The notes under the pieces: generated by a model | What the model saw: the letters and a program-made list of their open reading frames with translations, nothing else | Databases searched by the model: none | Told to the model about the DNA's origin: nothing | Program-made: the position numbers and the translations under genes | Shown here: one piece after another, positions 1-64,000 of the stretch | How positions within the stretch are numbered: the first letter of the stretch is position 1 | How the letters are laid out: the number at the start of each line of letters is the position of its first letter | Assembly (NCBI GenBank): GCA_014874185.1 | Contig: JACWAF010000013.1 | Span: 1 to 64,000, forward strand | Length of the DNA: 64,000 nt | Direction: 5' to 3' | From: Nitrospirota bacterium | Lineage (GTDB): Bacteria; Nitrospirota; Thermodesulfovibrionia; Thermodesulfovibrionales; JdFR-88

Positions 1-169
1 AGAAAATCCCTCCTAACCTACCCTTTGTCAAAGGGCCTTTACCAAAGGGAGGAATTACCCCTCTTTGGAACGGGGTCCCCTAAAAGTCGCAGACTTTTTG
101 GGGTGCGGGTTGAGGGGCGAGGGGAGATTTTCCAGTCAAAATGTCTGTTCAATTATGAGGCCCTTAATA
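1..169 (+). repeat. MITE-like dispersed repeat, copy 1 (left end cut by window edge)
   Basis: This is the right-hand part of a ~205-bp element seen in full at 30351-30556 and 34596-34799, and in reverse at 58577-58750 and 11409-11595. It starts in the AAAATCCCTCC arm, holds the hairpin AAAAGTC-GCA-GACTTTT, and ends in the terminal inverted repeat ATTATGAG..CCTTAATA at about 155-169. It lies about 100 bases beyond the 3' end of hyaC. There is no transposase gene in it. The open frame across the repeat recurs in other copies because the copies are nearly identical, and I do not regard it as coding. Confidence 0.8.
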
Positions 170-180
170 ATATAGAGGAG

Positions 181-208
181 GCCCAGTCCTTCGCGGCCCC
201 GACTGGGC
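181..208 (-). terminator. possible terminator of the hydrogenase operon
   Basis: A perfect 8-bp stem (GCCCAGTC / GACTGGGC) with a 12-base loop lies 66 bases beyond the hyaC stop. Read on the minus strand it is followed by an AT-rich run with only a weak T tract, so a factor-independent terminator is plausible but not certain. Confidence 0.4.
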
Positions 209-273
209 GCCTTGAGCCCCGGCGGGTTTTACCCTGGCCCGGAGGCCATAATAGCTTGGACCTGCCTCCTGTC

Positions 274-975
274 TCAGTCTGTTGTCTTCCTGGGCCTTGG
301 CTCGATATCTTCCTCCCTTATGAATTTGAACCCGCCGAATATGGACCCCAGAAGCCCGTTGGTCTCCACCGTATCCAGATACCAGGCAAGATAGATGTGG
401 GCCAATGCGAAGAACAGGAGCCCGTACATCCCTATGTAATGTATCAGCCTGATTGTTGGTATGGTGAATATCCATAGAAGCCAGCCGCCGAGGAGCATGT
501 GCGTGAAATTGTAATGGTCTACCGTGAAGAGGGCGAAGCCGGTGAAGATTTCAACCACCATTCCGGCGTAGACGAAAAAATACACCAGGTTCGCAAGCTG
601 CGTATGGCCGACGGCGACGGGCGATTCCCTGCCTATGAAGAGGTGGAACTTTATGGCCTTCAGGACGTCATGCCATTGCTCGCGCGTGTGGGGGAGCCAT
701 GTGCGCCAGCTTGCGTACCGGTTCCCCATGAAGGCCCAGATGATCCTGAGCGCCACCATGGCCAGAAGCAGGTACCCGAACGACAGGTGCAGCAGCCGCA
801 TCCAGCCCATCGTATACGCCGGATTGCTCCCTGTATAGATGAAGGTCCTCGCGATGTAAAAACCCGTGAAGACGAGCGCGGCTATTGAGAGCACGTTCAG
901 CCAATGCGCGAGCCTTACCGGGAATTCCCAGACGTAAACTCTCCGCCTGCACGCATATGTGGTTTTTTGCTCCAT
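274..975 (-). CDS. hyaC: Ni/Fe-hydrogenase b-type cytochrome subunit
   Basis: This 233-residue integral membrane diheme cytochrome b takes electrons from the hydrogenase small subunit and passes them to the quinone pool. Hydrophobic segments lie near residues 20-42, 60-85, 125-150 and 165-205. Histidines suited to heme binding sit in the LAHWLN segment at about residue 19, in the second segment (LHLSFGYL) and in the last one (HYIG, LAHIY). Length fits the HyaC/HupC family. It starts 2 bases after the hyaB stop, so it is translated as the third gene of hyaA-hyaB-hyaC. The b-type subunit implies a respiratory, periplasm-facing uptake enzyme. No maturation genes (hyp, hyaD) are visible in the window. 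Confidence 0.9.
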   Translation of the reverse strand: MEQKTTYACRRRVYVWEFPVRLAHWLNVLSIAALVFTGFYIARTFIYTGSNPAYTMGWMRLLHLSFGYLLLAMVALRIIWAFMGNRYASWRTWLPHTREQWHDVLKAIKFHLFIGRESPVAVGHTQLANLVYFFVYAGMVVEIFTGFALFTVDHYNFTHMLLGGWLLWIFTIPTIRLIHYIGMYGLLFFALAHIYLAWYLDTVETNGLLGSIFGGFKFIREEDIEPRPRKTTD

Positions 976-977
976 GG

Positions 978-2687
978 TCAGACCGCTTTCACCTTTATGG
1001 ATTTGTTAGTGGTCAGGTCGGTCACGTGCACGGCGCAGGCCAGACAGGGATCGAAGGAATGCACCGTGCGAAGTATCTCCAGAGGCTTGTCCGGTTCGGC
1101 AACGGGCGTGCCGAGGAGGGCCTGCTCATAGGGGCCCCTCTGTCCCTTTGCGTCCCTGGGGCTTGCGTTCCAGGTGGACGGGACCACGCATTGATAGTTC
1201 TCTATCGCGCCGCCCTTTATCCTTACCCAGTGTCCCAGGGCGCCGCGCGGGGCCTCAAAAAGGCCGAAGCCCTTGGCCTCTTTCGGCCAGCTCGACGGGT
1301 CCCACTTGGCGCCGTCGAAAACCCTGTAGTCGCCCTTCTTGATATTTGCCGCAAGCTGGCCTATCCAGACGGGGAGCATCTGAACCACAACCAGGGCCTC
1401 TATGCCCCTTGCGGCCGTCCTGCCCAGCGTGGAGAAGAGGGCCTCCGGGCCCACACCCAGCTTTTTAAGCGCTCCGTCCACGGCCGCCTTCACCTGCGGA
1501 TGCCCTTTAGCGTATGCAACAAGCATCCTCGCCAGCGGCCCCACTTCCATGACCCTGTCTTCGTACCTGGGGGACTTTACCCAGGAATATTTCTGGTTTG
1601 TATCAAGGAACTGGTATGGGGGCTTCGGCCCGGTGTACTTGTAATTCGTTATGCCCTCCCATGGGTGCTTTGCGGCATTGTTGCCCTCCTTGTACTCGTA
1701 CCAGGAATGGGTAACGTACTCGGTTATCTTCGAGGGGTCCACGGGATAGACCTTTGTCAGGTCCTTGTTGAATATTATGCCCCTGGGCAGGAAGAGGTTC
1801 TCGGTATTGGAGACGGAGTCGTTGGGGAACTCGCCGTAGGAGAGGTAATTGCCCACTCCGGCGCCCAGCTCGGTCCATTCCTTGTAGAAGGAAGCTATGG
1901 CAAGGAGGTCCGGGACGTAGACCTTCTCGACGAATTCCTTCGCAATATCGGCGTATTTTATCAGGCTGGCCAGGCCGTCCACATTAAAGGTGCTCTCCTC
2001 GTTGGGGTTTATGGCCAGGGCCATGCCGCCCACAAGGTAGGTCTGCGCGTGGGGGTTCTTGCTCCCAAGGATTGCATGTATGCGTATCACTTCCCTCTGC
2101 CAGTCGAGGGCCTCCAGGTAATGGGCCACGGCCATCAGGTCGGCCTCGGGCGGCAGCTTGTAGGCCGGGTGCCCCCAGTAGCCGTTGGCGAAGAGGCCGA
2201 GCTGGCCGGACTGGACGAAGCTCTTCAGCTTGTCCTGCACGCCCTTGAAGTATACCGTGCTGGAGTTATGCCAGTCTGAAATGGACTGGGCAAGCTGCGA
2301 GGTCTTTGCCGGGTCCGCCTTGAGGGCGCCGGTTATGTCCACCCAGTCCAGCCCGTGCAGGTGATAGAAATGAATGGTATGGTCCTGCACATACTGTATG
2401 CCCGAGATGAGATTCCTTACAAGCCTCGCGTTATCGGGAATGGTGATGCCAAGCGCGTTTTCTACTGCTCTCACGGAGCAGGTGGCGTGAACCGTCGTTC
2501 AAACGCCTCAAATACGCTGGGCGAAAGCCCATGCATCGCGCGGGTCCCTGTTTTTCAGGATCAGCTCGATGCCCCTGAACATCGTGCCCGATGCCCATGC
2601 GTCCTGCACTTTCCCGCCATCCACCTGGGCTTCGATCCTCAGGTGGCCCTCTATGCGGGTTATCGGATCTATGGCTATCTTCGGCAC
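978..2687 (-). CDS. hyaB: [NiFe] hydrogenase large subunit with two in-frame UGA codons (candidate double selenoprotein)
   Basis: The catalytic subunit carries the Ni-Fe site. The frame starts at GTG (2685-2687), 3 bases after the hyaA stop and behind GGAGG, and gives 569 residues. The N-terminus has the family motif [17 protein letters not shown]. Codons 60 and 63 are TGA (2508-2510 and 2499-2501), exactly where the L1 motif R-x-C-G-x-C-x3-H needs its two nickel-ligand cysteines: R58-I-UGA-G-V-UGA-T-T-V-H67. The C-terminal L2 motif DPCLACAVH (about 546-554) has normal TGT and TGC codons and is followed by a 15-residue tail expected to be cut off during nickel insertion. The frame is otherwise intact, so two exact Cys-to-UGA changes argue for selenocysteine and against decay. 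An automatic caller would start at the ATG at 2474 and lose the L1 motif. Confidence 0.88.
2465..2507 (-). promoter_or_regulatory. candidate bacterial SECIS stem-loops for the two hyaB UGA codons
   Basis: Reading on the minus strand straight after the first UGA, GGCGT-TT-GAAC-GACG-GTTC-ACGCC (2507 to 2484) folds into a 9-bp bulged hairpin that encloses the second UGA. Starting 17 bases after the second UGA, CTGCTC-CGTGA-GAGCAG (2481 to 2465) forms a perfect 6-bp stem whose loop has G at its second position followed by U. That matches the bacterial SECIS trend of a G in the first two loop bases at a short distance from UGA. The codons forming the second stem encode T-C-S, where the family usually has small or aliphatic residues. 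The fold is by eye only. Confidence 0.5.
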
Positions 2688-2690
2688 GGC

Positions 2691-3800
2691 TTATTCCTCC
2701 TTTTCCTTGGTCTCTATCTCAGGTATATGGTGCTCTTTGCGGTATTTTTTTACGCCCGCCCTGGCCACGCTGTGGATGGCTATGCCCGCGCCCGTGGCGA
2801 TGAGTACGCCCGCGCCTATCTTGTCCGCCGTGGTCTCCACCCCGAAACCGGGCACCGCCTCCAGCGTGCGATAGAACGGGGTCATGGTGTCCCAGAACCG
2901 GGGGGCGGCGCAGCCTATGCAGTTATGGCCTGCGCGCACCGGCCAGCTGGTGCGATCGTTCCACCTCTGCGCGGGGCAGTTCTTGTAAGTCTCCGGCCCC
3001 TTGCAGCCCATGTGGTAAAGGCACCAGCCCTTCTGATGCCCTTCGTCTCCCCACTCTCTTACATATCTGCCAGCGTCGTAATGGGCCCGGCGCTCGCAGA
3101 AATCGTGTATCCTGTCGCGGTATGCAAAGAGCGGCCTGCCCATCGAATCGGTAAGGGGCAGGCTTCCGAAGGTGAGATAATGGACCACGGTGCCCGTCAG
3201 GTTCACAACGTTCATCGGGCAGCCCGGCAGGTTTATAAGCGTTATCCCTTTTACCGCGTCCTTGACGCCCACCGCCCCGGTGGGGTTGGGGTTGGCCCCC
3301 GGTATCCCGCCGTCCCAGGCGCAGGCGCCCACGGCTATGGTGGCAAGGGCGTTTCCGCAGACCTCCTTGGCTATGTCCCTGGCGGACTTGCCGCCGACAC
3401 AGCAGTAGACCCCGTCGTCCTTCAGGGGGATTGCGCCCTCCACCACGCAGAGGTACTTGCCCTTCTGGTTCTTCACCACGTCATCAAGGGATTTCTCGGC
3501 CTGCTTTCCGGCTGGGGCCATTATGGTCTCGTGGTAGTCGACCGAGAGCAGATCGAGGACTATGTCCACTACGGTTGGCCTGTCCGCTCTTAGAAAGCTC
3601 TCGGTATTGCCACAACAGTCCTGGAATTCAAGCCAGACAAGCGAAGGCCTCTGCGCCTTCTCCAGGGCTTCGGCTATCTTCGGACCGAAGCCCGCGGGCA
3701 GGGCAAGGGTGGCCGCCATCAACGAACAAAACTGCAGGAATTCCCTTCTGCTGACACCTTTTCTTTTGAGGGCTTCATATATACTGCCTTTTTCTGCCAT
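2691..3800 (-). CDS. hyaA: [NiFe] hydrogenase small subunit, Tat-exported
   Basis: This 369-residue iron-sulfur subunit carries electrons from the Ni-Fe site to the cytochrome. It opens with a twin-arginine signal (S17-R-R-E-F-L, then a hydrophobic stretch), so the dimer is folded inside and exported. Distal and medial cluster motifs are present (GWCLYHMGCKGP, NC, GHNCIGC). A C-terminal hydrophobic helix (near residues 325-345) anchors it. The proximal-cluster motif is odd: the expected C-x-x-C reads C62-C63-G-N65, so the second ligand cysteine is asparagine and an extra cysteine follows the first. It is the first gene of the hydrogenase operon, and its stop precedes the hyaB GTG by 3 bases. 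Confidence 0.93.
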   Translation of the reverse strand: MAEKGSIYEALKRKGVSRREFLQFCSLMAATLALPAGFGPKIAEALEKAQRPSLVWLEFQDCCGNTESFLRADRPTVVDIVLDLLSVDYHETIMAPAGKQAEKSLDDVVKNQKGKYLCVVEGAIPLKDDGVYCCVGGKSARDIAKEVCGNALATIAVGACAWDGGIPGANPNPTGAVGVKDAVKGITLINLPGCPMNVVNLTGTVVHYLTFGSLPLTDSMGRPLFAYRDRIHDFCERRAHYDAGRYVREWGDEGHQKGWCLYHMGCKGPETYKNCPAQRWNDRTSWPVRAGHNCIGCAAPRFWDTMTPFYRTLEAVPGFGVETTADKIGAGVLIATGAGIAIHSVARAGVKKYRKEHHIPEIETKEKEE

Positions 3801-3836
3801 ATGATTTCCCCCTTCTGGGTTCTATACTCTATTCCT

Positions 3837-3865
3837 ATCTTTCTAAATACGATTAGGTTTGTCAA
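3837..3865 (-). promoter_or_regulatory. possible sigma70-type promoter for the hydrogenase operon
   Basis: On the minus strand TTGACA (3865-3860) is separated by 17 bases from a weak -10 candidate, AAAGAT (3842-3837). It lies about 37 bases upstream of the hyaA start, in the AT-rich gap shared with the divergent nuclease gene. Confidence 0.35.
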
Positions 3866-3927
3866 TCCTTTTTTGCAAATTTTTAAAAAAAGAAAACACT
3901 TAAAAAATAAACTGTTATACTTTTTAA

Positions 3928-4449
3928 ATGAAGAAAAAGCTCATTCTCTTCATCTTCTGCGAACTCGCCTTTTTTCTATCGCTCTCCATGGCTGCGGGCG
4001 CGGACGGGCTTGCCAGGATATACAGGGTGCAGGACGGCGACAGCGTGATCATATTTTATAAGGGCGCGGTCCTTCACGTGCGGCTTATCGGCATCGACGC
4101 GCCGGAGCTTGGCCAATGGCCCTGGGGCATTAAGGCGAAGAGGCATCTGGAAGACATCATGGCCGGGACAGATTATCGCGTGCGGGTGGAGACGGACGTT
4201 GAAAGGCACGACCGCTACGGCAGGCTGCTTGCCTACCTGTGGACCAAAGGCGGCGTGCTGATAAATTATTTGATGGTAAAGGACGGCTATGCCGTGATGT
4301 ACACCTTCCCTCCCAATGTGAAGCATGTGGATATGTTCCTAAGGGCCCAGCGTGTGGCCCGCGAAGAGGGGCTTGGGGTATGGGGAGAAAACGGGATTAA
4401 GGAGACGCCTTATCAATGGAGACGGAGGCACAGGGGCGGGGTTTATTGA
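3928..4449 (+). CDS. secreted thermonuclease-like (SNase family) nuclease
   Basis: A 173-residue protein with an N-terminal signal peptide (KKK followed by ~17 hydrophobic residues) and a staphylococcal-nuclease OB-fold. Family marks are VQDGDS near residue 35, RLIGIDAPELGQ near 53-64, and the catalytic stretch with E and R around VETDVERHDRYGRLLAYLW. It ends in a basic tail (QWRRRHRGG). It probably degrades nucleic acid in the periplasm or outside the cell. A TATACT hexamer at 3916-3921 lies only 7 bases before the ATG. The 3' end overlaps the long form of the following toxin frame. Confidence 0.85.
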   Translation: MKKKLILFIFCELAFFLSLSMAAGADGLARIYRVQDGDSVIIFYKGAVLHVRLIGIDAPELGQWPWGIKAKRHLEDIMAGTDYRVRVETDVERHDRYGRLLAYLWTKGGVLINYLMVKDGYAVMYTFPPNVKHVDMFLRAQRVAREEGLGVWGENGIKETPYQWRRRHRGGVY

Positions 4450-4693
4450 GGGATGTGTTGAGCATGTGGCAAGGCATCGCGTATCTCCAGAAGAAATCGA
4501 AGATATCGCATTCGATGACGAACCATGGGTAAGGAAGGGTCGCGAAGGTACCCGGTACATGCTGGGATATACTGTTGCCGGGAGGCATCTTCTTATCGTT
4601 TACGTCCTGAAAGGAAAAGGGAAAGCAAGGGTCATAACGGCAATGGACATGGATGAAAAAACGCGAAGACTTTATAAGAGAAGAGGCAAGTAA
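4352..4693 (+). CDS. BrnT-like toxin of a type II toxin-antitoxin pair (start uncertain)
   Basis: The segment ARHRVSPEEIEDIAF, then RKGREGTRYMLGYT, then VITAMDMDEKTRRLY follows the pattern of BrnT-type ribonuclease toxins, which are 80-100 residues long. The frame is open from an ATG at 4352, but that start overlaps the nuclease gene by 98 bases and adds a glycine- and arginine-rich leader unlike the family. A GTG at 4466 is an alternative start, though it would cut the first strand and helix. The usual W-D-x-x-N start of BrnT is not seen, so the 5' end may be damaged. The stop overlaps the antitoxin start (TAATG). Confidence 0.6.
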   Translation: MWPAKRGLGYGEKTGLRRRLINGDGGTGAGFIEGCVEHVARHRVSPEEIEDIAFDDEPWVRKGREGTRYMLGYTVAGRHLLIVYVLKGKGKARVITAMDMDEKTRRLYKRRGK

Positions 4694-4953
4694 TGAAGAA
4701 ACTGCCGACCTTTAAGACACAGGAAGAAGAGATAAGGTTCTGGGAGAACCATTCGATATCCGAATACTGGGGCGAACTTGAAGAAGGCGTTGATACCTTC
4801 AAGAGGCCGCGGCTTACCCCTGTAACGTTGAAATTCGATCCGCTTGTCCTGAAAAAGCTGAAGATGCTGGCGCGGAAAAGAGGGATTTCTTATAATGCTT
4901 ACATTCGCCTTTTGCTTGCCAAGGGCGTTGAAAGAGAAATACTTCAGCCTTAA
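4693..4953 (+). CDS. CopG-type antitoxin (BrnA-like)
   Basis: An 86-residue protein with an acidic N-terminal toxin-binding part (FKTQEEEIRFWENH, EYWGELEEG) and a C-terminal ribbon-helix-helix (VTLKFDPLVLKKLKMLARKR, then GISYNAYIRLLLAKGVE). This is the layout of the CopG antitoxins that pair with BrnT-like toxins and bind DNA to repress their own operon. The start overlaps the toxin stop by one base, so the two are co-translated with the antitoxin second, as in brnTA. Confidence 0.7.
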   Translation: MKKLPTFKTQEEEIRFWENHSISEYWGELEEGVDTFKRPRLTPVTLKFDPLVLKKLKMLARKRGISYNAYIRLLLAKGVEREILQP

Positions 4954-4961
4954 AGAAGGCC

Positions 4962-5198
4962 TTATTTATCGATAATCTGGACTTTACTGTCGCTCAAATT
5001 CACAAGATTTCGAGTATCTTTATCGAGCTGTTTTCGAAGATTCCTCTCCGTTTCACCTGTAAGAACGACTATTATTCCTCCACCCCAATCCTTATAATCA
5101 TTAAGCTGACCAATAAGCCTTTGATATTTTGCGGTAGTATTCAAATTATTTTTCAACTCCAGAATAACTTTATTTTCAACAACTAAATCCGCACGGAT
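4962..5198 (-). pseudogene. remnant of a PD-(D/E)xK-like nuclease gene
   Basis: An open stretch runs from 5198 down to 4962 with no good start codon; TGATGA blocks the frame at 5199-5204. The product reads IRADLVVENKVILELKNN and then GQLNDYKDWGGGIIVVLTGE, which resembles the D-x(n)-E-x-K core of small PD-(D/E)xK nuclease-like proteins. An upstream segment in another frame (to about 5250) may be the shifted 5' part. It sits just after a toxin-antitoxin pair, a typical place for decaying accessory genes. The family assignment is tentative. Confidence 0.45.
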
Positions 5199-5270
5199 TC
5201 ATCACACCATCCGCGGCAATTCCCAGCAGAATATGGCAGAAGGATTGAAAAATAAACTTTTAAAATCTGG

Positions 5271-5295
5271 ATGCCCGATTAAGGTCCTCGGGCAT
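5271..5295. terminator. short hairpin between the remnant and trpC
   Basis: ATGCCCGA and TCGGGCAT form an 8-bp stem with a 9-base loop. No strong T tract follows on either strand, so it may be a weak terminator or a repeat arm. Confidence 0.3.
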
Positions 5296-5369
5296 GACGG
5301 ACAAAGGACAAGGAAAAGAATAAAAGACCAAAAATTGAAAAAACCCCACCCTTTCTATAAACTTCTATT

Positions 5370-6161
5370 ATGTCCATCCTTGATGAGATCGTAAAAAAGA
5401 AGAAGGAAAGGCTTGCCGGGGCGAAGGCGAAGAGAAATCGTGGCGAGCTGATGTCCGCTATCAAGGACATGCCTGCTCCCCTGGATTTCCGGCGCGCAAT
5501 CAAAAGGGAAAACGGCATCAGGCTTATCGCCGAGCTTAAAAAGGCCTCCCCCTCAAGGGGCCTCATCCGGCCGGACTTCGACCCGGCACGGATAGCCGCA
5601 ATCTATAAGAAATGGGCAAGCGCCCTCTCGGTGCTCACCGAGGAGGATTTTTTCCAGGGCTCTATCGAATACCTGAAGACGGCCAAAGCCGAGGCGCAGC
5701 TGCCCGTCCTCCGCAAGGACTTCATCTTTGACGAGTACCAGATTTACGAGTCCCGCGCGGAAGGGGCGGACGCGATACTTCTTATAGCCAGGCTTCTTGC
5801 CCCCTCGCAGGCCGCGGAATACATGCACCTGGCCGGTGAACTTGGGCTTGGCGTGCTCTTCGAGGTGCATGACTACAGGGAGCTTGAGACCGCGCTTCGG
5901 ATTGACGCCCCGATTATCGGCATAAACAACCGCAATCTTGAGACCCTGCAAATAGATTTACAAACGACATTCAATTTAAAAAAGGAGCTTCCGGCCGGGA
6001 AGGTGGCGGTCTCGGAGAGTGGAATCAACACGCGCGCTGATGTGCTGCGGCTTGAAGAGGCCGGGGTGGACGCGATGCTTGTTGGCACGGCGTTTATGAA
6101 AGAGCGCGATATGGAAGCCAAAATACGCGAGTTGATGGGGGCTGGAGATGGTAAAGGTTAA
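5370..6161 (+). CDS. trpC: indole-3-glycerol phosphate synthase
   Basis: A 263-residue TIM barrel that closes the ring of carboxyphenylaminodeoxyribulose phosphate to indole-glycerol phosphate in tryptophan synthesis. The catalytic ELKKASPSRG lysine motif is near residue 55, LRKDFIFDEYQI near 110, the GINNRNLETLQID motif near 190, and VSESGI with the phosphate-binding GTAFM at the end. Length is normal. The 3' end overlaps trpF by 14 bases, so the two form a small trp operon. Other trp genes are not in the window. Confidence 0.96.
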   Translation: MSILDEIVKKKKERLAGAKAKRNRGELMSAIKDMPAPLDFRRAIKRENGIRLIAELKKASPSRGLIRPDFDPARIAAIYKKWASALSVLTEEDFFQGSIEYLKTAKAEAQLPVLRKDFIFDEYQIYESRAEGADAILLIARLLAPSQAAEYMHLAGELGLGVLFEVHDYRELETALRIDAPIIGINNRNLETLQIDLQTTFNLKKELPAGKVAVSESGINTRADVLRLEEAGVDAMLVGTAFMKERDMEAKIRELMGAGDGKG

Positions 6162-6771
6162 GATCTGCGGCATTACCAATCTGGAAGACGCCCTTGCCGC
6201 AGCCGACTACGGCGCGGACGCGATAGGCTTTGTCTTCTATAAAAAGAGCCCCCGTTATATAGAGCCCCGGAAGGCCAAAGAGATAATAAGCCATATCCCG
6301 CCTTTTATAACCACGGTTGGGGTGTTCGTTGACGAACCAAAGGAACAGATTGAAAAGATCCTTGCCGGAACCGGCATCGATGTTGCCCAGTTCCACGGGC
6401 ACGAACGCCCGGAGGACTGCGTTATCTCAAAAAGGGCGATAAAGGCCCTGAGGGTGAAGGAGATAAGCGACCTCGAACAGATGAAGCGCTATAAGGTGCA
6501 GGCATTCCTCCTTGATACCTGGGCCGAAGACGAACTGGGCGGCACGGGCAGGATATTCAACTGGTCCGTAGCCCTGGACGCAAAGCCCCTTGGCAGGATA
6601 ATCATGGCCGGAGGGCTTACGCCAGATAACGTGGCAGAGGCGGTGCGGATGGTGCGCCCCTACGGGGTGGACGTGGCAACCGGCGTGGAGCGCGAAAATG
6701 GCGTGAAAGACCACGAGAAGGTGCGGCTCTTCATCCAGAGGGCGAAAGAGATAGAGACGTACCCGGTTTAG
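6148..6771 (+). CDS. trpF: phosphoribosylanthranilate isomerase
   Basis: A 207-residue TIM barrel that isomerises phosphoribosyl-anthranilate, the step just before TrpC. It opens with VKVKICGITN (catalytic cysteine near residue 7) and has GFVFYKKSPRYI, the VAQFHGHE strand, the catalytic aspartate in FLLDTW near 128, GGLTPDNV near 155 and VATGVE with a phosphate-binding end. The start lies inside the trpC 3' end, a usual coupling. Confidence 0.96.
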   Translation: MVKVKICGITNLEDALAAADYGADAIGFVFYKKSPRYIEPRKAKEIISHIPPFITTVGVFVDEPKEQIEKILAGTGIDVAQFHGHERPEDCVISKRAIKALRVKEISDLEQMKRYKVQAFLLDTWAEDELGGTGRIFNWSVALDAKPLGRIIMAGGLTPDNVAEAVRMVRPYGVDVATGVERENGVKDHEKVRLFIQRAKEIETYPV

Positions 6772-6831
6772 GGATTGGCCCTTTCCAAGGAATGCAAAGA
6801 CTTTTTTAATCCTCCATCCCCTCCCTGAGCT

Positions 6832-8163
6832 TTATAAAAGAGGCAGATATGTATCCAGCTCGTACGGGAAGACCCGAATCCTGTATTCGTCCCATTCTAT
6901 CCGCTTGCTGGTTATAAGTTCCTGGAATACGTGCTCGCCCAGGGTGTTCTTTAAAAGCTCGCTCTTTTCCGCCTGCTCTATGGCCTCCAGAAGGCTTCCT
7001 GGCAGTTCGCCAATCCCCATTGCGGCGCGCTCTTCCCTGCTCAGATGATAAACATCCATCTCCGTTGGCTCCGCAAGCTCATAATTTTTTTCCACCCCGG
7101 CAAGCCCCGCGTTAAGCATGCAGGCGAAGGCCAGATAGGGGTTGCAGGCCGGGTCAGGCGAGCGGAGTTCTATCCTGGTGGCCTTCTCCTTGCCGGGCTT
7201 GTACAGGGGCACCCGGACCAGCGCCGAGCGGTTCCGCCTGGCCCAGCAGATATAGACCGGCGCCTCATAGCCCGGCACAAGCCTTTTATAGGAGTTCACC
7301 CACTGATTGAGGACAAGCGTTATTTCTTTTACGTGCGCCAGCACCCCCGCTATGTAGCTCTTTGCCAGCGGAGAGAGGAAATACTTGTCGTTGCCGTCGA
7401 AGAAGGCGTTGTGTTCTCCGGAAAAAAGACTCTGGTGCGTGTGCATCCCTGAGCCGTTCTGGCCGAAGATGGGCTTGGGCATGAACGTGGCGTATACGCC
7501 GTATTTCCGCGCGATCTCCTTAACGGCAACACGGTAGGTCATCACGGTGTCCGCCATGGTGAGGGCGTCCATATATCTCAGGTCTATCTCGTGCTGTGAA
7601 TGGGCCACCTCGTGATGCGAGTACTCCACCTTTATCCCCATCTCCTCGAGGGCCAGGATGGTGTCGCGCCTCAGGTCCTCGGCGGCATCCAGCGGGTAGT
7701 CGAAATACCCGCCCTCGTCCAGCGTGTCTGTGGCCTTGTCGCTTTTGAAATAGAAATACTCAAGCTCCGGCCCAAGATAGAAGGTGTACCCCTTGTTTTT
7801 GGCGCGCTCCAGGTTGCGCCTGAGGACGTAACGCGGGTCTCCCTTGTAATTGGTGCCGTCAGGTTCGTAGATGTCGCAGAACATCCGGGCGACCGCCCTC
7901 TCCTTCGGGCGCCAGGGCAAAAGGGCGAACGTGGAGGGGTCAGGCCGGGCTACCATGTCGCTCTCGTCGATGCGGGCGAACCCTTTTATCGATGAGCCGT
8001 CAAAGCCCATGCCCTCGCGGAAGGCGATATCCAGCTCTTCCACGGGCAGGGCGAAGCTCTTCAGCATTCCCTGGATATCCGAGAACCAGAGCCTTATGAA
8101 CTTCACGTTGTGCTTCTTTACAAGCTCTAATATGTCCTTCTCGTCCCTCGGCCTTTCCTGCAT
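6832..8163 (-). CDS. glnA: glutamine synthetase, GSI-alpha type
   Basis: A 443-residue enzyme making glutamine from glutamate, ammonia and ATP. Motifs include GMGFDGSSI, the ammonia/metal-binding GPELEYFYF, MPKPIFGQNGSGMHTHQS, the ATP-site [16 protein letters not shown] and [18 protein letters not shown]. The length of about 440, without the GSI-beta insertion, places it in the alpha subclass, usually not controlled by adenylylation; the region around the usual tyrosine reads DVYHLS rather than NLYDLP. It lies 11 bases after glnE on the same strand. A second, beta-type glnA lies at 11830-13245. Confidence 0.93.
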   Translation of the reverse strand: MQERPRDEKDILELVKKHNVKFIRLWFSDIQGMLKSFALPVEELDIAFREGMGFDGSSIKGFARIDESDMVARPDPSTFALLPWRPKERAVARMFCDIYEPDGTNYKGDPRYVLRRNLERAKNKGYTFYLGPELEYFYFKSDKATDTLDEGGYFDYPLDAAEDLRRDTILALEEMGIKVEYSHHEVAHSQHEIDLRYMDALTMADTVMTYRVAVKEIARKYGVYATFMPKPIFGQNGSGMHTHQSLFSGEHNAFFDGNDKYFLSPLAKSYIAGVLAHVKEITLVLNQWVNSYKRLVPGYEAPVYICWARRNRSALVRVPLYKPGKEKATRIELRSPDPACNPYLAFACMLNAGLAGVEKNYELAEPTEMDVYHLSREERAAMGIGELPGSLLEAIEQAEKSELLKNTLGEHVFQELITSKRIEWDEYRIRVFPYELDTYLPLL

Positions 8164-8174
8164 GTCCCCCTCCT

Positions 8175-10976
8175 CTACTCTTTTATTGTCCCGAGCACCT
8201 TTTCCCTCAAAACCGCCAGGTGCTGAAAGAATTCACCCGTATCCTTATGGCCCATAAAATTTGAGGCAAGCGCCGCGAACCCGCTTTCCGGAGATAGCGG
8301 CGCGTCATCGTTCAACCGCTGAAACGTCTGAAGCTTCCGGTAATAGAGATAAGCTTCAAGCAGCCCTTCTGCAGCGGAAAGCCCCAGGGATCCCTGTTTC
8401 GAGAGCCGGTGAAGGGCGGCCCGTGTGTTCTGTACCAGCACTTCCGGGGCATTCGCCGCGTTTTGAAGCTGTTTCCACTGGGTAAAGAACTCTATCTCCT
8501 CGATAGCGCCCCTGCCGGTCTTTATATCAACTTCCGCTTTCCGCGCGCTTTCGTCCGAATGCTCCCTGATTATCTTCTCCCTCATCGAGGTAATCTCTTC
8601 CCTTTGAACGAGCGGCCCTCTTTTAATCAGCGTCTCCCTCGCCATCTGCAGGAATGCCCTTCCAAGCGCGGCGTCCCCGGCCGCCGGCCTCGCCTTCAAA
8701 AGGGCCTGCATCTCCCAGTTCCGGGCGTCCCTTGAATAATATCTCCTGTAACCTTCAAGGTCTTTTACCAGCGTGCCTTTTGTGCCTTCGGGCCGCAGCC
8801 TGGCGTCTATCTCATATAGCTTCCCCTGCGCGGTATATGCCGACAGGGCCCTAATCGCATTTTCGGCCTTCTCCTCGCCCGCCGGGCTTTCGGATACGAA
8901 GATTATATCCGCGTCCGAGCCGAATGTCATTTCCCGCCCGCCAAGCTTCCCAAGGGCCATGATGGAAAATCCGGCGCTCTCTCCCATAAGGGACAGCACG
9001 GCCCTTATCACGGCCTCCGCAAGGTGGGACTGGTATCTGAGGAGGTCCTCAGTGCCCAGGATGCCGGACAGGAAATACATGCCAAGCCGCACCTCATCGG
9101 CCCGCTTGTAAAGCCCTATGCGGGAAAGGGGCTCCGCATCCGGCCCTGATTCAAGAAATTTTTCAAACCCCGCCTCAAGCCTCCGCTGGGATTTGCGGAT
9201 GGGGCTTTCCTCTATCAGGAGGCCAAGATAAAGCTCGCCGCTTAAGAATATCCGGGTGAGGTGCGGGCTTAGCGAAAATATTTTTATCAGCGCATCCGAC
9301 AGCGGCTTCTGAGTTAAAAAGGCCGTTAAATAAGCCTCTTCCATGCCGAAGGCGGCAAAGAACCTCTCCAGGCCGGAGAGCGCCCTGTCCGGGTCGGCGG
9401 ACCCGAAGGCCTTCTCTATCAGGGCCGGAACGCTCTGCCTCATCAGTTCGCGCCTCCTCTGCGTGCCTGGGGCGAACGCGCTCCCCTGTATCCCTTTCAG
9501 GTCTTTCAGCCCCTTTTCCCTGTCCTTTACGCCCCTGAACGCGAGATAGCCCCTCAGTTCCTCATCGGAGATATCTCCTTCCAATAGCCCAAGCGCCTCA
9601 CTGTGTTTGTCCTTCTCCGTCCCCAGGAGGCTGTTGTACATGTTCCTTATCTGCATCCTCTTAAGCCTCAGGTCGTGTACGAAGTCGTACCGGGAGGCGA
9701 AGCCCATCTTTCTCCCTGTTATTGAAAGCTCATCTTCCGGGGACGGGACGGTATGGGTCTGAAGGTCGTCTTTCATCTGAAGCCAGTGCTCAAGCCGCCT
9801 CAGATACAGGTAATTCCGCCAGATGGTGACCAAATCCCTTTCGGGTATCAGCCCCACCCACCTGAGGGCCTGAATTGCGTTAAAGAGCCGGTGGGTACGC
9901 AGGGTGCGCTCCCCTGCCCCGTATAGAAGCTGAAAGGTCTGCACGAAGAACTCCGCCTCCCGGAGCCCGCCGTAGCCGCGCTTTATGTCGCCCCTCTGGT
10001 AGACGGAGTCTATCTTCTTTTTTAGCCCCCTTATCTCTTCTATCTCGGAATAGTCCGAAGTCGCCTTCCAGACGAAGGGATATACGGCGCGCATGAAGGC
10101 CTGCCCAAGCTCAGCGTCGCCCGCCACGGGCCTTGCCCTCAGAAGGACCATCCTCTCCCATGTGCGCCCCCACGCCTCATAGTAGGCGCGGTAAGCGGAA
10201 AGGGGCAGGGCTATCTCGCCCTTCTGCCCCTGGGGCCGCAGCCGGAGGTCTACACGGTAAGCTATCCCCTCTTCCGTATTGGCCGAGAGAATGCGCGTGA
10301 AAAGCTCCGTTACCTTCGAGAAAAACTCATGGTTGGAAAGCCTGTTCATCATGACGCCGGAAGGGCCTGCAACTCCGGAGGTCTCACCATCTGCGCTCCC
10401 ATAGACGGCTGCCAGGTCCACATCGGAGCTGTAATTAAGCTCTTCGCCCCCAAGCTTTCCAAGCGCTATAAGGGCGATGCGTTTGTCCGCTGGCTCGCCG
10501 TATCTCCGCGCGCATATGCCGTATGCGCTCCGGAGCGCGGCCTCTATGATTACCTCGGCCAGAGCGGTAAGCTCCTCCATAGAGCCGCGGATATCGCTCT
10601 CTCCCGACGTGTCCCGCAGGGTGATATTGAGGAGGCATCTCTTCTTAAACAGCCTTACAGCTTGCATCACCTCGTCAGGTCCGTTTAAAGAGAATTGCGA
10701 ACCGGCCTTCTTTAAAAGCCGTCCTTTTGTGAGCGGGATTTTGATCTCTCCAAGCGATTCGGCAAGCCAGTCCGGGTGCCGGATGGAAAAGTTGGCCAAA
10801 AACTGGCTACCCGAAAAAAGCCCGGCAAGCTCTCTTAAATGCCCGGCCAGGGTCCTGAATTCGCCGTTTTCCCGGCTGACTGCGCGAAACAGGTTTTCCA
10901 GGTTCCTTTCGGCCCTCGAGGGATCGGAAGTGAGCGCGGCGGCATTGGCGATTTGGGTCAGGATATTTTTATCCAT
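8175..10976 (-). CDS. glnE: bifunctional glutamine synthetase adenylyltransferase/adenylyl-removing enzyme
   Basis: A 933-residue protein with two nucleotidyltransferase halves. The N-terminal deadenylylase has ALGKLGGEELNYSSDVDL near residue 170. The C-terminal adenylylase has ALGKLGGREMTFGSDADI near residue 675. Both metal-binding D-x-D signatures are intact, and the regulatory helical domain lies between them. It responds to PII and glutamine by modifying a tyrosine on glutamine synthetase. It is immediately upstream of the alpha-type glnA and divergent from glnB. The likely target is the beta-type enzyme encoded 0.9 kb away, which keeps the tyrosine motif. Confidence 0.95.
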   Translation of the reverse strand: MDKNILTQIANAAALTSDPSRAERNLENLFRAVSRENGEFRTLAGHLRELAGLFSGSQFLANFSIRHPDWLAESLGEIKIPLTKGRLLKKAGSQFSLNGPDEVMQAVRLFKKRCLLNITLRDTSGESDIRGSMEELTALAEVIIEAALRSAYGICARRYGEPADKRIALIALGKLGGEELNYSSDVDLAAVYGSADGETSGVAGPSGVMMNRLSNHEFFSKVTELFTRILSANTEEGIAYRVDLRLRPQGQKGEIALPLSAYRAYYEAWGRTWERMVLLRARPVAGDAELGQAFMRAVYPFVWKATSDYSEIEEIRGLKKKIDSVYQRGDIKRGYGGLREAEFFVQTFQLLYGAGERTLRTHRLFNAIQALRWVGLIPERDLVTIWRNYLYLRRLEHWLQMKDDLQTHTVPSPEDELSITGRKMGFASRYDFVHDLRLKRMQIRNMYNSLLGTEKDKHSEALGLLEGDISDEELRGYLAFRGVKDREKGLKDLKGIQGSAFAPGTQRRRELMRQSVPALIEKAFGSADPDRALSGLERFFAAFGMEEAYLTAFLTQKPLSDALIKIFSLSPHLTRIFLSGELYLGLLIEESPIRKSQRRLEAGFEKFLESGPDAEPLSRIGLYKRADEVRLGMYFLSGILGTEDLLRYQSHLAEAVIRAVLSLMGESAGFSIMALGKLGGREMTFGSDADIIFVSESPAGEEKAENAIRALSAYTAQGKLYEIDARLRPEGTKGTLVKDLEGYRRYYSRDARNWEMQALLKARPAAGDAALGRAFLQMARETLIKRGPLVQREEITSMREKIIREHSDESARKAEVDIKTGRGAIEEIEFFTQWKQLQNAANAPEVLVQNTRAALHRLSKQGSLGLSAAEGLLEAYLYYRKLQTFQRLNDDAPLSPESGFAALASNFMGHKDTGEFFQHLAVLREKVLGTIKE

Positions 10977-11041
10977 ATTAACTTTAAAATACCATTTTTC
11001 TTAAGGTATATTAGACTGAACGAACCAGGGGAGGAAGACAC

Positions 11042-11380
11042 ATGAAAATGGTAATGGCAGTGTTAAAGCATTTCAAGGTGGACGACGTGCGGAGCGCCCT
11101 TGTGGGGGCCGGTATAGTAGGGATGACCGTAACCGAAGTGAAAGGGTTCGGAAGGCAGAAGGGCCACGTGGAACTTTACAGGGGCGCCCATTACGAGGTG
11201 CAATTCCTCCCGAAGGTGAAGATAGAAGTCGCCGTGCCGGACGAAAGGGCGGAAGAGGTGGTGGGCCTGATAGCCTCCGCCGCCCGCACGGGCGAGATAG
11301 GGGACGGGAAGATATTCGTCTATGGCCTGGAGGAGGCCGTAAGGATAAGGACCGGGGAAAAGGGAGACGGGGCGTTATAA
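11042..11380 (+). CDS. glnB: nitrogen regulatory protein PII
   Basis: A 112-residue trimeric signal protein sensing ATP/ADP, 2-oxoglutarate and glutamine status. The T-loop reads KGFGRQKGHVELYRGAHY, with the uridylylation tyrosine in the RGAxY position and the GRQKG nucleotide contacts intact. The signature ending (TGEIGDGKIFVYGLEEAVRI) is present. The start used follows GAGGAAGACAC; an ATG two codons downstream is also possible. Divergent from glnE, whose activity it would control. Confidence 0.95.
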   Translation: MKMVMAVLKHFKVDDVRSALVGAGIVGMTVTEVKGFGRQKGHVELYRGAHYEVQFLPKVKIEVAVPDERAEEVVGLIASAARTGEIGDGKIFVYGLEEAVRIRTGEKGDGAL

Positions 11381-11408
11381 ATTTGCTAAAAAATATCTCT
11401 CGTTAAAT

Positions 11409-11595
11409 TATTAAGGATCTCATAATTGAATAGACATTTTGACCGGGAAATCTCCCCTCGCCCCTCTACCGGCACCCCAAAAAGTCTGAGACTTTTCGGG
11501 GACCCCTTCCAAAGAGGGGTAATCCCTCCCTTTGGAAAAGGGAGGCTAGGAGGGATTTGCGTATATTATGTACATCCTACTTCGAGACCGTTAAA
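11409..11595 (-). repeat. MITE-like dispersed repeat, diverged copy
   Basis: A reverse-orientation, older copy of the element at 30351-30556. It begins at ATTATTAAGGATCTCATAATTG and ends near GAGACCGTTAAAT; it lacks about 15-20 bases of the CCCTTTGTCAAAGGG hairpin. A T-T mismatch in the CCCCtAAAAGTC stem of other copies is a G-T wobble here, so the hairpin is kept. It starts 28 bases after the glnB stop. Confidence 0.75.
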
Positions 11596-11770
11596 TTAAT
11601 TTGCCTTGGTCGTCATTCCCGCAGGTCTTAAACGGGAATCCAGGTTTAATCGTTTTTTAATGGGGCTTGCCCCATACAAAATAGGGGCGGTGGGCGGGAT
11701 TAGATAAAAGTTCTCTTTGGTGTCCCACGCTCCGTGGGCTTTCTCTTACAAGAGAAAGAACAATCTTTCA
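11596..11770. repeat. intergenic repeat patch between glnB and glnA
   Basis: No gene is seen here. A CATTCCCGC..CGGGAATCCA inverted pair lies at about 11613-11652. At 11706-11760 a TTCTCTTTGGTG..CTCTTACAAGAGAAAGAAC stretch resembles the hairpin-ended repeat family at 33277, 44319 and 52396. Confidence 0.5.
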
Positions 11771-11812
11771 AAACAGAAGGGGGGCAGGCGGAAGCCTGCC
11801 CCCCTTCTGTTT
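11771..11812 (-). terminator. glnA: strong intrinsic terminator after the beta-type glnA
   Basis: A perfect 19-bp stem (AAACAGAAGGGGGGCAGGC and its complement) with a 4-base loop lies 17 bases past the glnA stop, with short T runs on both strands, so it could stop transcription from either side. Confidence 0.85.
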
Positions 11813-11829
11813 TGCCGTTTTGTTCCGGC

Positions 11830-13245
11830 CTATATATCGTAGTACAGGAAGAACTCGTAGGGGTGCGGGCGAAGCCTTACGGCGTCCACCTCGTTCTTCC
11901 TTTTGTAAGCCATCCATGTCTCAAGCGCGTCCTCGGTGAAGACGTTGCCCTTCAGGAGGAATGCATGGTCCTTCTCCAGGTTATCAAGCGCCTGGTCAAG
12001 GGAGCCCGGCATCTGAGGTATCTTCGCAAGCTCCTCGGCCGGAAGATCGTACAGGTCCTTGTCCAGCGAGGCGCCCGGGTCTATCTTGTTCTCTACGCCG
12101 TCCAGGCCCGCCATCAGCATGGCGGCGAAGGCCAGGTAAGGGTTGCAGGAGGGGTCGGGGAAGCGCACCTCTACCCTCTTGGCCTTCGGGCTGGCCGAGT
12201 ACATCGGTATCCTTATCGATGCCGAGCGGTTCCTTGCGGAGTAGGCCAGGTTCACCGGGGCCTCATAACCCGGGACGAGCCTCTTGTAAGAGTTCGTGGT
12301 CGGGTTGGTGATGGCCGCAAGCGAGGTGGCGTGCTTCAGGATGCCGCCGATATAGTGAAGGGCCATGTCAGAGAGGCCCGCATAACCTTTTCCGGCAAAG
12401 AGGGGCTTTCCGTTCTTCCAAAGGCTCTGGTGCACGTGCATGCCGGAGCCGTTGTCTCCGAAGAGGGGCTTGGGCATGAAGGTGGCGGTCTTTCCGTTCT
12501 TTACGGCAACGTTCTTTATTATGTATTTGAAGAGGAGGAGCTGGTCGGCCATCTGGCTGAGCGGGGAAAACTTCATGTCTATCTCGCCCTGACCGCCGGT
12601 TGCAACCTCATGGTGCTGGGCTTCTATGACTATTCCGCACTGCTTCATCATTGCCACCATCTCGGCCCTCAGGTCCTCCTGGCTGTCAGTGGGCGGCACC
12701 GGGAAATAGCCCTCTTTGTGGCGGGGCCTGTAACCCAGGTTAGCGCCTTCCTGGCCCGAGTTCCAGATGCCCTCGTTGGAGTCCAGGAAGTAGTAGCCGC
12801 TATGGGCGTTCTGGTCGAAGCGGATGGAGTCGAAGACGAAGAACTCGGCCTCGGGGCCGAAGAATGCGGTATCGGCTATGCCGGTGGACTTAAGGTACTG
12901 CTCGGCCTTTTGGGCTATGTAACGCGGGTCCCTGGAATAAGGCTCTTTGGTGACCGGGTCTATGATGTTACAGATAAGGCTCAGGGTGGAATATTTCCTG
13001 AACGGGTCTATTATTGCGGTATTGGGGTCCGGCACGATGAGCATGTCGGAGGCATTGATCGCCTGCCATCCCCTGATGGAAGAGCCGTCAAAACCCAGGC
13101 CCTCTTCAAAAGTGCTCTCTTCCAGCTGCTCTATCGGCACGGAGAAATGCTGCCAGATGCCCGGAAAATCGATGAACTTCAGGTCTACCAGCTCGACCTT
13201 GTTGTCCTTTGCCAGTTTCAGAACGTCCTTCGGCGTCATCGCCAT
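11830..13245 (-). CDS. glnA: glutamine synthetase, GSI-beta type
   Basis: A 471-residue dodecameric glutamine synthetase. It has [57 protein letters not shown] and [20 protein letters not shown]. The adenylylation motif [11 protein letters not shown] near residue 395 is present, so this copy is the expected GlnE target. A good -35/-10 pair and a 5' leader hairpin precede it, and a strong hairpin terminator follows, so it is a single-gene unit. This is likely the main ammonium-assimilating enzyme. Confidence 0.96.
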
Positions 13246-13317
13246 GAAATACCTCCTGTATGTTGTTCAGGCCTGAATTAGCCCGGTCTGTCGTCGGCAA
13301 AGGCTTGCCGATAGGCT

Positions 13318-13347
13318 AGTATAGGAAAAGGGCCGCCGGTTTGTCAA
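13318..13347 (-). promoter_or_regulatory. sigma70-type promoter of the beta-type glnA
   Basis: On the minus strand TTGACA (13347-13342), an 18-base spacer, then TATACT (13323-13318). Downstream a TCGGCAA-aggc-TTGCCGA hairpin (about 13292-13309) falls in the leader. AGGAGG precedes the start. Confidence 0.65.
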
Positions 13348-13453
13348 GCCGAAAGGCCTGAGTGAAAAACCCCTGTTTTGTCCTCCAGTTCCGCTTTGTG
13401 GTTTAATATTAAAATACAAATGAAATTTAAGGAAACCGCAAAAAACTATTCGC

Positions 13454-13822
13454 ATGAAATGCGTTAAGACCTTCATTTATCTGTTCCTGGCCTTTTTTAT
13501 AATCAGGGATTTCGAATTTCTGCGTTTTGCCTCGCTGCTCTTTGTACTGGCCCTCGTTAGTGCCGGGGCGGTGCCCTTCATTGCCGGCTTCATCTTCCAG
13601 AGGATGCTGCCGGGCAAGAGGATCCCGGATTGGGTCCGATGGGCCTTATCCATTCTGATTGTGCTCGCAATCTGGCATTTTTCAAGCGCCTGGACCTCCA
13701 TGACAAAAAACAACCCGGTGATAGGCACATTATACCTGGCGCTTTCGGTCTTTGTCTTTTCCGGGTTCATGGAGACGGGGATGAATTTTTCCAGCAGGTC
13801 CGGGAAAACGAGGCATTCATAA
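13454..13822 (+). CDS. small membrane protein of unknown function
   Basis: A 122-residue protein with three to four hydrophobic segments, near residues 5-17, 24-48, 62-78 and 90-105. No catalytic motif is visible. It precedes the Slp lipoprotein gene by 48 bases on the same strand and may share its transcript. I do not recognise the family; it could be a general envelope protein. Confidence 0.55.
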   Translation: MKCVKTFIYLFLAFFIIRDFEFLRFASLLFVLALVSAGAVPFIAGFIFQRMLPGKRIPDWVRWALSILIVLAIWHFSSAWTSMTKNNPVIGTLYLALSVFVFSGFMETGMNFSSRSGKTRHS

Positions 13823-13870
13823 GCAAAGCGGGGAATTGCGCCTTCCGGGGAAAACTGATATAAAGAAATT

Positions 13871-14353
13871 ATGAAAAGGATAGTTTCGCTCTTTTTAATC
13901 ATCCTGGCTGCCGCCTGCGCGCCGGTCATATCTAAAGGGCTGAGGTCAAAGGCCGCCCATGTGCCGTTTGAGGTGGTCCGGCGCGACCCATTGAGGTACA
14001 TGGGCCAGACCTTCATATGGGGCGGCACCATCGCCAATGTAACTCATGCGGTGGAAGGCTCTTATCTGGAGGTGGTCCAAAACCCGCTGGACAGCCGGGA
14101 CGAGGTAAAAGAAACGGACGTAAGCCACGGCAGGTTCCTGGTGCTTTCGAAAACATTTTTGGATCCGCTTCTCTACAAGCGCGGGCGGGTGGTCAGCGTA
14201 GCCGGCGTGCTGTCGGGGACAAGGCAGGGCAAGATCGGAGGATTGAATTATCTTTATCCGGTGCTTTCAGCCGAGGAGATGCACCTCTTCAGCGAGAGAA
14301 GGACCCCGGCTTTCGTGCCCTCGATCTCGATAGGCGTAGGCGGCTGGTTCTAA
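13871..14353 (+). CDS. slp: Slp-family outer-membrane lipoprotein
   Basis: A 160-residue lipoprotein: short signal peptide with lipobox LAAAC (acylated cysteine near residue 16), then the Slp domain with VPFEVVRRDPLRYMGQTFIW, a GG-TI-x(n)-GSYLEVVQNPL strand pair, GRFLVLSKTFLDPLLY and VVSVAGVLSG. Slp proteins are starvation-induced in enteric bacteria, where they sit in the outer membrane. The stop codon overlaps that of the convergent BPL_N gene (shared bases 14351-14352). Confidence 0.85.
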   Translation: MKRIVSLFLIILAAACAPVISKGLRSKAAHVPFEVVRRDPLRYMGQTFIWGGTIANVTHAVEGSYLEVVQNPLDSRDEVKETDVSHGRFLVLSKTFLDPLLYKRGRVVSVAGVLSGTRQGKIGGLNYLYPVLSAEEMHLFSERRTPAFVPSISIGVGGWF

Positions 14354-15543
14354 CCACACTCCCGGAGCCTTTTAAGCAGAAGCCCGTCCGCCGTGTCCAG
14401 AAGCCTTTTGAACTCGCCCCCATGGCTCTTTGCGCGCCCGAAAAGCTCCAGGCGCAACTCCTGTATGCGCGGAGATAAGGCGTTGGAGAACGTGAGCCTC
14501 TCGCCCCTCTGGAGGGCCATGCGTTCGAGCATCAGAAGTTCCTTTGATTTTTTTGAGAAAACTGAAAGCTCTTCGGCCAGGGCCGCGTATTCCGGCCCTT
14601 TCACGGCGAAGCCCGCAAGCTCTTTCACGACCTCGTAGAGGCCCAGGTACTCAAGCCCGCGCACGCCGCGCCGCCACCTCGTGAGAGCGCCGTTTGGGTG
14701 CCATAAAAAATTCCTCTCCCCGAATTCCATAATCTCCCGGACGGGAGAGATGAGTTTTTTGCCAGCGCCTGTGACGGCCCTTTTGTTTTCCCTCCATTCT
14801 TTTCTTTCCAGCCCGAAATAGTCCCGGATATTTTCAAGGCATGCCGCCCCTGTTTTATCGCCTGGCGTATCGAAGTGGATGAGCGAGGCGAGCACCCGGC
14901 CTTTCCCGTATCTGCCCTCAATTACAAGGGGGGCGCCTTTCATCCTTGCCGGGTCAAGGTTTATGCCGTAATCGCTCTCCAGAGATTGCCAGCCCAGGAG
15001 TTCCTGCACATCTTTAAAATTAAAGTCGGATGTACCGGTCTTTTCGGTGCCTTCCAGAAACCTTGCAAGCACCTCCGGGCCGGAATCCTTCACGGCGAAC
15101 TGCGAGGGCCACCAGATATGAAAGAGCGCCCTTTCCGGTTTGGTCCCCTTCCAGATAGGGTGAGGATTGACCTCCACCCTTACAAGCCCGCCTATGCTGG
15201 GGGCCCGCTCCTTAAGGGGCCTTCTCTCAATCGGGAGAAGGCCCAGCCCCGCCGAAGTGGCAAGCCCGGCCCCGCCGCAGATGCCGATGTAGACGCCGCC
15301 GGAGCTTACGAAATCCCTTATCGCCCCCGCCCCTGCCTCGCCAAGCGCCTTTAATTTATTTGAGGCCCAGCCCCCAGGGACGTAAAGGGCGGAAAATCCG
15401 CTTAGCCCGCCGTCTCTTATCTCATCTCGCGAGATTAGAGCGAAATCCAGCGAGAGCTTTTTCAGGGCCTTGTAAGAAAGCAGGCCCCATAAAAAGGACT
15501 CGTCCCATAGGAACGCGGCCCTCTTGCTGGAGCTACTTTCCAT
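14350..15543 (-). CDS. BPL_N domain (glutamine-amidotransferase-like) protein
   Basis: A 397-residue protein. Its N-terminal half is a class I amidotransferase-like fold as in the biotin-protein-ligase N-terminal domain: ALYVPGGWASN near residue 55, SGGVYIGICGGAGLA near 82 with the nucleophile-like cysteine, and GRYGKGRVLASLIHFD near 215. The C-terminal 150 residues are helical with no motif I know. No ligase domain is present. Family members are commonly uncharacterised. It converges on slp with overlapping stop codons. Confidence 0.7.
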   Translation of the reverse strand: MESSSSKRAAFLWDESFLWGLLSYKALKKLSLDFALISRDEIRDGGLSGFSALYVPGGWASNKLKALGEAGAGAIRDFVSSGGVYIGICGGAGLATSAGLGLLPIERRPLKERAPSIGGLVRVEVNPHPIWKGTKPERALFHIWWPSQFAVKDSGPEVLARFLEGTEKTGTSDFNFKDVQELLGWQSLESDYGINLDPARMKGAPLVIEGRYGKGRVLASLIHFDTPGDKTGAACLENIRDYFGLERKEWRENKRAVTGAGKKLISPVREIMEFGERNFLWHPNGALTRWRRGVRGLEYLGLYEVVKELAGFAVKGPEYAALAEELSVFSKKSKELLMLERMALQRGERLTFSNALSPRIQELRLELFGRAKSHGGEFKRLLDTADGLLLKRLRECG

Positions 15544-15547
15544 TCAC

Positions 15548-15625
15548 TTCCTAGCCCTCACCCTGGCCCTCTCCCCCAAGAGGGCGAGGGGACAACCCAC
15601 CCCTGCACCCCTCCCAAGAGGGGAC
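15548..15625. repeat. intergenic GC-rich inverted-repeat patch
   Basis: CCCTCACCCTGGCCCTCTCC followed by AAGAGGGCGAGGGG, then CCCCTCCCAAGAGGGG, form overlapping short inverted repeats. No gene is visible. They resemble the short palindromic repeats found elsewhere in the window. Confidence 0.45.
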
Positions 15626-15663
15626 TGAATTCCGCTCCCTTAGAGGGAAGAAGATGAAGGGGT

Positions 15664-17373
15664 TTACAACTCATATTTTCTCTCATATCCGCGCGGTGTG
15701 ACCATGTGCCGCCCAAGGCGGCGTGTATTTGAGTTGCCGATTATGACCGTGCTGTGCATATCTATATTTTGGGAGAGCATCGAGGCAAGAGTAGTTATAG
15801 TGACTTCCTCGCCATCTCTCATCGCGCCGCGCACGATGCCGACGAGGGTATTGGGCGCGCGGTGGGCGGAGATTATCTCCCTTGCCCTTTCGATCTGCTT
15901 CGCCCTCCCCTTGCTCTTAGGGTTATAGAGGACGATGACGAAATCCGCCCGGGCCGCGGCGGAGAGCCTCTCTTCTATCTGCTCCCATGGGGTGAGCCTG
16001 TCCGACAGGCTTATCGCTGCGAAATCGTGCATCAGGGGCGCGCCTAATTTGGATGCGCAGGCGTTCAGGGCAGAAATACCGGGAATGACATCCACATCCA
16101 CGTCCGCGCCCATCGATTCGACCACATCGAAGATAAGCCCCGCCATCCCGTATATGCCGGGATCGCCCCCGCTTATGACGGAGACCTTTTTGCCTTCCAG
16201 CGCAAGCGAAACCGCCATTTTCGCCCTGTCCACTTCCTGGGTCATCGCCGACGAGATTATTTCCTTGCCGTCCAGAAGCGGGGCTATCTGGTCCAGGTAA
16301 GATTTATATCCGATCACGACCGCCGATTCCCGGATAGCCGCCATGGCGTGCGGGGTCATGTGCGAAAGTCCTCCCGGGCCGGTGCCTATAACGAACAGCC
16401 TGTTGGAATTCTTTTGGGCGAGCGCCAGGGTGAGATTGCCTGTTTTCTTTTTCCTTATGAGGAGGTCTTTCCGGCCGGAAGCCAGGATGGCCGCCGGTTC
16501 CGCCACGGCCTGCGCGCCAAGCGCCCTCATGGCCGCATCGGATTTTTTCACTCCGGAAACTGAATTAAGCTCTTCGGAAGTAAAACCGGCAAGCCTGATT
16601 CCATGCCTGAGCGCAAAGGCCTTCAGCCCCTCCTCGCAGAGTTTCTTTTCATGCGTGGCGATCAGATTTAAAGACAAAGGCGAAAAGCCCCCATTTATGA
16701 GAAAGTCCTTGACCGCACTCTCGATCTCATCAAGCCCGGTGCCCGAATTCAGCCCCATGCCAAGGACAAGGTTCCCCGGCCTCAGGAAAAGGGCATCCGA
16801 GTTATACAGACGGTTAGAGATGACAGCATCGGCCCCGGAGGGAATGGTTGCGCGCTCATAGTCTTCCGGCAGACCGGGATTATTCAGGTCGGAGTAGACC
16901 GTGAGCCTGCCTTTTTCGATATGCCCGGCGGAGACCTTCGGCAGTATCTCCGGATTTTCCATTAAAAGTTCATTTTCAGCGGCGAAGAGGTCTATCGCAT
17001 AAAGGGAGTGCAGGTCGGTTGCCGTACTTATAACGGGGTTGCCTTTGGTGAAAGCGGCTATTTTTTTTGACAGGGCGTTGGCCCCTCCGGCGTGACCGGA
17101 GAGCAGGCTGATTATATTTTCGCCTTTTTCATCTATTGCAATGATGGCCGGGTCTTCGGTCTTGGATTTGATGAAGGGGGCTATCGCGCGGACCGCTATT
17201 CCAGTTGCCCCAATGAATGCAATTGCACCCGCCTCATCCCAAATGCTTCCGGCCAGACCTTTTTTAAATCTGGCCAGTTCAGCTTCGGGAAATAATGATT
17301 CCTTCAATTCCCGCGCAAGCCGGAGGCCGCCCGCGGTTATATAGATTAGAAAAAGCCTATTTCCTCGCGCCAT
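15664..17373 (-). CDS. cbiGH: CbiG-CbiH fusion: cobalt-precorrin-5A hydrolase / cobalt-precorrin-3B C17-methyltransferase
   Basis: About 569 residues from the start MARGNRLFLIYITAGG; a longer frame to 17427 only adds a basic leader inside cbiF. Residues 1-310 are CbiG, which opens the delta-lactone and releases acetaldehyde: FIGATGIAVRAIAP, SLLSGHAGGAN, VLGMGLNSGT and the C-terminal half. Residues 330-569 are the SAM-dependent CbiH/CobJ: FVIGTGPGGLSHMT, ISGGDPGIYGMAG, PGISALNACASKLGAPLMHD. The fusion is known elsewhere and supports the early-cobalt anaerobic route. It is the last gene of the cob operon and overlaps cbiF by 17 bases. Confidence 0.92.
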   Translation of the reverse strand: MARGNRLFLIYITAGGLRLARELKESLFPEAELARFKKGLAGSIWDEAGAIAFIGATGIAVRAIAPFIKSKTEDPAIIAIDEKGENIISLLSGHAGGANALSKKIAAFTKGNPVISTATDLHSLYAIDLFAAENELLMENPEILPKVSAGHIEKGRLTVYSDLNNPGLPEDYERATIPSGADAVISNRLYNSDALFLRPGNLVLGMGLNSGTGLDEIESAVKDFLINGGFSPLSLNLIATHEKKLCEEGLKAFALRHGIRLAGFTSEELNSVSGVKKSDAAMRALGAQAVAEPAAILASGRKDLLIRKKKTGNLTLALAQKNSNRLFVIGTGPGGLSHMTPHAMAAIRESAVVIGYKSYLDQIAPLLDGKEIISSAMTQEVDRAKMAVSLALEGKKVSVISGGDPGIYGMAGLIFDVVESMGADVDVDVIPGISALNACASKLGAPLMHDFAAISLSDRLTPWEQIEERLSAAARADFVIVLYNPKSKGRAKQIERAREIISAHRAPNTLVGIVRGAMRDGEEVTITTLASMLSQNIDMHSTVIIGNSNTRRLGRHMVTPRGYERKYEL

Positions 17374-18115
17374 GGCTGAAATTCCTGTCGTAGAGTTTCG
17401 ACGACGTGCCCCCGCCCGTTTTTCCAAACCCTATCGTCCGCCCCACGTAGATGAGGGCGGTCTTCTTTATGCCGGCATCCTTTATCTTTTGCGCGATATC
17501 GCCGATATTGCCCTCAATAATCCGCTCCTCCGGCCAGGAGGCGCGCTCGATTACGCTGACAGGCGTTTCCGCCGGATAGCCTCCTTCTAAAAGGTCCGCC
17601 ATCACCTTTTCTATCAGCCCCACAGAGAGGAATATCACCATGGTTGCCCCGTGAGAGGCAAGCGAGGCGATGGACTCGCTCTCCGGCACGGGAGTCCTTC
17701 CGGCGGCGCGCGTCACGATGACCGTCTGAGAGACCTTCGGGACCGTAAGCTCCTGCCCCAGTGCGGCCGCCCCGGCGGCAAGCGAAGAGACGCCAGGCAC
17801 CACCTCGCATCCTATTCCCGCTTTTTTCAATATCCTTATCTGCTCGGTGATGGCACTGTAAAAAGAGATATCGCCCGAGTGGAGACGCACGGTCTTCCTG
17901 CCCGCGTTTGCCGACTTGACGAGCATGTCAGTTATCTCTTCAAGGCTCATCCCGGCGGAATCGTGCAATTCCGCTTTGAGCCCGTCAATAAGAGCGGGGT
18001 TCACCAGGCTGCCCGCGTACACGACGACCTCCGCACTGTCCAGGAGCCTGCGCCCCTTCAGGGTTATAAGCTCCGGGTCTCCGGGGCCCGCCCCCACAAA
18101 GGACACTTTTCTCAT
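17357..18115 (-). CDS. cbiF: cobalt-precorrin-4 C11-methyltransferase
   Basis: A 252-residue tetrapyrrole methylase using SAM to methylate C11. It opens with VSFVGAGPGDPELITLKG, has VYAGSLVNP near residue 33, RLHSGDISFYSAITEQ near 98 and PGVSSLAAGAAALGQELT near 125, features specific to CobM/CbiF. Adjacent genes overlap on both sides in the cobalamin operon. Confidence 0.94.
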   Translation of the reverse strand: MRKVSFVGAGPGDPELITLKGRRLLDSAEVVVYAGSLVNPALIDGLKAELHDSAGMSLEEITDMLVKSANAGRKTVRLHSGDISFYSAITEQIRILKKAGIGCEVVPGVSSLAAGAAALGQELTVPKVSQTVIVTRAAGRTPVPESESIASLASHGATMVIFLSVGLIEKVMADLLEGGYPAETPVSVIERASWPEERIIEGNIGDIAQKIKDAGIKKTALIYVGRTIGFGKTGGGTSSKLYDRNFSHGARK

Positions 18116-18825
18116 TTCTTCCTCACTATTATGGTGGAAAAATAATCAAGGTCGCCCTGCTCTACATCCGGAACGGACTTCACGATCTCCCCTTCCATCC
18201 CGGCGCGGCAGACATAGACGGCCTTGTCCAGAAGCCCGTTTTTATCCAATGCTTTTTTAATCTCATCCATCACGCTGTGCACCTTCATAAGCACAACCGT
18301 ATCGAAATCCCGGAGTGCGGCCTCGAAATCATTTATGTACGTGGCCGCCGCCTTTATATAGGTTGCAGGGAGAATGGCCACCTTATCTCCCGAAAGGGCC
18401 AGCTGCCGCCCCGCCCTGGCGCTGGCCGCGGTTATGGAGCTTACGCCGGGAATTATCTCCGATTTGGTATCAGGAGCAAGGTCAAGAACAGCGCTGTAAA
18501 GATGAAAGAAGGTGCTGTAGAGTGTGGGGTCGCCAAGGGTTATGAAGGCCACGTCCCCGTCCTCCAGACATTCAAGCACCTCTTTTGCCGCGCCCCGGAA
18601 GGACTCTCTCGCCAGGTCTTTTTTCATCGGGAAATGCAGGGAGAGGATTTTTTTCCCGTTTAAAGGGACGGCCTTTTCAGCTATGGAAAGGGCCATGCTC
18701 TCGCCGCCCTCTCTCCCTTTGGGAACCGCTACGCATTTTGAGTCTTTCAGTACTCTTACGGCTTTCAACGTGAGGAGTTCGGGATCGCCAGGCCCTACTC
18801 CTACAGCATATAAGATGCCTTTCAT
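18112..18825 (-). CDS. cbiL: cobalt-precorrin-2 C20-methyltransferase
   Basis: A 237-residue tetrapyrrole methylase adding a methyl group at C20 of cobalt-precorrin-2. It has YAVGVGPGDPELLTLKAVRV, CVAVPKGREGG (the CobI/CbiL-type loop), TLGDPTLYSTFFHL near residue 95 and PGVSSITAASARAGRQLA near 124. It overlaps its neighbours by 4 bases on each side. Confidence 0.94.
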   Translation of the reverse strand: MKGILYAVGVGPGDPELLTLKAVRVLKDSKCVAVPKGREGGESMALSIAEKAVPLNGKKILSLHFPMKKDLARESFRGAAKEVLECLEDGDVAFITLGDPTLYSTFFHLYSAVLDLAPDTKSEIIPGVSSITAASARAGRQLALSGDKVAILPATYIKAAATYINDFEAALRDFDTVVLMKVHSVMDEIKKALDKNGLLDKAVYVCRAGMEGEIVKSVPDVEQGDLDYFSTIIVRKK

Positions 18826-20027
18826 CTTTCAGCCCTTATTATGAATACGGGGTTCAGGGCCTTCATGTAATGGCCAGCCCCCACCGGCCCTGACCTTGCG
18901 ATTGAGACCGAGGCGACATCAAAACTGAAAGAATTTTCCTTTAACGAGTCCATCGCCGAATTGAGGTTTTGAAGGGTGATTGCCGCGATCACGATTATTC
19001 CTTTCTGCATCACGCCTGAGAGGTGGCTTATTATCGCTTCCATTTTTCCGCCTGAGCCGCCAATGAATACCCTGTCCGGCGCGGGTATTCCGGAAAGCGC
19101 CCCGGGTGCCTCGCCCTCAACCAGGCTGATCCCTTCGACGTAAAACCTCCTCATGTTCTCTCGCATATTAGCAACCTGCACCGGGTCTTTCTCCACCGCG
19201 AACACCTCCAGTGCCGGAGAGAGCCTTTTGGCCTCGATCGAGACCGAACCGGAGCCCGCGCCTATGTCCCACAGAACGCCCTTAAGCGGCAATCTCAATT
19301 TATGCAGTATCACCGCCCTTACCTCGTCCTTGGTTATAAGCCCGCGCGTATGCTGGAACTCGCTTTCGGCCAGCCCGAAGACGGCATCCTCATTGGGTAT
19401 ACTTCTTACTATCATAAGATTGGGTTCGCTGAAGTTTCCGGCTGCGAGTTCGGCGGGACTTCCTGTAAATATGGATTCATCAGGATAGCCCAATCTCTGG
19501 AGCATAGATACCACGCTGTCTTCCGGCAGATATGGGGCGAGCGCGCCGGGGGTGTTTTCTCCCCCGGTCAGGATAACTATTTTGGGGTGGATACGGCAAA
19601 GCTGCGTTAAATCCCCTTTTGCCCATTCGCGCCTCTTCTGCCCGTGCAGGCTTAAGAAGAACGCGTCCTCCCAGGTCTCTTTTATCCCGGCGAATGCAAG
19701 CTGCATGGATGAGATGGCCGGATAGATCTCAATTTCGTCCTTAGGAAACCGGTTCAGTATCCTGGTGGCTATCCCGAAGAACAGCGGGTCTCCGGATGCA
19801 AGCACCGAGACCTCGCGATCAACCCCGTTCAAATAGGAGAAGGTGTCGTCCAGTTTATTTACAACCTTGCACTTCTCTTTCAATCCCTCCGGGAGATCCA
19901 GACTGCAAAACAGGTCATATAGCCTTTGGGAGGCAAGTATCTCTTCCGACCCGTTCAAGGCCTGAATGGCCCGCTGGTTTAAAGGCTCTCCAGGGCCAAT
20001 CCCAATTATATGGACCTTCCTACTCAC
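18822..20027 (-). CDS. cbiET: bifunctional cobalt-precorrin C5/C15-methyltransferase and decarboxylase (CbiE-CbiT)
   Basis: A 401-residue fusion, as in CobL. The N-terminal CbiE methylase has HIIGIGPGEPLNQRAIQAL and LASGDPLFFGIATRI. The C-terminal CbiT has GLITKDEVRAVILHKLRL near residue 225, then the SAM-binding LWDIGAGSGSVSIEAKRLSP, VFAVEKDP and RVFIGGSGGKM. It methylates C5 and C15 and removes the acetate carboxyl at C12. Fourth from last in the operon; overlaps cbiD by 8 bases. Confidence 0.94.
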   Translation of the reverse strand: MSRKVHIIGIGPGEPLNQRAIQALNGSEEILASQRLYDLFCSLDLPEGLKEKCKVVNKLDDTFSYLNGVDREVSVLASGDPLFFGIATRILNRFPKDEIEIYPAISSMQLAFAGIKETWEDAFFLSLHGQKRREWAKGDLTQLCRIHPKIVILTGGENTPGALAPYLPEDSVVSMLQRLGYPDESIFTGSPAELAAGNFSEPNLMIVRSIPNEDAVFGLAESEFQHTRGLITKDEVRAVILHKLRLPLKGVLWDIGAGSGSVSIEAKRLSPALEVFAVEKDPVQVANMRENMRRFYVEGISLVEGEAPGALSGIPAPDRVFIGGSGGKMEAIISHLSGVMQKGIIVIAAITLQNLNSAMDSLKENSFSFDVASVSIARSGPVGAGHYMKALNPVFIIRAER

Positions 20028-21093
20028 TCTCCGCGATTATCTCCCCCGCATAGGATACAAGGCACGCCGTAACGGGTATATGCGAAATGCTATTCCCATA
20101 TCCTGCCGCCTTCGCGCAGACATCCTGAAGCCATTTGCCTTCCGTTATCTCCTCCAGCATCTCCCTCGCGGTATTGTAATGCCTCTGCGGAATGGGCACG
20201 CCCATCTTGATGAGAAAATCCCTTGCCCTCTCTACATCCAGCGCCCCGGCCCTTACGTGCGTGTCCGGAGTGGACATGGCTATCTTCACCATCTTCGCCC
20301 ACTGTGCGGAGAGGTATATTCTATCAAAACCGCGCCTTCGGGCCTCAAGGAAGCTGAACTCCACGAAGTCCCCCATTAAGACATACGAGGCCTCCGGCAG
20401 ATTGTACTTTTTCATATGGGCAAGCTCGGACGCCCTGCCGGAAGAGACGGCTATTTCCTTAAGCCCCATCGCGCGGGCCACGTCCATACCGGCCGTTATT
20501 GTCGCCTTCCAGGCCTCATCGGACAAGGGTTTTACAATGCCCGTCGTCCCCAGAATGGACAGACCTCCGATGATCCCGAGCCTTTCGTTAAGGGTTTTTT
20601 TCGCAAGCTTCCCGCCGTCTTTCACCGAGATGGTTACCTGGACGTGACGGGCTTCTCCGGCTTCAACAAGCGCCTCCGTTACCGCTTCGTTTATCATCTT
20701 CCGGGGAACAGGATTTATCGCGGGCTCGCCTGGCGGTATGGCAAGCCCCGGCCTTGTGACCACCCCAACGCCGCTTCCGCCCTTGATGGAGATTTTTTCC
20801 GCCGAATTCACAAATTCCGCATGGGCGATTACCTCCGCCCCGTTCGTTATGTCCGGGTCGTCCCCGGCATCTTTTATCACCGATGCCATTGCCGGGTTGC
20901 CTGAGACCGCCTTCACCTTGAAATCCACACGCCTTCCGTCCGGGAATGGGATTTTTACCACACCCGCGAAAGGGAGTTTCATTAGAAGCATTGCGGCCGC
21001 CTTTGCCGCGGCGGACGCGCACGCCCCCGTTGTATAACCCGATCTAAGGCGATAACCCGATCTTAGGCGGCCCTTCTTCGCGTCGATGTTCAT
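20020..21093 (-). CDS. cbiD: cobalt-precorrin-5B C1-methyltransferase
   Basis: A 357-residue CbiD, found only in the anaerobic pathway. It has RSGYTTGACASAAAKAAAML at the N-terminus, GGSGVGVVTRPGLAIPPGEP near residue 100, GGLSILGTTGIVKPLSDEAW near 192 and a C-terminal H-x(n)-R region. The 18-bp N-terminal tandem duplication LRSGYR-LRSGYT (about 21039-21074) is unusual. Overlaps cbiO by 4 bases. Confidence 0.94.
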   Translation of the reverse strand: MNIDAKKGRLRSGYRLRSGYTTGACASAAAKAAAMLLMKLPFAGVVKIPFPDGRRVDFKVKAVSGNPAMASVIKDAGDDPDITNGAEVIAHAEFVNSAEKISIKGGSGVGVVTRPGLAIPPGEPAINPVPRKMINEAVTEALVEAGEARHVQVTISVKDGGKLAKKTLNERLGIIGGLSILGTTGIVKPLSDEAWKATITAGMDVARAMGLKEIAVSSGRASELAHMKKYNLPEASYVLMGDFVEFSFLEARRRGFDRIYLSAQWAKMVKIAMSTPDTHVRAGALDVERARDFLIKMGVPIPQRHYNTAREMLEEITEGKWLQDVCAKAAGYGNSISHIPVTACLVSYAGEIIAESE

Positions 21094-21935
21094 TTTTTAA
21101 AGATGTCCAGCAGGAGTCTCCTCGCCTCGCCCACGGTAAGAGGGAGTTTTTTATCTCCAAGCTCCAGGCCGTCTTCGTGTTTCAGCTTCCAGATAAGCTC
21201 GGCTATCTGGGGAAGCCTCAGCTTCACGTCGCGCATCTCCTCGGGCGCGGTGAAGACCTCTTCCGGCAGGCCGCCGCGCTTCAGTCTTCCACGGCTCAGT
21301 ATATACAGCCTGTCCAGAAAAAGGGGCACAAGCTCCACGCTGTGCGTGGCCATCACTATCGTAATGCCGCCCTCTTTGGAAAGCGAGGTCAAAAGCTCCA
21401 TCATCCTGTATTCGCCCATCGGATCAAGGCCAGCCGTGGGCTCGTCAAGAAGCAGTATCTCATGTCCCATGGCAAGCAGCCCGGCGATGGCGATGCGCTT
21501 TTTCTGGCCGAAGCTCAGGTGGTTTATCGTCTTCCCGGCGCTCCCATCCATCCCCACGGACTCGAGGGCTTTAGCCACGTTCCCTCTTATCTCGCTTTCT
21601 TCCATTCCCATGTTGAGCGGGCCGAATGAGACGTCCTCGAAGACGGTGGGGGCGAAGAGCTGGTCATCGGGGTTTTGAAACACGAGCCCCATCTTACGGT
21701 AGATGGTCTTCGGCGATAGCGTTTTTATGTCCTCCCCGTCCAGGCGCACGCCGCCGGAATAGTCCTTTATGATGCCGTCCATGATCTTGAGGAGAGTGGT
21801 CTTGCCGGAGCCGTTCGCCCCAAGGAGCCCGATAAATGCCCCTTTGGAGACAGCGAGGCTTATACCGGAAAGGGCCTCCGTGGCATCCGGGTAGCTGTAG
21901 GAGACGTCCTCTACGCGCAGCCTTATATCTTCCAC
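21090..21935 (-). CDS. cbiO: cobalt ECF transporter ATP-binding protein CbiO
   Basis: A 281-residue ABC ATPase. Walker A is LLGANGSGKTTLLKIMDG near residue 33; the Q-loop VFQNPDDQLFAPTVFEDV near 85 is typical of ECF importers; a Q-rich signature LSFGQKKRIAIAGLLAM sits near 140, with Walker B ILLLDEPTAGLDP and an ATHSVEL H-loop. It powers cobalt uptake with CbiQ. It overlaps cbiQ by 13 bases. The matching CbiM subunit is not in the window. Confidence 0.93.
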   Translation of the reverse strand: MEDIRLRVEDVSYSYPDATEALSGISLAVSKGAFIGLLGANGSGKTTLLKIMDGIIKDYSGGVRLDGEDIKTLSPKTIYRKMGLVFQNPDDQLFAPTVFEDVSFGPLNMGMEESEIRGNVAKALESVGMDGSAGKTINHLSFGQKKRIAIAGLLAMGHEILLLDEPTAGLDPMGEYRMMELLTSLSKEGGITIVMATHSVELVPLFLDRLYILSRGRLKRGGLPEEVFTAPEEMRDVKLRLPQIAELIWKLKHEDGLELGDKKLPLTVGEARRLLLDIFKK

Positions 21936-22642
21936 GCCAGCACCATTGCAACAATAAGGACCCCGGCCGCGAGGACCTGTTTTTTGCTCAGGGAGACGTC
22001 ACGCGCCATCGCGGGAAGGCTGCCCTCGTATCCCCGTTGCACCATCGAGGTGGAAACCGCCTGGGCCTGCTCGAACGCCTTTATCGTGAGGCTCCCGGCA
22101 AGGATCCCAAAGGAATTGAACGTGCGTTTCAGGTTAGAGTAGCCAAGCCTGTTCCTTTGGGAATAGAAGATGGTCTGCGCCGCCCCGAAGAAGACCTTTA
22201 TATACCGCTGGGCAAAGAGAGTTATCTCGATAAACTGTTTGGGGACCCTGAACCAGTCAAGCCCCCAGAGTATCTCGTGAAACGGTGTGGAAAATGTGAA
22301 CGCCATCAGCGCGCTTACGGCGGCAAGTATCCGCAGCATAAGCCTCAGGCCTTCAAGCATGCCGTCCCGGTATATGGCCGCATTCACCCCAAGGAGGCTG
22401 AACCCGGCCAGCTCATCGTGCCCGGAGAGGGACTTTATCAGAAAAAGCACGACCGCTATATAGAGCGGCTCCATCAGCCGGTGGAGGAGTTTTTTCGGGG
22501 GCACTTTGATAGCAAAGCAAAACGAAACGGAGGCCGCAAGCACGATCAGGTGAAACAGATAGCCCCTGCTTGTTATCACAAGCCCAAGGAGGACGGCAAA
22601 GAGCAGTATCTTTATTCTCGCGTCGAATTTAAAGCCCCTCAT
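21923..22642 (-). CDS. cbiQ: cobalt ECF transporter transmembrane protein CbiQ
   Basis: A 239-residue T-component with about five hydrophobic segments. The C-terminal coupling motifs are AVSTSMVQRGYEGSLP (the A-R-G type helix that docks on CbiO) and the earlier KAFEQAQ. It starts 4 bases inside the 3' end of the small CbiN-like gene and precedes cbiO, so the transport genes are embedded in the corrin synthesis operon. Confidence 0.9.
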   Translation of the reverse strand: MRGFKFDARIKILLFAVLLGLVITSRGYLFHLIVLAASVSFCFAIKVPPKKLLHRLMEPLYIAVVLFLIKSLSGHDELAGFSLLGVNAAIYRDGMLEGLRLMLRILAAVSALMAFTFSTPFHEILWGLDWFRVPKQFIEITLFAQRYIKVFFGAAQTIFYSQRNRLGYSNLKRTFNSFGILAGSLTIKAFEQAQAVSTSMVQRGYEGSLPAMARDVSLSKKQVLAAGVLIVAMVLAWKI

Positions 22643-22905
22643 CTCTTGTCCTTCTTCCTGCCCTTTTCGGCAAAGAGCATCCGGTAGAAATATCCCATCA
22701 TAAAGCCGCCCGCCGCGCCGGACACCGTGAAGACGAACAAAAGCATGTCTCCCGAAGGGTTTATGAGGGGAGTTGAAGCCGCCCTGCCGTGCTCCTGGGC
22801 CACCTTCTCCACCACCGTCTCATCCACCCCCTGCCATTGGCCTGCCAAAGAAGCCGCCGGAAGAGCCAGCGTTGCGAACAGGAGGAAGGCCATGACAAGT
22901 CTCAT
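22639..22905 (-). CDS. small two-helix membrane protein, CbiN-like cobalt transport component
   Basis: An 88-residue protein: signal-like helix 1-22 ending in SLAG, a soluble loop VDETVVEKVAQEHGRAAS, then one helix LLFVFTVSGAAGGFMMGYFY and a basic tail. Topology and position (just before cbiQ-cbiO) match the CbiN subunit, though sequence similarity to classical CbiN is not obvious to me. Start and stop overlap both neighbours. Confidence 0.6.
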   Translation of the reverse strand: MRLVMAFLLFATLALPAASLAGQWQGVDETVVEKVAQEHGRAASTPLINPSGDMLLFVFTVSGAAGGFMMGYFYRMLFAEKGRKKDKR

Positions 22906-23882
22906 TATTCTCCTTCCGCCAGTTTCAAAAGCGCGTTCACTATGGCGGCGGCCACCGTGCTGCCGCCCTTTCTGCCCAGACTGGTTATGAACGGGAAGCC
23001 CTCCGCGGCAAGCGCGGCCTTCGCCTCCACCGCCTTCACGAAGCCCACCGGCACGCCGACAACAAGAGCGGGGTTGGCCGTGCCCTCTTTTACGAGCCTG
23101 ATCGCGGCAATCAATGCGGTGGGGGCATTGCCGATTGCGACTATGCCGGTATCCGGGTTTTCTTTAAGGGCCATCTCGATGGCCCTCTCTGCCCGGGTGG
23201 GGGTGCCGTTTCCGTCCTGTGCTTTCTCCAGATAGCAGAACGCACGTGCGCCGAAACGCGAGAGTGTCTTCCGGTTTATCCCGGCGCGAACCATCTCGAC
23301 ATCCGTCAGGATGCCCCTGCCGTCCCGTATCGCCCTTATGCCTTCCTCCACCGCATAAGGATGGAAGAGCAGGGTCTTTTTGAACTCGAAATCCGCCGTG
23401 GCGTGTATCACCCTCTGCACAACGGGTTTTATCATCGGCGGCAGGTCATCAAGGTCCAGTTCGCGCTCGATCTTCTCAAAACTGAGCCGTTCGATCTCTG
23501 ATGGGCTTATTCCCCGCGCGGCCCTCACGCGCTCTTTGGCCACATTGATAAGCTCCGCAGGGATGCCAAGGGGCTCTGTATACAGGAACTCTATCTGCGG
23601 ATACCTGGCGCGCGCCCTGGCGATTATCTCCGGGATGTCCTTGGTCACATGGACGCCCGGTGAGATGAAAAACGGGTGCACGATTATCCGGGCCGGTTCT
23701 GCCAGGGCCGCTTTCTCTATGGTCTCCTCAAGGCCCGGAGTTTCAAACTGAAGATAGGCCGCCTTCACCATCCCCTCTTCGCCCTCGCCATACAGGGCGT
23801 TCTCCAGGAGTTTCCCGGCCAGTTCCATGCGGTTTGCGTCTTTCTTCGGGCTTCCGTGCCCAACAAGTATCACTATCTCCAA
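22905..23882 (-). CDS. cbiXC: CbiX-CbiC fusion: sirohydrochlorin cobaltochelatase / cobalt-precorrin-8 methylmutase
   Basis: A 325-residue fusion. The N-terminal ~110 residues are the small CbiX-type chelatase, with LVGHGSPKKDANR near the start and IVHPFFISPGVHVTKDIPE near 85; the two histidines position cobalt. The C-terminal ~190 residues are CbiC/CobH: VVQRVIHATADFEFKKTLLF, TDVEMVRAGINR, AIGNAPTALI and VGVPVGFVKAVEAK. It joins the first and a late step of corrin ring formation in one polypeptide. Overlaps cbiA by 10 bases. Confidence 0.9.
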   Translation of the reverse strand: MEIVILVGHGSPKKDANRMELAGKLLENALYGEGEEGMVKAAYLQFETPGLEETIEKAALAEPARIIVHPFFISPGVHVTKDIPEIIARARARYPQIEFLYTEPLGIPAELINVAKERVRAARGISPSEIERLSFEKIERELDLDDLPPMIKPVVQRVIHATADFEFKKTLLFHPYAVEEGIRAIRDGRGILTDVEMVRAGINRKTLSRFGARAFCYLEKAQDGNGTPTRAERAIEMALKENPDTGIVAIGNAPTALIAAIRLVKEGTANPALVVGVPVGFVKAVEAKAALAAEGFPFITSLGRKGGSTVAAAIVNALLKLAEGE

Positions 23883-25243
23883 GTCTCTTTCTCCTTTATC
23901 CAGCGCACAAAGTGAGCGGCCGTCTTTTTGTTCGAGCCGAAATGGACATGAACATATGAGGCAAGCGTATTCTTATACAGGGCGGAGGATACCCAAGGGG
24001 CTTTAGCCCCGTATTCAATGTTTCTCTCATCCGGCTCGCCGAAGATGTTATATGTGACCCCCCTTTCATCCCCCCTTGAATCAGGGGGGGGCGCAAGTAT
24101 CTCGCTGTAATGGAACTCGTGTCCCCTCAGCCGCCAGCCCTTTCTGCCCAGTATGGAGTCCGAAGGAAGCTCTATCTCCCTGTAACCAAGCACGGGCCGG
24201 TTCTCTTTTCGCATGGCGGCCCTGAACGGGAATACCCCGCACATCGGATGGAATTTGCCATCAAGATAAATCCCCTTCGAAAGATACATCAGCCCGCCGC
24301 ACTCGGCATATACAGCCCCGCCCGCCCGGGCGAAGTCTTTTACCTCCGAGAGCATTTTTTGGTTCTTCGAGAGGGCCGCGCCGTAAAGCTCCGGATAACC
24401 CCCGCCCAGATAAAGCCCGTCTATTCCGGAAGGAAGTTTTTTGTCCTTTAGAGGGCTGAAAAACAGAATCTTCGCGCCCGCTTCCCTGAGCATGTCGAGG
24501 TTATCTTCGTAATAGAAACAGAAGGCCTTGTCCCTGGCCACGGCCAGCCTGGCCCTGGCCGGGGCGTGTTTCGCCTCTTCCGGCCTCCTTTCCTCAATTC
24601 CTGCAAGAAGGGCCAGACTTTCAATATCAATATGCTTCAAGACGGCATCGGCCAACTTATTTATCGCTTTTTTATTAATGGGGGACTCTTCGGCCACGGT
24701 GAGGCCCAGGTGCCGCTCCGGGATGGAGAACTCCGCGCGCCTTGGCAGGTAACCAAGCGGCTTCGCATACTTTGATACGGCCTTCTTCAGCCGCTCGTAA
24801 TGCCTCTCACCGGAGACGGAGTTGAATATCACGCCGGAAAGCCCATTGCCCTGCGCCTGGAAACCTCTTGCAATTGCGGCAGCGCTCTCGGCCATCCCGT
24901 AGGCGTTTATAACAAGGACGGTATTGGCTTCAAGGAAATCGGCCAGCCTGGCCGTGCTTCGCCTGCCCCCGTCAAAGAGGCCCATCACGCCCTCCATGAC
25001 GGCGCAGTCGGCTCCGGCGGTATGCTTTTTCACGGATTCCCGGACGTACTTCTTCCCGCACATCCAGAGGTCAAGGTTCCTGCCGGGCCTTCCGGTTATG
25101 CGGCCGTGCAGGCCGGGGTCTATGAAATCAGGCCCGGCCTTGAAGGGCTGCACGGTATGGCCGGTCTTCTTCAGGGCGGCCAGCACGCCAAGCGTGACCG
25201 TGCTCTTTCCGCAGCCGCTCTGCGTTCCGGCTATCGCCAGCAT
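23873..25243 (-). CDS. cbiA: cobyrinic acid a,c-diamide synthase
   Basis: A 456-residue ATP- and glutamine-dependent amidase. The N-terminal P-loop is AGTQSGCGKSTVTLGVLAAL, then EGVMGLFDGG near residue 85. The C-terminal class I amidotransferase domain has GLYLGGGYPELY, VYAECGGLMYLSKGI (nucleophile cysteine) and RGHEFHYSE. It is the first gene of the cobalamin operon, with its ATG right after the riboswitch terminator. Between HEFHYSE and NTLASYVHVHFGS the protein is longer than usual: DNA at 24053-24091 and 23992-24016 matches intergenic palindromic repeats of this genome, read in frame. Confidence 0.94.
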   Translation of the reverse strand: MLAIAGTQSGCGKSTVTLGVLAALKKTGHTVQPFKAGPDFIDPGLHGRITGRPGRNLDLWMCGKKYVRESVKKHTAGADCAVMEGVMGLFDGGRRSTARLADFLEANTVLVINAYGMAESAAAIARGFQAQGNGLSGVIFNSVSGERHYERLKKAVSKYAKPLGYLPRRAEFSIPERHLGLTVAEESPINKKAINKLADAVLKHIDIESLALLAGIEERRPEEAKHAPARARLAVARDKAFCFYYEDNLDMLREAGAKILFFSPLKDKKLPSGIDGLYLGGGYPELYGAALSKNQKMLSEVKDFARAGGAVYAECGGLMYLSKGIYLDGKFHPMCGVFPFRAAMRKENRPVLGYREIELPSDSILGRKGWRLRGHEFHYSEILAPPPDSRGDERGVTYNIFGEPDERNIEYGAKAPWVSSALYKNTLASYVHVHFGSNKKTAAHFVRWIKEKETWR

Positions 25244-25246
25244 GGG

Positions 25247-25282
25247 GAAAAACTAAAAATCCCGATGGCCTGCGCCACCGGG
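25247..25282 (-). terminator. riboswitch-controlled intrinsic terminator before cbiA
   Basis: On the minus strand CCCGGTGGCGCAGGCCATCG and the closing G pair into a GC-rich hairpin (25282-25261) followed by ATTTTTAGTTTTTC, three bases ahead of the cbiA ATG. This is the likely expression platform of the cobalamin riboswitch. Confidence 0.8.
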
Positions 25283-25369
25283 ACAAATCCGTTTTCTTTC
25301 ATCCCTTTCAAGGACGGCAACCTTCTTGAATTTTGGGGGCCGCCCCCTTCCTCCTCGAGAAGTCCATAT

Positions 25370-25515
25370 TGCCTCGCAGAAAGGTCTTCTGGCTCCCGGC
25401 TCGTCCTCGGTCCATCCTTCCCATGCAAGATGCACAGTGGCTAAATTGGACCTCGTCCCCGGTTACAGCGGCGGGACCGCTCCCGGCTTTAACGGGATTC
25501 CCTTACCTGCTTGAG
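25370..25515 (-). ncRNA. cobalamin riboswitch
   Basis: On the minus strand the aptamer core is clear: GGTAAGGGAATCCCGTTAAA, GCGGTCCCGCCGCTGTAA, then the B12-box-like GCCACTGTGC, CATGGGAAGG and GAGCCAGAAGACC. These occur in the order expected for an AdoCbl aptamer. The terminator at 25247-25282 follows, so bound cobalamin should shut off the ten-gene cbiA-to-cbiGH operon. Confidence 0.92.
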
Positions 25516-25596
25516 GTAATTTAATCAAAAAGGAAGGCAAGTTGTCAATCCGCCCTCCAAATTCCGCGGAATCGGTGAGATAATCTGAAAGAGGGG

Positions 25597-25944
25597 TTAG
25601 CGTTTAAGGGCGAAGAAGTAAAAGAGCTCGGTCTCGGTGACCGTATTTGTAACGGAGTGGAAATCCCCCGGTTCCACCACGAGGAGTTCCCCGCCCCGGA
25701 GGGTTTCCTCCCTGCCGTTTATATTGAAGATCATTTCGCCGCGTATGCAGAAGAAGACCTCGCAGGCGTCCTCATGAGCATGCCCTGCGGCCGTATTGCC
25801 CGGCTGGAAGACCACATGGCTTACGTTCCTGAGACATGCGGGCCCTTCGGGAGAGAGCACCTGTTTTTTGACCTCCGGGTTATGGCTTACCGGCGAAAAA
25901 GGCGCCTCCGAGAGTCGGTAATGTTTCATTCCATAATCTATCAC
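25597..25944 (-). CDS. cupin-domain protein
   Basis: A 115-residue single cupin barrel: GHAHEDACEVFFCIRGEMIF carries the metal-binding H-x-H-x(n)-E set, and GELLVVEPGDFHSV carries the second histidine motif. Such small cupins act as metal enzymes or sugar/ligand binders, and the substrate cannot be told from this. An ATG five codons downstream (25929) is an alternative start. It is divergent from the helicase gene. Confidence 0.8.
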   Translation of the reverse strand: MIDYGMKHYRLSEAPFSPVSHNPEVKKQVLSPEGPACLRNVSHVVFQPGNTAAGHAHEDACEVFFCIRGEMIFNINGREETLRGGELLVVEPGDFHSVTNTVTETELFYFFALKR

Positions 25945-26012
25945 ACTTCCATATTTCGGGCTAACCTGATAATTTCATGGAATTTTCACAATCGGAGACG
26001 ATAATTTAACAG

Positions 26013-28175
26013 ATGGACATCTTTTGGCTGGAAGAATACGGGGCCTCCAGGAGGCTGGTTGAAGCGCTGAAGTCAACGGGCCTGCAAAAACTCTATCCGC
26101 CGCAGAAGATGTCCGTCGAGGCGGGGCTCCTTTCGACGAAAAACCCCTTCGTGGTTGCGGCGCCTACCGCCTCCGGCAAGACGCTGATAGCGGAGATGGC
26201 CGCCCTGTCCCTGACGCTTGAGAGGGCAGGGAAGGTGGTCTACCTTGTCCCCCTGCGCGCACTCGCCCGGGAGAAATACGAAGACCTGTCGGGGAAATAC
26301 TCGGGTTTCGGCATAAAGGTGATGCAGAGCACGGGGGACTTCGACAGTGGCGATCCCTGGCTGGCCGATGCGGACATCCTTGTCTGCACCAACGAAAAGC
26401 TGGACTCCCTGGTGCGGCACCGCGCGCCCTGGCTGAAGGATGTGCGCCTCGTGATAGCCGACGAGATACACCTCCTTGGGGACGGCCACAGGGGGCCCAC
26501 GCTTGAGGTAGTGCTCACCCGTCTCAGGCTCACCAACCCCGATCTTAGGATAATAGCCCTCAGCGCCACCATCCCCAATGCTGACGAGATCGCCCACTGG
26601 CTTGACGCCACCCTCATCGAATCCACATGGCGGCCCGTCCCCCTGCGGGAGGGGGTGTATTTCAACGGGGCGGGGATATTCAACGACGGCACCGTGCGCT
26701 GGGTGCCATCTTCGGAAACGGGTTCGGCGGCCCTGGATCTGGCCATGGACACCATAGGCGAGGGCGGGCAGGCCCTGATATTCGTGGGCACAAGGAAGGC
26801 CGCCGAGTCACTGCCGGGAAAGGCCGGGAAACTGGTCGCTGGCAGGACCACGGAAGAAGAGAAGGCCGGTCTTTTGAAACTGGCCCAGCAGATAGCCTCC
26901 GCTTCGGCAGAACAGACAAAGACCGGCAAAAAGCTTGCGGAGCTTGTAAAAGACGGGGTCGCCTTCCACCATGCCGGCATACTTGGTTCACAAAGAAGGC
27001 TGGTGGAAGAGGGTTTCAAGGCCAATACGATAAAAATTCTGGTTTCCACCACCACGCTGGCAATGGGGCTGAACCTCCCCTCCCGGAGGGTCATAATCCG
27101 TGACTGGTGGAGATACGAGCCGGGCGTGGGCATACATTCGCTGCCCGCGATAGAAGTGAAACAGATGTCCGGCCGGGCCGGGAGGCCTGGTTATGACGAG
27201 TACGGCGAGGCCCTGCTTATAGCCAGGAACAAACGCGACGAGAGCGAATTGTTCGAGAAATACATTAAGGGCGGCCCGGAAAAGATAACCTCCAGGCTGG
27301 CAAACGACGACGCCATGCGCTTCCATATTCTGGCCTCCATAGCGGGCATGTTCACGCGGACCAGGCCCGAGCTTTTCGAATTCCTGGAGAGTACCTTTTC
27401 GGCCTACCAGGCGGGGGCCGATTTCCTCTACAAGCTTTCCGATGGGGCGCTGGATTTTCTTCAGTCGGAAGAGATGGTGAGGGCTGAAAAAAATCTTCTC
27501 CTCGCCACCCGTTTCGGACGGAGGGTCTCGGAGCTTTACCTGGACCCGCTCTCGGCAGTGGTGATCAGGGATTCGCTGAAGCTGGAACCGCCCAAGCTCC
27601 CCTTCCCGCTCCTGCAGATGATAGCCCGCACGCCGGATATGATGAGACTCTTCCTGAGAAAAAAAGACTGGGAAGAGTTGATGGAGATATACTTCGCCCA
27701 TGCCGAGAGCCTGCTGATGGCGAAAGAGGATAAATTCCCCTCGGAGGAGCTTCTATCTTCGCTCAAAACGGCATCCGTGCTGATGCAGTGGATTCTGGAG
27801 CTTCCGGAAGACCGGATCACCACGCACTTCGGCATCGGGCCCGGCGACCTGAGGACGCTAGTGGAGCTTTCGGACTGGCTCCTCTATTCCTCATACGAGA
27901 TATCGAAGCTCTTCGGACTCAAAGAGGCGCAGAAGGCGATATCACAGCTTAGGCCCAGGATTTACTACGGGGTCAAGGAGGAGCTTCTGGAGCTGGTCAC
28001 CCTGCGCGGCATAGGACGGGTAAGGGCGAGAAGCCTCTACGAAAGCGGCGTGCGCGGCCTTGACGATATAAAAAAAAGGACCGTTGCCGAGCTTTCGGGA
28101 ATACCGAATATAGGGAAGGCAATTGCCGAGGAGATCAAGAGGCAGGCCGGGAGAAACAAGAAAGAGGAATCTTGA
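26013..28175 (+). CDS. Hel308/Ski2-like superfamily 2 DNA helicase
   Basis: A 720-residue helicase of the mainly archaeal Hel308 kind. Motif I is AAPTASGKTLIAEMAAL near residue 50, Ia VYLVPLRALAREKYE, II VIADEIHLLGDGHRGPTLE near 150, III LSATIPNADEIAHWL, IV/V HHAGILGSQRR and VSTTTLAMGLNLPSRRVII, VI QMSGRAGRPGYDEYGEALLI near 385. The C-terminus ends in helix-hairpin-helix pairs (LRGIGRVRARSLYESGV and LSGIPNIGKAIAEEI). Likely unwinds stalled replication forks. It may be an old transfer from archaea; composition looks like its neighbours. Confidence 0.88.
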   Translation: MDIFWLEEYGASRRLVEALKSTGLQKLYPPQKMSVEAGLLSTKNPFVVAAPTASGKTLIAEMAALSLTLERAGKVVYLVPLRALAREKYEDLSGKYSGFGIKVMQSTGDFDSGDPWLADADILVCTNEKLDSLVRHRAPWLKDVRLVIADEIHLLGDGHRGPTLEVVLTRLRLTNPDLRIIALSATIPNADEIAHWLDATLIESTWRPVPLREGVYFNGAGIFNDGTVRWVPSSETGSAALDLAMDTIGEGGQALIFVGTRKAAESLPGKAGKLVAGRTTEEEKAGLLKLAQQIASASAEQTKTGKKLAELVKDGVAFHHAGILGSQRRLVEEGFKANTIKILVSTTTLAMGLNLPSRRVIIRDWWRYEPGVGIHSLPAIEVKQMSGRAGRPGYDEYGEALLIARNKRDESELFEKYIKGGPEKITSRLANDDAMRFHILASIAGMFTRTRPELFEFLESTFSAYQAGADFLYKLSDGALDFLQSEEMVRAEKNLLLATRFGRRVSELYLDPLSAVVIRDSLKLEPPKLPFPLLQMIARTPDMMRLFLRKKDWEELMEIYFAHAESLLMAKEDKFPSEELLSSLKTASVLMQWILELPEDRITTHFGIGPGDLRTLVELSDWLLYSSYEISKLFGLKEAQKAISQLRPRIYYGVKEELLELVTLRGIGRVRARSLYESGVRGLDDIKKRTVAELSGIPNIGKAIAEEIKRQAGRNKKEES

Positions 28176-28227
28176 GCTAATCTGTCACTCCTATATACTT
28201 AAGATATCGCATTCATACCGGAAGAGA

Positions 28228-28833
28228 ATGAATAAGAAAAGAAGAAACAAGCTGATCGTCCTGTTCAGCGTGATCGCCGCAATCATTCTGGCACACTATA
28301 TCGGGGAGATAAGCAGGCGCAAACCTGAATATCCAGGGATAGTGGAGGCCGAGCAGGTAAAGCTCACCCCTGGCCTGAAGGGCACTATAGAGTGGGTTGC
28401 CGTGCGCGAGGGGGACAAGGTGCTCAAAGGGGAGCTGATAGCCACTCTCGCATTGGAGGGTCCAGGCAGCAGCGGCAATGCGGCCGTGGAGATAGTATCG
28501 CCGGTGGACGGGGTTGTGGTTTCGGCCCCTTTCAAAGCCGGCGACGGCCTGAGCCCGGACCAGACTCTCTTCTGTATAAGCAGTCCGGAGAAAAGATGGG
28601 TCCGCCTCGACCTGGACGAGAGTGCGAGAGATAAGGTCAAACCCGGGACAGAACTCACAATAAAGGCCCCGGAGGTGAGCCGCGACTTCAAGGGGGAAGT
28701 CTTCGAGACCCGGGACTGGAAAGAACAGACCTCCGGGGGCGGAGAGACTAAGGGGATCAGGGCAAAGGTGCGCGTGGACGACCCCGAAAGGATACTTCAG
28801 CCAGGAATGACCGTCATGGCCCGGCTCCCCTGA
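28228..28833 (+). CDS. HlyD-like membrane-fusion-type protein
   Basis: About 201 residues from ATG 28228; an upstream extension overlaps the helicase and is unlikely. One N-terminal membrane helix (LIVLFSVIAAIILAHYIG), then a lipoyl/barrel-sandwich half (PGIVEAEQVKLTPGLKGTIE, REGDKVLKGELIATL, VDGVVVSAPFKAGDGLSPD) and a beta-barrel part (LDLDESARDKVKPGTELTI, RILQPGMTVMARLP). It lacks the long coiled-coil hairpin of efflux adaptors, and no transporter genes adjoin it. Confidence 0.7.
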   Translation: MNKKRRNKLIVLFSVIAAIILAHYIGEISRRKPEYPGIVEAEQVKLTPGLKGTIEWVAVREGDKVLKGELIATLALEGPGSSGNAAVEIVSPVDGVVVSAPFKAGDGLSPDQTLFCISSPEKRWVRLDLDESARDKVKPGTELTIKAPEVSRDFKGEVFETRDWKEQTSGGGETKGIRAKVRVDDPERILQPGMTVMARLP

Positions 28834-28923
28834 CCGGCGCCTCTCTTTTCAGGCCTTCCTTTTTTGGTGGTAAACTTAATCAATAAGCAGAAATCCCCTT
28901 ATGTCTGGCGCAGTCCTTAACAA

Positions 28924-30312
28924 ATGCCATATCCAGGGGGCACCTTGGCCGACCCTCTCGAGAAACTGAAACAATTCCTCCTGCAGACTCTCTGGGGCAG
29001 GGACATTTCCAAACTCAACCGCGCCGGGGTCTGGGGAATGAAATTCCTGAGGCTCCTCTATGTCGCCGTAAGGGAATTTGAGAACAACGAGCTGAACCTC
29101 CAGGCCGCAAACCTCGTATACACCACCCTGCTTGGAATGGTGCCCTTTCTGGCCGTTAGCTTCTCGGTGCTGGCTGCCTTCGGCGTGAAAAATCTGGTCG
29201 CGCCCTTTGTCGAACAGCTCCTGTCCCCGCTTGGACCCGAAAGCCCGGTGATAGCCGCGCATATCGTGGCCTTCGTGAAGAGCCTGAAGATAGGGGTGCT
29301 AAGTTCCGTGGGGCTGGTGCTCCTTGTTTATTCAGCCGTGAGCATCATTCAGAAGATAGAGGGCGCGCTGAACTTCATCTGGAGGAGCAGGAAACAGAGG
29401 ACGTTCGCCCAGCGCTTCAGCCAGTACACGAGCGTGATACTGGTGGGCCCGGTGCTGGTCTTTGCCGCCATCGGGCTCACTGCTTCGATTGCAAGCAACG
29501 CGGTCGTCCGGAGGCTCATGTCCATGCCGCACTTTGGCACGGTCTCCGTCATCGGGGGAAAGCTCATGCCCTATGTCCTGATAATCGCCGCCTTCACGTT
29601 CACCTACTCCTTCCTGCCCGCGGCCAGGGTGAAACTGAAGTCCGCCTTCGTGGGCGGCATCTTCGCAGGGGTCATGTGGCAGACCGTGGGATGGGCGTTC
29701 ACGTCCTTCATAGCTTCATCTGCACAGTACTCAGCCGTATATTCGGGGTTCGCCATCCTGATACTCTTCATCATCTGGGTAAACCTCAGCTGGAGGGTAT
29801 TTCTGGTGGGCGGGTCTATATCCTTCTATTACCAGTACCCGCACCTTGCACCCGTGACCCGGGAACTGGCCCTAAGCGGCAGGCTGAACGAAAGGCTGGC
29901 CCTCGTAATCATGTACCTGATAGGCTACAATTATTATTTCCAGAAACCCCTCTGGGACATGGACCGCCTCGTAGAACGGCTCGGGCTTCCACTGGAGCCG
30001 GTGAGCACCGTCCTGGATATCCTTCAAAAACGCGGGCTGGTTATAGAGTCCGTCATCGATTCCACCCCTTCGTTCGTTCCGGCCAGGCCGGTGGACATGA
30101 TAACCGTCCGCGAGGTGCTTGAATCCGCAAGGGCCGCCGAAGAGGACATCTATTCGATAGGCGAAAAAATCTCCGGGTTCCCGAGACTGGAGATGGAGAT
30201 GAAACAGGTCGACGAGGCCGTCTCTAAGGCCCTGGGCGAAAACACCATCAAGGACCTTTTCGTGACAGGCATGGAGACGGCCGGGGTTATTTGGGAGACC
30301 GAGATGCCCTGA
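28924..30312 (+). CDS. YihY/BrkB-family inner-membrane protein
   Basis: A 462-residue protein. The N-terminal ~290 residues are the YihY membrane domain with about six helices: NELNLQAANLVYTTLLGMVP, LLVYSAVSIIQKIEGALNFIW, GPVLVFAAIGLTASIA and the family end LILFIIWVNLSWRVFLVGGS. The C-terminal ~150 residues are soluble and helical and may form a winged helix (RLVERLGLPLEPVSTVLDIL, RGLVIESV). Proteins of this family were once called ribonuclease BN, but that activity is not theirs. Function unknown; perhaps envelope transport. Confidence 0.82.
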   Translation: MPYPGGTLADPLEKLKQFLLQTLWGRDISKLNRAGVWGMKFLRLLYVAVREFENNELNLQAANLVYTTLLGMVPFLAVSFSVLAAFGVKNLVAPFVEQLLSPLGPESPVIAAHIVAFVKSLKIGVLSSVGLVLLVYSAVSIIQKIEGALNFIWRSRKQRTFAQRFSQYTSVILVGPVLVFAAIGLTASIASNAVVRRLMSMPHFGTVSVIGGKLMPYVLIIAAFTFTYSFLPAARVKLKSAFVGGIFAGVMWQTVGWAFTSFIASSAQYSAVYSGFAILILFIIWVNLSWRVFLVGGSISFYYQYPHLAPVTRELALSGRLNERLALVIMYLIGYNYYFQKPLWDMDRLVERLGLPLEPVSTVLDILQKRGLVIESVIDSTPSFVPARPVDMITVREVLESARAAEEDIYSIGEKISGFPRLEMEMKQVDEAVSKALGENTIKDLFVTGMETAGVIWETEMP

Positions 30313-30350
30313 TTGCCGCTGTTATCTTCAGAAAAGTCTTCATTGCTAAC

Positions 30351-30556
30351 TATTAACAGTCTCATGATAGGATGCACTTAATTATTAGAAAATCCCTCCT
30401 AACCTACCCTTTGTCAAAGGGCCTTTGCCAAAGGGAGGAATTACCCCTCTTTGGAACGGGGTCCCCTAAAAGTCGCAGACTTTTTGGGGTGCGGGTTGAG
30501 GGGCGAGGGGAGATTTTCCGGCCAAAATGTCTGTTCAATTATGAGACCCTTAATAA
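30351..30556 (+). repeat. MITE-like dispersed repeat, full copy
   Basis: A full 206-bp element bounded by inverted ends TATTAACAGTCTCATGAT and ATTATGAGACCCTTAATA, with inner arms AAAATCCCTCC and GGGGAGATTTT, and hairpins CCCTTTGTCAAAGGG and AAAAGTC-GCA-GACTTTT. TA at both outer edges would fit a TA target duplication. It lies 38 bases after the yihY stop and contains no transposase gene. Confidence 0.85.
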
Positions 30557-30594
30557 ATGGTATTTTCACCCCGCAGTGATGTCAAAAACCAATG

Positions 30595-30600
30595 TATAAT
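30595..30600 (+). promoter_or_regulatory. possible -10 box for the DUF362 gene
   Basis: A perfect TATAAT ends 6 bases before the ATG at 30607. No clear -35 was seen. If used, transcription would start at or next to the codon, giving a nearly leaderless message and ruling out the upstream ATG at 30592. Confidence 0.3.
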
Positions 30601-30606
30601 TTCAGC

Positions 30607-31719
30607 ATGGCTTTTGTGATCATCCGTTCAGGGCTCGACTACGATTATGCCTCTATAAAGCCGATTGTCCATGAAATCATGGACAAGGCCGGGCTCGCCG
30701 CAATCAAAAAAGAAAGCCGGGTTGTGATAAAACCCAATCTGCTGGCCGCCGCCCCGCCTGAAAAAGCGATGACAACCCACCCGCTGGTAGTCAGGGCCGC
30801 GGCCGAGTACGTTCTTGAAAAAGGCGCGGTCCCTCAGATATCGGACAGCCCTGCCCTGGGCGGCTTCGATAAGATATTGAAAGAAAGCGGCATAAGGGAC
30901 GCCCTGAAAGGGCTGGATGTGAATTTCAAGGAGTTCCGGGAATCCGCTATCGTGGAAACCCTTGAGCCTTTTAGAAGGCTTGAGCTTGCCAGAGACGCCC
31001 TGGAGGCCGATTTCCTCATAAACCTTCCGAAGCTGAAGACCCATCAGCAGATGCTCCTTACTCTGGGCGTGAAAAATCTCTTCGGCTCTGTCGTGGGCTT
31101 CAAAAAGCCCGAGTGGCATTTCCGCACCGGGATAGACCGCGATATATTCGCAAAGCTCCTGGTCCTCATCCATGCCGCCCTCAAGCCCTCCGCAACCATA
31201 ATTGACGGCATCCTCGCGATGGAAGGACAGGGGCCGGGCAGAAGCGGAAGGCCGAAGAAACTGGGCGTGTTGCTGGGCTCAGATAGCGCCGTGTCCCTGG
31301 ACCATGCCGTCTGCCGGATGCTGGGCCTTGCCCCCGAAGACCTCCTCACAAATAAAACAGCCCGCGAGCTTGGCTTTCCGGGGGATTTCGAGCTGGATGG
31401 CGAACTGCCCCAAATAAGGGATTTCAAGCTTCCGCGCATGAGCCCCCTGGTCTTCGGGCCGAAGGCCTTCCACGGCTTTTTACGCAGCCACCTGGTGGAA
31501 AGGCCCGTCCCGGACGAGGACATCTGCAAGCTCTGCGGCGAGTGCTGGAAATACTGCCCGGCGAAGGCCATCACGAAGGGAGAAAAGGCCCCCGTCTTCG
31601 ACTACGAAAAGTGCATACGCTGCTACTGCTGCATAGAGGTCTGCCCCCATGCGGCACTGAGCGCCAAAGAGACCCTGCCCGGAAGGCTCATCAAAAGCGT
31701 CATAAAAAGGAGGAAATGA
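30607..31719 (+). CDS. DUF362 protein with two C-terminal [4Fe-4S] motifs
   Basis: About 370 residues from MAFVIIR (an ATG five codons upstream is also open). The DUF362 core has RVVIKPNLLAAAPPEKAMTT near residue 45, ISDSPALGGF, and LINLPKLKTHQQMLLTLGVK, near 150. The C-terminal ferredoxin part carries CKLCGECWKYCP and CIRCYCCIEVCP near residues 315-355, two four-iron clusters. Family members are redox proteins of unknown reaction, common in anaerobes. A repeat element sits just upstream. Confidence 0.82.
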   Translation: MAFVIIRSGLDYDYASIKPIVHEIMDKAGLAAIKKESRVVIKPNLLAAAPPEKAMTTHPLVVRAAAEYVLEKGAVPQISDSPALGGFDKILKESGIRDALKGLDVNFKEFRESAIVETLEPFRRLELARDALEADFLINLPKLKTHQQMLLTLGVKNLFGSVVGFKKPEWHFRTGIDRDIFAKLLVLIHAALKPSATIIDGILAMEGQGPGRSGRPKKLGVLLGSDSAVSLDHAVCRMLGLAPEDLLTNKTARELGFPGDFELDGELPQIRDFKLPRMSPLVFGPKAFHGFLRSHLVERPVPDEDICKLCGECWKYCPAKAITKGEKAPVFDYEKCIRCYCCIEVCPHAALSAKETLPGRLIKSVIKRRK

Positions 31720-31747
31720 TACTCAGCATTATGCAACCCTCTCAGGC

Positions 31748-31870
31748 GGGTTCAAGTTTGCAACTTTGAACCCGATAGTTGGTTTTCAGATAACGAATAT
31801 TTCGGTTCAGGTTACAAACCTGAACCAGCAAAGGAAAGATTCCGGACGAGCCGGAATGACAATGAAATAA
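31748..31870. repeat. cluster of short palindromic repeats
   Basis: Three hairpins follow each other between genes: GGGTTCAAGTTTGCAACTTT with GAACCC, GGTTCAGGTTACAAACCTGA with ACC, and AGATTCCGG..CCGGAATGA. The last belongs to the ATTCCGG family also seen at 36466 and 58512. No gene is visible. Confidence 0.55.
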
Positions 31871-31901
31871 TCTTTTTTAGGTCCATGGCAGCCGTTATCG
31901 C

Positions 31902-31930
31902 TTGACTTGAGGCCGCGGTTTTTTTATCCT
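31902..31930 (+). promoter_or_regulatory. sigma70-type promoter of mtaP-apt
   Basis: TTGACT (31902-31907), a 17-base spacer, then TATCCT (31925-31930), 33 bases ahead of the mtaP ATG, which has AGAGGAGA as its ribosome site. Confidence 0.6.
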
Positions 31931-31963
31931 CAATTCTGAATCAAATTCCTTTAGAGGAGAACC

Positions 31964-32725
31964 ATGGAGATAAAAGTGGCCATTATAGGGGGCTCCGGGC
32001 TTGATGCCCCCCGGCTTATGAAAGGGGCCAGGGAGAAGGCCGTGAAGACCCCTTACGGAAGCCCTTCGTCCAAATTGACACTCGGGGAGATAGGGGGCGT
32101 CAAGACCGTCATCCTCGCCCGGCACGGGAAGGACCACTCCATCTACCCCACGGGAGTGAATTTCAGGGCCAATATAATGGCACTTAAAAAAGAGGGCTGC
32201 ACGCATATACTGGCAACCACCGCGGTCGGTTCGCTCCGGGAAAATATAAGGCCCGGAGACCTCGTCTTCCCGGACCAGTTCATAGACCATACCAGGCACC
32301 GCGCCCTGACATTCCACGACGAGAAAGTCATCCACACGCCGATGGCAGAGCCCTTCTGCTGCAGGCTCCGGGAACTCCTCTGCCGGTCGGCAAAAGAGTT
32401 GAAGCTCAGACATCATAACAAGGGCGCCGTGATCACCATAGAAGGGCCGCGCTTTTCCACAAAGGCCGAATCCCATATGTTCAGAAGCTGGAGGGCCGAC
32501 GTGATAAACATGTCCACCGTGCCGGAGGTGATACTTGCCCGCGAGGCCGGCATATGCTATCAGAGCATATGCATGTCAACGGACTATGACTGCTGGAAAG
32601 AGGGCGAGGAGCCGGTCACCTGGGACATGATCCTGCAGAGGATGCAATCAAACGCGGACAACGTAAAAAAGCTGATTTTAAAAACCCTTCCAAAAATAGA
32701 TTTCATCGAATGCGAATGCCATTAG
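31964..32725 (+). CDS. mtaP: S-methyl-5'-thioadenosine phosphorylase
   Basis: A 253-residue purine nucleoside phosphorylase splitting methylthioadenosine to adenine and methylthioribose-1-phosphate. It has IIGGSGLDAPRLM near residue 7, the phosphate loop ARHGKDHSIYPTGVNFRANI near 51, TTAVGSLRENIRPGDLVFPD near 84, and TIEGPRFSTKAESHMFRSW, then MSTVPEVILAREAGICY near 178. It is followed 10 bases later by apt, which would recycle the adenine released: the two act in series. Confidence 0.95.
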   Translation: MEIKVAIIGGSGLDAPRLMKGAREKAVKTPYGSPSSKLTLGEIGGVKTVILARHGKDHSIYPTGVNFRANIMALKKEGCTHILATTAVGSLRENIRPGDLVFPDQFIDHTRHRALTFHDEKVIHTPMAEPFCCRLRELLCRSAKELKLRHHNKGAVITIEGPRFSTKAESHMFRSWRADVINMSTVPEVILAREAGICYQSICMSTDYDCWKEGEEPVTWDMILQRMQSNADNVKKLILKTLPKIDFIECECH

Positions 32726-32735
32726 GAGGCGCAGG

Positions 32736-33269
32736 ATGCCGATAAAATCGCGCATAAGGACGATACCGGATTACCCCAAAAAGGGGATAATGTTCAGGGA
32801 CATAACCACCCTTATAAAAGACCCGGTGGGCTTCAGGATAGTCATAGACAACCTGGCCCAGCATTACATAACGGGTGAGGTGGGCTTTGACCTCATCGTG
32901 GGCATAGAGTCCAGGGGCTTCATCCTGGGGGGCGCGCTGGCCTACGTGCTGGGGAAGGGCTTCGTCCCAATCAGGAAAAAAGGCAAGCTCCCGGCCGAGA
33001 AAGAGGTGCAGGAGTACGAGCTTGAGTACGGCACGGACAGCATAGAAATCCACAAGGATGCCATAAAAAAAGACACGCGCGTCCTGCTGGTGGACGACCT
33101 TCTTGCAACCGGCGGCACCGCCCTCGCCTCCGCCTCCCTTATAGAAAAGCTTGGAGGCAAGGTGGCCGAGATGTGCTTCATAGTGGACCTCCCCGATGTG
33201 GGCGGCAGAAAACGCCTGGAGGCCAAAGGCTATAAGATCTTCGCCCTGACCGGGTTCGAGGGGGAATAA
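32736..33269 (+). CDS. apt: adenine phosphoribosyltransferase
   Basis: A 177-residue enzyme converting adenine and PRPP to AMP. It has IPDYPKKGIMFRDITTLIKD near residue 10, IVGIESRGFILGG near 57, RKKGKLPAEKE near 86 and the PRPP loop VLLVDDLLATGGTALAS near 117. Second gene of the mtaP-apt operon, whose product pair salvages the purine of methylthioadenosine. Confidence 0.96.
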   Translation: MPIKSRIRTIPDYPKKGIMFRDITTLIKDPVGFRIVIDNLAQHYITGEVGFDLIVGIESRGFILGGALAYVLGKGFVPIRKKGKLPAEKEVQEYELEYGTDSIEIHKDAIKKDTRVLLVDDLLATGGTALASASLIEKLGGKVAEMCFIVDLPDVGGRKRLEAKGYKIFALTGFEGE

Positions 33270-33276
33270 AAGGCGC

Positions 33277-33437
33277 GTTACTTTTTCTTGTAAGAAAAAG
33301 TAACCAAAAAGAACTTTTAGTTTTTTGCGGGGCTGTGCCCCGCAAAAAAAATCAAGAGTTTTTTCTCTTTGCCCCAAGCGGATGAAATCCGCCGTATTTG
33401 ATAATTTTTCTTCTTTTTTGCAAAAAAGGGAAAGTAG
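33277..33437. repeat. hairpin-ended dispersed repeat, copy A
   Basis: A 161-bp intergenic unit: left palindrome GTTACTTTTTCTTGTAAG-AAAAAGTAAC, a constant CCAAAAAGAACTTTTAG, a GC hairpin GCGGGGCTGTGCCCCGC, then AGAGTTTTTTCT, and the right palindrome around CTTTTTTGCAAAAAAG ending AAAGTAG. Copies at 44319-44464 and 52396-52523. It fills the gap between the convergent apt and DUF2267 genes and may end both transcripts. Confidence 0.75.
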
Positions 33438-33441
33438 TCTT

Positions 33442-33831
33442 TTACGCCTTTACCGTCTTGCTCCCCTCGAATAGCTTGGAGAACTCCGGCGGGAGCTGTG
33501 CGCGTATGTCGTCTATCTCCCCTTTGGAGACGGCCTCGCCCACCACTTCCATTACCACGCGGGCGTGGTAGACCGCCTCGGGGTAATCCACCCCCTCGCG
33601 CTCGGTCACGCGCTTGAAAAACTCGTTCAGACCGAATTTCTCCTTTTCTTCCACCTGCCTCATATACCAGGCTATCTCAGTGGGCAGCTGGCTTGCCAGA
33701 TCCTCCACCTCCTGGCCGAAGAGCCTCTCGGTCAGGGTCATGAGGGTGGCCCTGATGGCGGCAACGGCTTCGCCCTTTGAAGCCAAACGGGCGCGGTTTT
33801 GCACCTGGCCTACAAATTCGTCGTAATTCAT
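33442..33831 (-). CDS. DUF2267 domain protein
   Basis: A 129-residue all-helical protein: MNYDEFVGQVQNRARL, then AIRATLMTLTERLFGQEVED near residue 26, ASQLPTEIAWYMRQ, and a second helical copy VYHARVVMEVVGEAVSKGEI near 87 with AQLPPEFSKLFEG. This is the DUF2267 pattern of two related halves. The function is unknown; members are often stress-induced cytosolic proteins. Nothing in the immediate neighbourhood gives a role. Confidence 0.82.
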   Translation of the reverse strand: MNYDEFVGQVQNRARLASKGEAVAAIRATLMTLTERLFGQEVEDLASQLPTEIAWYMRQVEEKEKFGLNEFFKRVTEREGVDYPEAVYHARVVMEVVGEAVSKGEIDDIRAQLPPEFSKLFEGSKTVKA

Positions 33832-34025
33832 ATGGTTCCCCCTTTCAGGATGAAGGCTTTCTCATTTAATTTTCAGGCCGCAAGTAAGTAGAGTCAAGGA
33901 GATTTGAGAGGGGCAATTTGGCCGGATGCGCTTGAAAAGGGTGCAATAGGGTGATACAGATTCTAATAAGGCTTCGCCTGAATCCGTATATAATGTCAAA
34001 TGCAGTTTAAACCAGGATGGGTGGA

Positions 34026-34601
34026 ATGTTTTCTGAAATGAGCCTTGAATCGTTCGTGGCCTCATATGGATATGCGGCCCTGCTGGTTGGGACCTTTGTC
34101 GAGGGTGAAACCATTTTAATTATAGGCGGCATATTCGCCCAGCTCGGATACCTGGACCTCTACGCCGTCATGATGATAGCCTTTGCGGGCAGCTTTTCTG
34201 GAGACCAGGTCTCATTCGCCATAGGGCGCCTCAAAGGCAGGGACCTGCTGGCCAGGCATCCCAGCTGGGAAGACCGGGTGGACAGGGTTCACATACTCCT
34301 AGAACGCTACCATGACCTCATCATGGTCGGGTTCAGGTTCGTTTACGGCATGCGGATCATAACGCCTTTTGTGATAGGGATGGGCAGGCACATCAGGGCC
34401 AGACGGTTCATAGTGCTCAATGCGATAGGCGCACTGCTCTGGTCGGTGGCGATCTCCATGGGCGGCTACCTCTTCGGGCATGCGATTGAAAAGGTGACGG
34501 GCGGCATCAAGCATTACGAGATCGCGGTCACGCTGGCGGTGTCGGCAGTGGGGGCCTTCCTGTGGCTAATCCACAAATTAAGAGGAAAAAGGAAATATTA
34601 A
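34026..34601 (+). CDS. DedA-family membrane protein
   Basis: About 191 residues from ATG 34026 (ATG 34017 also open). The DedA/SNARE-associated domain has ASYGYAALLVGTFVEGETIL, GSFSGDQVSFAIGRLKGRDL, the FRFVYGMRIITPFVIGMGR signature near residue 105 and RFIVLNAIGALLWSVAISMG. DedA proteins move lipid carriers such as undecaprenyl phosphate across the membrane; the precise substrate is not readable here. The stop codon TAA (34599-34601) lies inside the terminal repeat of the adjoining MITE-like element. Confidence 0.87.
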   Translation: MFSEMSLESFVASYGYAALLVGTFVEGETILIIGGIFAQLGYLDLYAVMMIAFAGSFSGDQVSFAIGRLKGRDLLARHPSWEDRVDRVHILLERYHDLIMVGFRFVYGMRIITPFVIGMGRHIRARRFIVLNAIGALLWSVAISMGGYLFGHAIEKVTGGIKHYEIAVTLAVSAVGAFLWLIHKLRGKRKY

Positions 34602-34799
34602 CAGTCTCATAATAGGATGCACTTAATTATTAGAAAATCCCTCCTAACCTACCCTTTGTCAAAGGGCCTTTACCAAAGGGAGGAATTACCCCTCTTTGGA
34701 ACGGGGTCCCCTAAAAGTCGCAGACTTTTTGGGGTGCGGGTTGAGGGGCGAGGGGAGATTTTCCGGTCAAAAGGTCTGTTCAATTATGAGACCTTAATA
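34596..34799 (+). repeat. MITE-like dispersed repeat, full copy at the dedA stop
   Basis: A 204-bp copy nearly identical to 30351-30556, from TATTAACAGTCTCATAAT to ATTATGAGACCTTAATA. Its first bases supply or overlap the dedA stop codon, so insertion here set the present C-terminus of DedA. The other end lies 40 bases from the 3' end of the convergent deoA. Confidence 0.85.
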
Positions 34800-34839
34800 G
34801 CAGGCGAAAGGCGATGCCCCTGCCCTTTTCAGCTTGCCC

Positions 34840-36186
34840 TCAGGGCAGGACCGCTTCGAAGACGATACGGGGCCTGGCCGGTTCGCGGTCCCCTATCTCC
34901 ACGCCGGAGAGAAAGACGTGCTCGGCCTCGGTGAGGGTTCCAGGACGGTTCGTGTGCAGGACTGCCAGCGGCTCCCCGGCCTTCACCGGGTCACCGGGTT
35001 TTTTCCCCAGCACGATGCCTGCGGCAAGGTCTATGCCGTCCTCCATCCTGCTCCTGCCCGCCCCCAGGAGCATCGAGGCGTGCCCCACACTGCGGGCGTC
35101 CAGCTTCCTGACGTACCCGGTCCATGGGGAAAGCACCGGCTTGAGGTTGACGGCCTTCGGGAAGAGCGAGGGATTGAAGGCGGATTCGGGGTTGCCGTGC
35201 TGGGCATCTATCATCTCCAGCAGCTTGGCGAAGGCGTCGCCGTGGTCCATGTAATCGCGCACCTCGTCCTTGTATTTTTTTATGATATGCTCGCCCAGCC
35301 TCTGGGGCTCGGTCTCCTCGCTGACCGAATCCGACAGGTGCGCCATCCACGCGGCCAGAGTAAGGGTCAGCTCAAACAGGTCCGGGGCGCACGCGCCTTT
35401 CAGGGCGGAGATGCACTCTTTAATCTCCAGGCTGTTGCCCACCGCCCTGCCCAGCGGCGCGCTCATGTCCGTTATGAGGGCTATCGTCTTCACTCCCATG
35501 GAGTTTCCGATGTTCACCATAAGCCGGGCCAGTGCGCGCGCGTCGTGGATGTCCTCCATGAAGGCGCCGGAGCCGGTCTTCACGTCCAGGAGCAGGGCGT
35601 CTATCCCCTCGGAGAGCTTTTTGGACATCACGCTTGCCGCGATAAGAGGAATGGATTCGACAGTGGAGGTGCAGTCCCTGAGCGCATAAAGCCTCCTGTC
35701 GGAAGGGGCTATCTCTTCGGACTGCCCCATTATGGCGCAGCCCACAGTGGCTATGCACTCCCTGAACTCCTCTATGCTCAGGTCCGTGCGGAATCCGGGT
35801 ATGGAGGCCAGCTTGTCCAGCGTGCCCCCCGTATGCCCAAGCCCCCGCCCCACTATCATGGGCATCTTCATCCCCATGGCCGCCATGAGCGGGGCCAGTA
35901 TTATGCTGGTCTTGTCCCCAACGCCGCCGGTGGAATGCTTGTCAACCTTCACGCCGGATATGCCCGAGAGGTCCACCTTGCGCCCGGTATCCAGCATGGC
36001 CGAGGCAAGCGCAATCGTCTCCGGCTCGGTCATCCCCTTGTGATAAACGGCCATAAGGAAGGCGGCCATCTGGTAATCGGGTATAGCGCCCGCCAGATGC
36101 CCGCTTATGAGGAACGATATCTCTTCCTTATGCAGTTCCCCGCCGTCACGCTTTTTCTTTATGAGGTCGACCGCGCGCATGGACAT
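34840..36186 (-). CDS. deoA: thymidine/pyrimidine-nucleoside phosphorylase
   Basis: A 448-residue enzyme splitting thymidine or uridine with phosphate. It starts MRAVDLIKKKRDGGELHKEE, has the family signature KVDKHSTGGVGDKTSIILAP near residue 80, GRGLGHTGGTLDKL near 113, LLLDVKTGSGAFM near 197 and a C-terminal alpha/beta domain (SVGHASMLLGAG, LTEAEHVFLSG). Starts at MSM or two codons later are both possible. Not in an operon; with mtaP and apt it forms a loose salvage neighbourhood. Confidence 0.93.
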   Translation of the reverse strand: MSMRAVDLIKKKRDGGELHKEEISFLISGHLAGAIPDYQMAAFLMAVYHKGMTEPETIALASAMLDTGRKVDLSGISGVKVDKHSTGGVGDKTSIILAPLMAAMGMKMPMIVGRGLGHTGGTLDKLASIPGFRTDLSIEEFRECIATVGCAIMGQSEEIAPSDRRLYALRDCTSTVESIPLIAASVMSKKLSEGIDALLLDVKTGSGAFMEDIHDARALARLMVNIGNSMGVKTIALITDMSAPLGRAVGNSLEIKECISALKGACAPDLFELTLTLAAWMAHLSDSVSEETEPQRLGEHIIKKYKDEVRDYMDHGDAFAKLLEMIDAQHGNPESAFNPSLFPKAVNLKPVLSPWTGYVRKLDARSVGHASMLLGAGRSRMEDGIDLAAGIVLGKKPGDPVKAGEPLAVLHTNRPGTLTEAEHVFLSGVEIGDREPARPRIVFEAVLP

Positions 36187-36231
36187 CTAGTTTAGATTAT
36201 GCGCCCTTTTACGTCAATCCGGTTTAATGAT

Positions 36232-36360
36232 TCAGCTAACAATGCCCAGGATGCCGATTATTACCAGGTACAGGGCCACTATGTAATTCAGAAGCCTCGG
36301 CACGATCAGAATCAGGATTCCCGTTATCAATGCCACTACCGATTGCGCGTGCGTGTGCAT
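36232..36360 (-). CDS. DUF3096-like small membrane protein
   Basis: A 42-residue protein that falls under usual length cut-offs. It starts at ATG 36360-36358 with AGGAGG just upstream and reads MHTHAQSVVALITGILILIV, then PRLLNYIVALYLVIIGILGI, ending VS. The two hydrophobic stretches joined by PRLLNY are the pattern of DUF3096 proteins, which are tiny two-helix membrane proteins of unknown function. Good ribosome site, full-length match and codon use support a real gene. Confidence 0.75.
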   Translation of the reverse strand: MHTHAQSVVALITGILILIVPRLLNYIVALYLVIIGILGIVS

Positions 36361-36400
36361 TCCGCCTCCTCTGTTTTTGATGATTACTAACAAGCCATTA

Positions 36401-36449
36401 ATTCCCGGTGCCAGGGCACTCAGACCCTGAGTGCTCGGGCACCGGGAAT
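36401..36449. repeat. long intergenic hairpin
   Basis: A perfect 12-bp outer stem (ATTCCCGGTGCC / GGCACCGGGAAT) encloses a second 8-bp stem (GCACTCAG-acc-CTGAGTGC). It could be a terminator arm or a palindromic repeat; no T tract follows. Confidence 0.5.
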
Positions 36450-36465
36450 CCTTCTGAAAACAAGA

Positions 36466-36516
36466 AAGATTCCGGTCAAAAATACGGGGCTAAAGCCCCT
36501 TGGGCCGGAATGAAAC
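36466..36516 (+). repeat. ATTCCGG-type compound palindromic repeat
   Basis: AGATTCCGG, then AATACGGGGCTAAAGCCCCT and TGGG, then CCGGAATGA. The same compound unit is at 58512-58556, and its inner palindrome also occurs inside cbiA (23992-24016). The rest of the gap to 36648 is AT-rich and shows no gene. Confidence 0.65.
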
Positions 36517-36648
36517 AAGATAATCATGCTTATGGACCTTTTAATAAAATTTTTCAGATATAAAATTCTGGTTGTAAATTTCTAAAAAAAAAATTAATAA
36601 TATATTTATAAATAAATCCAGTTTTCATTTTTTAGAGAATAGCGGATT

Positions 36649-37533
36649 TTGAAAAAAGATCAGCAAAAAATAATTGTCCTTTTCTTCCTGATTGGCCTTG
36701 CGATCTGGGCTGTTGACTTCATATTCGATTCCTTCATCTTCTCGCATACGAATTTCCCCAGTCCAAATGTATTCAGGGTCGGCCTTGAGAACTTCTATCT
36801 GCGCGACAAGCTCGTCTCCTTTCTGTTCAAACCCATGCTCATGGTTGTTATTTTCACAACCCTGGGTTTCATCATTTCCAGGTTCGCTTCCAATCAAAAA
36901 AAATCCGAAGCCGATTTGAGGAATGCCCTTTTGAGGATTGAAGAGGAGAAGAGGAAGACAGAGGCCATACTGGAGGCCATAGGCGACGGCATAAGCATCC
37001 AAAGTCCCGATTACCGGGTGATCTACCAGAACCGCATGCATAAAGAGGCCATAGGCTCTCATCAGGGGGAATACTGCTACAAGGCTTACCATAAAAGGGA
37101 TGAAATATGCCCGGACTGCCCCGTTCAGATGACCTTTCAGGACGGGGAGATGCATACGGTCGAGGAGACCGGCAGAACTCCCGAAGGCGAGCCGTTATAT
37201 GTTGAGGTGACCGCCTCACCTCTTACGGACGCAAGCGGCCGGATAATAGCCGGCATAGAGGCGGTCCGCTACATAGGCGAGCGCAAGAAGGCCGAGCAGG
37301 AAAAAGAGCATCTCATAGCGGAGCTTAAGAAGGCCCTTTCCGAGATAAAGACCCTGCGCGGCCTGATACCCGTATGCGCCTGGTGCAAAAAGGTGCGCAA
37401 CGACAAGGGCTACTGGGAGAGCGTTGAGGAGTACATACAGAAGAACTCGAATGCCAGGGTCACCCACGGGATATGCTCCGACTGCCTGAACAAGGCATAC
37501 GAAGAAGAGCGCAAAAGAAACAGCAGCAGCTAA
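36649..37533 (+). CDS. membrane-anchored PAS sensor protein with C-terminal double-CxxC tail
   Basis: A 294-residue protein with a TTG start. Two membrane helices (residues 9-27 and 60-80) flank a short periplasmic loop. A coiled-coil linker (LRNALLRIEEEKRKTEAILE) leads to a PAS domain (about 100-215) with ICPDCPVQMTF inside it. A second coiled coil (KKAEQEKEHLIAEL) precedes the tail LRGLIPVCAWCKKVRNDKGY..THGICSDC. That C-x-x-C..C-x-x-C tail is common at the ends of bacterial sensor proteins and may bind metal. There is no kinase or cyclase domain, so output is likely through partners. Confidence 0.75.
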   Translation: MKKDQQKIIVLFFLIGLAIWAVDFIFDSFIFSHTNFPSPNVFRVGLENFYLRDKLVSFLFKPMLMVVIFTTLGFIISRFASNQKKSEADLRNALLRIEEEKRKTEAILEAIGDGISIQSPDYRVIYQNRMHKEAIGSHQGEYCYKAYHKRDEICPDCPVQMTFQDGEMHTVEETGRTPEGEPLYVEVTASPLTDASGRIIAGIEAVRYIGERKKAEQEKEHLIAELKKALSEIKTLRGLIPVCAWCKKVRNDKGYWESVEEYIQKNSNARVTHGICSDCLNKAYEEERKRNSSS

Positions 37534-37662
37534 GACCTTTTAAACCCCGGCTTTTTTCGAAAGAAATTTCTTTATTTATTGAGCCTCCCTGGACCCAAAT
37601 CTGGTAAAATATCAGGGTATGCCGCTCTGGGGCGGTTTCAATGCGGCAGTTTTGGAGGGTAA

Positions 37663-38691
37663 ATGTTTCGAAAGCAGTTGCCCCTTATAGCCGGCATCAG
37701 CCTGACGGTGGCGGCCGTGTATGTTTCGGTTCAGCTTTTCCTTCCCGTTGACCGGGAGAGGCCGCCGGTTGAAATGCTTATAAAAGAGGGAATGAACTTC
37801 AGGCAGGCCACCAGCATGCTTGCGCAAAAGAACCTGATCCGGGATGCGGCCCTGTTCAAAATCCTGGGGAGGCTTACACGGGCCGACAAGCACCTTATGC
37901 CGGGCTACTATTCCATAGACGGCTCGATGACCCCGTGGCAGATATTCAGGCTCTTCAGGGACGGCGATTACCTGAAGACCGAGGTGACCGTTATTGAGGG
38001 CGACTGCCTGGAGGACATCAGGGCCAAGTTCGCCGCCAAAGGGCTTATAAAACCTGACGAATTCGATAAACTTACCCATGACAAATCGTTCATCGAGTCC
38101 CTGGGGGTTGATGCGCCTTCGCTGGAGGGCTATATCTTCCCGGACACTTACAGGTTCCCGAAGGGGATATCCCCCAAGCGGATGATAGAGATGATGGTGG
38201 AGAGGCTTTTCGATACCTATAACGGGCAGCTCAGCCAGAGGGCCAACGAGCTTGGCCTCAGCATGAACAGCGTTATCACCCTGGCATCCATAATAGAGAA
38301 AGAGGCCGCCATGGACTTCGAGCGGCCGCTCATATCGGCGGTGTTCTACAACAGGCTTAAAAAAGGGATGCCCCTTCAGGCGGACCCTACGGCGGCTTAC
38401 GGTTTGGAGCCGCCACATACCCCCGTGAGCAGTTGGGACATAAAACAAAAAACAAAGTACAATACTTATAAAATCCGGGGGTTGCCGCCGGGACCGATAG
38501 CCTCGCCGGGGCTTCAGTCCATCAGGGCCGCCCTTTATCCGGCCAAGGTGCCGTACTTGTATTTCGTATCCAACTACGACGGCACGCACACGTTTTCTGT
38601 CACTTACCTGGACCACAGGCGCGCCATAGAAAACGCCAGGCTGAAACTTGAGGCCTCTTTTGCAAACGGGACCGGGAAAGATGAGAAATAA
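37663..38691 (+). CDS. mltG: endolytic murein transglycosylase MltG
   Basis: A 342-residue inner-membrane enzyme that cuts nascent glycan strands. N-terminal anchor helix 8-29, then a LysM-like part (INFRQATSML-type helix, VTVIEGDCLEDIRAKFAAKG), then the YceG core: LEGYIFPDTYRFPKG near residue 152, TLASIIEKEAAM with the catalytic glutamate near 214, YNRLKKGMPLQADPTAAYGL, YNTYKIRGLPPGPIASPGL and YLYFVSNYDGTHTFS. GGAGGG precedes the ATG. It overlaps ispG by 11 bases. Confidence 0.95.
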   Translation: MFRKQLPLIAGISLTVAAVYVSVQLFLPVDRERPPVEMLIKEGMNFRQATSMLAQKNLIRDAALFKILGRLTRADKHLMPGYYSIDGSMTPWQIFRLFRDGDYLKTEVTVIEGDCLEDIRAKFAAKGLIKPDEFDKLTHDKSFIESLGVDAPSLEGYIFPDTYRFPKGISPKRMIEMMVERLFDTYNGQLSQRANELGLSMNSVITLASIIEKEAAMDFERPLISAVFYNRLKKGMPLQADPTAAYGLEPPHTPVSSWDIKQKTKYNTYKIRGLPPGPIASPGLQSIRAALYPAKVPYLYFVSNYDGTHTFSVTYLDHRRAIENARLKLEASFANGTGKDEK

Positions 38692-39736
38692 GAGAAAGAC
38701 CAAGGTCGTCCGGGTAGGGGCCGTTCCGATCGGCGGCGGAAACCCTGTTGCCGTGCAGTCGATGACCAAGACCGACACCCGGGACCCGGCCTCCACGCTG
38801 AGACAGATAAGGGGCCTTCAAAAGGCTGGCTGCGAGATTATCAGGGTTGCGGTGCCGGATGCCGAGGCCGCGGCCGCCCTGGGAAAAATAAAAAGGGGCT
38901 CGCCCATCCCGGTGATAGCCGATATCCACTTTGACTGGCGGCTGGCCCTTGAGGCGATACGGCAGGGGGTGGACGGGCTGAGGATAAACCCCGGCAACAT
39001 CGGGGCCGAATGGAAACTGAAAGAGGTAGTTGCTGCGCTCAGGGACCGGCCCATCCCCGTGCGGGTGGGCGTGAACGCCGGCAGCCTTCAAAAGGACATC
39101 CTTAAAAAATACGGCCATCCCACGGCTGAGGCGCTGGCCGAAAGCGCCCTGAGGGAGATAGAGCTTCTGGAGAAGCTGGACTACCGGAACGTGAAGGTCT
39201 CCCTCAAGGCCTCGAACGTGCCCGTGACGGTGGAGGCTTACAGGATCTTCTCCAGAAAATCAAATTATCCCCTGCATATCGGCATCTCTGAGGCGGGCCC
39301 CCCGGGCGTGGGCATCATAAAGAGTGCAGTGGGGCTTGGCATCCTGCTTGAGGAAGGCATAGGGGACACCATCCGGGTGTCTCTTACCGGAAACCCCGCC
39401 GAGGAGGTAAGGGTGGCCTGCCAGATACTGCAGAGCCTTGGGCTCAGGCAGGGGCCTGAGATAATCTCATGCCCCACATGCGGCAGGACCACCATAGATA
39501 TTCAGCGGCTTGCCGCTGAAACGGAAAAGAGATTAAGGGCAGTGCACAAACCCGTGAAGGTGGCCGTGATGGGATGCGTGGTGAACGGCCCCGGCGAGGC
39601 GATGGAGGCGCATTTCGGCATCACCGGCGCCAACGGTATGGGCATGCTCTTCAAGGACGGGAAAGTGATAAGGAAGATGAAAGAGTCCGAACTTCTGGAC
39701 GCATTGATGAAGGAGATTGAGGCGTGGAGACCATAA
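38681..39736 (+). CDS. ispG: 4-hydroxy-3-methylbut-2-en-1-yl diphosphate synthase
   Basis: About 351 residues from MRNKRKTKVVRVGAVPIGG; a longer frame inside mltG is less likely. It makes HMBPP in the MEP isoprenoid pathway. VQSMTKTDTRD near residue 23, ADIHFDWRLALEA, RINPGNIG, VGVNAGSL near 130, then the [4Fe-4S] ligands in ISCPTCGRTTIDI and VMGCVVNGPGE. The [4Fe-4S] protein is normal in length for the bacterial short form. The 3' end overlaps panC by 13 bases. Confidence 0.96.
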   Translation: MRNKRKTKVVRVGAVPIGGGNPVAVQSMTKTDTRDPASTLRQIRGLQKAGCEIIRVAVPDAEAAAALGKIKRGSPIPVIADIHFDWRLALEAIRQGVDGLRINPGNIGAEWKLKEVVAALRDRPIPVRVGVNAGSLQKDILKKYGHPTAEALAESALREIELLEKLDYRNVKVSLKASNVPVTVEAYRIFSRKSNYPLHIGISEAGPPGVGIIKSAVGLGILLEEGIGDTIRVSLTGNPAEEVRVACQILQSLGLRQGPEIISCPTCGRTTIDIQRLAAETEKRLRAVHKPVKVAVMGCVVNGPGEAMEAHFGITGANGMGMLFKDGKVIRKMKESELLDALMKEIEAWRP

Positions 39737-40581
39737 GGCTTCCAAGGGTGATGATGGATACGGCCTGGAAAGAACGGCTGCACGGAAAGGGGATCGGGCT
39801 GGTGCCCACGATGGGCGCCCTGCACGAGGGGCATCTCTCCCTCATTCGCGCGGCGAGGGCCGAAAACGATATGGTTGTGGCCAGCATATTCGTGAACCCG
39901 ATGCAGTTCGCCCCGGGCGAGGACCTGGAGAAATATCCAAGGGACATGGCCGCCGACATGGAAAAACTGAAGGCCGCCGATGTGGATATCCTCTTTGCCC
40001 CGGAGGCCGCGTCGATGTACCCGAAGGATTTTTCAACCTCGGTGAGCGTGCGCGGGATATCGGGCAGGCTATGCGGGGCCTTCAGGCCGGGGCACTTTGA
40101 CGGCGTGGCCACAGTGGTTTTAAAGCTCTTCAACATAGTGCAGCCCGCGAGGGCATATTTCGGATTGAAGGACTATCAGCAGACGCTTGTGATAAGAAAA
40201 ATGGCGAAGGACCTGGACCTGTCTCTGGAGATTGTCCTCTGCCCTACCCAGAGGGAGGCGGACGGGCTTGCGATGAGCTCCAGAAACGCGTATCTTTCCG
40301 GTAGCGAGCGCGCCGCGGCCCCCGTGCTCTACAGGGCGCTCAGGGAGGGGGCGGCCGCAATCAGGGATGGCGAGAGGAAGACCGCCCCGGTAAGGGAAAA
40401 GATCCATTCCGTGCTCAGGTCAGAGCCGCTTGTAAACGGGATACAGTATGCCTCGGCCTACGATCCCGAATCTCTGGAAGAACCCGAAAAAATAAAAGGG
40501 AACTCCGTTCTCCTGGCCGCGGCCATAAGGATCGGGGCGTGTAGATTAATAGACAACCTGATTCTTAATGATTTAAAATAA
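39724..40581 (+). CDS. panC: pantothenate synthetase
   Basis: A 285-residue enzyme joining pantoate and beta-alanine with ATP. GTG start inside the ispG 3' end. Motifs: GLVPTMGALHEGHLSLIRAA near residue 25, SIFVNPMQFAPGEDLEKYPR near 53, GAFRPGHFDGVATVVLKLFN near 118, FGLKDYQQTLVIRKM near 143, and the KMSKS-like AMSSRNAYL near 183. Third gene of the mltG-ispG-panC unit; panB and panD are not in the window. Confidence 0.96.
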   Translation: METIRLPRVMMDTAWKERLHGKGIGLVPTMGALHEGHLSLIRAARAENDMVVASIFVNPMQFAPGEDLEKYPRDMAADMEKLKAADVDILFAPEAASMYPKDFSTSVSVRGISGRLCGAFRPGHFDGVATVVLKLFNIVQPARAYFGLKDYQQTLVIRKMAKDLDLSLEIVLCPTQREADGLAMSSRNAYLSGSERAAAPVLYRALREGAAAIRDGERKTAPVREKIHSVLRSEPLVNGIQYASAYDPESLEEPEKIKGNSVLLAAAIRIGACRLIDNLILNDLK

Positions 40582-40585
40582 AGTC

Positions 40586-40921
40586 ATGCTGAACAGGGTC
40601 TACATACAAATCCTTGATAACCCCACGCATTGGGCGCTGGAGACGGAGAAATTCGCCGAGCCCGTGCAGAACCAGATAATCACGGAAGAGCTTAAAAGCG
40701 ACCTAAATTACAACTATCCCTCCGTGGTCTCGGTGGAGTATATAGACCTCTTCAGCGACAGCGAAGAGAGTTTTCCCGAAATAAGAGACCTGCTTCAGCA
40801 AGGGCTGATAAACGCACCGGTTGTGGTCATAAACGGCGTGCCCAAGATCCACGGCGGCATCCCGGCCTCCCTCATCAAGACCGAGGTGGAGAAGATCATC
40901 TCCTCCGGGCCATTGCACTAG
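40586..40921 (+). CDS. conserved thioredoxin-fold-like protein without CxxC
   Basis: A 111-residue protein starting 4 bases after panC. The order beta (VYIQILD), helix, beta (VSVEYIDLFSD), helix (EIRDLLQQGLI), then NAPVVVINGVPKIHGGIPAS and helix (IKTEVEKIIS) looks like a thioredoxin fold with a cis-proline-like NAPVVVING, similar to YuzD/DUF1462-type proteins. It has no cysteine at all, so it is not a redox enzyme. Function unknown. Confidence 0.6.
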   Translation: MLNRVYIQILDNPTHWALETEKFAEPVQNQIITEELKSDLNYNYPSVVSVEYIDLFSDSEESFPEIRDLLQQGLINAPVVVINGVPKIHGGIPASLIKTEVEKIISSGPLH

Positions 40922-40925
40922 ACCA

Positions 40926-40962
40926 AAAAAGGGCGAAGAATTAAAAATCCTCCGCCCTTTTT
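40926..40962. terminator. bidirectional intrinsic terminator
   Basis: AAAAAGGGCG and CGCCCTTTTT form a 10-bp stem whose A and T ends supply a T tract on either strand, between convergent genes. Confidence 0.75.
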
Positions 40963-40978
40963 CTTAAATGGGAAATAA

Positions 40979-41677
40979 TTACTTTTTTACGCTCGCGTTC
41001 TCTACTATGGCCTGATATATATATCCCGCGCCGAAGTCCCTGTCCTTGTGCAGGGTGCCGCTTACGGTCACGACATCGCCAACCGAGGGCTGGCCCGACG
41101 TAGTGACCACCAGGTCGCCCCCAAGTGACGGGTCTGATGTGCCGTCCTGAATGTGCACCCAGTTCTTGTTCATAATCTGCATGGAGACCTTGACCACCTT
41201 GCCCCTTATTACGACGGGCTTGTTGTCCAGGACGGCCCTTTTTGCGAAGACCTCGGCCACAGTGTAGGCATTGGGCCCGGCTGCCTTCTGCACCCTGACG
41301 CCATTCTCCGTTTTTACCGCGCTGGCTCTGCTTGAGGACCCCTCGGCCATGCTGAATGCCTTGTTCGCGGGGGCCTTGTATCCCATCCCGGCCTGCATGA
41401 GTCCGCCCGAGAAGATTATCCTGCTGAACTTCCTGTGGAGGGTCTTGCTCTGGAAATTCACCATCTCGACGCCGGGCGCTACCGTTATCGTTCCGCCCTT
41501 CGCCACCTTTGCCTGAGGGATTGCAACCCATGCCTTTGCCTTGCCGTGCTGCAGGAGCAGGTAGGTATACCCTCCGCTGTTCATCGTCTCGATCACCTTT
41601 CCGGTAATCCCCTCCTGGGCCGCCGCAAAGCCGGCGAGGACGAAAATAAACGCCAACACCAGTGAGAATCTCTTCAT
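40979..41677 (-). CDS. secreted protein with OB-fold (nucleic-acid-binding type) domain
   Basis: A 232-residue protein with a cleavable signal peptide (LVLAFIFVLAGFAAAQ). The first part is a beta-rich segment GKVIETMNSGGYTYLLLQHG..AWVAIPQ, resembling the start of an OB-like domain. The second (about 135-230) is the OB pattern VAEVFAKRAVLDNKPVVIRG, KNWVHIQDGTSD and GDVVTVSGTLHKDRDFGAGY, as found in exported proteins of anaerobes annotated as nucleotide-binding. Function unknown. Confidence 0.7.
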   Translation of the reverse strand: MKRFSLVLAFIFVLAGFAAAQEGITGKVIETMNSGGYTYLLLQHGKAKAWVAIPQAKVAKGGTITVAPGVEMVNFQSKTLHRKFSRIIFSGGLMQAGMGYKAPANKAFSMAEGSSSRASAVKTENGVRVQKAAGPNAYTVAEVFAKRAVLDNKPVVIRGKVVKVSMQIMNKNWVHIQDGTSDPSLGGDLVVTTSGQPSVGDVVTVSGTLHKDRDFGAGYIYQAIVENASVKK

Positions 41678-41706
41678 GTAAACTCCTTTTGAGTATTTGA
41701 TCGCTC

Positions 41707-43581
41707 TTATCGCCCGGTTTTCAAAAGCCCTTCCACCGTGGGGAACTGTGAAATATCAGTATGCGGCAGGAACAGGGCGGACATGTACTCGTTCATGAAC
41801 CCATGCGACACGGAAAGCTCCATGTACGTCATCTTCGAGGCTATCTCTTCGGCCTCCTTCCTTAATTTGTCCGAAGCCAGGCAGAGATACGCGCCCGTTA
41901 TCGAGGTGTTGCCAAGAAATACGAACTTCTCGCGGGGCATGTCGGGCAGCATCCCAAGAATGATCGCCTTTTCTATATTCAGGTAATTGCCGAATCCGCC
42001 CGCTATATATACCCTCTCTATCACATCAAGCGTAAGCCCCACTTCCTTTAACAGCGTGGACACCCCGGCATAGATGGCGGCCTTGGCGCGGAGGATGTTT
42101 TCAATGTCCACCTCGGTAAGGGTTATCTCGCCGGAATTGGAGCGGGCCAGCACGTACTCAAGCCCCTCTTCGCCCTCCCGGAGGCTGGAAATCGAAAGCT
42201 CCCTGCGGAAGCTGCCTTTCATATCTATAACGCCGGTGAGGAACATCTCGCTTATGGCGTCTATCATGCCGGAACCGCATACGCCCCGGGCATGAGCGCC
42301 GTTTTCCCCGATTATCCCCACCTCGGGCTGGAACGTGGCGCGGTCTATCTTCACGGACTCTATCGCCCCTTCGGTGGCCCGCATCCCGTGCCGGATGCCG
42401 CTGCCCTCGAAGCACGGCCCGGCGGAGCATGCCGCTGTAATAAGCCACTCGTTGTTGCCCACCGCTATCTCGCCGTTCGTGCCGATGTCCATGAAAAGGG
42501 CTATCTCCTCCCTCCGGTGCATCCGTGAGGCAAGCACGCCGGCAACGATGTCGCCGCCCACGTAACTGGCAACGGAGGGCACAGTGTAAACCGCCCCTTC
42601 CGGGTCCATGCGGAGCCTGGCCTCATTGCCTTTAAGAAGCGGAAACCGGGTGACTGCGGGCGCGTAGGGCTCTTCCCTTATCGAGGCCGGGTCTATGCCC
42701 CAAAATAGGTGGCCCATGGTGGTGTTGCCGCTGAGGACGGCAAGCTCTATGTCCTCAGCCGCTATCCCGTGCCTTCCCGTAAGAGCGGAGACAAGCCCGT
42801 TTATGTCTTCGCGCACGGCCGCGCGCAACTCGCCAAGGCCGCCCATCTCCGTGGCGTACACTATCCTGGTTATCACGTCGTCGCCATGCCGCATCTGCGA
42901 GTTATACGTAAGCCCCACGTCAATAAGCTTCCCGTCCCGCAGGTCGATGAGATAGACCACCACCGTCGTGGTGCCGATATCCACCGCCAGCCCGAACAAT
43001 GCCTTTTTTTCCGCCGCTTTGATAGAGACCGCCCGGCCTTCGGCATATCTGAAGAGGACATCCCAGTTCGCATCCCGCAGATTTTTCCCAAGCTTTGTAA
43101 GGAAATCGTGCGAGTACCTGGGCCCTTCTATCCCTTTCCCGGCAAGCTCCCTATTTAGTCTTTCAAGATCGCTTATGTTGTCATCCATCGTTGGGGCTGG
43201 CAGCGTGAGCGCGGCTTCCTTAAGCATCGGGCTGACACCCGCGCCCATCTCGGATAGCAGGGAAAGCAGGTCTTCGGCCCTGGAGACCGCTATCTTCTCG
43301 CCTATTACAAGCCTTGAGGTCTCCGGTATCTCTATCGCGATATCGCCTGAGGGATACGTCTGGCAGGCGAGCGAGATATTATGCTTCCGCTCGTCCTCCA
43401 TAAGCTTCCCATGCCCTTTTATATCAGGCGATCCATCGAGAATTTTAATTTTGCATTTGCCGCAGGTGCCTTTTCCGCCGCAGGAGGCGACCAGATATAT
43501 CTCAGCCGCTTTCAGGGAATCAAGGACGCTGCGGCCAGGAAGGGCCTCTATCTCGGCGCCGCTTGAAAGCCTGAGCTTCAT
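41707..43581 (-). CDS. RACo-like ATP-dependent reductive activator of corrinoid proteins (2Fe-2S plus ASKHA)
   Basis: 624 residues from [14 protein letters not shown]; the longer frame to 43668 runs into purQ. N-terminal 2Fe-2S ferredoxin CGGKGTCGKCKIKI..CQTYPSGD (cysteines near 36, 41, 44, 75), a linker, then the DUF4445 ATPase: AVDIGTTTVVVYLIDL near 200, LSGNTTMGHLFWGID near 290, MDIGTNGEIAVGN and ACSAGPCFEGSGIRHGM, GVCGSGMID and YIAGGFGNYLNIE. Such proteins re-reduce inactive Co(II) corrinoid centres in methyltransferase systems. The start overlaps the purQ stop (TGATG). Confidence 0.87.
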   Translation of the reverse strand: MKLRLSSGAEIEALPGRSVLDSLKAAEIYLVASCGGKGTCGKCKIKILDGSPDIKGHGKLMEDERKHNISLACQTYPSGDIAIEIPETSRLVIGEKIAVSRAEDLLSLLSEMGAGVSPMLKEAALTLPAPTMDDNISDLERLNRELAGKGIEGPRYSHDFLTKLGKNLRDANWDVLFRYAEGRAVSIKAAEKKALFGLAVDIGTTTVVVYLIDLRDGKLIDVGLTYNSQMRHGDDVITRIVYATEMGGLGELRAAVREDINGLVSALTGRHGIAAEDIELAVLSGNTTMGHLFWGIDPASIREEPYAPAVTRFPLLKGNEARLRMDPEGAVYTVPSVASYVGGDIVAGVLASRMHRREEIALFMDIGTNGEIAVGNNEWLITAACSAGPCFEGSGIRHGMRATEGAIESVKIDRATFQPEVGIIGENGAHARGVCGSGMIDAISEMFLTGVIDMKGSFRRELSISSLREGEEGLEYVLARSNSGEITLTEVDIENILRAKAAIYAGVSTLLKEVGLTLDVIERVYIAGGFGNYLNIEKAIILGMLPDMPREKFVFLGNTSITGAYLCLASDKLRKEAEEIASKMTYMELSVSHGFMNEYMSALFLPHTDISQFPTVEGLLKTGR

Positions 43582-44285
43582 CAGGCGACTTTGGCCTTTT
43601 TGAGGTGATTTAAAATGGATTCGAAGATGCGCCTTCCGTCCGCGTTTCCAAGCACTTCCTCCGCGCACCTTTCGGGATGGGGCATCATGCCCAGGACGTT
43701 GCCCTCCTTATTGATTATCCCGGCTATGTTCATCACGGAGCCGTTAGGGTTAGCCTCATCCGTTATCGCGCCTTCCCTATCGCAATACCTGAAGACAATC
43801 TGCTTATTCTTTTTCAGACCCTCCAGGCCTTCCGCATCTATAAAATAATTCCCCTCGGCATGGGCGATGGGAACTTTTATCACCTCGCCCACGGCCAGCG
43901 AGTTCGTGAACGGGGTGTCCGCGTTCTCCACCTCAAGATGCACGTCCTTGCAGATGAACTTCAGCCCCCTGTTCCTGAGCATCGCGCCCGGCAGAAGCCC
44001 CGCCTCCAATAAAATCTGGAACCCGTTGCAGATGCCTATCACAAGCCCGCCATCCTTCGCGAATTTTTCTACCGCTCGCATAACAGGTGAAAATCTCGCA
44101 ATGGCCCCCGTGCGCAGATAATCCCCATAAGAGAACCCGCCGGGCAACACCGCCACCCGTAGCCCCTCCGGCAGCTTCTCCTCCTTGTGCCAGATGAACC
44201 GCACAGGCTGGCCCAGCACATGCTTTATCACGTGATAGCAGTCGTGGTCGCAATTGCTCCCCGGAAAAACTACAACACCAAACAT
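43581..44285 (-). CDS. purQ: phosphoribosylformylglycinamidine synthase glutaminase subunit
   Basis: About 234 residues from [15 protein letters not shown]; a start 9 codons upstream lies next to the repeat and is less likely. It hydrolyses glutamine for FGAM synthesis (with PurL and PurS). [12 protein letters not shown] near residue 9, [20 protein letters not shown] near 48, the nucleophile [13 protein letters not shown] near 79, and the HPERC catalytic pair [11 protein letters not shown] near 205. The 3' end overlaps the RACo-like gene. Confidence 0.95.
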
Positions 44286-44318
44286 TAAACCTCCGTTGGG
44301 GCGCTGCCCCAAACCCCG

Positions 44319-44464
44319 GCCACTTTCTTTGTAAAGAAAGTGGCCAAAGAAACTTTTACCCCAAAGCCCGTATTCAATGTTTTTTTTGCGGGGCTTTGCC
44401 CCGCAAAAAAGCCAAAAATTTTTTCTTTTGCTCCACTTTTCTTTTTTACAAAAAAGAAAAGTGG
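44319..44464. repeat. hairpin-ended dispersed repeat, copy B
   Basis: GGCCACTTTCTTTGTAAAG-AAAGTGGCC, a CCAAAGAAACTTTTA segment, the hairpin GCGGGGCTTTGCCCCGC, then TTTTTTCTTTTGCTCCAC and the right palindrome CCACTTTTCTTTTTTAC with AAAAAAGAAAAGTGG. A GTATTCAATG motif at 44368-44377 recalls the ATACGGGG repeats. Confidence 0.75.
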
Positions 44465-44510
44465 AATAGAGCCTTTAGCCTTTCTATTTTAATTTATCCG
44501 GAGTGGTTTT

Positions 44511-45764
44511 TTAAAGCTTGGTTATCTTGAGGCGTTCTATCTTCTTGCCTTCCATTTCGAGGACAAGGAAGCGGAGGTTCTGGAACCGGACCTGCTCGCC
44601 CACTTTGGGGAGCCTTCCGAAGAGGCCGAAGACGAAACCTCCTATGGTGTGGAAGTCCGTTTCGGGGAGTTCCGCGCCCACAAGCTCGTTCACCTCGGCC
44701 ACGTCCGTCTGGCCGGAGACTATGAACGTCCTTTCGTCTATTATCTCCACCTCGCGTTCGGCCTCGAACTCCTCGAACTCGTCCTGCAGGCCGCCCACGA
44801 TCTCCTCCATGATGTCCTCGAACGTGATCAGGCCGTCCGTGCCGCCGTACTCGTCTATGATTATGGCAATCTGGAATTTCTTCTTCTGCATTTCATCAAG
44901 AAGCTCGCTCACCATTTTGTTCTCTGGCACGAAGTAGGGCTCGCGCATGATCTCCCGGACGGTGCTTTCCTCTTTTATAAGCCCCTCGGCAAGCTTGATG
45001 AGGATGTCTTTTACGTAAAGGACGCCCACGATATCGTCCACGGTTTCCTGGATTACCGGGTAGCGGGAGTAGCCTTCTTCCTTCACCAGGGCCATCGCCT
45101 CGGCTATTGTGGCGTCCCCGGTGATGGAGACTATCTCCGTGCGGGGCACCATCACCTCGCTGACCATCTTGTCCCCAAACTCGAACACCCTGTGCAGGAG
45201 TTCCTTTTCCTCCTCCTCGATGGCCCCGGCCTCCTCGCCTATGGTGATCATGGCCTTTATCTCGTCCACGGTCATGTAGGCCGGAAGGGGCTCGCGCTTC
45301 AGGCCGAAGAGGCGCACGAAGCGGCTGAAGAACCATACAAGGGGAGAGATCACTTTCATGTACACCTGCATCGGCCTGGCAAGTGAGAGGGCGAACCTGT
45401 CCGAATACATGACCGCGAGGGTCTTCGGGATCAGCTCCGCGAAGATGACTATCAGGAAAGTGAGCAGGATTGTAGCTATGATAACGCCATCACTGCCGAA
45501 GACGGAGATGGACAGCTCGGTCCCCAATGAGGTCAAAAGGATGGTAAAGAGGGTGGTCGAAACCACGACGGCGCTGAAGAACTTGTCATGCTCCTCTAGG
45601 ATTTTTTTCAGGATCATGGCCTTCCTGTCCCCGCGCTCTATAAGGCCCCGTATCTTATACCGGTTTACGGATATGAACGAGGCCTCGGAGATCGAAAGGA
45701 GCCCCAGCATCAGGAAGGAGAATATTATGAGAAAGATGCTCAGTAGACTGGGAGGTTCCATCAA
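44511..45764 (-). CDS. CNNM/CorC-family membrane transporter (hemolysin-like)
   Basis: A 417-residue protein. The DUF21/CNNM membrane domain (1-190) has SEASFISVNRYKIRGL and AELIPKTLAVMYSDRFALSL, then a CBS pair (VMVPRTEIVSITGDATIAEA, YSRYPVIQETVDDIVGVLYV; 200-330), then the CorC_HlyC domain (IIDEYGGTDGLITFEDIMEE; QTDVAEVNELVG). These proteins are thought to export divalent cations such as magnesium. Its start overlaps the isocitrate dehydrogenase stop by 4 bases. Confidence 0.92.
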   Translation of the reverse strand: MMEPPSLLSIFLIIFSFLMLGLLSISEASFISVNRYKIRGLIERGDRKAMILKKILEEHDKFFSAVVVSTTLFTILLTSLGTELSISVFGSDGVIIATILLTFLIVIFAELIPKTLAVMYSDRFALSLARPMQVYMKVISPLVWFFSRFVRLFGLKREPLPAYMTVDEIKAMITIGEEAGAIEEEEKELLHRVFEFGDKMVSEVMVPRTEIVSITGDATIAEAMALVKEEGYSRYPVIQETVDDIVGVLYVKDILIKLAEGLIKEESTVREIMREPYFVPENKMVSELLDEMQKKKFQIAIIIDEYGGTDGLITFEDIMEEIVGGLQDEFEEFEAEREVEIIDERTFIVSGQTDVAEVNELVGAELPETDFHTIGGFVFGLFGRLPKVGEQVRFQNLRFLVLEMEGKKIERLKITKL

Positions 45765-46846
45765 ATGGTTTTGTACTTCTCTATCACCGCTTCGGCAACC
45801 CGCGTGGTGGAAGCGGCGGAGGGATCGTCTGGATATTGCTTCATATCATATGTTACCGCACTACCCTCCTCTATGACAAGCGCAATGGCCTTCTGAAGCC
45901 TGCCCGCGGCTGCATGCTCGCCCAGGTGGCGGAGCATCATCACCCCTGAGAGCATCATGGCGAAGGGGTTCATCTTGTTCAGGCCCTTGTATTTTGGCGC
46001 GCTGCCGTGTGTGGGCTCGAAGACCGCGTACTCGTCCCCGATATTGGCGCCGGGGGCAAGCCCCAGGCCGCCTATCAGCCCCGCGCACAGGTCCGAGATG
46101 ATGTCGCCGTAGAGGTTCGGGAGGACCAGCACATCATAAAGCTCCGGCTTCTGCACAAGCTGCATGCACATGTTGTCTATTATCCTGTCCTCGAACTCGA
46201 TATCCGGGTAGCGGGAAGCCACCTCGCGCGAGACCTCCAGGAACAGGCCGTCCGAGTGCTTCATGATATTTGCCTTGTGGACGGAAGTGACCTTCCTGCG
46301 GTTGTTCTTCCTCGCGTACTCGAAGGCGAACCGCACTATGCGCTCCGTCCCGAAGACGCTTATCGGCTTAATGCTTATTCCGGAGTCCTCGCGGATTTTT
46401 TTGCCGGAGAGGGCCGAAATCTCGCTGATTATCTTCTTGGCCTCGTCCGTGCCCTTCTGGAACTCAATGCCCGCGTAGAGGTCTTCGGTATTTTCTCTTA
46501 CGATCACGATATCTATGTTTTCATACCTGCTCCTGGCGCCCTTGAAGCTCACGCACGGGCGCAGGCAGGCATAGAGGTCCAAGGCCTGCCGAAGGGCCAC
46601 GTTCACGCTGCGGAAGCCCTTCCCGACGGGGGTGGTCACGGGGCCTTTGATGGCGATTTTATTGCGCTTTATGGACTCTGTTACCCTGTCCGGAAGCGGG
46701 GTGCCCTCCTTCTCGCAGACGTCCTCCCCGGCGTCCTGGAACTCCCATTCAAAGGGTATTCCGGTCGCCTCAAGCACCATCTGTGTCGCGGCCGATATCT
46801 CCGGCCCCACCCCGTCGCCCTTTATGAAGGTTATTTTATAGCTCAT
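45761..46846 (-). CDS. NAD-type isocitrate dehydrogenase (isocitrate/isopropylmalate family)
   Basis: A 361-residue decarboxylating dehydrogenase. ITFIKGDGVGPEISAA at the start, SVNVALRQALDLYACLRP near 92, the substrate motif VIVRENTEDLYAGIEF near 116 (the form seen in isocitrate and homoisocitrate enzymes, not the LeuB form), VTSVHKANIMKHSDGLFLEV near 190 and NLYGDIISDLCAGLIGG near 243, GSAPKYKGLNKMNPFAMML. The short mitochondrial-like length suits an NAD-dependent enzyme. It overlaps the preceding homocitrate-synthase-like gene, which hints at a citrate to 2-oxoglutarate branch. Confidence 0.85.
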   Translation of the reverse strand: MSYKITFIKGDGVGPEISAATQMVLEATGIPFEWEFQDAGEDVCEKEGTPLPDRVTESIKRNKIAIKGPVTTPVGKGFRSVNVALRQALDLYACLRPCVSFKGARSRYENIDIVIVRENTEDLYAGIEFQKGTDEAKKIISEISALSGKKIREDSGISIKPISVFGTERIVRFAFEYARKNNRRKVTSVHKANIMKHSDGLFLEVSREVASRYPDIEFEDRIIDNMCMQLVQKPELYDVLVLPNLYGDIISDLCAGLIGGLGLAPGANIGDEYAVFEPTHGSAPKYKGLNKMNPFAMMLSGVMMLRHLGEHAAAGRLQKAIALVIEEGSAVTYDMKQYPDDPSAASTTRVAEAVIEKYKTI

Positions 46847-48081
46847 GCGCTGACCGTGAGTACCTTTCTGGTTATTTCAGGATAGCTGGCAATAAACCGC
46901 AGCTCGTCATCCGTAAGGGGTTTCTGCGTATGCAGGTTCGAGTACTGGACCAGCTCCAGCACGTTCCTTGCCTCCACATCGTCCTTGAACTGCACGCCCA
47001 GTTTGTCATAGACATGCCTGAAGCCTTTTATCCCGCCGTAAGCCCCGGTGGTTATCACGCGGCCCGTCTCGTGCAGTTCGGGTTCGCCGCGGCCCACGTC
47101 CTCGGGGTCGTAAAGCTCGTAATTGCGCCTGTTCTTGAGGGCCCCGTCCGCGTGGATGCCGGACTCGTGGGCGAAGGCGTTCGCGCCCACGCCGGGCTGG
47201 TTTATGGGTATCGGCAGCCCGAACGCGTAAGAGGCGTATTTGGCTATCCGCCAGGCCATCTTCAGGTTTATGTGCTCGTCCAGGTGGACCTTGTCCTTAA
47301 GCACCTTCGAGTAATTCAGGGCCAGTATGGTGGAGACCAGGTCGCAGTTGCCGCACCTCTCGCCGTAGCCGTTGATGGTGGTGTTTATGTAGCTGTCCAC
47401 ACCGGCGTCTATCGCGGCCTTCGCCCCGGCCACGGACACGGCCTCGGCCATGCCAAGGTCATTATGGCAGTGCATCTCGATGGGGAAGTTAGTGGCTATG
47501 GCAAGGGCCTTTATCCTGTCATAGCTGGTTATCGGGTCGTCAGCGCCCAGTGTGTCGCAATAGCGGAACCTGTCGGCCCCGGCCGCCTTCCCGGCCTCTA
47601 TGAACTCCACCAGTTTTCCTATCTCCGTCCTGGAGGCGTCCTCGCCGTTCACGCCCACGGTCTCCGCGCCGCAGCTCTTTGCAAGCCTTACAGCCTTTTC
47701 CAGGGATTTCAGGATGTAATTCCAGTCTATGCGGCCCTGGAACTTGCCGGCCAGCATTATGTCCGAGGTGGACATGGATACGTTTAAATGCTTCAGGTCG
47801 GGGCAGTTTTTGAAGGTCTTTTCGATGTCTTCGGGGATTGCCCGGCACCAGCCCTCCAGGTGGATGCGCTTTATCACGCCCATCCCGGCCAGCTCCAGGT
47901 TGGCGTTTATGTAATTTACCTCGTGCTTCAGGGTGGGGAAGCCTATCTCGCTCTGGAAGACGCCCATCTCGTCCAGATAGATGTTGAGCATCGTCTTGGC
48001 GAGCTTGGGCAGAAGTATTCTCGAGGTCTGCACCCCGTCCCTGTTTGTGACATCGATCAGGTAAACCTTGCTTTCCGCCAT
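46843..48081 (-). CDS. homocitrate-synthase-like (DRE-TIM) enzyme, possibly Re-citrate synthase
   Basis: A 412-residue enzyme of the homocitrate/isopropylmalate synthase family, which joins acetyl-CoA to a 2-oxo acid. It starts VYLIDVTNRDGVQTSRILLP, so the DRE metal motif is present as N-R-D. GVNGEDASRTE near 145 and the metal pair FPIEMHCHNDLGMAEAV near 200 with ERCGNCDLVSTILAL, then GANAFAHESGIHADGALKN near 295. It has no leucine-regulatory domain. The coupled isocitrate dehydrogenase suggests oxaloacetate as the acceptor and citrate as the product; homocitrate cannot be excluded. Confidence 0.75.
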   Translation of the reverse strand: MAESKVYLIDVTNRDGVQTSRILLPKLAKTMLNIYLDEMGVFQSEIGFPTLKHEVNYINANLELAGMGVIKRIHLEGWCRAIPEDIEKTFKNCPDLKHLNVSMSTSDIMLAGKFQGRIDWNYILKSLEKAVRLAKSCGAETVGVNGEDASRTEIGKLVEFIEAGKAAGADRFRYCDTLGADDPITSYDRIKALAIATNFPIEMHCHNDLGMAEAVSVAGAKAAIDAGVDSYINTTINGYGERCGNCDLVSTILALNYSKVLKDKVHLDEHINLKMAWRIAKYASYAFGLPIPINQPGVGANAFAHESGIHADGALKNRRNYELYDPEDVGRGEPELHETGRVITTGAYGGIKGFRHVYDKLGVQFKDDVEARNVLELVQYSNLHTQKPLTDDELRFIASYPEITRKVLTVSA

Positions 48082-48193
48082 CTTTGCACCTCTAAATCTA
48101 TTTTTACGGAAAATTCAGTAACCTATATTATTAATCAAAGTACATGATAATTTCAATTTCCGGAATATGCTAAAATCCCTCACTGGCTGAAAA

Positions 48194-50014
48194 ATGGAAT
48201 TCTACGACCTCGCATTCCCCTTTAAATTGGGCCCGCTTACGTATGCGGCCCCCGAAGGCCTGCAGTTGTCCCCCGGCGCTCTCGTCCTTGCGGAACTGAA
48301 AAAATCCGTCAAACGGGCGGTTGTACTCGGAAAAGCAGGCCCCGTGCCAGGAAGAGTTGCAGACCTGAAAGAGATAAAGTCCGCCGTCCCGGAAGGGGTT
48401 GTACTCGGTGAATCCTTGGTTCGCCTCCTGAAATGGATGAGCGAATATTACCTCTCGCCCGAGGGGCTTGTGCTGAAGGCGATGTTCGGCGCCGGCCTCT
48501 TTGAAAAAAGAAAAAGGAAGGCGGCCAGGCCCAAGGCCGCAAAGCCGCACCAGCCTCTTCCGGTTCAGGAGATTGAAAAATCCCGCTTAAATGAATTCCT
48601 GAAGCCGGAGGGGTTCGGCGTTCACCTGCTGCACGCCCCTTCCACGGCTTACGAGCGCTCTTTCATAAGAGGGGCCGTTTCAGGGCAGACCGGCGTCATC
48701 GTGCTGGTGCCGGAGCTTTCAAGAATTCCCATTTACGAACCCTTTTTAAGAGAGGAATTCGGCGAGAGGCTATGTGTTTTGCACGGGAGACTCACCGGCG
48801 CGCAAAGGGCTGACGTCTATGAGAAGATACTCTCGGGTGGCGCCGATATCGTGCTTGGGACAAGGCTTGCCGTATTCGCCCCGTTCAAGAGGGTCTCGAT
48901 GCTCGCCGTTGCCGAAGAGGAGAGCGAGCATTACAAGAATGAGGAATACGCAAGGTACAATGCGCGGGACGTGGCGATAAAGCGGGCATCCGTGGAAGGG
49001 GCGAAGGTGCTCCTCACGTCCATATGCCCGGGGGCGGAATCGTTCGCGAACGCGCTCAGGGGCAAATACAGGTTATTAAGACCCGCTCGGAAGCCCATCC
49101 GCGTGCGCCTTATAAATTCCAGGAAAACTCCCATGAAAACTCCTTCCATATCCGAGGGCCTGCACCGGGGAATCATGAGCGCGCTTGAAAAAGGGGCTGG
49201 AGCGGTAATAATCGCAAACAGGCTTGGTCATTCGGTGCCGGTCTGCGAGGACTGCGGCCATCTTGAAAAGTGTCCTTCCTGCGGGATGGCCATGGTCTAT
49301 CACAGGCCCCGGCGGGCATTGAGGTGCGCCTGGTGCGGCCATTCCAAAACGGCATTCGAGGCCTGCCCCAGGTGCAGGGGGCACAACATAAAATTTCTGG
49401 GCAGCGGGCTCGAGCGCTTCGAAGATGAACTGAAAAAGCTGCTGCCGGACACCCCCGTAAGAACGGAGTCGGCCGCCAGGGAGGATGGCCCCTCCGATGC
49501 CAGGCTGGTTATAGGCACAAAAAGGGCCATCCCCCGAAAAGGCCGCGGCGAGGTGCTTGCAGCGGGCGTAATCAACCCGGAGGGCGCTTTCTTCCACCCC
49601 GATTTCAGGGCGCGTGAGCGCGTCTTCAGGGAGCTTTGCTACCTGGCGGACAGGCTGACCGAGGGGGGCACTCTTTACATCCAGACCAGTGAGCCCGCGC
49701 TGTTAAAAAATTTGAAGACATTGGATTACGAAAGCTTCATCAAGGCTGAACTGGCCGAAAGAAAAATCCTCGGCTATCCTCCATTTTCAAAGACCGGCCT
49801 GATAATGGTCGAGGGGCCGATAAAAAAGCTGGAACTGCCGGCGCTGGAAAATGTGGAAATATTGGGGCCGGCCATGAGGCTCATTAAAAAAGGCGAAAAG
49901 GCATCCGTGCTCATGGTAAAGGCATCTTCCTCGAAAGAGCTGAAAGAGGCGTTCCCGGCAATATTAAAAGGCATAAAAGCGGAAAAGATAACAGTTGATA
50001 TAGACCCGGTGTAG
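48194..50014 (+). CDS. priA: PriA-like primosomal protein with degenerate ATPase motifs
   Basis: A 606-residue protein, shorter than the usual ~730. The N-terminal DNA-binding domain is present (FDYDLAFPFKL-like start, VVLGESLVRLLKWMSEYYLS). The zinc-binding cysteines are intact (CEDCGHLEKCPSCGMAMVYH, RCAWCGHSKTAFEACPRCRG) and are followed by LGSGLERFEDELKKLLP. The helicase motifs are lost: the Walker A position reads LLHAPSTAYERSF without GSGKT, and the DEEH box reads VAEEESEHYK. It may load the primosome without unwinding, as proposed for actinobacterial PriA. Confidence 0.85.
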   Translation: MEFYDLAFPFKLGPLTYAAPEGLQLSPGALVLAELKKSVKRAVVLGKAGPVPGRVADLKEIKSAVPEGVVLGESLVRLLKWMSEYYLSPEGLVLKAMFGAGLFEKRKRKAARPKAAKPHQPLPVQEIEKSRLNEFLKPEGFGVHLLHAPSTAYERSFIRGAVSGQTGVIVLVPELSRIPIYEPFLREEFGERLCVLHGRLTGAQRADVYEKILSGGADIVLGTRLAVFAPFKRVSMLAVAEEESEHYKNEEYARYNARDVAIKRASVEGAKVLLTSICPGAESFANALRGKYRLLRPARKPIRVRLINSRKTPMKTPSISEGLHRGIMSALEKGAGAVIIANRLGHSVPVCEDCGHLEKCPSCGMAMVYHRPRRALRCAWCGHSKTAFEACPRCRGHNIKFLGSGLERFEDELKKLLPDTPVRTESAAREDGPSDARLVIGTKRAIPRKGRGEVLAAGVINPEGAFFHPDFRARERVFRELCYLADRLTEGGTLYIQTSEPALLKNLKTLDYESFIKAELAERKILGYPPFSKTGLIMVEGPIKKLELPALENVEILGPAMRLIKKGEKASVLMVKASSSKELKEAFPAILKGIKAEKITVDIDPV

Positions 50015-50020
50015 TGTTAT

Positions 50021-50055
50021 CCCCCCTTAATTTAAGGGGGGATGAAGGGGGGTTA
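50021..50055. repeat. CCCCCCTT-type palindromic repeat
   Basis: CCCCCCTTAATTTAAGGGGG-G followed by ATGAAGGGGGGTTAC fills the gap between the convergent priA-like and HD genes. The same repeat with small changes is read in frame inside cbiA at 24053-24091. Confidence 0.65.
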
Positions 50056-50634
50056 CTACCTGCCCTTTATCCACCAGTCGCTCTTGTCCGAAAACCACCA
50101 GAGCGAGGAGTCCGTCTCCAGTATAACGGACGCAAGCCTTTTGGCCTCATCGGTCTCAAGCCTTTTAAGGGCGAAATCGAGCCACTCGTCGGCGTACTTG
50201 CTGCCCAGGTCCTTGCACTCCTTCAGGGCAAGTATCATCTCAAGCTGGTCGGCATCGCGGGCCAGGCGGCTCTCGGGCGTCTTCCGCTCTTCGAATTCAG
50301 TTATCAGCGCATGGAGTTCGCCTCCGAAAGGCAGTTGTTCCGTAAGCTCTTTAAGTGTCTTCTCACCATCCACTTTCACATATTTTTTATTTACATAGTT
50401 CAGATCGCCTGTCCTGGCCTCCGGCAGGTCGTGGAAGAGACAGAGTTTCAAGAGCCTTCCTTTGTCTATCCCCTCAGAAAGGTACCCGAGGACAAAGCCT
50501 ATATAAACGGTGCGAAAGATATGTTCCGCCACGGATTCCGCCCCGGTGCCCAGGAACTGATACCCGCTCCGGGGGGTGCGCTTCAGCATCCCGGCCTCGA
50601 AGAGGAAGTTGGCTATCTCAGGCAGTTTTTCCAT
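50056..50634 (-). CDS. HD-domain phosphohydrolase (YfbR-like 5'-nucleotidase type)
   Basis: About 192 residues from MEKLPEIANFLFEAG (a start 6 codons upstream also exists). HD motifs: GAESVAEHIFRTVYIGF with the first histidine near 40, LCLFHDLPEARTGDL with the HD pair near 72, then SRLARDADQLEMILALKE with the last aspartate near 135. This set matches deoxynucleoside monophosphatases such as YfbR. The stop codon abuts a palindromic repeat. Confidence 0.82.
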   Translation of the reverse strand: MEKLPEIANFLFEAGMLKRTPRSGYQFLGTGAESVAEHIFRTVYIGFVLGYLSEGIDKGRLLKLCLFHDLPEARTGDLNYVNKKYVKVDGEKTLKELTEQLPFGGELHALITEFEERKTPESRLARDADQLEMILALKECKDLGSKYADEWLDFALKRLETDEAKRLASVILETDSSLWWFSDKSDWWIKGR

Positions 50635-50750
50635 GGGGATTAATATTATCACATCCGGCGGGCATTACAGAAGGCCGCGCCTTAAAAGTGCACCCATTTG
50701 ATAATATAATCTAATTGGGAGATAGGACTTCCAAATAAGAGAGGTTTTCA

Positions 50751-52388
50751 GTGAAGAGACTGGTCATTTTATCTTACACTGCAATTCTCATCATAATCGG
50801 GCTGCTCCTCTATCACTTCATAAAGGGGCGGAGAGCGGAATGGGAGATTGTCCTGCTTTCAGCGGGCGTGGGAATTTCCTTCTTCTTTTACATGGTTTTT
50901 CATACCTTGAGCAGGGAGGTAACTGAACGCAAGAAAGCGGAGCAGGAGGCCGGGCGCCTCAGCCACAAGTACGAGCTGATATTCAAATCGATGAACGAGG
51001 GATTGGCGGGCTTTGACAGTGAAGGCAGACCCCTTTTCATAAACCAGGCCGCCCTCCGGATGCTTGGGTTCAAACGGGAGGAACTGGAGGGGAGAAATGC
51101 GCACGACCTCATCCATGGCAAGAGAACTGACGGCAGCCCTTATCCCCTTGAGGAATGCCCCATGCGGGACACCCTGGTAAACGGCGTGCCGCACGCCGTC
51201 ACCGGCGAGGTCTTCTGGAGAAAAGACGGCACGTCCTTCCCGGTGGAATACGCGTCCAACCCCATACTGGAAGAGGGGAGGATCACTGGGTCCGCCATAA
51301 CATTCAGGGACGTGACAAAACGGATCGAGACCGAGAAGGCCCTCCAGCAGGCGAACGAGACGCTTGCCAAATGGCTTAACGAGGTCGAACAGCGGAACCG
51401 CGAGATAGAACTGCTGAGCGAGATGGGCAGCCTCTTCCAGGCCTGCGCCGCCGAGCGGGAAGTGTACGAGGTCATAAAGACATCCGTCCGGAAGTTGTTC
51501 CCTCTGGACTCCGGGAGCGTTTTCCTCCTTAACGAGGCGGGGACCCTGCTGGAATCCGCGGTCATCTGGGGGGAGGTGCCGCCCGATGAGCAGGTCTTCA
51601 CGCCCGAGGAATGCTGGGCGTTCAGACTTGGAAAAGAATATCTTGTAAGCAGAAAAAACCCCGCGATACCCTGTCCTCACGTCAAGAATCCCGCGTGGGG
51701 TTATCTGTGCGCCCCCATGATGGCGCAGGGTGAGACCCTGGGGCTTTTCCATCTGCGCTTCGGCCAATACGGGGCCGGACCCATTGAACCGGAGGAGGGC
51801 CTTTCCAGGGACAGAAGGCTGCTGGCCTCGGCCGTGGCGGAGGGCATCTCCCTTTCCATAGCCAATTTCAAGCTGCGCGAAAGGCTCCTCAATCAGTCCA
51901 TCCACGACCCCCTTACGGGGCTTTACAATAGAAGATACATGGATGATATGCTGGAGAGGGAACTGCACCGCATGGCCCGCAAGAATTCGCCGCTGGGGGT
52001 GATCATGCTTGACATAGACCATTTCAAGCAGTTCAACGACACGTATGGGCACGAGGCCGGAGACCTCCTCCTGAAGGCGATCGGGACATATCTGCAGACC
52101 AGCATACGCGAAGAGGATTTTGCCTGCCGTTTCGGCGGGGAGGAATTCGTAATCGTACTGCCCGAGACCATCCTCGCAAAAACCCGCGAGCGGGCCGAGG
52201 AGCTGCGAAAGGGCATAAAAGGGCTCTCGCTAAATTATAAAGGCAATCCCCTGGGCCAGGTTACGGTGTCTCTTGGCTCGGCCGTCTTCCCCCAGAACGG
52301 CCTTGTCATGGCCGAATTGCTGAGAGCCGCGGACGCCGCCCTATACCGCGCCAAGGCCGAGGGCCGCGACCGCGCCGTCAGCATGTAA
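50751..52388 (+). CDS. membrane diguanylate cyclase with PAS and GAF domains
   Basis: A 545-residue protein with a GTG start. Two membrane helices (5-22 and 36-56), a coiled coil (TERKKAEQEAGRLSHKYE), a PAS domain (75-195; FKSMNEGLAGFDSEGRPLFI, TGSAITFRDVTKRIE), a GAF domain (about 220-370), and a GGDEF domain (380-545): DPLTGLYNRRYMDDML, GVIMLDIDHFKQFNDTYGHE and RFGGEEFVIVLPE. The active GGEEF loop is intact. An RxxD inhibition motif is not present at its usual spot. It makes cyclic di-GMP in response to an unknown signal. Confidence 0.92.
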   Translation: MKRLVILSYTAILIIIGLLLYHFIKGRRAEWEIVLLSAGVGISFFFYMVFHTLSREVTERKKAEQEAGRLSHKYELIFKSMNEGLAGFDSEGRPLFINQAALRMLGFKREELEGRNAHDLIHGKRTDGSPYPLEECPMRDTLVNGVPHAVTGEVFWRKDGTSFPVEYASNPILEEGRITGSAITFRDVTKRIETEKALQQANETLAKWLNEVEQRNREIELLSEMGSLFQACAAEREVYEVIKTSVRKLFPLDSGSVFLLNEAGTLLESAVIWGEVPPDEQVFTPEECWAFRLGKEYLVSRKNPAIPCPHVKNPAWGYLCAPMMAQGETLGLFHLRFGQYGAGPIEPEEGLSRDRRLLASAVAEGISLSIANFKLRERLLNQSIHDPLTGLYNRRYMDDMLERELHRMARKNSPLGVIMLDIDHFKQFNDTYGHEAGDLLLKAIGTYLQTSIREEDFACRFGGEEFVIVLPETILAKTRERAEELRKGIKGLSLNYKGNPLGQVTVSLGSAVFPQNGLVMAELLRAADAALYRAKAEGRDRAVSM

Positions 52389-52395
52389 AGAAATA

Positions 52396-52523
52396 GCTGC
52401 TTTTTCTTGTAAGAAAAAGTAGCCAAAAAGAACTTTTAGCTTTTTTTCCGCTTCTGCGAAGCGGAAAAAAGAGCAAGAGTTTTTTCTTTTGCTACTTTTC
52501 TTTTTTGCAAAAAAGAAAAGTAG
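52396..52523. repeat. hairpin-ended dispersed repeat, copy C
   Basis: GCTGCTTTTTCTTGTAAG-AAAAAGTAGC, CCAAAAAGAACTTTTAG, an inner hairpin TTCCGCTTCTGCGAAGCGG-AA replacing the GCGGGGC hairpin of the other copies, CAAGAGTTTTTTC, then GCTACTTTTCTTTTTTGC-AAAAAAGAAAAGTAG. The swapped inner hairpin shows that the ends, not the core, define the family. Confidence 0.75.
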
Positions 52524-52576
52524 ATTCCTTGGGTTTTTTTGACATCCCCGCCCGGCGTGTGTTAAAAAATCAGATT

Positions 52577-53824
52577 ATGCATTACTTCACCTACAAAGGC
52601 CGGGAACTATGCGCGGAGGACGTGCCCATAACGGAACTCGCCCGCGAGTACGGCACGCCTCTCTACATCTATAGCCAAAAAACCCTTGTGCGGCACATAA
52701 ACGCCTATAAGAGCGCCTTCGAGGGTTATCCGCATCTCATCTGTTATGCCCTGAAGGCCAACACCAACGGGGCCATCCTGAAGCTCCTGGCGGGCGAGGG
52801 CGCGGGCGGTGACATAGTCTCCGGGGGCGAACTTTACCGGGCCCTCAGGGCCGGGATCCCAGCCAAAAAAATAGTCTATGCCGGAGTGGGCAAGACGGAA
52901 GAAGAGATAAACTTCGCGCTCCGGAAGAAGATACTCATGTTCAATGTGGAGAGCGCGGACGAACTGGCCCGGATAGATGAAGTGGCTGGCCAATTGGGCG
53001 CTAAGGCCCCGATAGCCCTCCGTGTGAACCCGGACATAAACCCGAAGAGCCACCCCTATATCTCCACCGGCATGAGGGAACACAAGTTCGGCATTCCGGT
53101 GGAGCAGGCCCTTCTCCTCTACAGGCAGGCCTCCCGGATGAAAAATGTAAACGTAATCGGCATACACCAGCATATAGGCTCTCAGCTTACGGAGATAACT
53201 CCGTTCGCCGATTCGCTGAAGAAGACCCTTTCCGTTATCGACAGGCTCCGCGGAAACGGGATAGGGCTTAAATACCTGGACGTGGGCGGGGGGCTTGGCA
53301 TCCCTTACAGGGAAGAGGACAATCCGCCTGAACCATCAGAGCTTGCCGGAAAGCTTCTGCCCCTTCTGGGAGAGAGCGGGCGCGGCCTCACGATAATCAT
53401 AGAGCCCGGAAGGTCCATAGCGGGCAACGCGGGCGTGCTTGTAACAAAGTGCCTTTACACGAAAGCGGGCGCGGACAGGGAGTTCGTCATCGTGGACGCC
53501 GGGATGAACGACCTCATACGCCCGTCCCTGTATGGCTCCTATCACCGCATACTTCCGGCCGTAAACAATAGAAGAGAGATAAAAAAGGCCGATGTCGTGG
53601 GGCCGATCTGCGAATCCGGCGACTTCCTGGCGAAAGAAAGGGAGATGCCCGCCGTCAAGAAAGGCGAGTACCTGGTGGTGATGAGCGCGGGGGCATACGG
53701 CTTCAGCATGGCTTCCACCTATAACTCGCGCCCCAGGCCGGCCGAGGTCCTCGTGGACGGCAAGTCCCACAGGCTGATACGGAAAAGGGAGACCTACCCC
53801 GACCTCGTAAAAGGGGAATTTTAA
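52577..53824 (+). CDS. lysA: diaminopimelate decarboxylase
   Basis: 415 residues from MHYFTYKGRELCAEDVPITE; a longer frame to 52505 begins inside the repeat. It removes CO2 from meso-diaminopimelate to give lysine. PLP-lysine motif ICYALKANTNGAILKLLAGE near 57, GGDIVSGGELYRALRAG near 78, GIHQHIGSQL near 195, YLDVGGGLGIPY near 235, EPGRSIAGNAG near 275 and GPICESGDFLAK with the acid cysteine near 345. First of lysA-dapF-dapA. Confidence 0.96.
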   Translation: MHYFTYKGRELCAEDVPITELAREYGTPLYIYSQKTLVRHINAYKSAFEGYPHLICYALKANTNGAILKLLAGEGAGGDIVSGGELYRALRAGIPAKKIVYAGVGKTEEEINFALRKKILMFNVESADELARIDEVAGQLGAKAPIALRVNPDINPKSHPYISTGMREHKFGIPVEQALLLYRQASRMKNVNVIGIHQHIGSQLTEITPFADSLKKTLSVIDRLRGNGIGLKYLDVGGGLGIPYREEDNPPEPSELAGKLLPLLGESGRGLTIIIEPGRSIAGNAGVLVTKCLYTKAGADREFVIVDAGMNDLIRPSLYGSYHRILPAVNNRREIKKADVVGPICESGDFLAKEREMPAVKKGEYLVVMSAGAYGFSMASTYNSRPRPAEVLVDGKSHRLIRKRETYPDLVKGEF

Positions 53825-53827
53825 CTT

Positions 53828-54667
53828 TTGGCCTTTCCCTCGACCATACACTTTACTAAAATGCAGGGCACGGGAAACGACTTCGTGCTCATAGACGGCC
53901 TTCGCCAGGACATCTCGGCGATAGACTTCACCCGCGCGGCGAGACATCTCTGCGACCGGAGGTCCGGCATCGGGGCGGACCAGGTGCTTCTGCTTCTTCC
54001 TTCGCAAACCGCCGATTTCAGGATGAGGATATTCAACGCCGACGGCTCCGATGTGCAGATGTGCGGAAACGGCATAAGGTGCCTGGCAAAATACATCTGG
54101 GACAGAGGGCTTTCTGATAAAAAGATATTGGACATAGAGACCCCGGCGGGCGTTATAAAACCGGAGAAGAGAGACGGCCTTGTCCGCGTGGACATGGGAA
54201 TTCCAATCCTGGAGGCCGAAAAGATACCCGTCCGGCTGGAGGGGAGAGTGGTTGATTATCCGCTGAAACTGGAGGATGCCGTGTTCCCGGTCACGTGCGT
54301 TTCGATGGGCAATCCGCACGCGGTGGTGTTCGTGGACGACGTGGACGGCTTTCCGGTTGCCCGCTATGGGCCGTTTATTGAGAACCATCAGATCTTCCCG
54401 GAGAGGACGAATGTGGAATTCGTGCAGGTAATCGGCACTGATAGTATAAAAATGAGGGTATGGGAGCGCGGGGCCGGCGAGACCATGGCCTGCGGCACTG
54501 GGGCGTCCGCGGCCACTGCGGCGTCGAGGCTGAAGGGGCTTGCCTCCGGGCGGGTCAGGGTGCGGCTCATGGGCGGGGAGCTTGTGATAGAGTGGGAAGG
54601 TGAAGGCACGCATCTGTTCATGACCGGCCCGGCCGAAGAGGTATTCGAGGGGGAGATAAAGGTATGA
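53828..54667 (+). CDS. dapF: diaminopimelate epimerase
   Basis: A 279-residue enzyme with a TTG start 3 bases after lysA. FTKMQGTGNDFVLIDGL at the start, then the first catalytic cysteine in NADGSDVQMCGNGIRCLA near 75, SMGNPHAVVFVDD near 160, and the second in GETMACGTGASAATAAS near 220. It converts LL- to meso-diaminopimelate for lysine and peptidoglycan. Confidence 0.96.
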   Translation: MAFPSTIHFTKMQGTGNDFVLIDGLRQDISAIDFTRAARHLCDRRSGIGADQVLLLLPSQTADFRMRIFNADGSDVQMCGNGIRCLAKYIWDRGLSDKKILDIETPAGVIKPEKRDGLVRVDMGIPILEAEKIPVRLEGRVVDYPLKLEDAVFPVTCVSMGNPHAVVFVDDVDGFPVARYGPFIENHQIFPERTNVEFVQVIGTDSIKMRVWERGAGETMACGTGASAATAASRLKGLASGRVRVRLMGGELVIEWEGEGTHLFMTGPAEEVFEGEIKV

Positions 54668-54688
54668 TACGAAGAAGGAGGAGATTAT

Positions 54689-55564
54689 ATGTTTGAAGGT
54701 TCGATGGTCGCCATGGTGACCCCTTTCAAAAGAGGAAAGGTTGACGAGAAGGCGCTTATAAGCATGGTGAACTGGCAGATAGAGGAAGGCACCGACGCCA
54801 TCATCCCCTGCGGCACCACCGGGGAGAGCGCCACGCTCGATTTCGACGAACATTACAGGGTGATAGAGGTAGTGGTAAAGGCCGTAAAAGGGCGCGTGCC
54901 GGTAATCGCTGGCACCGGGGCAAACTCCACGGATGAGGCCATACTGATAACCAGGAAGGCCCGCGAACTTGGCGCGGACGGCGCGCTGCTGGTGTCGCCC
55001 TATTACAACAAGCCCACCCAGCAGGGCATATACCTGCACTACAAGGCCGTGGCGGACAGCGTGAAAGGCTTCCCGCTGATCCTCTATAACGTACCGGGCA
55101 GGACGTCTTCCAATATCCTTCCGGAGACGGTGGCGAGGCTGGCGGAGGTAAGGAACATAGTGGGCATCAAAGAGGCCACGGGCGACATGAAGCAGGCAAG
55201 CGAGCTTTTACGCCTTGTGGGCGGCGGCTTCACCGTGCTCTCCGGCGATGACTTCACCACGCTTCCCATGTACGTGCTGGGCGGGAAGGGCGCTATCTCC
55301 GTGAGCGCCAACGTGCTCCCAAAAAAGCAGGCGCTCATGTGGGACGCCTGGAAGGCGGGCGACATCGAGCACGCCAGAAGACTGCATTTCGAGCTGGAAC
55401 CCCTTAACAAGGCCATGTTCATAGAGACCAACCCCATCCCGGTGAAAACCGCGCTTGCCATGATGGGACTTATAAAAGAGGAATTCCGCCTGCCGCTCTG
55501 CCGGATGGGCGATGAGAACCGGAAGAAGCTTGAGAAAGCGCTCAAGGGATATAGGCTCATCTAG
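54689..55564 (+). CDS. dapA: 4-hydroxy-tetrahydrodipicolinate synthase
   Basis: A 291-residue TIM barrel condensing pyruvate with aspartate semialdehyde. FEGSMVAMVTPFKRGKVDE at the start, IIPCGTTGESATL near 40, VIAGTGANSTDEAI, YYNKPTQQGIYLHYKAV near 108 with the catalytic tyrosine, YNVPGRTSSNI near 134 and the Schiff-base lysine in IVGIKEATGDM near 162. AGAAGGAGGAG precedes the ATG. Its product leads to LysA's substrate; dapB is not adjacent. Confidence 0.96.
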   Translation: MFEGSMVAMVTPFKRGKVDEKALISMVNWQIEEGTDAIIPCGTTGESATLDFDEHYRVIEVVVKAVKGRVPVIAGTGANSTDEAILITRKARELGADGALLVSPYYNKPTQQGIYLHYKAVADSVKGFPLILYNVPGRTSSNILPETVARLAEVRNIVGIKEATGDMKQASELLRLVGGGFTVLSGDDFTTLPMYVLGGKGAISVSANVLPKKQALMWDAWKAGDIEHARRLHFELEPLNKAMFIETNPIPVKTALAMMGLIKEEFRLPLCRMGDENRKKLEKALKGYRLI

Positions 55565-55588
55565 AGGATGCTGGAAAAACCTTTTTAC

Positions 55589-55668
55589 GTCATTGCGAGG
55601 AGCTTTAAGCGGCGAAGCAACCTCGCGTTTTAAAAGAGGCCGGATTGCTTCGCTGCGCTCGCAATGAC
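55589..55668. repeat. GTCATTGCGA-type palindromic repeat
   Basis: GTCATTGCGAGGAGC at the left and GCTGCGCTCGCAATGAC at the right form inverted ends, with GCGAAGCAA and GATTGCTTCGC between. This is the intergenic palindrome class widely seen in anaerobic Proteobacteria-like genomes. It lies 25 bases after dapA. Confidence 0.7.
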
Positions 55669-55720
55669 AACCCTGGTTCTTCAGCAGATTTGCTGGATTA
55701 TCCTGTAATCAGGAGACGAA

Positions 55721-55753
55721 AAAAGGGCGGGAAATAAAAATTCCCGCCCTTTT
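55721..55753. terminator. bidirectional intrinsic terminator between dapA and dagK
   Basis: AAAAGGGCGGGAA and TTCCCGCCCTTTT make a 13-bp stem with a 7-base AT loop, giving a T tract on both strands between convergent genes. Confidence 0.85.
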
Positions 55754-55823
55754 CATTTCTGCCGGTATCAGTTCCTTCAAACCAGTTCTGAGGCGGGAAC
55801 GGAAAGAATCTCTGAATTTTCCT

Positions 55824-56699
55824 CTAAAAAATGAGCCTGAGCATTTCGGGCGAGATATCGATAACAACCGGGCTTTTGCCGATATAATCCCCGTCGGCCT
55901 GGACGTGGGCGGGGGAGGCGATCTCCACCTTATTGCATTCCCTGTAAACCACGTCCCTGAACCGGGTATGGATGCCGATTAGAATGCCCGCCGTGTATTT
56001 CAGCACCGAAAGCCTTCCTTTTTTCCTCATGAGCACCGCGTAGAGGGTTGGGTCCATGATGCTTGCGTGCGGGGCCGCCTTCATATAGCCCCCATAGCTT
56101 GCCCCCTTGCAGATTATGGCGCTTGCCGCCCGGTATTCCTCCCCGTCCAGGCGTATCTTAAGCGGCTCCGGGTTCCACCTCAAAAGATTTTTGAGCCCGC
56201 TCAGGATATATGCCGCCTTGCCTGAATACTTTTTTAATTTCTTGTCCACGTTGTAAACGGCCCAGGCATCGAACCCCACGCCGGCCATCAGGAAATATCT
56301 TCTCTCCGTGCCGTCCGGAAAATTGAGCCTGCCAAGATGTGCGTCATGAACGTTGCCGGAAAGGATCCTTTTTACAGCCCCGCGCACGTCTTCAGGATAG
56401 CGGAGTTCCTTTGCGAGCACGTTTGTGGTGCCCATCGGCAGAAGGCCCATCGGCACCCCGGTGCCCGCAAGGGCGTTTGCCACCTCGTTGAATGTGCCGT
56501 CCCCGCCCGCGGCCACGACAAGCCCGGCCCCTTCAGAGAGGGCCTTTCTTGCAAGCTCCGTTCCGTGCCCTTTTTTTTCGGTGAGATAAATTGATACCTT
56601 GAAGCCCGCTTTTTCAAGAAGAGCTGCGGCCAGCGCGAACTTTTTTTCGGACGCCCTTCTTGCCGCCGGGTTTGCCACGATCGCGCAGGTCTGTTTCAT
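55824..56699 (-). CDS. diacylglycerol kinase-like lipid kinase (YegS/DagK)
   Basis: A 291-residue lipid kinase. CAIVANPAARRASEKKFA at the start, the ATP-binding GLVVAAGGDGTFNEVANAL near 60, GLLPMGTTNVLAKEL near 85 and a C-terminal beta domain (FLMAGVGFDAWAVYNVDKKL; VQADGDYIGKSPVVIDI). It phosphorylates diacylglycerol or a related lipid for phospholipid recycling. Its 5' end overlaps bioW by 86 bases in another frame, and the N-terminus is clearly genuine. Confidence 0.88.
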   Translation of the reverse strand: MKQTCAIVANPAARRASEKKFALAAALLEKAGFKVSIYLTEKKGHGTELARKALSEGAGLVVAAGGDGTFNEVANALAGTGVPMGLLPMGTTNVLAKELRYPEDVRGAVKRILSGNVHDAHLGRLNFPDGTERRYFLMAGVGFDAWAVYNVDKKLKKYSGKAAYILSGLKNLLRWNPEPLKIRLDGEEYRAASAIICKGASYGGYMKAAPHASIMDPTLYAVLMRKKGRLSVLKYTAGILIGIHTRFRDVVYRECNKVEIASPAHVQADGDYIGKSPVVIDISPEMLRLIF

Positions 56700-57480
56700 G
56701 AGGTGAGATTATACCGCCCACCGGCGATATTTTTCCAACCAGCACGGGGGTTTCTTCAAGGTATTCGATCAGGCTTTCGATCCGCTCCGCCCGGCTTACA
56801 AAGAAGACCCTTCCGCCCCTGTCGGTCTTCTTCTTCAGGTTGGGCAGCCGTAGATAGCCATGCAGCGGGGTGCTCAGGTAGCCCGTCATGTAATTGCCGT
56901 TGTCCGATGTGCAAAGTTCCGCAAGTATGCCTGGCGCGGCCGCTACTTTTGAAGCGAGGATGAGGGCCTCGAACAGCCTGGTGCCCTGAAGCCCCCTGGC
57001 CTCTATCTGCGAGATGAGCTTTTTTTCAGCGGCCCCGGTGATCCCCAGCATCGAGGCGCGCACGCCACGTTTTTTATCGGGCTCCAGCCTATTGCCGGTG
57101 AGCGGGTCCAGTATTGCAGCCCCCCGCATCCCGCCCTTGGCAAAGACTTTGAAGGCTGCCTCTATTGCCCGCGTGGAAACGCCGATTCCGGACAGGATCT
57201 CCCCGGCCACCTCCCTTGCATCCGGAGTATTTGCGGTTTCCAGAGTAAAAACCGGGAGGGACGGCACAAGCGTGGGCCTCCGTGGAAGCGGCTCTACAAC
57301 AAAGCTCATCCTGGAAGGGGTGCCGTTCGTGTGCGAGAGCGCCTTTCCGGAGTAATCTTCAAGCACCTCCGGTATCCGGTCCAACGTAAAAATCCCTTCC
57401 GCACCCGAGATATGCCGGCCCTTTTTTTCCGCCCTCATCCTTACGGAGAAGAGTTTTTTACGCCCTGGGTTTGAGACCAT
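56614..57480 (-). CDS. bioW: 6-carboxyhexanoate-CoA ligase (pimeloyl-CoA synthetase)
   Basis: A 288-residue enzyme activating pimelate with ATP and CoA for biotin synthesis. KKLFSVRMRAEKKGRHISGA at the start, NGTPSRMSFVVEPL near residue 50, MRGAAILDPLTGNRLEPDKK near 115, RGVRASMLGI near 135 and LCTSDNGNYMTGYLSTPLHG near 185. BioW is usually ~250 residues; the last ~30 here (basic, low complexity) lie over the dagK start, so an old stop was probably lost. It follows bioB with a 23-base overlap. Confidence 0.93.
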   Translation of the reverse strand: MVSNPGRKKLFSVRMRAEKKGRHISGAEGIFTLDRIPEVLEDYSGKALSHTNGTPSRMSFVVEPLPRRPTLVPSLPVFTLETANTPDAREVAGEILSGIGVSTRAIEAAFKVFAKGGMRGAAILDPLTGNRLEPDKKRGVRASMLGITGAAEKKLISQIEARGLQGTRLFEALILASKVAAAPGILAELCTSDNGNYMTGYLSTPLHGYLRLPNLKKKTDRGGRVFFVSRAERIESLIEYLEETPVLVGKISPVGGIISPHETDLRDRGKPGGKKGVRKKVRAGRSSS

Positions 57481-58423
57481 AATCAGTTATCATTTTCAAG
57501 TCCATTTCGGGGGAGAGCCCTTCCTTTGTGAGGTAATCTCCGGTCAGGAGGCCGTCCGCCCCGGCCATGAAGATGAACGGGTTGAACTGGCCCAGTACCT
57601 GCGGCCGCCCGCCGCAGACCCGTATCTCGCGCATGGGCAGGACGAACCTGTAAAGGCTTATTATCTTCAGGGCCTCAAGAGGGCCCAGTTTCATCAAATT
57701 GCCCAGGCGCGTGCCCGGCACCGGGATCAGAAAATTCAGAGGGACCGAGTCCGCATCCACGGCTTTAAGCGTGAACGCCATCTCTATCCTGTCCTCCCAG
57801 TCCTCCCCCATCCCGAATATCCCGCCTGAGCAGAGCGAAAGCCCCGCCTCCTTTACGGCGGTTATGGTCCTCAGTTTGTCTGCGTAATTATGGGTTGAGC
57901 ATATCTCGTCGAAGCGTTTTTTTGAGCTTTCGATATTATTGTGATAGCGCTCCAGCCCGGCCTGTTTTAAAAGCTTCAGTTCCTCCGGTCCCAGAAGCCC
58001 AAGCGTGGCGCACGGAAGAAGCCCCAGTTCTCGCACGCCGGATACCATATCGGCAATTTTCCCCAGTTCACGGCCATTTGGCTTCCTGCCGCTTGTCACG
58101 ATGCAGAACCTCCGCGCGCCGGATTCCCGCGCCCTTTTTGCGGCCGAGAGCGCTTCGCCATTAGAGATAAGCGGATAGCTCTTTGTGCCTGCACTGGCCC
58201 TTGCGGACTGTGCGCACCAGGCGCAGTCTTCGGGGCAGTTGCCGCTCTTGGCGTTCACGATGGAGCAGAGGTCTATGCCATCTCCCTTCATCTCGAAGCG
58301 GATGCGGTTGGCCGCGGCGAACAGTTCAAATATCTCCGGCCCCTCTATCCGGGCAATTTGGCGCGCGTCCTTTTTCGTAAGCTGCCCGCCCGAAAGGACC
58401 TTCTCTTTCAGAAAATCAATCAT
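57458..58423 (-). CDS. bioB: biotin synthase
   Basis: 321 residues from the ATG at 58423 (MIDFLKEKVLSGGQLTKKDA). A longer TTG-start frame to 58483 would put the BirA operator inside the gene and is rejected. Radical-SAM cluster motif GNCPEDCAWCAQSARASAG near 52-70, SGARRFCIVTSGRKP, ATLGLLGPEELKLLKQAGL, YHNNIESSKKRF near 152, CSGGIFGMGE and NFLIPVPGTRL near 222. It inserts sulfur into dethiobiotin. Start of the bioB-bioW-dagK unit. Confidence 0.95.
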   Translation of the reverse strand: MIDFLKEKVLSGGQLTKKDARQIARIEGPEIFELFAAANRIRFEMKGDGIDLCSIVNAKSGNCPEDCAWCAQSARASAGTKSYPLISNGEALSAAKRARESGARRFCIVTSGRKPNGRELGKIADMVSGVRELGLLPCATLGLLGPEELKLLKQAGLERYHNNIESSKKRFDEICSTHNYADKLRTITAVKEAGLSLCSGGIFGMGEDWEDRIEMAFTLKAVDADSVPLNFLIPVPGTRLGNLMKLGPLEALKIISLYRFVLPMREIRVCGGRPQVLGQFNPFIFMAGADGLLTGDYLTKEGLSPEMDLKMITDYGLKPRA

Positions 58424-58452
58424 GGGAGATATTTTCAGTTCCAGAGAGATGT

Positions 58453-58483
58453 TTGTCAACCTGTTTGGAGAATGGGTTGACAA
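58453..58483. promoter_or_regulatory. BirA-like operator upstream of bioB
   Basis: TTGTCAACC, a 13-base spacer and GGTTGACAA form a perfect inverted repeat (10-bp arms TTTGTCAACC/GGTTGACAAA) 30 bases upstream of the bioB ATG. It closely follows the BirA consensus TTGTTAACC-N14-16-GGTTAACAA, with a slightly shorter spacer. It would repress the operon when biotin is plentiful. Confidence 0.7.
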
Positions 58484-58511
58484 AATTTTATATTCAATGT
58501 AAGGCGAAGAA

Positions 58512-58556
58512 AGATTCCGGACAAGATACGGGGCTAAAGCCCCTTGGGCCGGAATG
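58512..58556 (+). repeat. ATTCCGG-type compound palindromic repeat
   Basis: AGATTCCGG, GATACGGGGCTAAAGCCCCT, TGGGCCGGAATG: the same unit as at 36466-36516. It lies between the bioB operator and the next repeat element. Confidence 0.65.
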
Positions 58557-58576
58557 ACGATGACTTACGGATCTCT

Positions 58577-58750
58577 TATTAAGGGCCTCATAATTGGACA
58601 GACATTTTGACTGGAAAATCTCCCCTCGCCCCTCAACCTGCACCCCAAAAAGTCTGCGACTTTTAGGGGACCCCGTTCCAAAGAGGGGTAATTCCTCCTT
58701 TTGGCAAAGGCCCTTTGACAAAGGGAAGGTAGGAGGGATTTTCCAATAAT
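58577..58750 (-). repeat. MITE-like dispersed repeat, copy truncated at the acyP stop
   Basis: The reverse copy runs from TATTAAGGGCCTCATAATTG to GGGATTTTCCAATAA, where it stops two bases short of the acylphosphatase stop codon (58752-58754); the outer ~35 bases of the second terminal repeat are missing. Confidence 0.8.
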
Positions 58751-58751
58751 G

Positions 58752-59030
58752 TCAGCGCCTGACGGAAAACCCCTGGAACTCGCCTGAGAAGGGCTGCCAT
58801 TCCAGTTCCATTTCATCCACGTAAGCGCCGGGCGGGCCTTTTTTGCACCTCTTCACGGCCTCTTCAACCAGGGATTTCTCACCCTCGAAGACCGCCTCCA
58901 CTGAGCCGTCATACAGATTCCGGACCCAGCCCGAAATGTCCAGCAGGCTTGCCACATTGCGGGTGAAGGCGCGAAAGAAGACCCCCTGCACCCTGCCTTT
59001 GAATATCACGTGCGCCCTTGCGTTTGCCAT
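58752..59030 (-). CDS. acyP: acylphosphatase
   Basis: A 92-residue acylphosphatase splitting carboxyl-phosphates. HVIFKGRVQGVFFRAFTRNV carries the phosphate-binding arginine near residue 19, and GWVRNLYDGSVEAVFEG carries the catalytic asparagine near 38. It lies 8 bases after lysC on the minus strand and so is likely the last gene of the lysC operon; a repeat element ends it. Confidence 0.93.
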   Translation of the reverse strand: MANARAHVIFKGRVQGVFFRAFTRNVASLLDISGWVRNLYDGSVEAVFEGEKSLVEEAVKRCKKGPPGAYVDEMELEWQPFSGEFQGFSVRR

Positions 59031-59038
59031 TGCGGAGA

Positions 59039-60304
59039 TTATTTCTTGGGCGAGGGCTTCTTTTTGGTGCTTTTCTTTACGGGCGATTTGCCGTTTAATC
59101 CGAAGGCCTGGTGCAGGGCGCGCACGGCAAGCTCCGTGTATTTGGCGTCTATCACGCAGGAGACCTTTATCTCGGACGTGCTTATCATCATGATATTTAT
59201 CCCGTGCTCCGCCAATACCTGGAACATCTTTGAGGCCACGCCGGAGTGCGTCCTCATCCCAACGCCCACAACGGAGACCTTGGAGATGCCCTCGTTCGCG
59301 CTCACACCGCGAGCGCCCAGGTCCTTCGCGATCTTCTCGGTTATCTCCCTGGCCTTTGCGCTGTCAGTCCTGGGGACGGTAAAGGAGATGTCGGTCTCTC
59401 TGTTGTCGCTTGACACGTTCTGCACGATCATGTCCACGACAAGCCCCGCATTGGCTATATCGGAGAAAAGCCTGGCCGCGATGCCGGGCTTGTCCGGCGC
59501 GCCGAGCACGGTCAGCTTCGCCTGATTTTTATCGTATGTAACTCCGGATACCAGAACCTTCTCCATGCTTGGGTCCTCCTTCACAATGTAAGTACCGGGG
59601 GCGTTCGTAAAACTTGAAAGCACCACGAGTGGCACGTTATATTTCTTGGCGAACTCCACCGAACGGGTCTGCAGCACCTTCGCCCCAAGGCTTGCAAGTT
59701 CCAGCATCTCATCATAGGAAACCTTATCGAGTTTTTTCGCCTCGGGTACTATATTCGGGTCCGCCGTGTAAACGCCCTCAACGTCCGTATATATCTCACA
59801 GAGGCCGGCCTTCAGTGCGGCGGCCAGGGCCACCGCGGTCAGGTCGGAGCCGCCCCGGCCAAGGGTGGTCACGTCTTCCATGTCCCCGGTGACGCCCTGG
59901 AAACCGGCAATAACGGCGACCTTGCCTTTCCTGAGTGCCTCTTTCACCCGCTCGCCGGAAATCTTCTCTATCTTCGCGCGGGTATGCGCGGTATCGGTTA
60001 TGATGCCGGTCTGTCTTCCCGTGAAGGACATGGCGTTTATCCCGCGCTCCTGCAATGCCAGGGCCGTGAGCGCGGCGCTCACCCTCTCTCCTGAAGAGAG
60101 CAGCAGGTCCATCTCCCTCTCGTCAGGCCTCTGGCATATGTTCTGCGCAAGTTTTATCAGCTTGTCCGTCTCGCCGGACATCGCAGAGACCACTACGGCA
60201 ACCTTGTTTCCGGCCTTTACCGCCGCGGCGACCCGCCCGGCCACGGCCTGGATCCTCTCCAGGCTGCCCACCGAGGTGCCCCCGTATTTCTGCACTATGA
60301 GCAT
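59039..60304 (-). CDS. lysC: aspartate kinase
   Basis: A 421-residue kinase for the first step of lysine, threonine and methionine synthesis. [15 protein letters not shown] at the start, [17 protein letters not shown] near 37, [20 protein letters not shown] near 92, [20 protein letters not shown] near 143 and [20 protein letters not shown]. Two ACT domains at the C-terminus ([40 protein letters not shown]) bind feedback amino acids. It is followed by acyP and preceded by apgM. Confidence 0.96.
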
Positions 60305-60308
60305 CCTT

Positions 60309-61523
60309 CTAAAACTCTCCTTTTATGAACTGCCCCATCAGCTTAGAGGCGTCTTTGATCTCGATTTTATTTTTTACGCTGGCGATAGCTTCGCTATATC
60401 CGGAGGCGCGGGAAAAATCCCTTTCCGTGCCGTCGTAGACAGCGAAGGGCACCGGCTCCTGGGTGTGCGTCCTCACCTCTAATGGCGTTGCGTGGTCCGG
60501 CATGACCAGAAGCCTGAAATCCCCAAGCTCCCTTATGCCCCGAAGCACCGTGCCAACCACCAGGTTGTCAAACCGCTCTATGGCCTCTATCTTCTCCCTA
60601 AGGTTTCCCTCATGGGAGGCCTCGTCCGGGGCCTCCACATGGATGTAGACGAGATCCAGTTCTTCCAGCGCGCGAAGCGCGCTCTCGGCCTTGCCCGCGT
60701 AATTGGTGTCCAGATACCCGGTCGCGCCGGGGACATTAATCACACTGAGCCCGGCCGAGACCGCGATACCTTTCGTAAGGTCAACGGCGGATATCATCCC
60801 GCCCCTTAAACCGTAGAGCTTCTCGAAGGGCGGCAGTTCGGGCTTCATCCCCTGGCCCCACAGCCAGATGCTGTTTGCGGGCCTTTTCCCTTCGGCCATC
60901 CTCTTTTTATTTATGGGGTGCCTCTCCAGAACATCCACCGAGCCGTGCATGAGTGCGCGCAAAAACTCGCCGCCCGCGCCCTGGGGGAGGAAGTCTGTTA
61001 TCTCCCTGCCCAATATGTCGTGCGGGGGCGTGCAGTCGCAATCGGCCCTGCCATTGGGCCAGAGCATGATGTTTCGGTAGCTCACGCCGGGATGGAATGA
61101 GATGCCGTCCATCTTCAAGTCCCTGTTCAAATCCTCTATTAACTCCCGGCCCTCTTCAGAGCTTATCTGCCCCGCGCCGTGGTCTTCCATCCAGGCCCTG
61201 GACTTGTCCTCATTGAACCGCAGCGTGACGAGGTTGCAGCGGAAGGCCACATCGCCAGGGCGGAGCCTGAGGCCCATGCTTGCGGCCTCGAACGGGGCGC
61301 GCCCGGTGTAGTATTTATGCGGGTCGTAGCCCAGAATGGAGAGGTTAGCCACGTCGGAGCCTGTGGGCAGCCCGTCGGGCAATGTGTGGGCCATGCCAAC
61401 CATGCCCTCGCGCGCGAGCTTGTCCATATTGGGTGTGAACGCGGCCTCAAGGGGGGTCTTTCCGGCAAGCTCCGGGCGGGGCCTGTCGGCCATCCCGTCG
61501 CCTATCATCACAACGTATTTCAT
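60309..61523 (-). CDS. apgM: cofactor-independent phosphoglycerate mutase, archaeal type (ApgM)
   Basis: A 404-residue metal-dependent mutase. [17 protein letters not shown] carries the first metal ligands; [13 protein letters not shown] with the phosphoserine position near 63, [20 protein letters not shown] near 300 and [20 protein letters not shown] near 345 carry the others. It is the archaeal-like class, distinct from GpmI. In anaerobes these are often beside threonine genes, sometimes suggesting a homoserine-phosphate role. It overlaps thrC by 4 bases. Confidence 0.9.
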
Positions 61524-62581
61524 TGGAGAGATTCTATTATCTTCTTCACCGAATTGAAATCGGCTTCCACTTTAACGGGCCCTTTGGATACCTTGAATAC
61601 CGTGTCCGGGTCCTTCAGGCCGTGCCCGGTGAGGGTGCAGACGACCCTCTCTCCGCCCTTGAAAAAGCCCGCTTTATTCAGTTTCAGCACTCCCGCCAGG
61701 GACGATGCCGACGCGGGCTCGCAGAAAATCCCCTCGGTGGAGGACAATAATTTATAAGCGTAAAGTATCTCGTCATCGGTAACCGAATCTATCTTCCCTC
61801 CGGACTCTTCCACGGCGGCAAGCGCGCCCTTCCAGCTTGCGGGGTTGCCTATCCGGATGGCCGTGGCTATCGTCTCGGGGTTCTGCACGGGCCTTCCAAG
61901 CACGATGGGGGCCGCGCCCGCGGCCTGGAACCCAAGCATGCGGGGGCGGGATTTGGCCCTGCCTTTTTTATGATATTCCGTATATCCCTTCCAGTAGGCG
62001 GTTATGTTTCCGGCGTTGCCCACGGGGAGGGCGTGGTAATATGGCGCGTCCCCAAGGGTGTCCACTATCTCGAAGGCCGCCGTCTTCTGACCCTCTATCC
62101 TGAAAGGGTTTATCGAGTTCACAAGCGTTATGGGATATGTGGCCACGACGGTTTTCACTATGTTCAGGGCCGTATCGAAGTTGCCGTTTAACTGTATGAC
62201 CTCCGCGCCGTGCACCAGGGCCTGCGCCAGTTTCCCGAAGGCTATCTTCCCCTCCGGTATGAGGACCACGGCCTTAATGCCGGCGCGCGCGGCATATGCC
62301 GCGGCGGCCGCCGATGTGTTCCCCGTGGAGGCGCAAATAACCGCCCTCGTGCCGTCTTCCAGGGCCTTGGGGATCGCAACCGCCATCCCCCTGTCCTTGA
62401 AAGAGCCCGTGGGGTTCGCGCCGTCATACTTGAAATATAATTCTAAATCCAGCCCTTCCCTGCCGGGGATATTTACGGACCGGATGAGAGGCGTCCCCCC
62501 TTCGTGCAGGGTCACGGACGGAGTCTTGTCACTTACCGGGAGGAACTCCCGGTATTCCTCAACGATTCCCCTCCAGCCCAT
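61520..62581 (-). CDS. thrC: threonine synthase
   Basis: A 353-residue PLP enzyme converting O-phosphohomoserine to threonine. [19 protein letters not shown] near 22, the PLP lysine in [20 protein letters not shown] near 61, [20 protein letters not shown] near 83, the phosphate loop [18 protein letters not shown] near 197, and [18 protein letters not shown] near 290. Length suits the short bacterial class. Part of the lysC-apgM-thrC operon. Confidence 0.94.
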
Positions 62582-62583
62582 GA

Positions 62584-62820
62584 TTATTCCAGGACGTCCC
62601 CTTCGACGAGTTCCACCACTATGCCCTGGTCCTTGAGGGACTGTATGCCTTTTTCCAGGTCCTCTTCGGCCCCTTCAAGCTCCAGGACCATCTCGCCGAC
62701 GGTCTCGGTCACGCGCGCCCTGCGGATATTGGGCATCACGTTATAGGCCTTCGCCATCTTGAATATGACGGGCTCTTTTATGAGCTGCTGCGGGAAAGTG
62801 AGCTTCACCCTTTTTTTCAT
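62584..62820 (-). CDS. NIL domain protein
   Basis: A 78-residue stand-alone NIL (ACT-like) domain: [20 protein letters not shown], then [20 protein letters not shown] with the N-I-R core, and [23 protein letters not shown] domains are known at the ends of methionine ABC transporters and beside ferredoxin domains in homocysteine synthesis. It overlaps the MoaD-like gene by 4 bases and lies 3 bases before thrC. Confidence 0.85.
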
Positions 62821-63095
62821 CGCCTGCTCCCCCCTGCTATCGCGGGCACTATGGAGACCTCTTCGCCGTCCTTGACCACGGTCTCCTCGGCCTTCAAAAA
62901 GCGGATGTCCTCCTCGTTGACGTAGATGTTGACGAACCTGCGTATCTTGCCGCCTTCGGATATCCTCTCGCCGATGCCGGGGAACTCTTTATCGAGGGCG
63001 TTCACTATTTCTATCACCTTGCCCGCGGTGGTCTCCACTTCCTCCTTGCCGCCCGTGAGCCTCTGGAGCGGGGTGGGGATCCTGACCTTTACCAT
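62817..63095 (-). CDS. MoaD/ThiS-family sulfur carrier with C-terminal extension
   Basis: A 92-residue ubiquitin-like protein: VKVRIPTPLQRLTGGKEEVE, VIEIVNALDKEFPGIGERIS, RRFVNIYVNEEDIRFL and the tail [14 protein letters not shown]. The Gly-Gly is followed by Ser-Arg-Arg, so the chain must be trimmed before it can carry sulfur as a thiocarboxylate. It lies between two threonine-synthase-type genes. Confidence 0.88.
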   Translation of the reverse strand: MVKVRIPTPLQRLTGGKEEVETTAGKVIEIVNALDKEFPGIGERISEGGKIRRFVNIYVNEEDIRFLKAEETVVKDGEEVSIVPAIAGGSRR

Positions 63096-63102
63096 CTGCC
63101 TC

Positions 63103-64000
63103 TCACCTCCTCAATCCTTTAAGGACTTCTTCAAAAGAAGCCAGGTTGGGTTTTATGTAGTGTACCGGGGGCGTATGCCCGCTGAGGGCCTCCTGTGTCT
63201 TGAGCCCGTTGCCCGTTACGCAGATCACTATGCTCCTGTCCCGGTCTATTCTGCCCTGTTCGATGAGCTTTTTCGCGGCGGCAAGCGTCACGCCGCCCGC
63301 CGTTTCGGCGAATATCCCCTCGGTTGCCGCAAGGAGCTTTATGGCGTCTATTATCTCCGGGTCCGAGACGTCCTCGCCCCAGCCCCCCGACTCCCGTATG
63401 GCGGATATCGCATAATAGCCGTCCGCCGGGTTGCCGATGGCAAGCGATTTGGCTATCGTGTCGGGCTTTACCGGCCTCACGACATCCTGCCCGCTCTTGA
63501 GCGCTGCCATTATTGGCGAGCACCCGGTCGCCTGCGCCCCATATATTTTTGTCTCAAGGCCGTCCAGTATGCCTATCTGCTTGAACTCCTTGAGGCTCTT
63601 CCATATCTTCGTAAGAAGCGAGCCGCTTGCGCAGGGGATGACCATGCTTGCGGGGGCCTTCCAGCCAAGCTGCTCGGCGATCTCGAAGCCAAGCGTCTTT
63701 GACCCCTCGGCATAATAGGGCCTTATGTTTATGTTCACGAATGCCCATTTGTATTTGTTCGCAATCTCCGAGCAGAGCCTGTTCACGTCGTCGTAGTTGC
63801 CGTCCACGGCTATGAGGTTTGGCGAGTAGACGACGGACGCGGTTATCTTGCTCTGCTCCAGGGTGGCCGGAATGAACACGAACCTCTGCAGGCCGGAACG
63901 CGCGCCCAGGGCCGCTACGGAATGCGCCAGGTTCCCCGTGGACGCGCAGGCCACCGTATCGAAGCCGAATTCCTTTGCCTTGGTGAGGGCCACGGAGACC
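63103..64000 (-). CDS. threonine-synthase-like PLP enzyme (5' end beyond window)
   Basis: The visible 299 residues lack the PLP-lysine region, which lies past 64000. Present: ACASTGNLAHSVAALGARSG, then IPCASGSLLTKIWKSLKEF, AQATGCSPIMAALKSG, SLAIGNPADGYYAISAIRES and TEGIFAETAGGVTLAAAKKL near the end, followed by ICVTGNGLKTQEALSG. It is diverged from thrC at 61520. With the sulfur carrier beside it, a sulfhydrylase acting on a phosphorylated homoserine or serine is possible. Confidence 0.82.
   Translation of the reverse strand, partial: VSVALTKAKEFGFDTVACASTGNLAHSVAALGARSGLQRFVFIPATLEQSKITASVVYSPNLIAVDGNYDDVNRLCSEIANKYKWAFVNINIRPYYAEGSKTLGFEIAEQLGWKAPASMVIPCASGSLLTKIWKSLKEFKQIGILDGLETKIYGAQATGCSPIMAALKSGQDVVRPVKPDTIAKSLAIGNPADGYYAISAIRESGGWGEDVSDPEIIDAIKLLAATEGIFAETAGGVTLAAAKKLIEQGRIDRDRSIVICVTGNGLKTQEALSGHTPPVHYIKPNLASFEEVLKGLRR

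Follow-up and report, generated by a model that had tools for sequence, protein, structure and literature searches.

The repeat of about 205 bp that occurs five times in the window (the whole stretch of DNA analysed, 64,000 nucleotides, which is bases 1-64000 of contig C4) is very probably a non-autonomous MITE derived from the IS630 family of insertion sequences (Tc1/mariner type, targeting TA). Its placement would result from insertion at TA followed by purifying selection, and its long form from the capture of a palindrome. The regulatory reading first given to these copies gives way to one as transposons, whose parent family can be named. The MITE belongs to an ordinary class of elements, and none of the results shows that the cell uses it to end transcripts.

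The family extends well beyond the window. The genome (2.43 Mb in 42 contigs) contains 46 matches to the element in a sequence search, and a pattern search of the genome for the end TTAANNGTCTCATAAT with up to two mismatches returned 78 matches against 6 for the reversed control. When the stretches around all matches were searched again, the family was located at about 58 places, 21 with the long form and 37 with the short form. More copies probably exist than were counted, since several contigs start or stop at the MITE. The contigs that begin or end in or beside a copy are found at C4:1, C13:88, C17:33522 and C28:112501. The usable full copies (n=25) span about 127-216 bp, without a transposase inside, and their ends of about 18 bp read TATTAA(CA/GG)GTCTCATAAT and are flanked by TA. 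In the alignment of ends, the left ones read TATTAACAGTCTCATAATAGGATGCAC and the right ones, as reverse complement, TATTAAGGGTCTCATAATTGAACAGACAT. The family therefore has the features of a MITE, namely a short length (roughly 50-600 bp in such elements) with no transposase ORF, terminal inverted repeats and dispersed copies that are absent from the relatives' sites. In the end logos, the outermost two positions are TA in most copies, a T is preferred before them and the information drops beyond -3, which points to TA as the putative target duplication; the relatives belong to other genera and offer no base-exact empty site. The flanks joined at TA often yield TTAA. Nested insertions were considered as a source of exact empty sites, and the apparent nests proved to be tandem duplications or internal insertions. 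At L075 2745-3014 two short-form cores lie in tandem with repeated TAGTTATTAGAAAATCCCT junctions, an arrangement that suggests local duplication and not nested transposition. Among named genomes, those that match the right end exactly are mostly Nitrospirae/Nitrospiria, with a few Deltaproteobacteria, and the host is therefore likely to be a member of the Nitrospirota.

The parent element was recognized among 176 genomes of the order, where a single pair of exact ends was found at a spacing of 1,114 bp, in G155. The single long intact ORF between these ends matches Pfam DDE_3 (2.9e-36) and NCBIfam transpos_IS630 (8.7e-69), over the cut-off. A transposase 76% identical to this one is encoded in G014 between the closely similar ends TATTAATGGTCTCAAAATAG and TATTAACCGTCTCATAGTAA, and distant IS630 members (about 54% identical) start with TATTAAT(A/C)AGT(G/T)CATA. 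The MITE and the autonomous IS630-encoding element of G155 thus have in common the ends TATTAAnnGTCTCATAAT by TA, whereas the MITE lacks the DDE_3 transposase and contains an unrelated palindromic interior, with nothing common beyond the ends of about 25-30 bp. The sequence-only reading had described the element as MITE-like and devoid of transposase; this is borne out, and is now extended by an IS630-type parent. The window's genome has no intact helper or autonomous copy and no IS630 match over the cut-off. It keeps only a transposase scrap of about 32 aa (75% identity), and for this reason the MITE copies look orphaned.

The comparison of ends suggests that the MITE was mobilised in trans, by an IS630-type transposase that would have recognised TATTAA(NN)GTCTCATAAT. 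The copies would have inserted at TA, usually within TTAA or (T)TA(A), and purifying selection, as the putative cause, would then have removed the insertions in divergent promoter gaps. The long form, after gaining a palindrome of about 41 bp, would have multiplied, all window copies being of this form. The intact helper would since have been lost from the assembled genome, and the copies would now mostly decay.

A search of the window and of the genome placed the five copies within a base or two of their first assignment, and their near-palindromic interiors, the absence of a transposase and, by Pfam, the named neighbour genes were confirmed (Table 1). The ends TATTAAnnGTCTCATAAT are common to the copies as had been claimed, except that the copy at 58576 retains one terminal repeat only. 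The copy at 1-170 was rightly described as cut, and its incompleteness is due to the contig end: the window begins at base 1 of C4, which means that the assembly was interrupted inside the repeat.

Table 1. Coordinates of the MITE copies of the window, of the parts of the 30351 copy and of related features in other genomes of the order.
Feature	Position	Strand	Remarks
MITE copy	1-170	+	long subtype; left ~40 bp missing at contig start
MITE copy	11408-11594	-	long subtype, diverged, 81% to 30351 copy
MITE copy	30351-30556	+	long subtype, full length
Left terminal repeat of 30351 copy	30351-30368	+	TATTAACAGTCTCATGAT; matches left end of IS630-type element
Inserted palindromic module	30455-30496	+	mark of long subtype; occurs alone in other families of the order
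Right terminal repeat of 30351 copy	30538-30556	-	minus-strand reading (T)TATTAAGGGTCTCATAAT
MITE copy	34596-34799	+	long subtype, full length
MITE copy	58576-58750	-	long subtype, truncated, one terminal repeat lost
Other interior in IS630-type ends	L192 19-211 and 2478-2670		G007:C3
Other interior in IS630-type ends	L183 993-1141		G117
Other interior in IS630-type ends	L172 4236-4446		
Stand-alone palindrome	L240 1501-1530		G022:C1:468670
Stand-alone palindrome	L238 1501-1530		G033:C32:64824
Stand-alone palindrome	L231 308-337		G022:C1:143503

The surroundings of the window copies are diverse. The first copy follows the stop codon of a hydrogenase cytochrome b gene (274-975, minus strand) at a distance of 103 bp, and the second lies between the convergent genes for glnB (P-II) and glutamine synthetase. 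The third is located between co-oriented genes, with the BrkB/YihY stop 32 bp before it and the DUF362/ferredoxin start 31 bp after it (distances measured from 30345-30560). The fourth supplies, from its TATTAA end, the TAA stop of a DedA/VTT-family gene (34038-34601), and its other neighbour (34840-36186, minus strand) is convergent. The DedA homologues of relatives, compared for a protein truncation caused by the element, are only 24-37% identical and too divergent to inform. The fifth copy sits within a conserved gene pair, acyP followed by a radical SAM/BATS (bioB-like) gene. This pair is found in 10 of 11 family relatives, where the two genes are -41 to 201 bp apart and no element intervenes, and no element adjoins the glnB orthologues found in relatives. 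Since these flanks lack it, the element does not belong to the conserved 3' features of acyP or glnB. Two of the window copies matter for annotation, as one contributes the stop codon of a gene and the other interrupts a conserved pair of genes. An Rfam scan of the window gave no match on the MITE; the only match was a cobalamin riboswitch at 25365-25541 on the minus strand (RF00174, 83.4 bits).

The genome-wide location of the copies was determined with genes called by a simple hexamer-based caller trained on the fetched loci. The 50 classifiable copies divide into 31 in tandem (co-oriented) gaps, 14 in convergent ones and 5 in divergent ones. The expectations from the element-free gap length of the same fetched stretches, a local rather than a whole-genome control, are 27.5, 8.0 and 14.5, respectively, and the divergent gaps are depleted (p=0.0017). 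From the TTAA sites of the gaps the expectations become 26.8, 6.7 and 16.5, with a divergent depletion of p=0.0002 and a convergent excess of p=0.006. The claim that the element is always just 3' of a gene therefore fails: a sample as small as the five window copies can hint at a role at gene 3' ends that the copies of the whole genome do not confirm, and within the window itself the 30351 copy is about equally near a start and a stop. The distance to stop codons, proposed earlier as a check, gave little in its favour in the tandem gaps, where the closer of the two codons is the stop for 16 copies and the start for 15 (p=0.24), although a weak excess exists within 40 bp of the stop (19 against 15.1, p=0.05). 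This proximity may partly follow from the density of TTAA, which is about five times higher in gaps (8.9/kb) than in genes (1.8/kb), and from the ability of the element's TATTAA to supply a TAA stop. Orientation in the tandem gaps is unbiased (17 same, 14 opposite). The MITE sits mostly in intergenic gaps where harm is small, and the divergent depletion fits the removal of promoter-disrupting insertions, with selection as the probable cause.

The excess of convergent copies, 14 against 6.7-8.0 expected, also bears on another explanation, namely that the family spread selfishly and some copies, especially those in convergent gaps, were subsequently co-opted as bidirectional transcription barriers. 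The stable folds agree with it, and Croucher et al. made the same suggestion for the pneumococcal repeat SPRITE (PMC3049150). Nevertheless, a convergent excess would also arise if selection is relaxed 3' of genes, the sites of relatives show no family-level conservation and the U-tracts are weak, and such co-option is considered unlikely, with some chance of being true.

A family-wide retention of the copies as hairpin terminators or mRNA 3' stabilisers for the preceding genes is far less probable. The avoidance of divergent gaps and the enrichment of convergent ones would suit it, and the copies fold better than shuffled sequences on both strands (z -3.9 and -4.5), but any MITE with inverted arms folds well and the z-scores are not evidence of selection. 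In an alignment of 24 copies, none of the 30 consensus pairs has changed on both sides (covariation term +0.5), so that compensatory changes, the sign of a structured RNA, are absent at the paired positions. On each strand, only 1 of the 25 copies has a hairpin with at least 6 U in 8, which is fewer than in the shuffles (about 3). The lax rule of 5 U in 8 gives 13 of 25 copies on the minus strand against 5.9 in shuffles, and the terminator signal is confined to this rule and to this strand. A G+C-rich hairpin directly followed by a U-tract, as in an intrinsic terminator, is not typical of the family, and a consensus terminator scan of 26000-36000 detected none inside the 30351 and 34596 copies. 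The tandem gaps, with neither an orientation bias nor a preference for stops, the copies upstream of genes, the copy that splits the acyP pair and the relatives that lack the element likewise argue against this role. The sequence-only reading had also interpreted a T-T to G-T difference in the diverged copy as a compensating change. The difference is real, but its direction is the reverse: the usual pair at this module position is G-T, or A-T or G-C in other genomes, and T-T exists only in a young subset, so pairing was lost in the young copies and not regained in the diverged one. The terminator or 3' shield role consequently finds no family-wide support; single copies may differ. Finally, an assignment to REP/RAYT-type repetitive extragenic palindromes, which are likewise palindromic, numerous and intergenic and of a size similar to the inner module alone, is most improbable in view of the long, defined terminal inverted repeats that adjoin TA and are common to the IS630-type element.

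As an IS630-derived MITE, the element has its closest analogue in RUP of pneumococcus, which has ends that resemble those of IS630-Spn1 (its proposed mobiliser), inserts at TA and is present in about 100 mostly intergenic copies (PMC3049150, PMC2229807). RUP is over-represented between convergent genes, which Croucher et al. attribute to tolerance of insertions downstream of genes, and the same authors apply the promoter-damage reading to RUP, BOX and IS elements in pneumococcus (PMC3049150). Both elements are short, with IS630-like ends, a mostly intergenic location and a convergent-gap excess, and the present MITE probably inserts at TA as well. RUP differs in its 107 bp, its 9-bp ends, its Firmicute host and its common proposed helper IS, whereas the present MITE measures about 165 or 205 bp, has ends of about 18 bp, carries a captured palindrome, has no helper left in the genome and probably belongs to a Nitrospirota host. 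SPRITE of Streptococcus pneumoniae is a hairpin repeat also enriched between convergent genes, but a long U-rich tract, lacking in the present MITE, follows its stem (PMC3049150). Chunjie of Geobacter uraniireducens is described as a MITE of 178-235 bp with tens of full and many partial copies, one of them in an operon (PMC10969869). By description only, Chunjie and the present MITE are alike in size, copy number and operon insertion (PMC10969869).

The long form carries a GGTCCCC(T/G)AAAAGTCGCAGACTTTTTGGGG module. In the window's genome all 21 matches to the module are inside MITE copies, and in seven genomes from other families of the order the module occurs without the MITE. The long copies form one clade nested among the short ones (support 0.887). 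The simplest history would be a single capture of the palindrome of about 41 bp by the short MITE (about 165 bp), which later spread as the long form. The nested palindrome represents an ordered layer, one capture followed by amplification, which can help to trace the turnover of elements in a poorly studied group. In some genomes of the order, the stand-alone palindrome GGTCCCCnnAAAGTCnnnGACTTTnnGGGG is located inside open frames of considerable length, such as 621 and 525 codons, reminiscent of the Rickettsia palindromic elements inserted in frame. Its arms vary among genomes, with A-T, G-C and G-T pairs.

The same class of IS630-type ends holds different palindromic interiors in G007, G117, G054 and L172, including GGAATCC-type and CCCCTCCC-type repeats. 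In G030 (L221, L222, L223), a close version of the MITE's CCCTCC core lies between a second type of ends, TACTAA(A/G)GAGTTCATAAGTA or TACTAA(A/G)GAGTTCATAAGTATG, similar to those of the distant IS630 subgroup. These varied interiors within the same ends, the CCCTCC core within the second ends and the captured stand-alone palindrome raise the tentative idea, held at low confidence, that IS630-type ends serve in this order as a general carrier, by which unrelated host palindromes are taken up time after time and spread. Palindromic interiors may be favoured as an aid to the transposition of short DNA.
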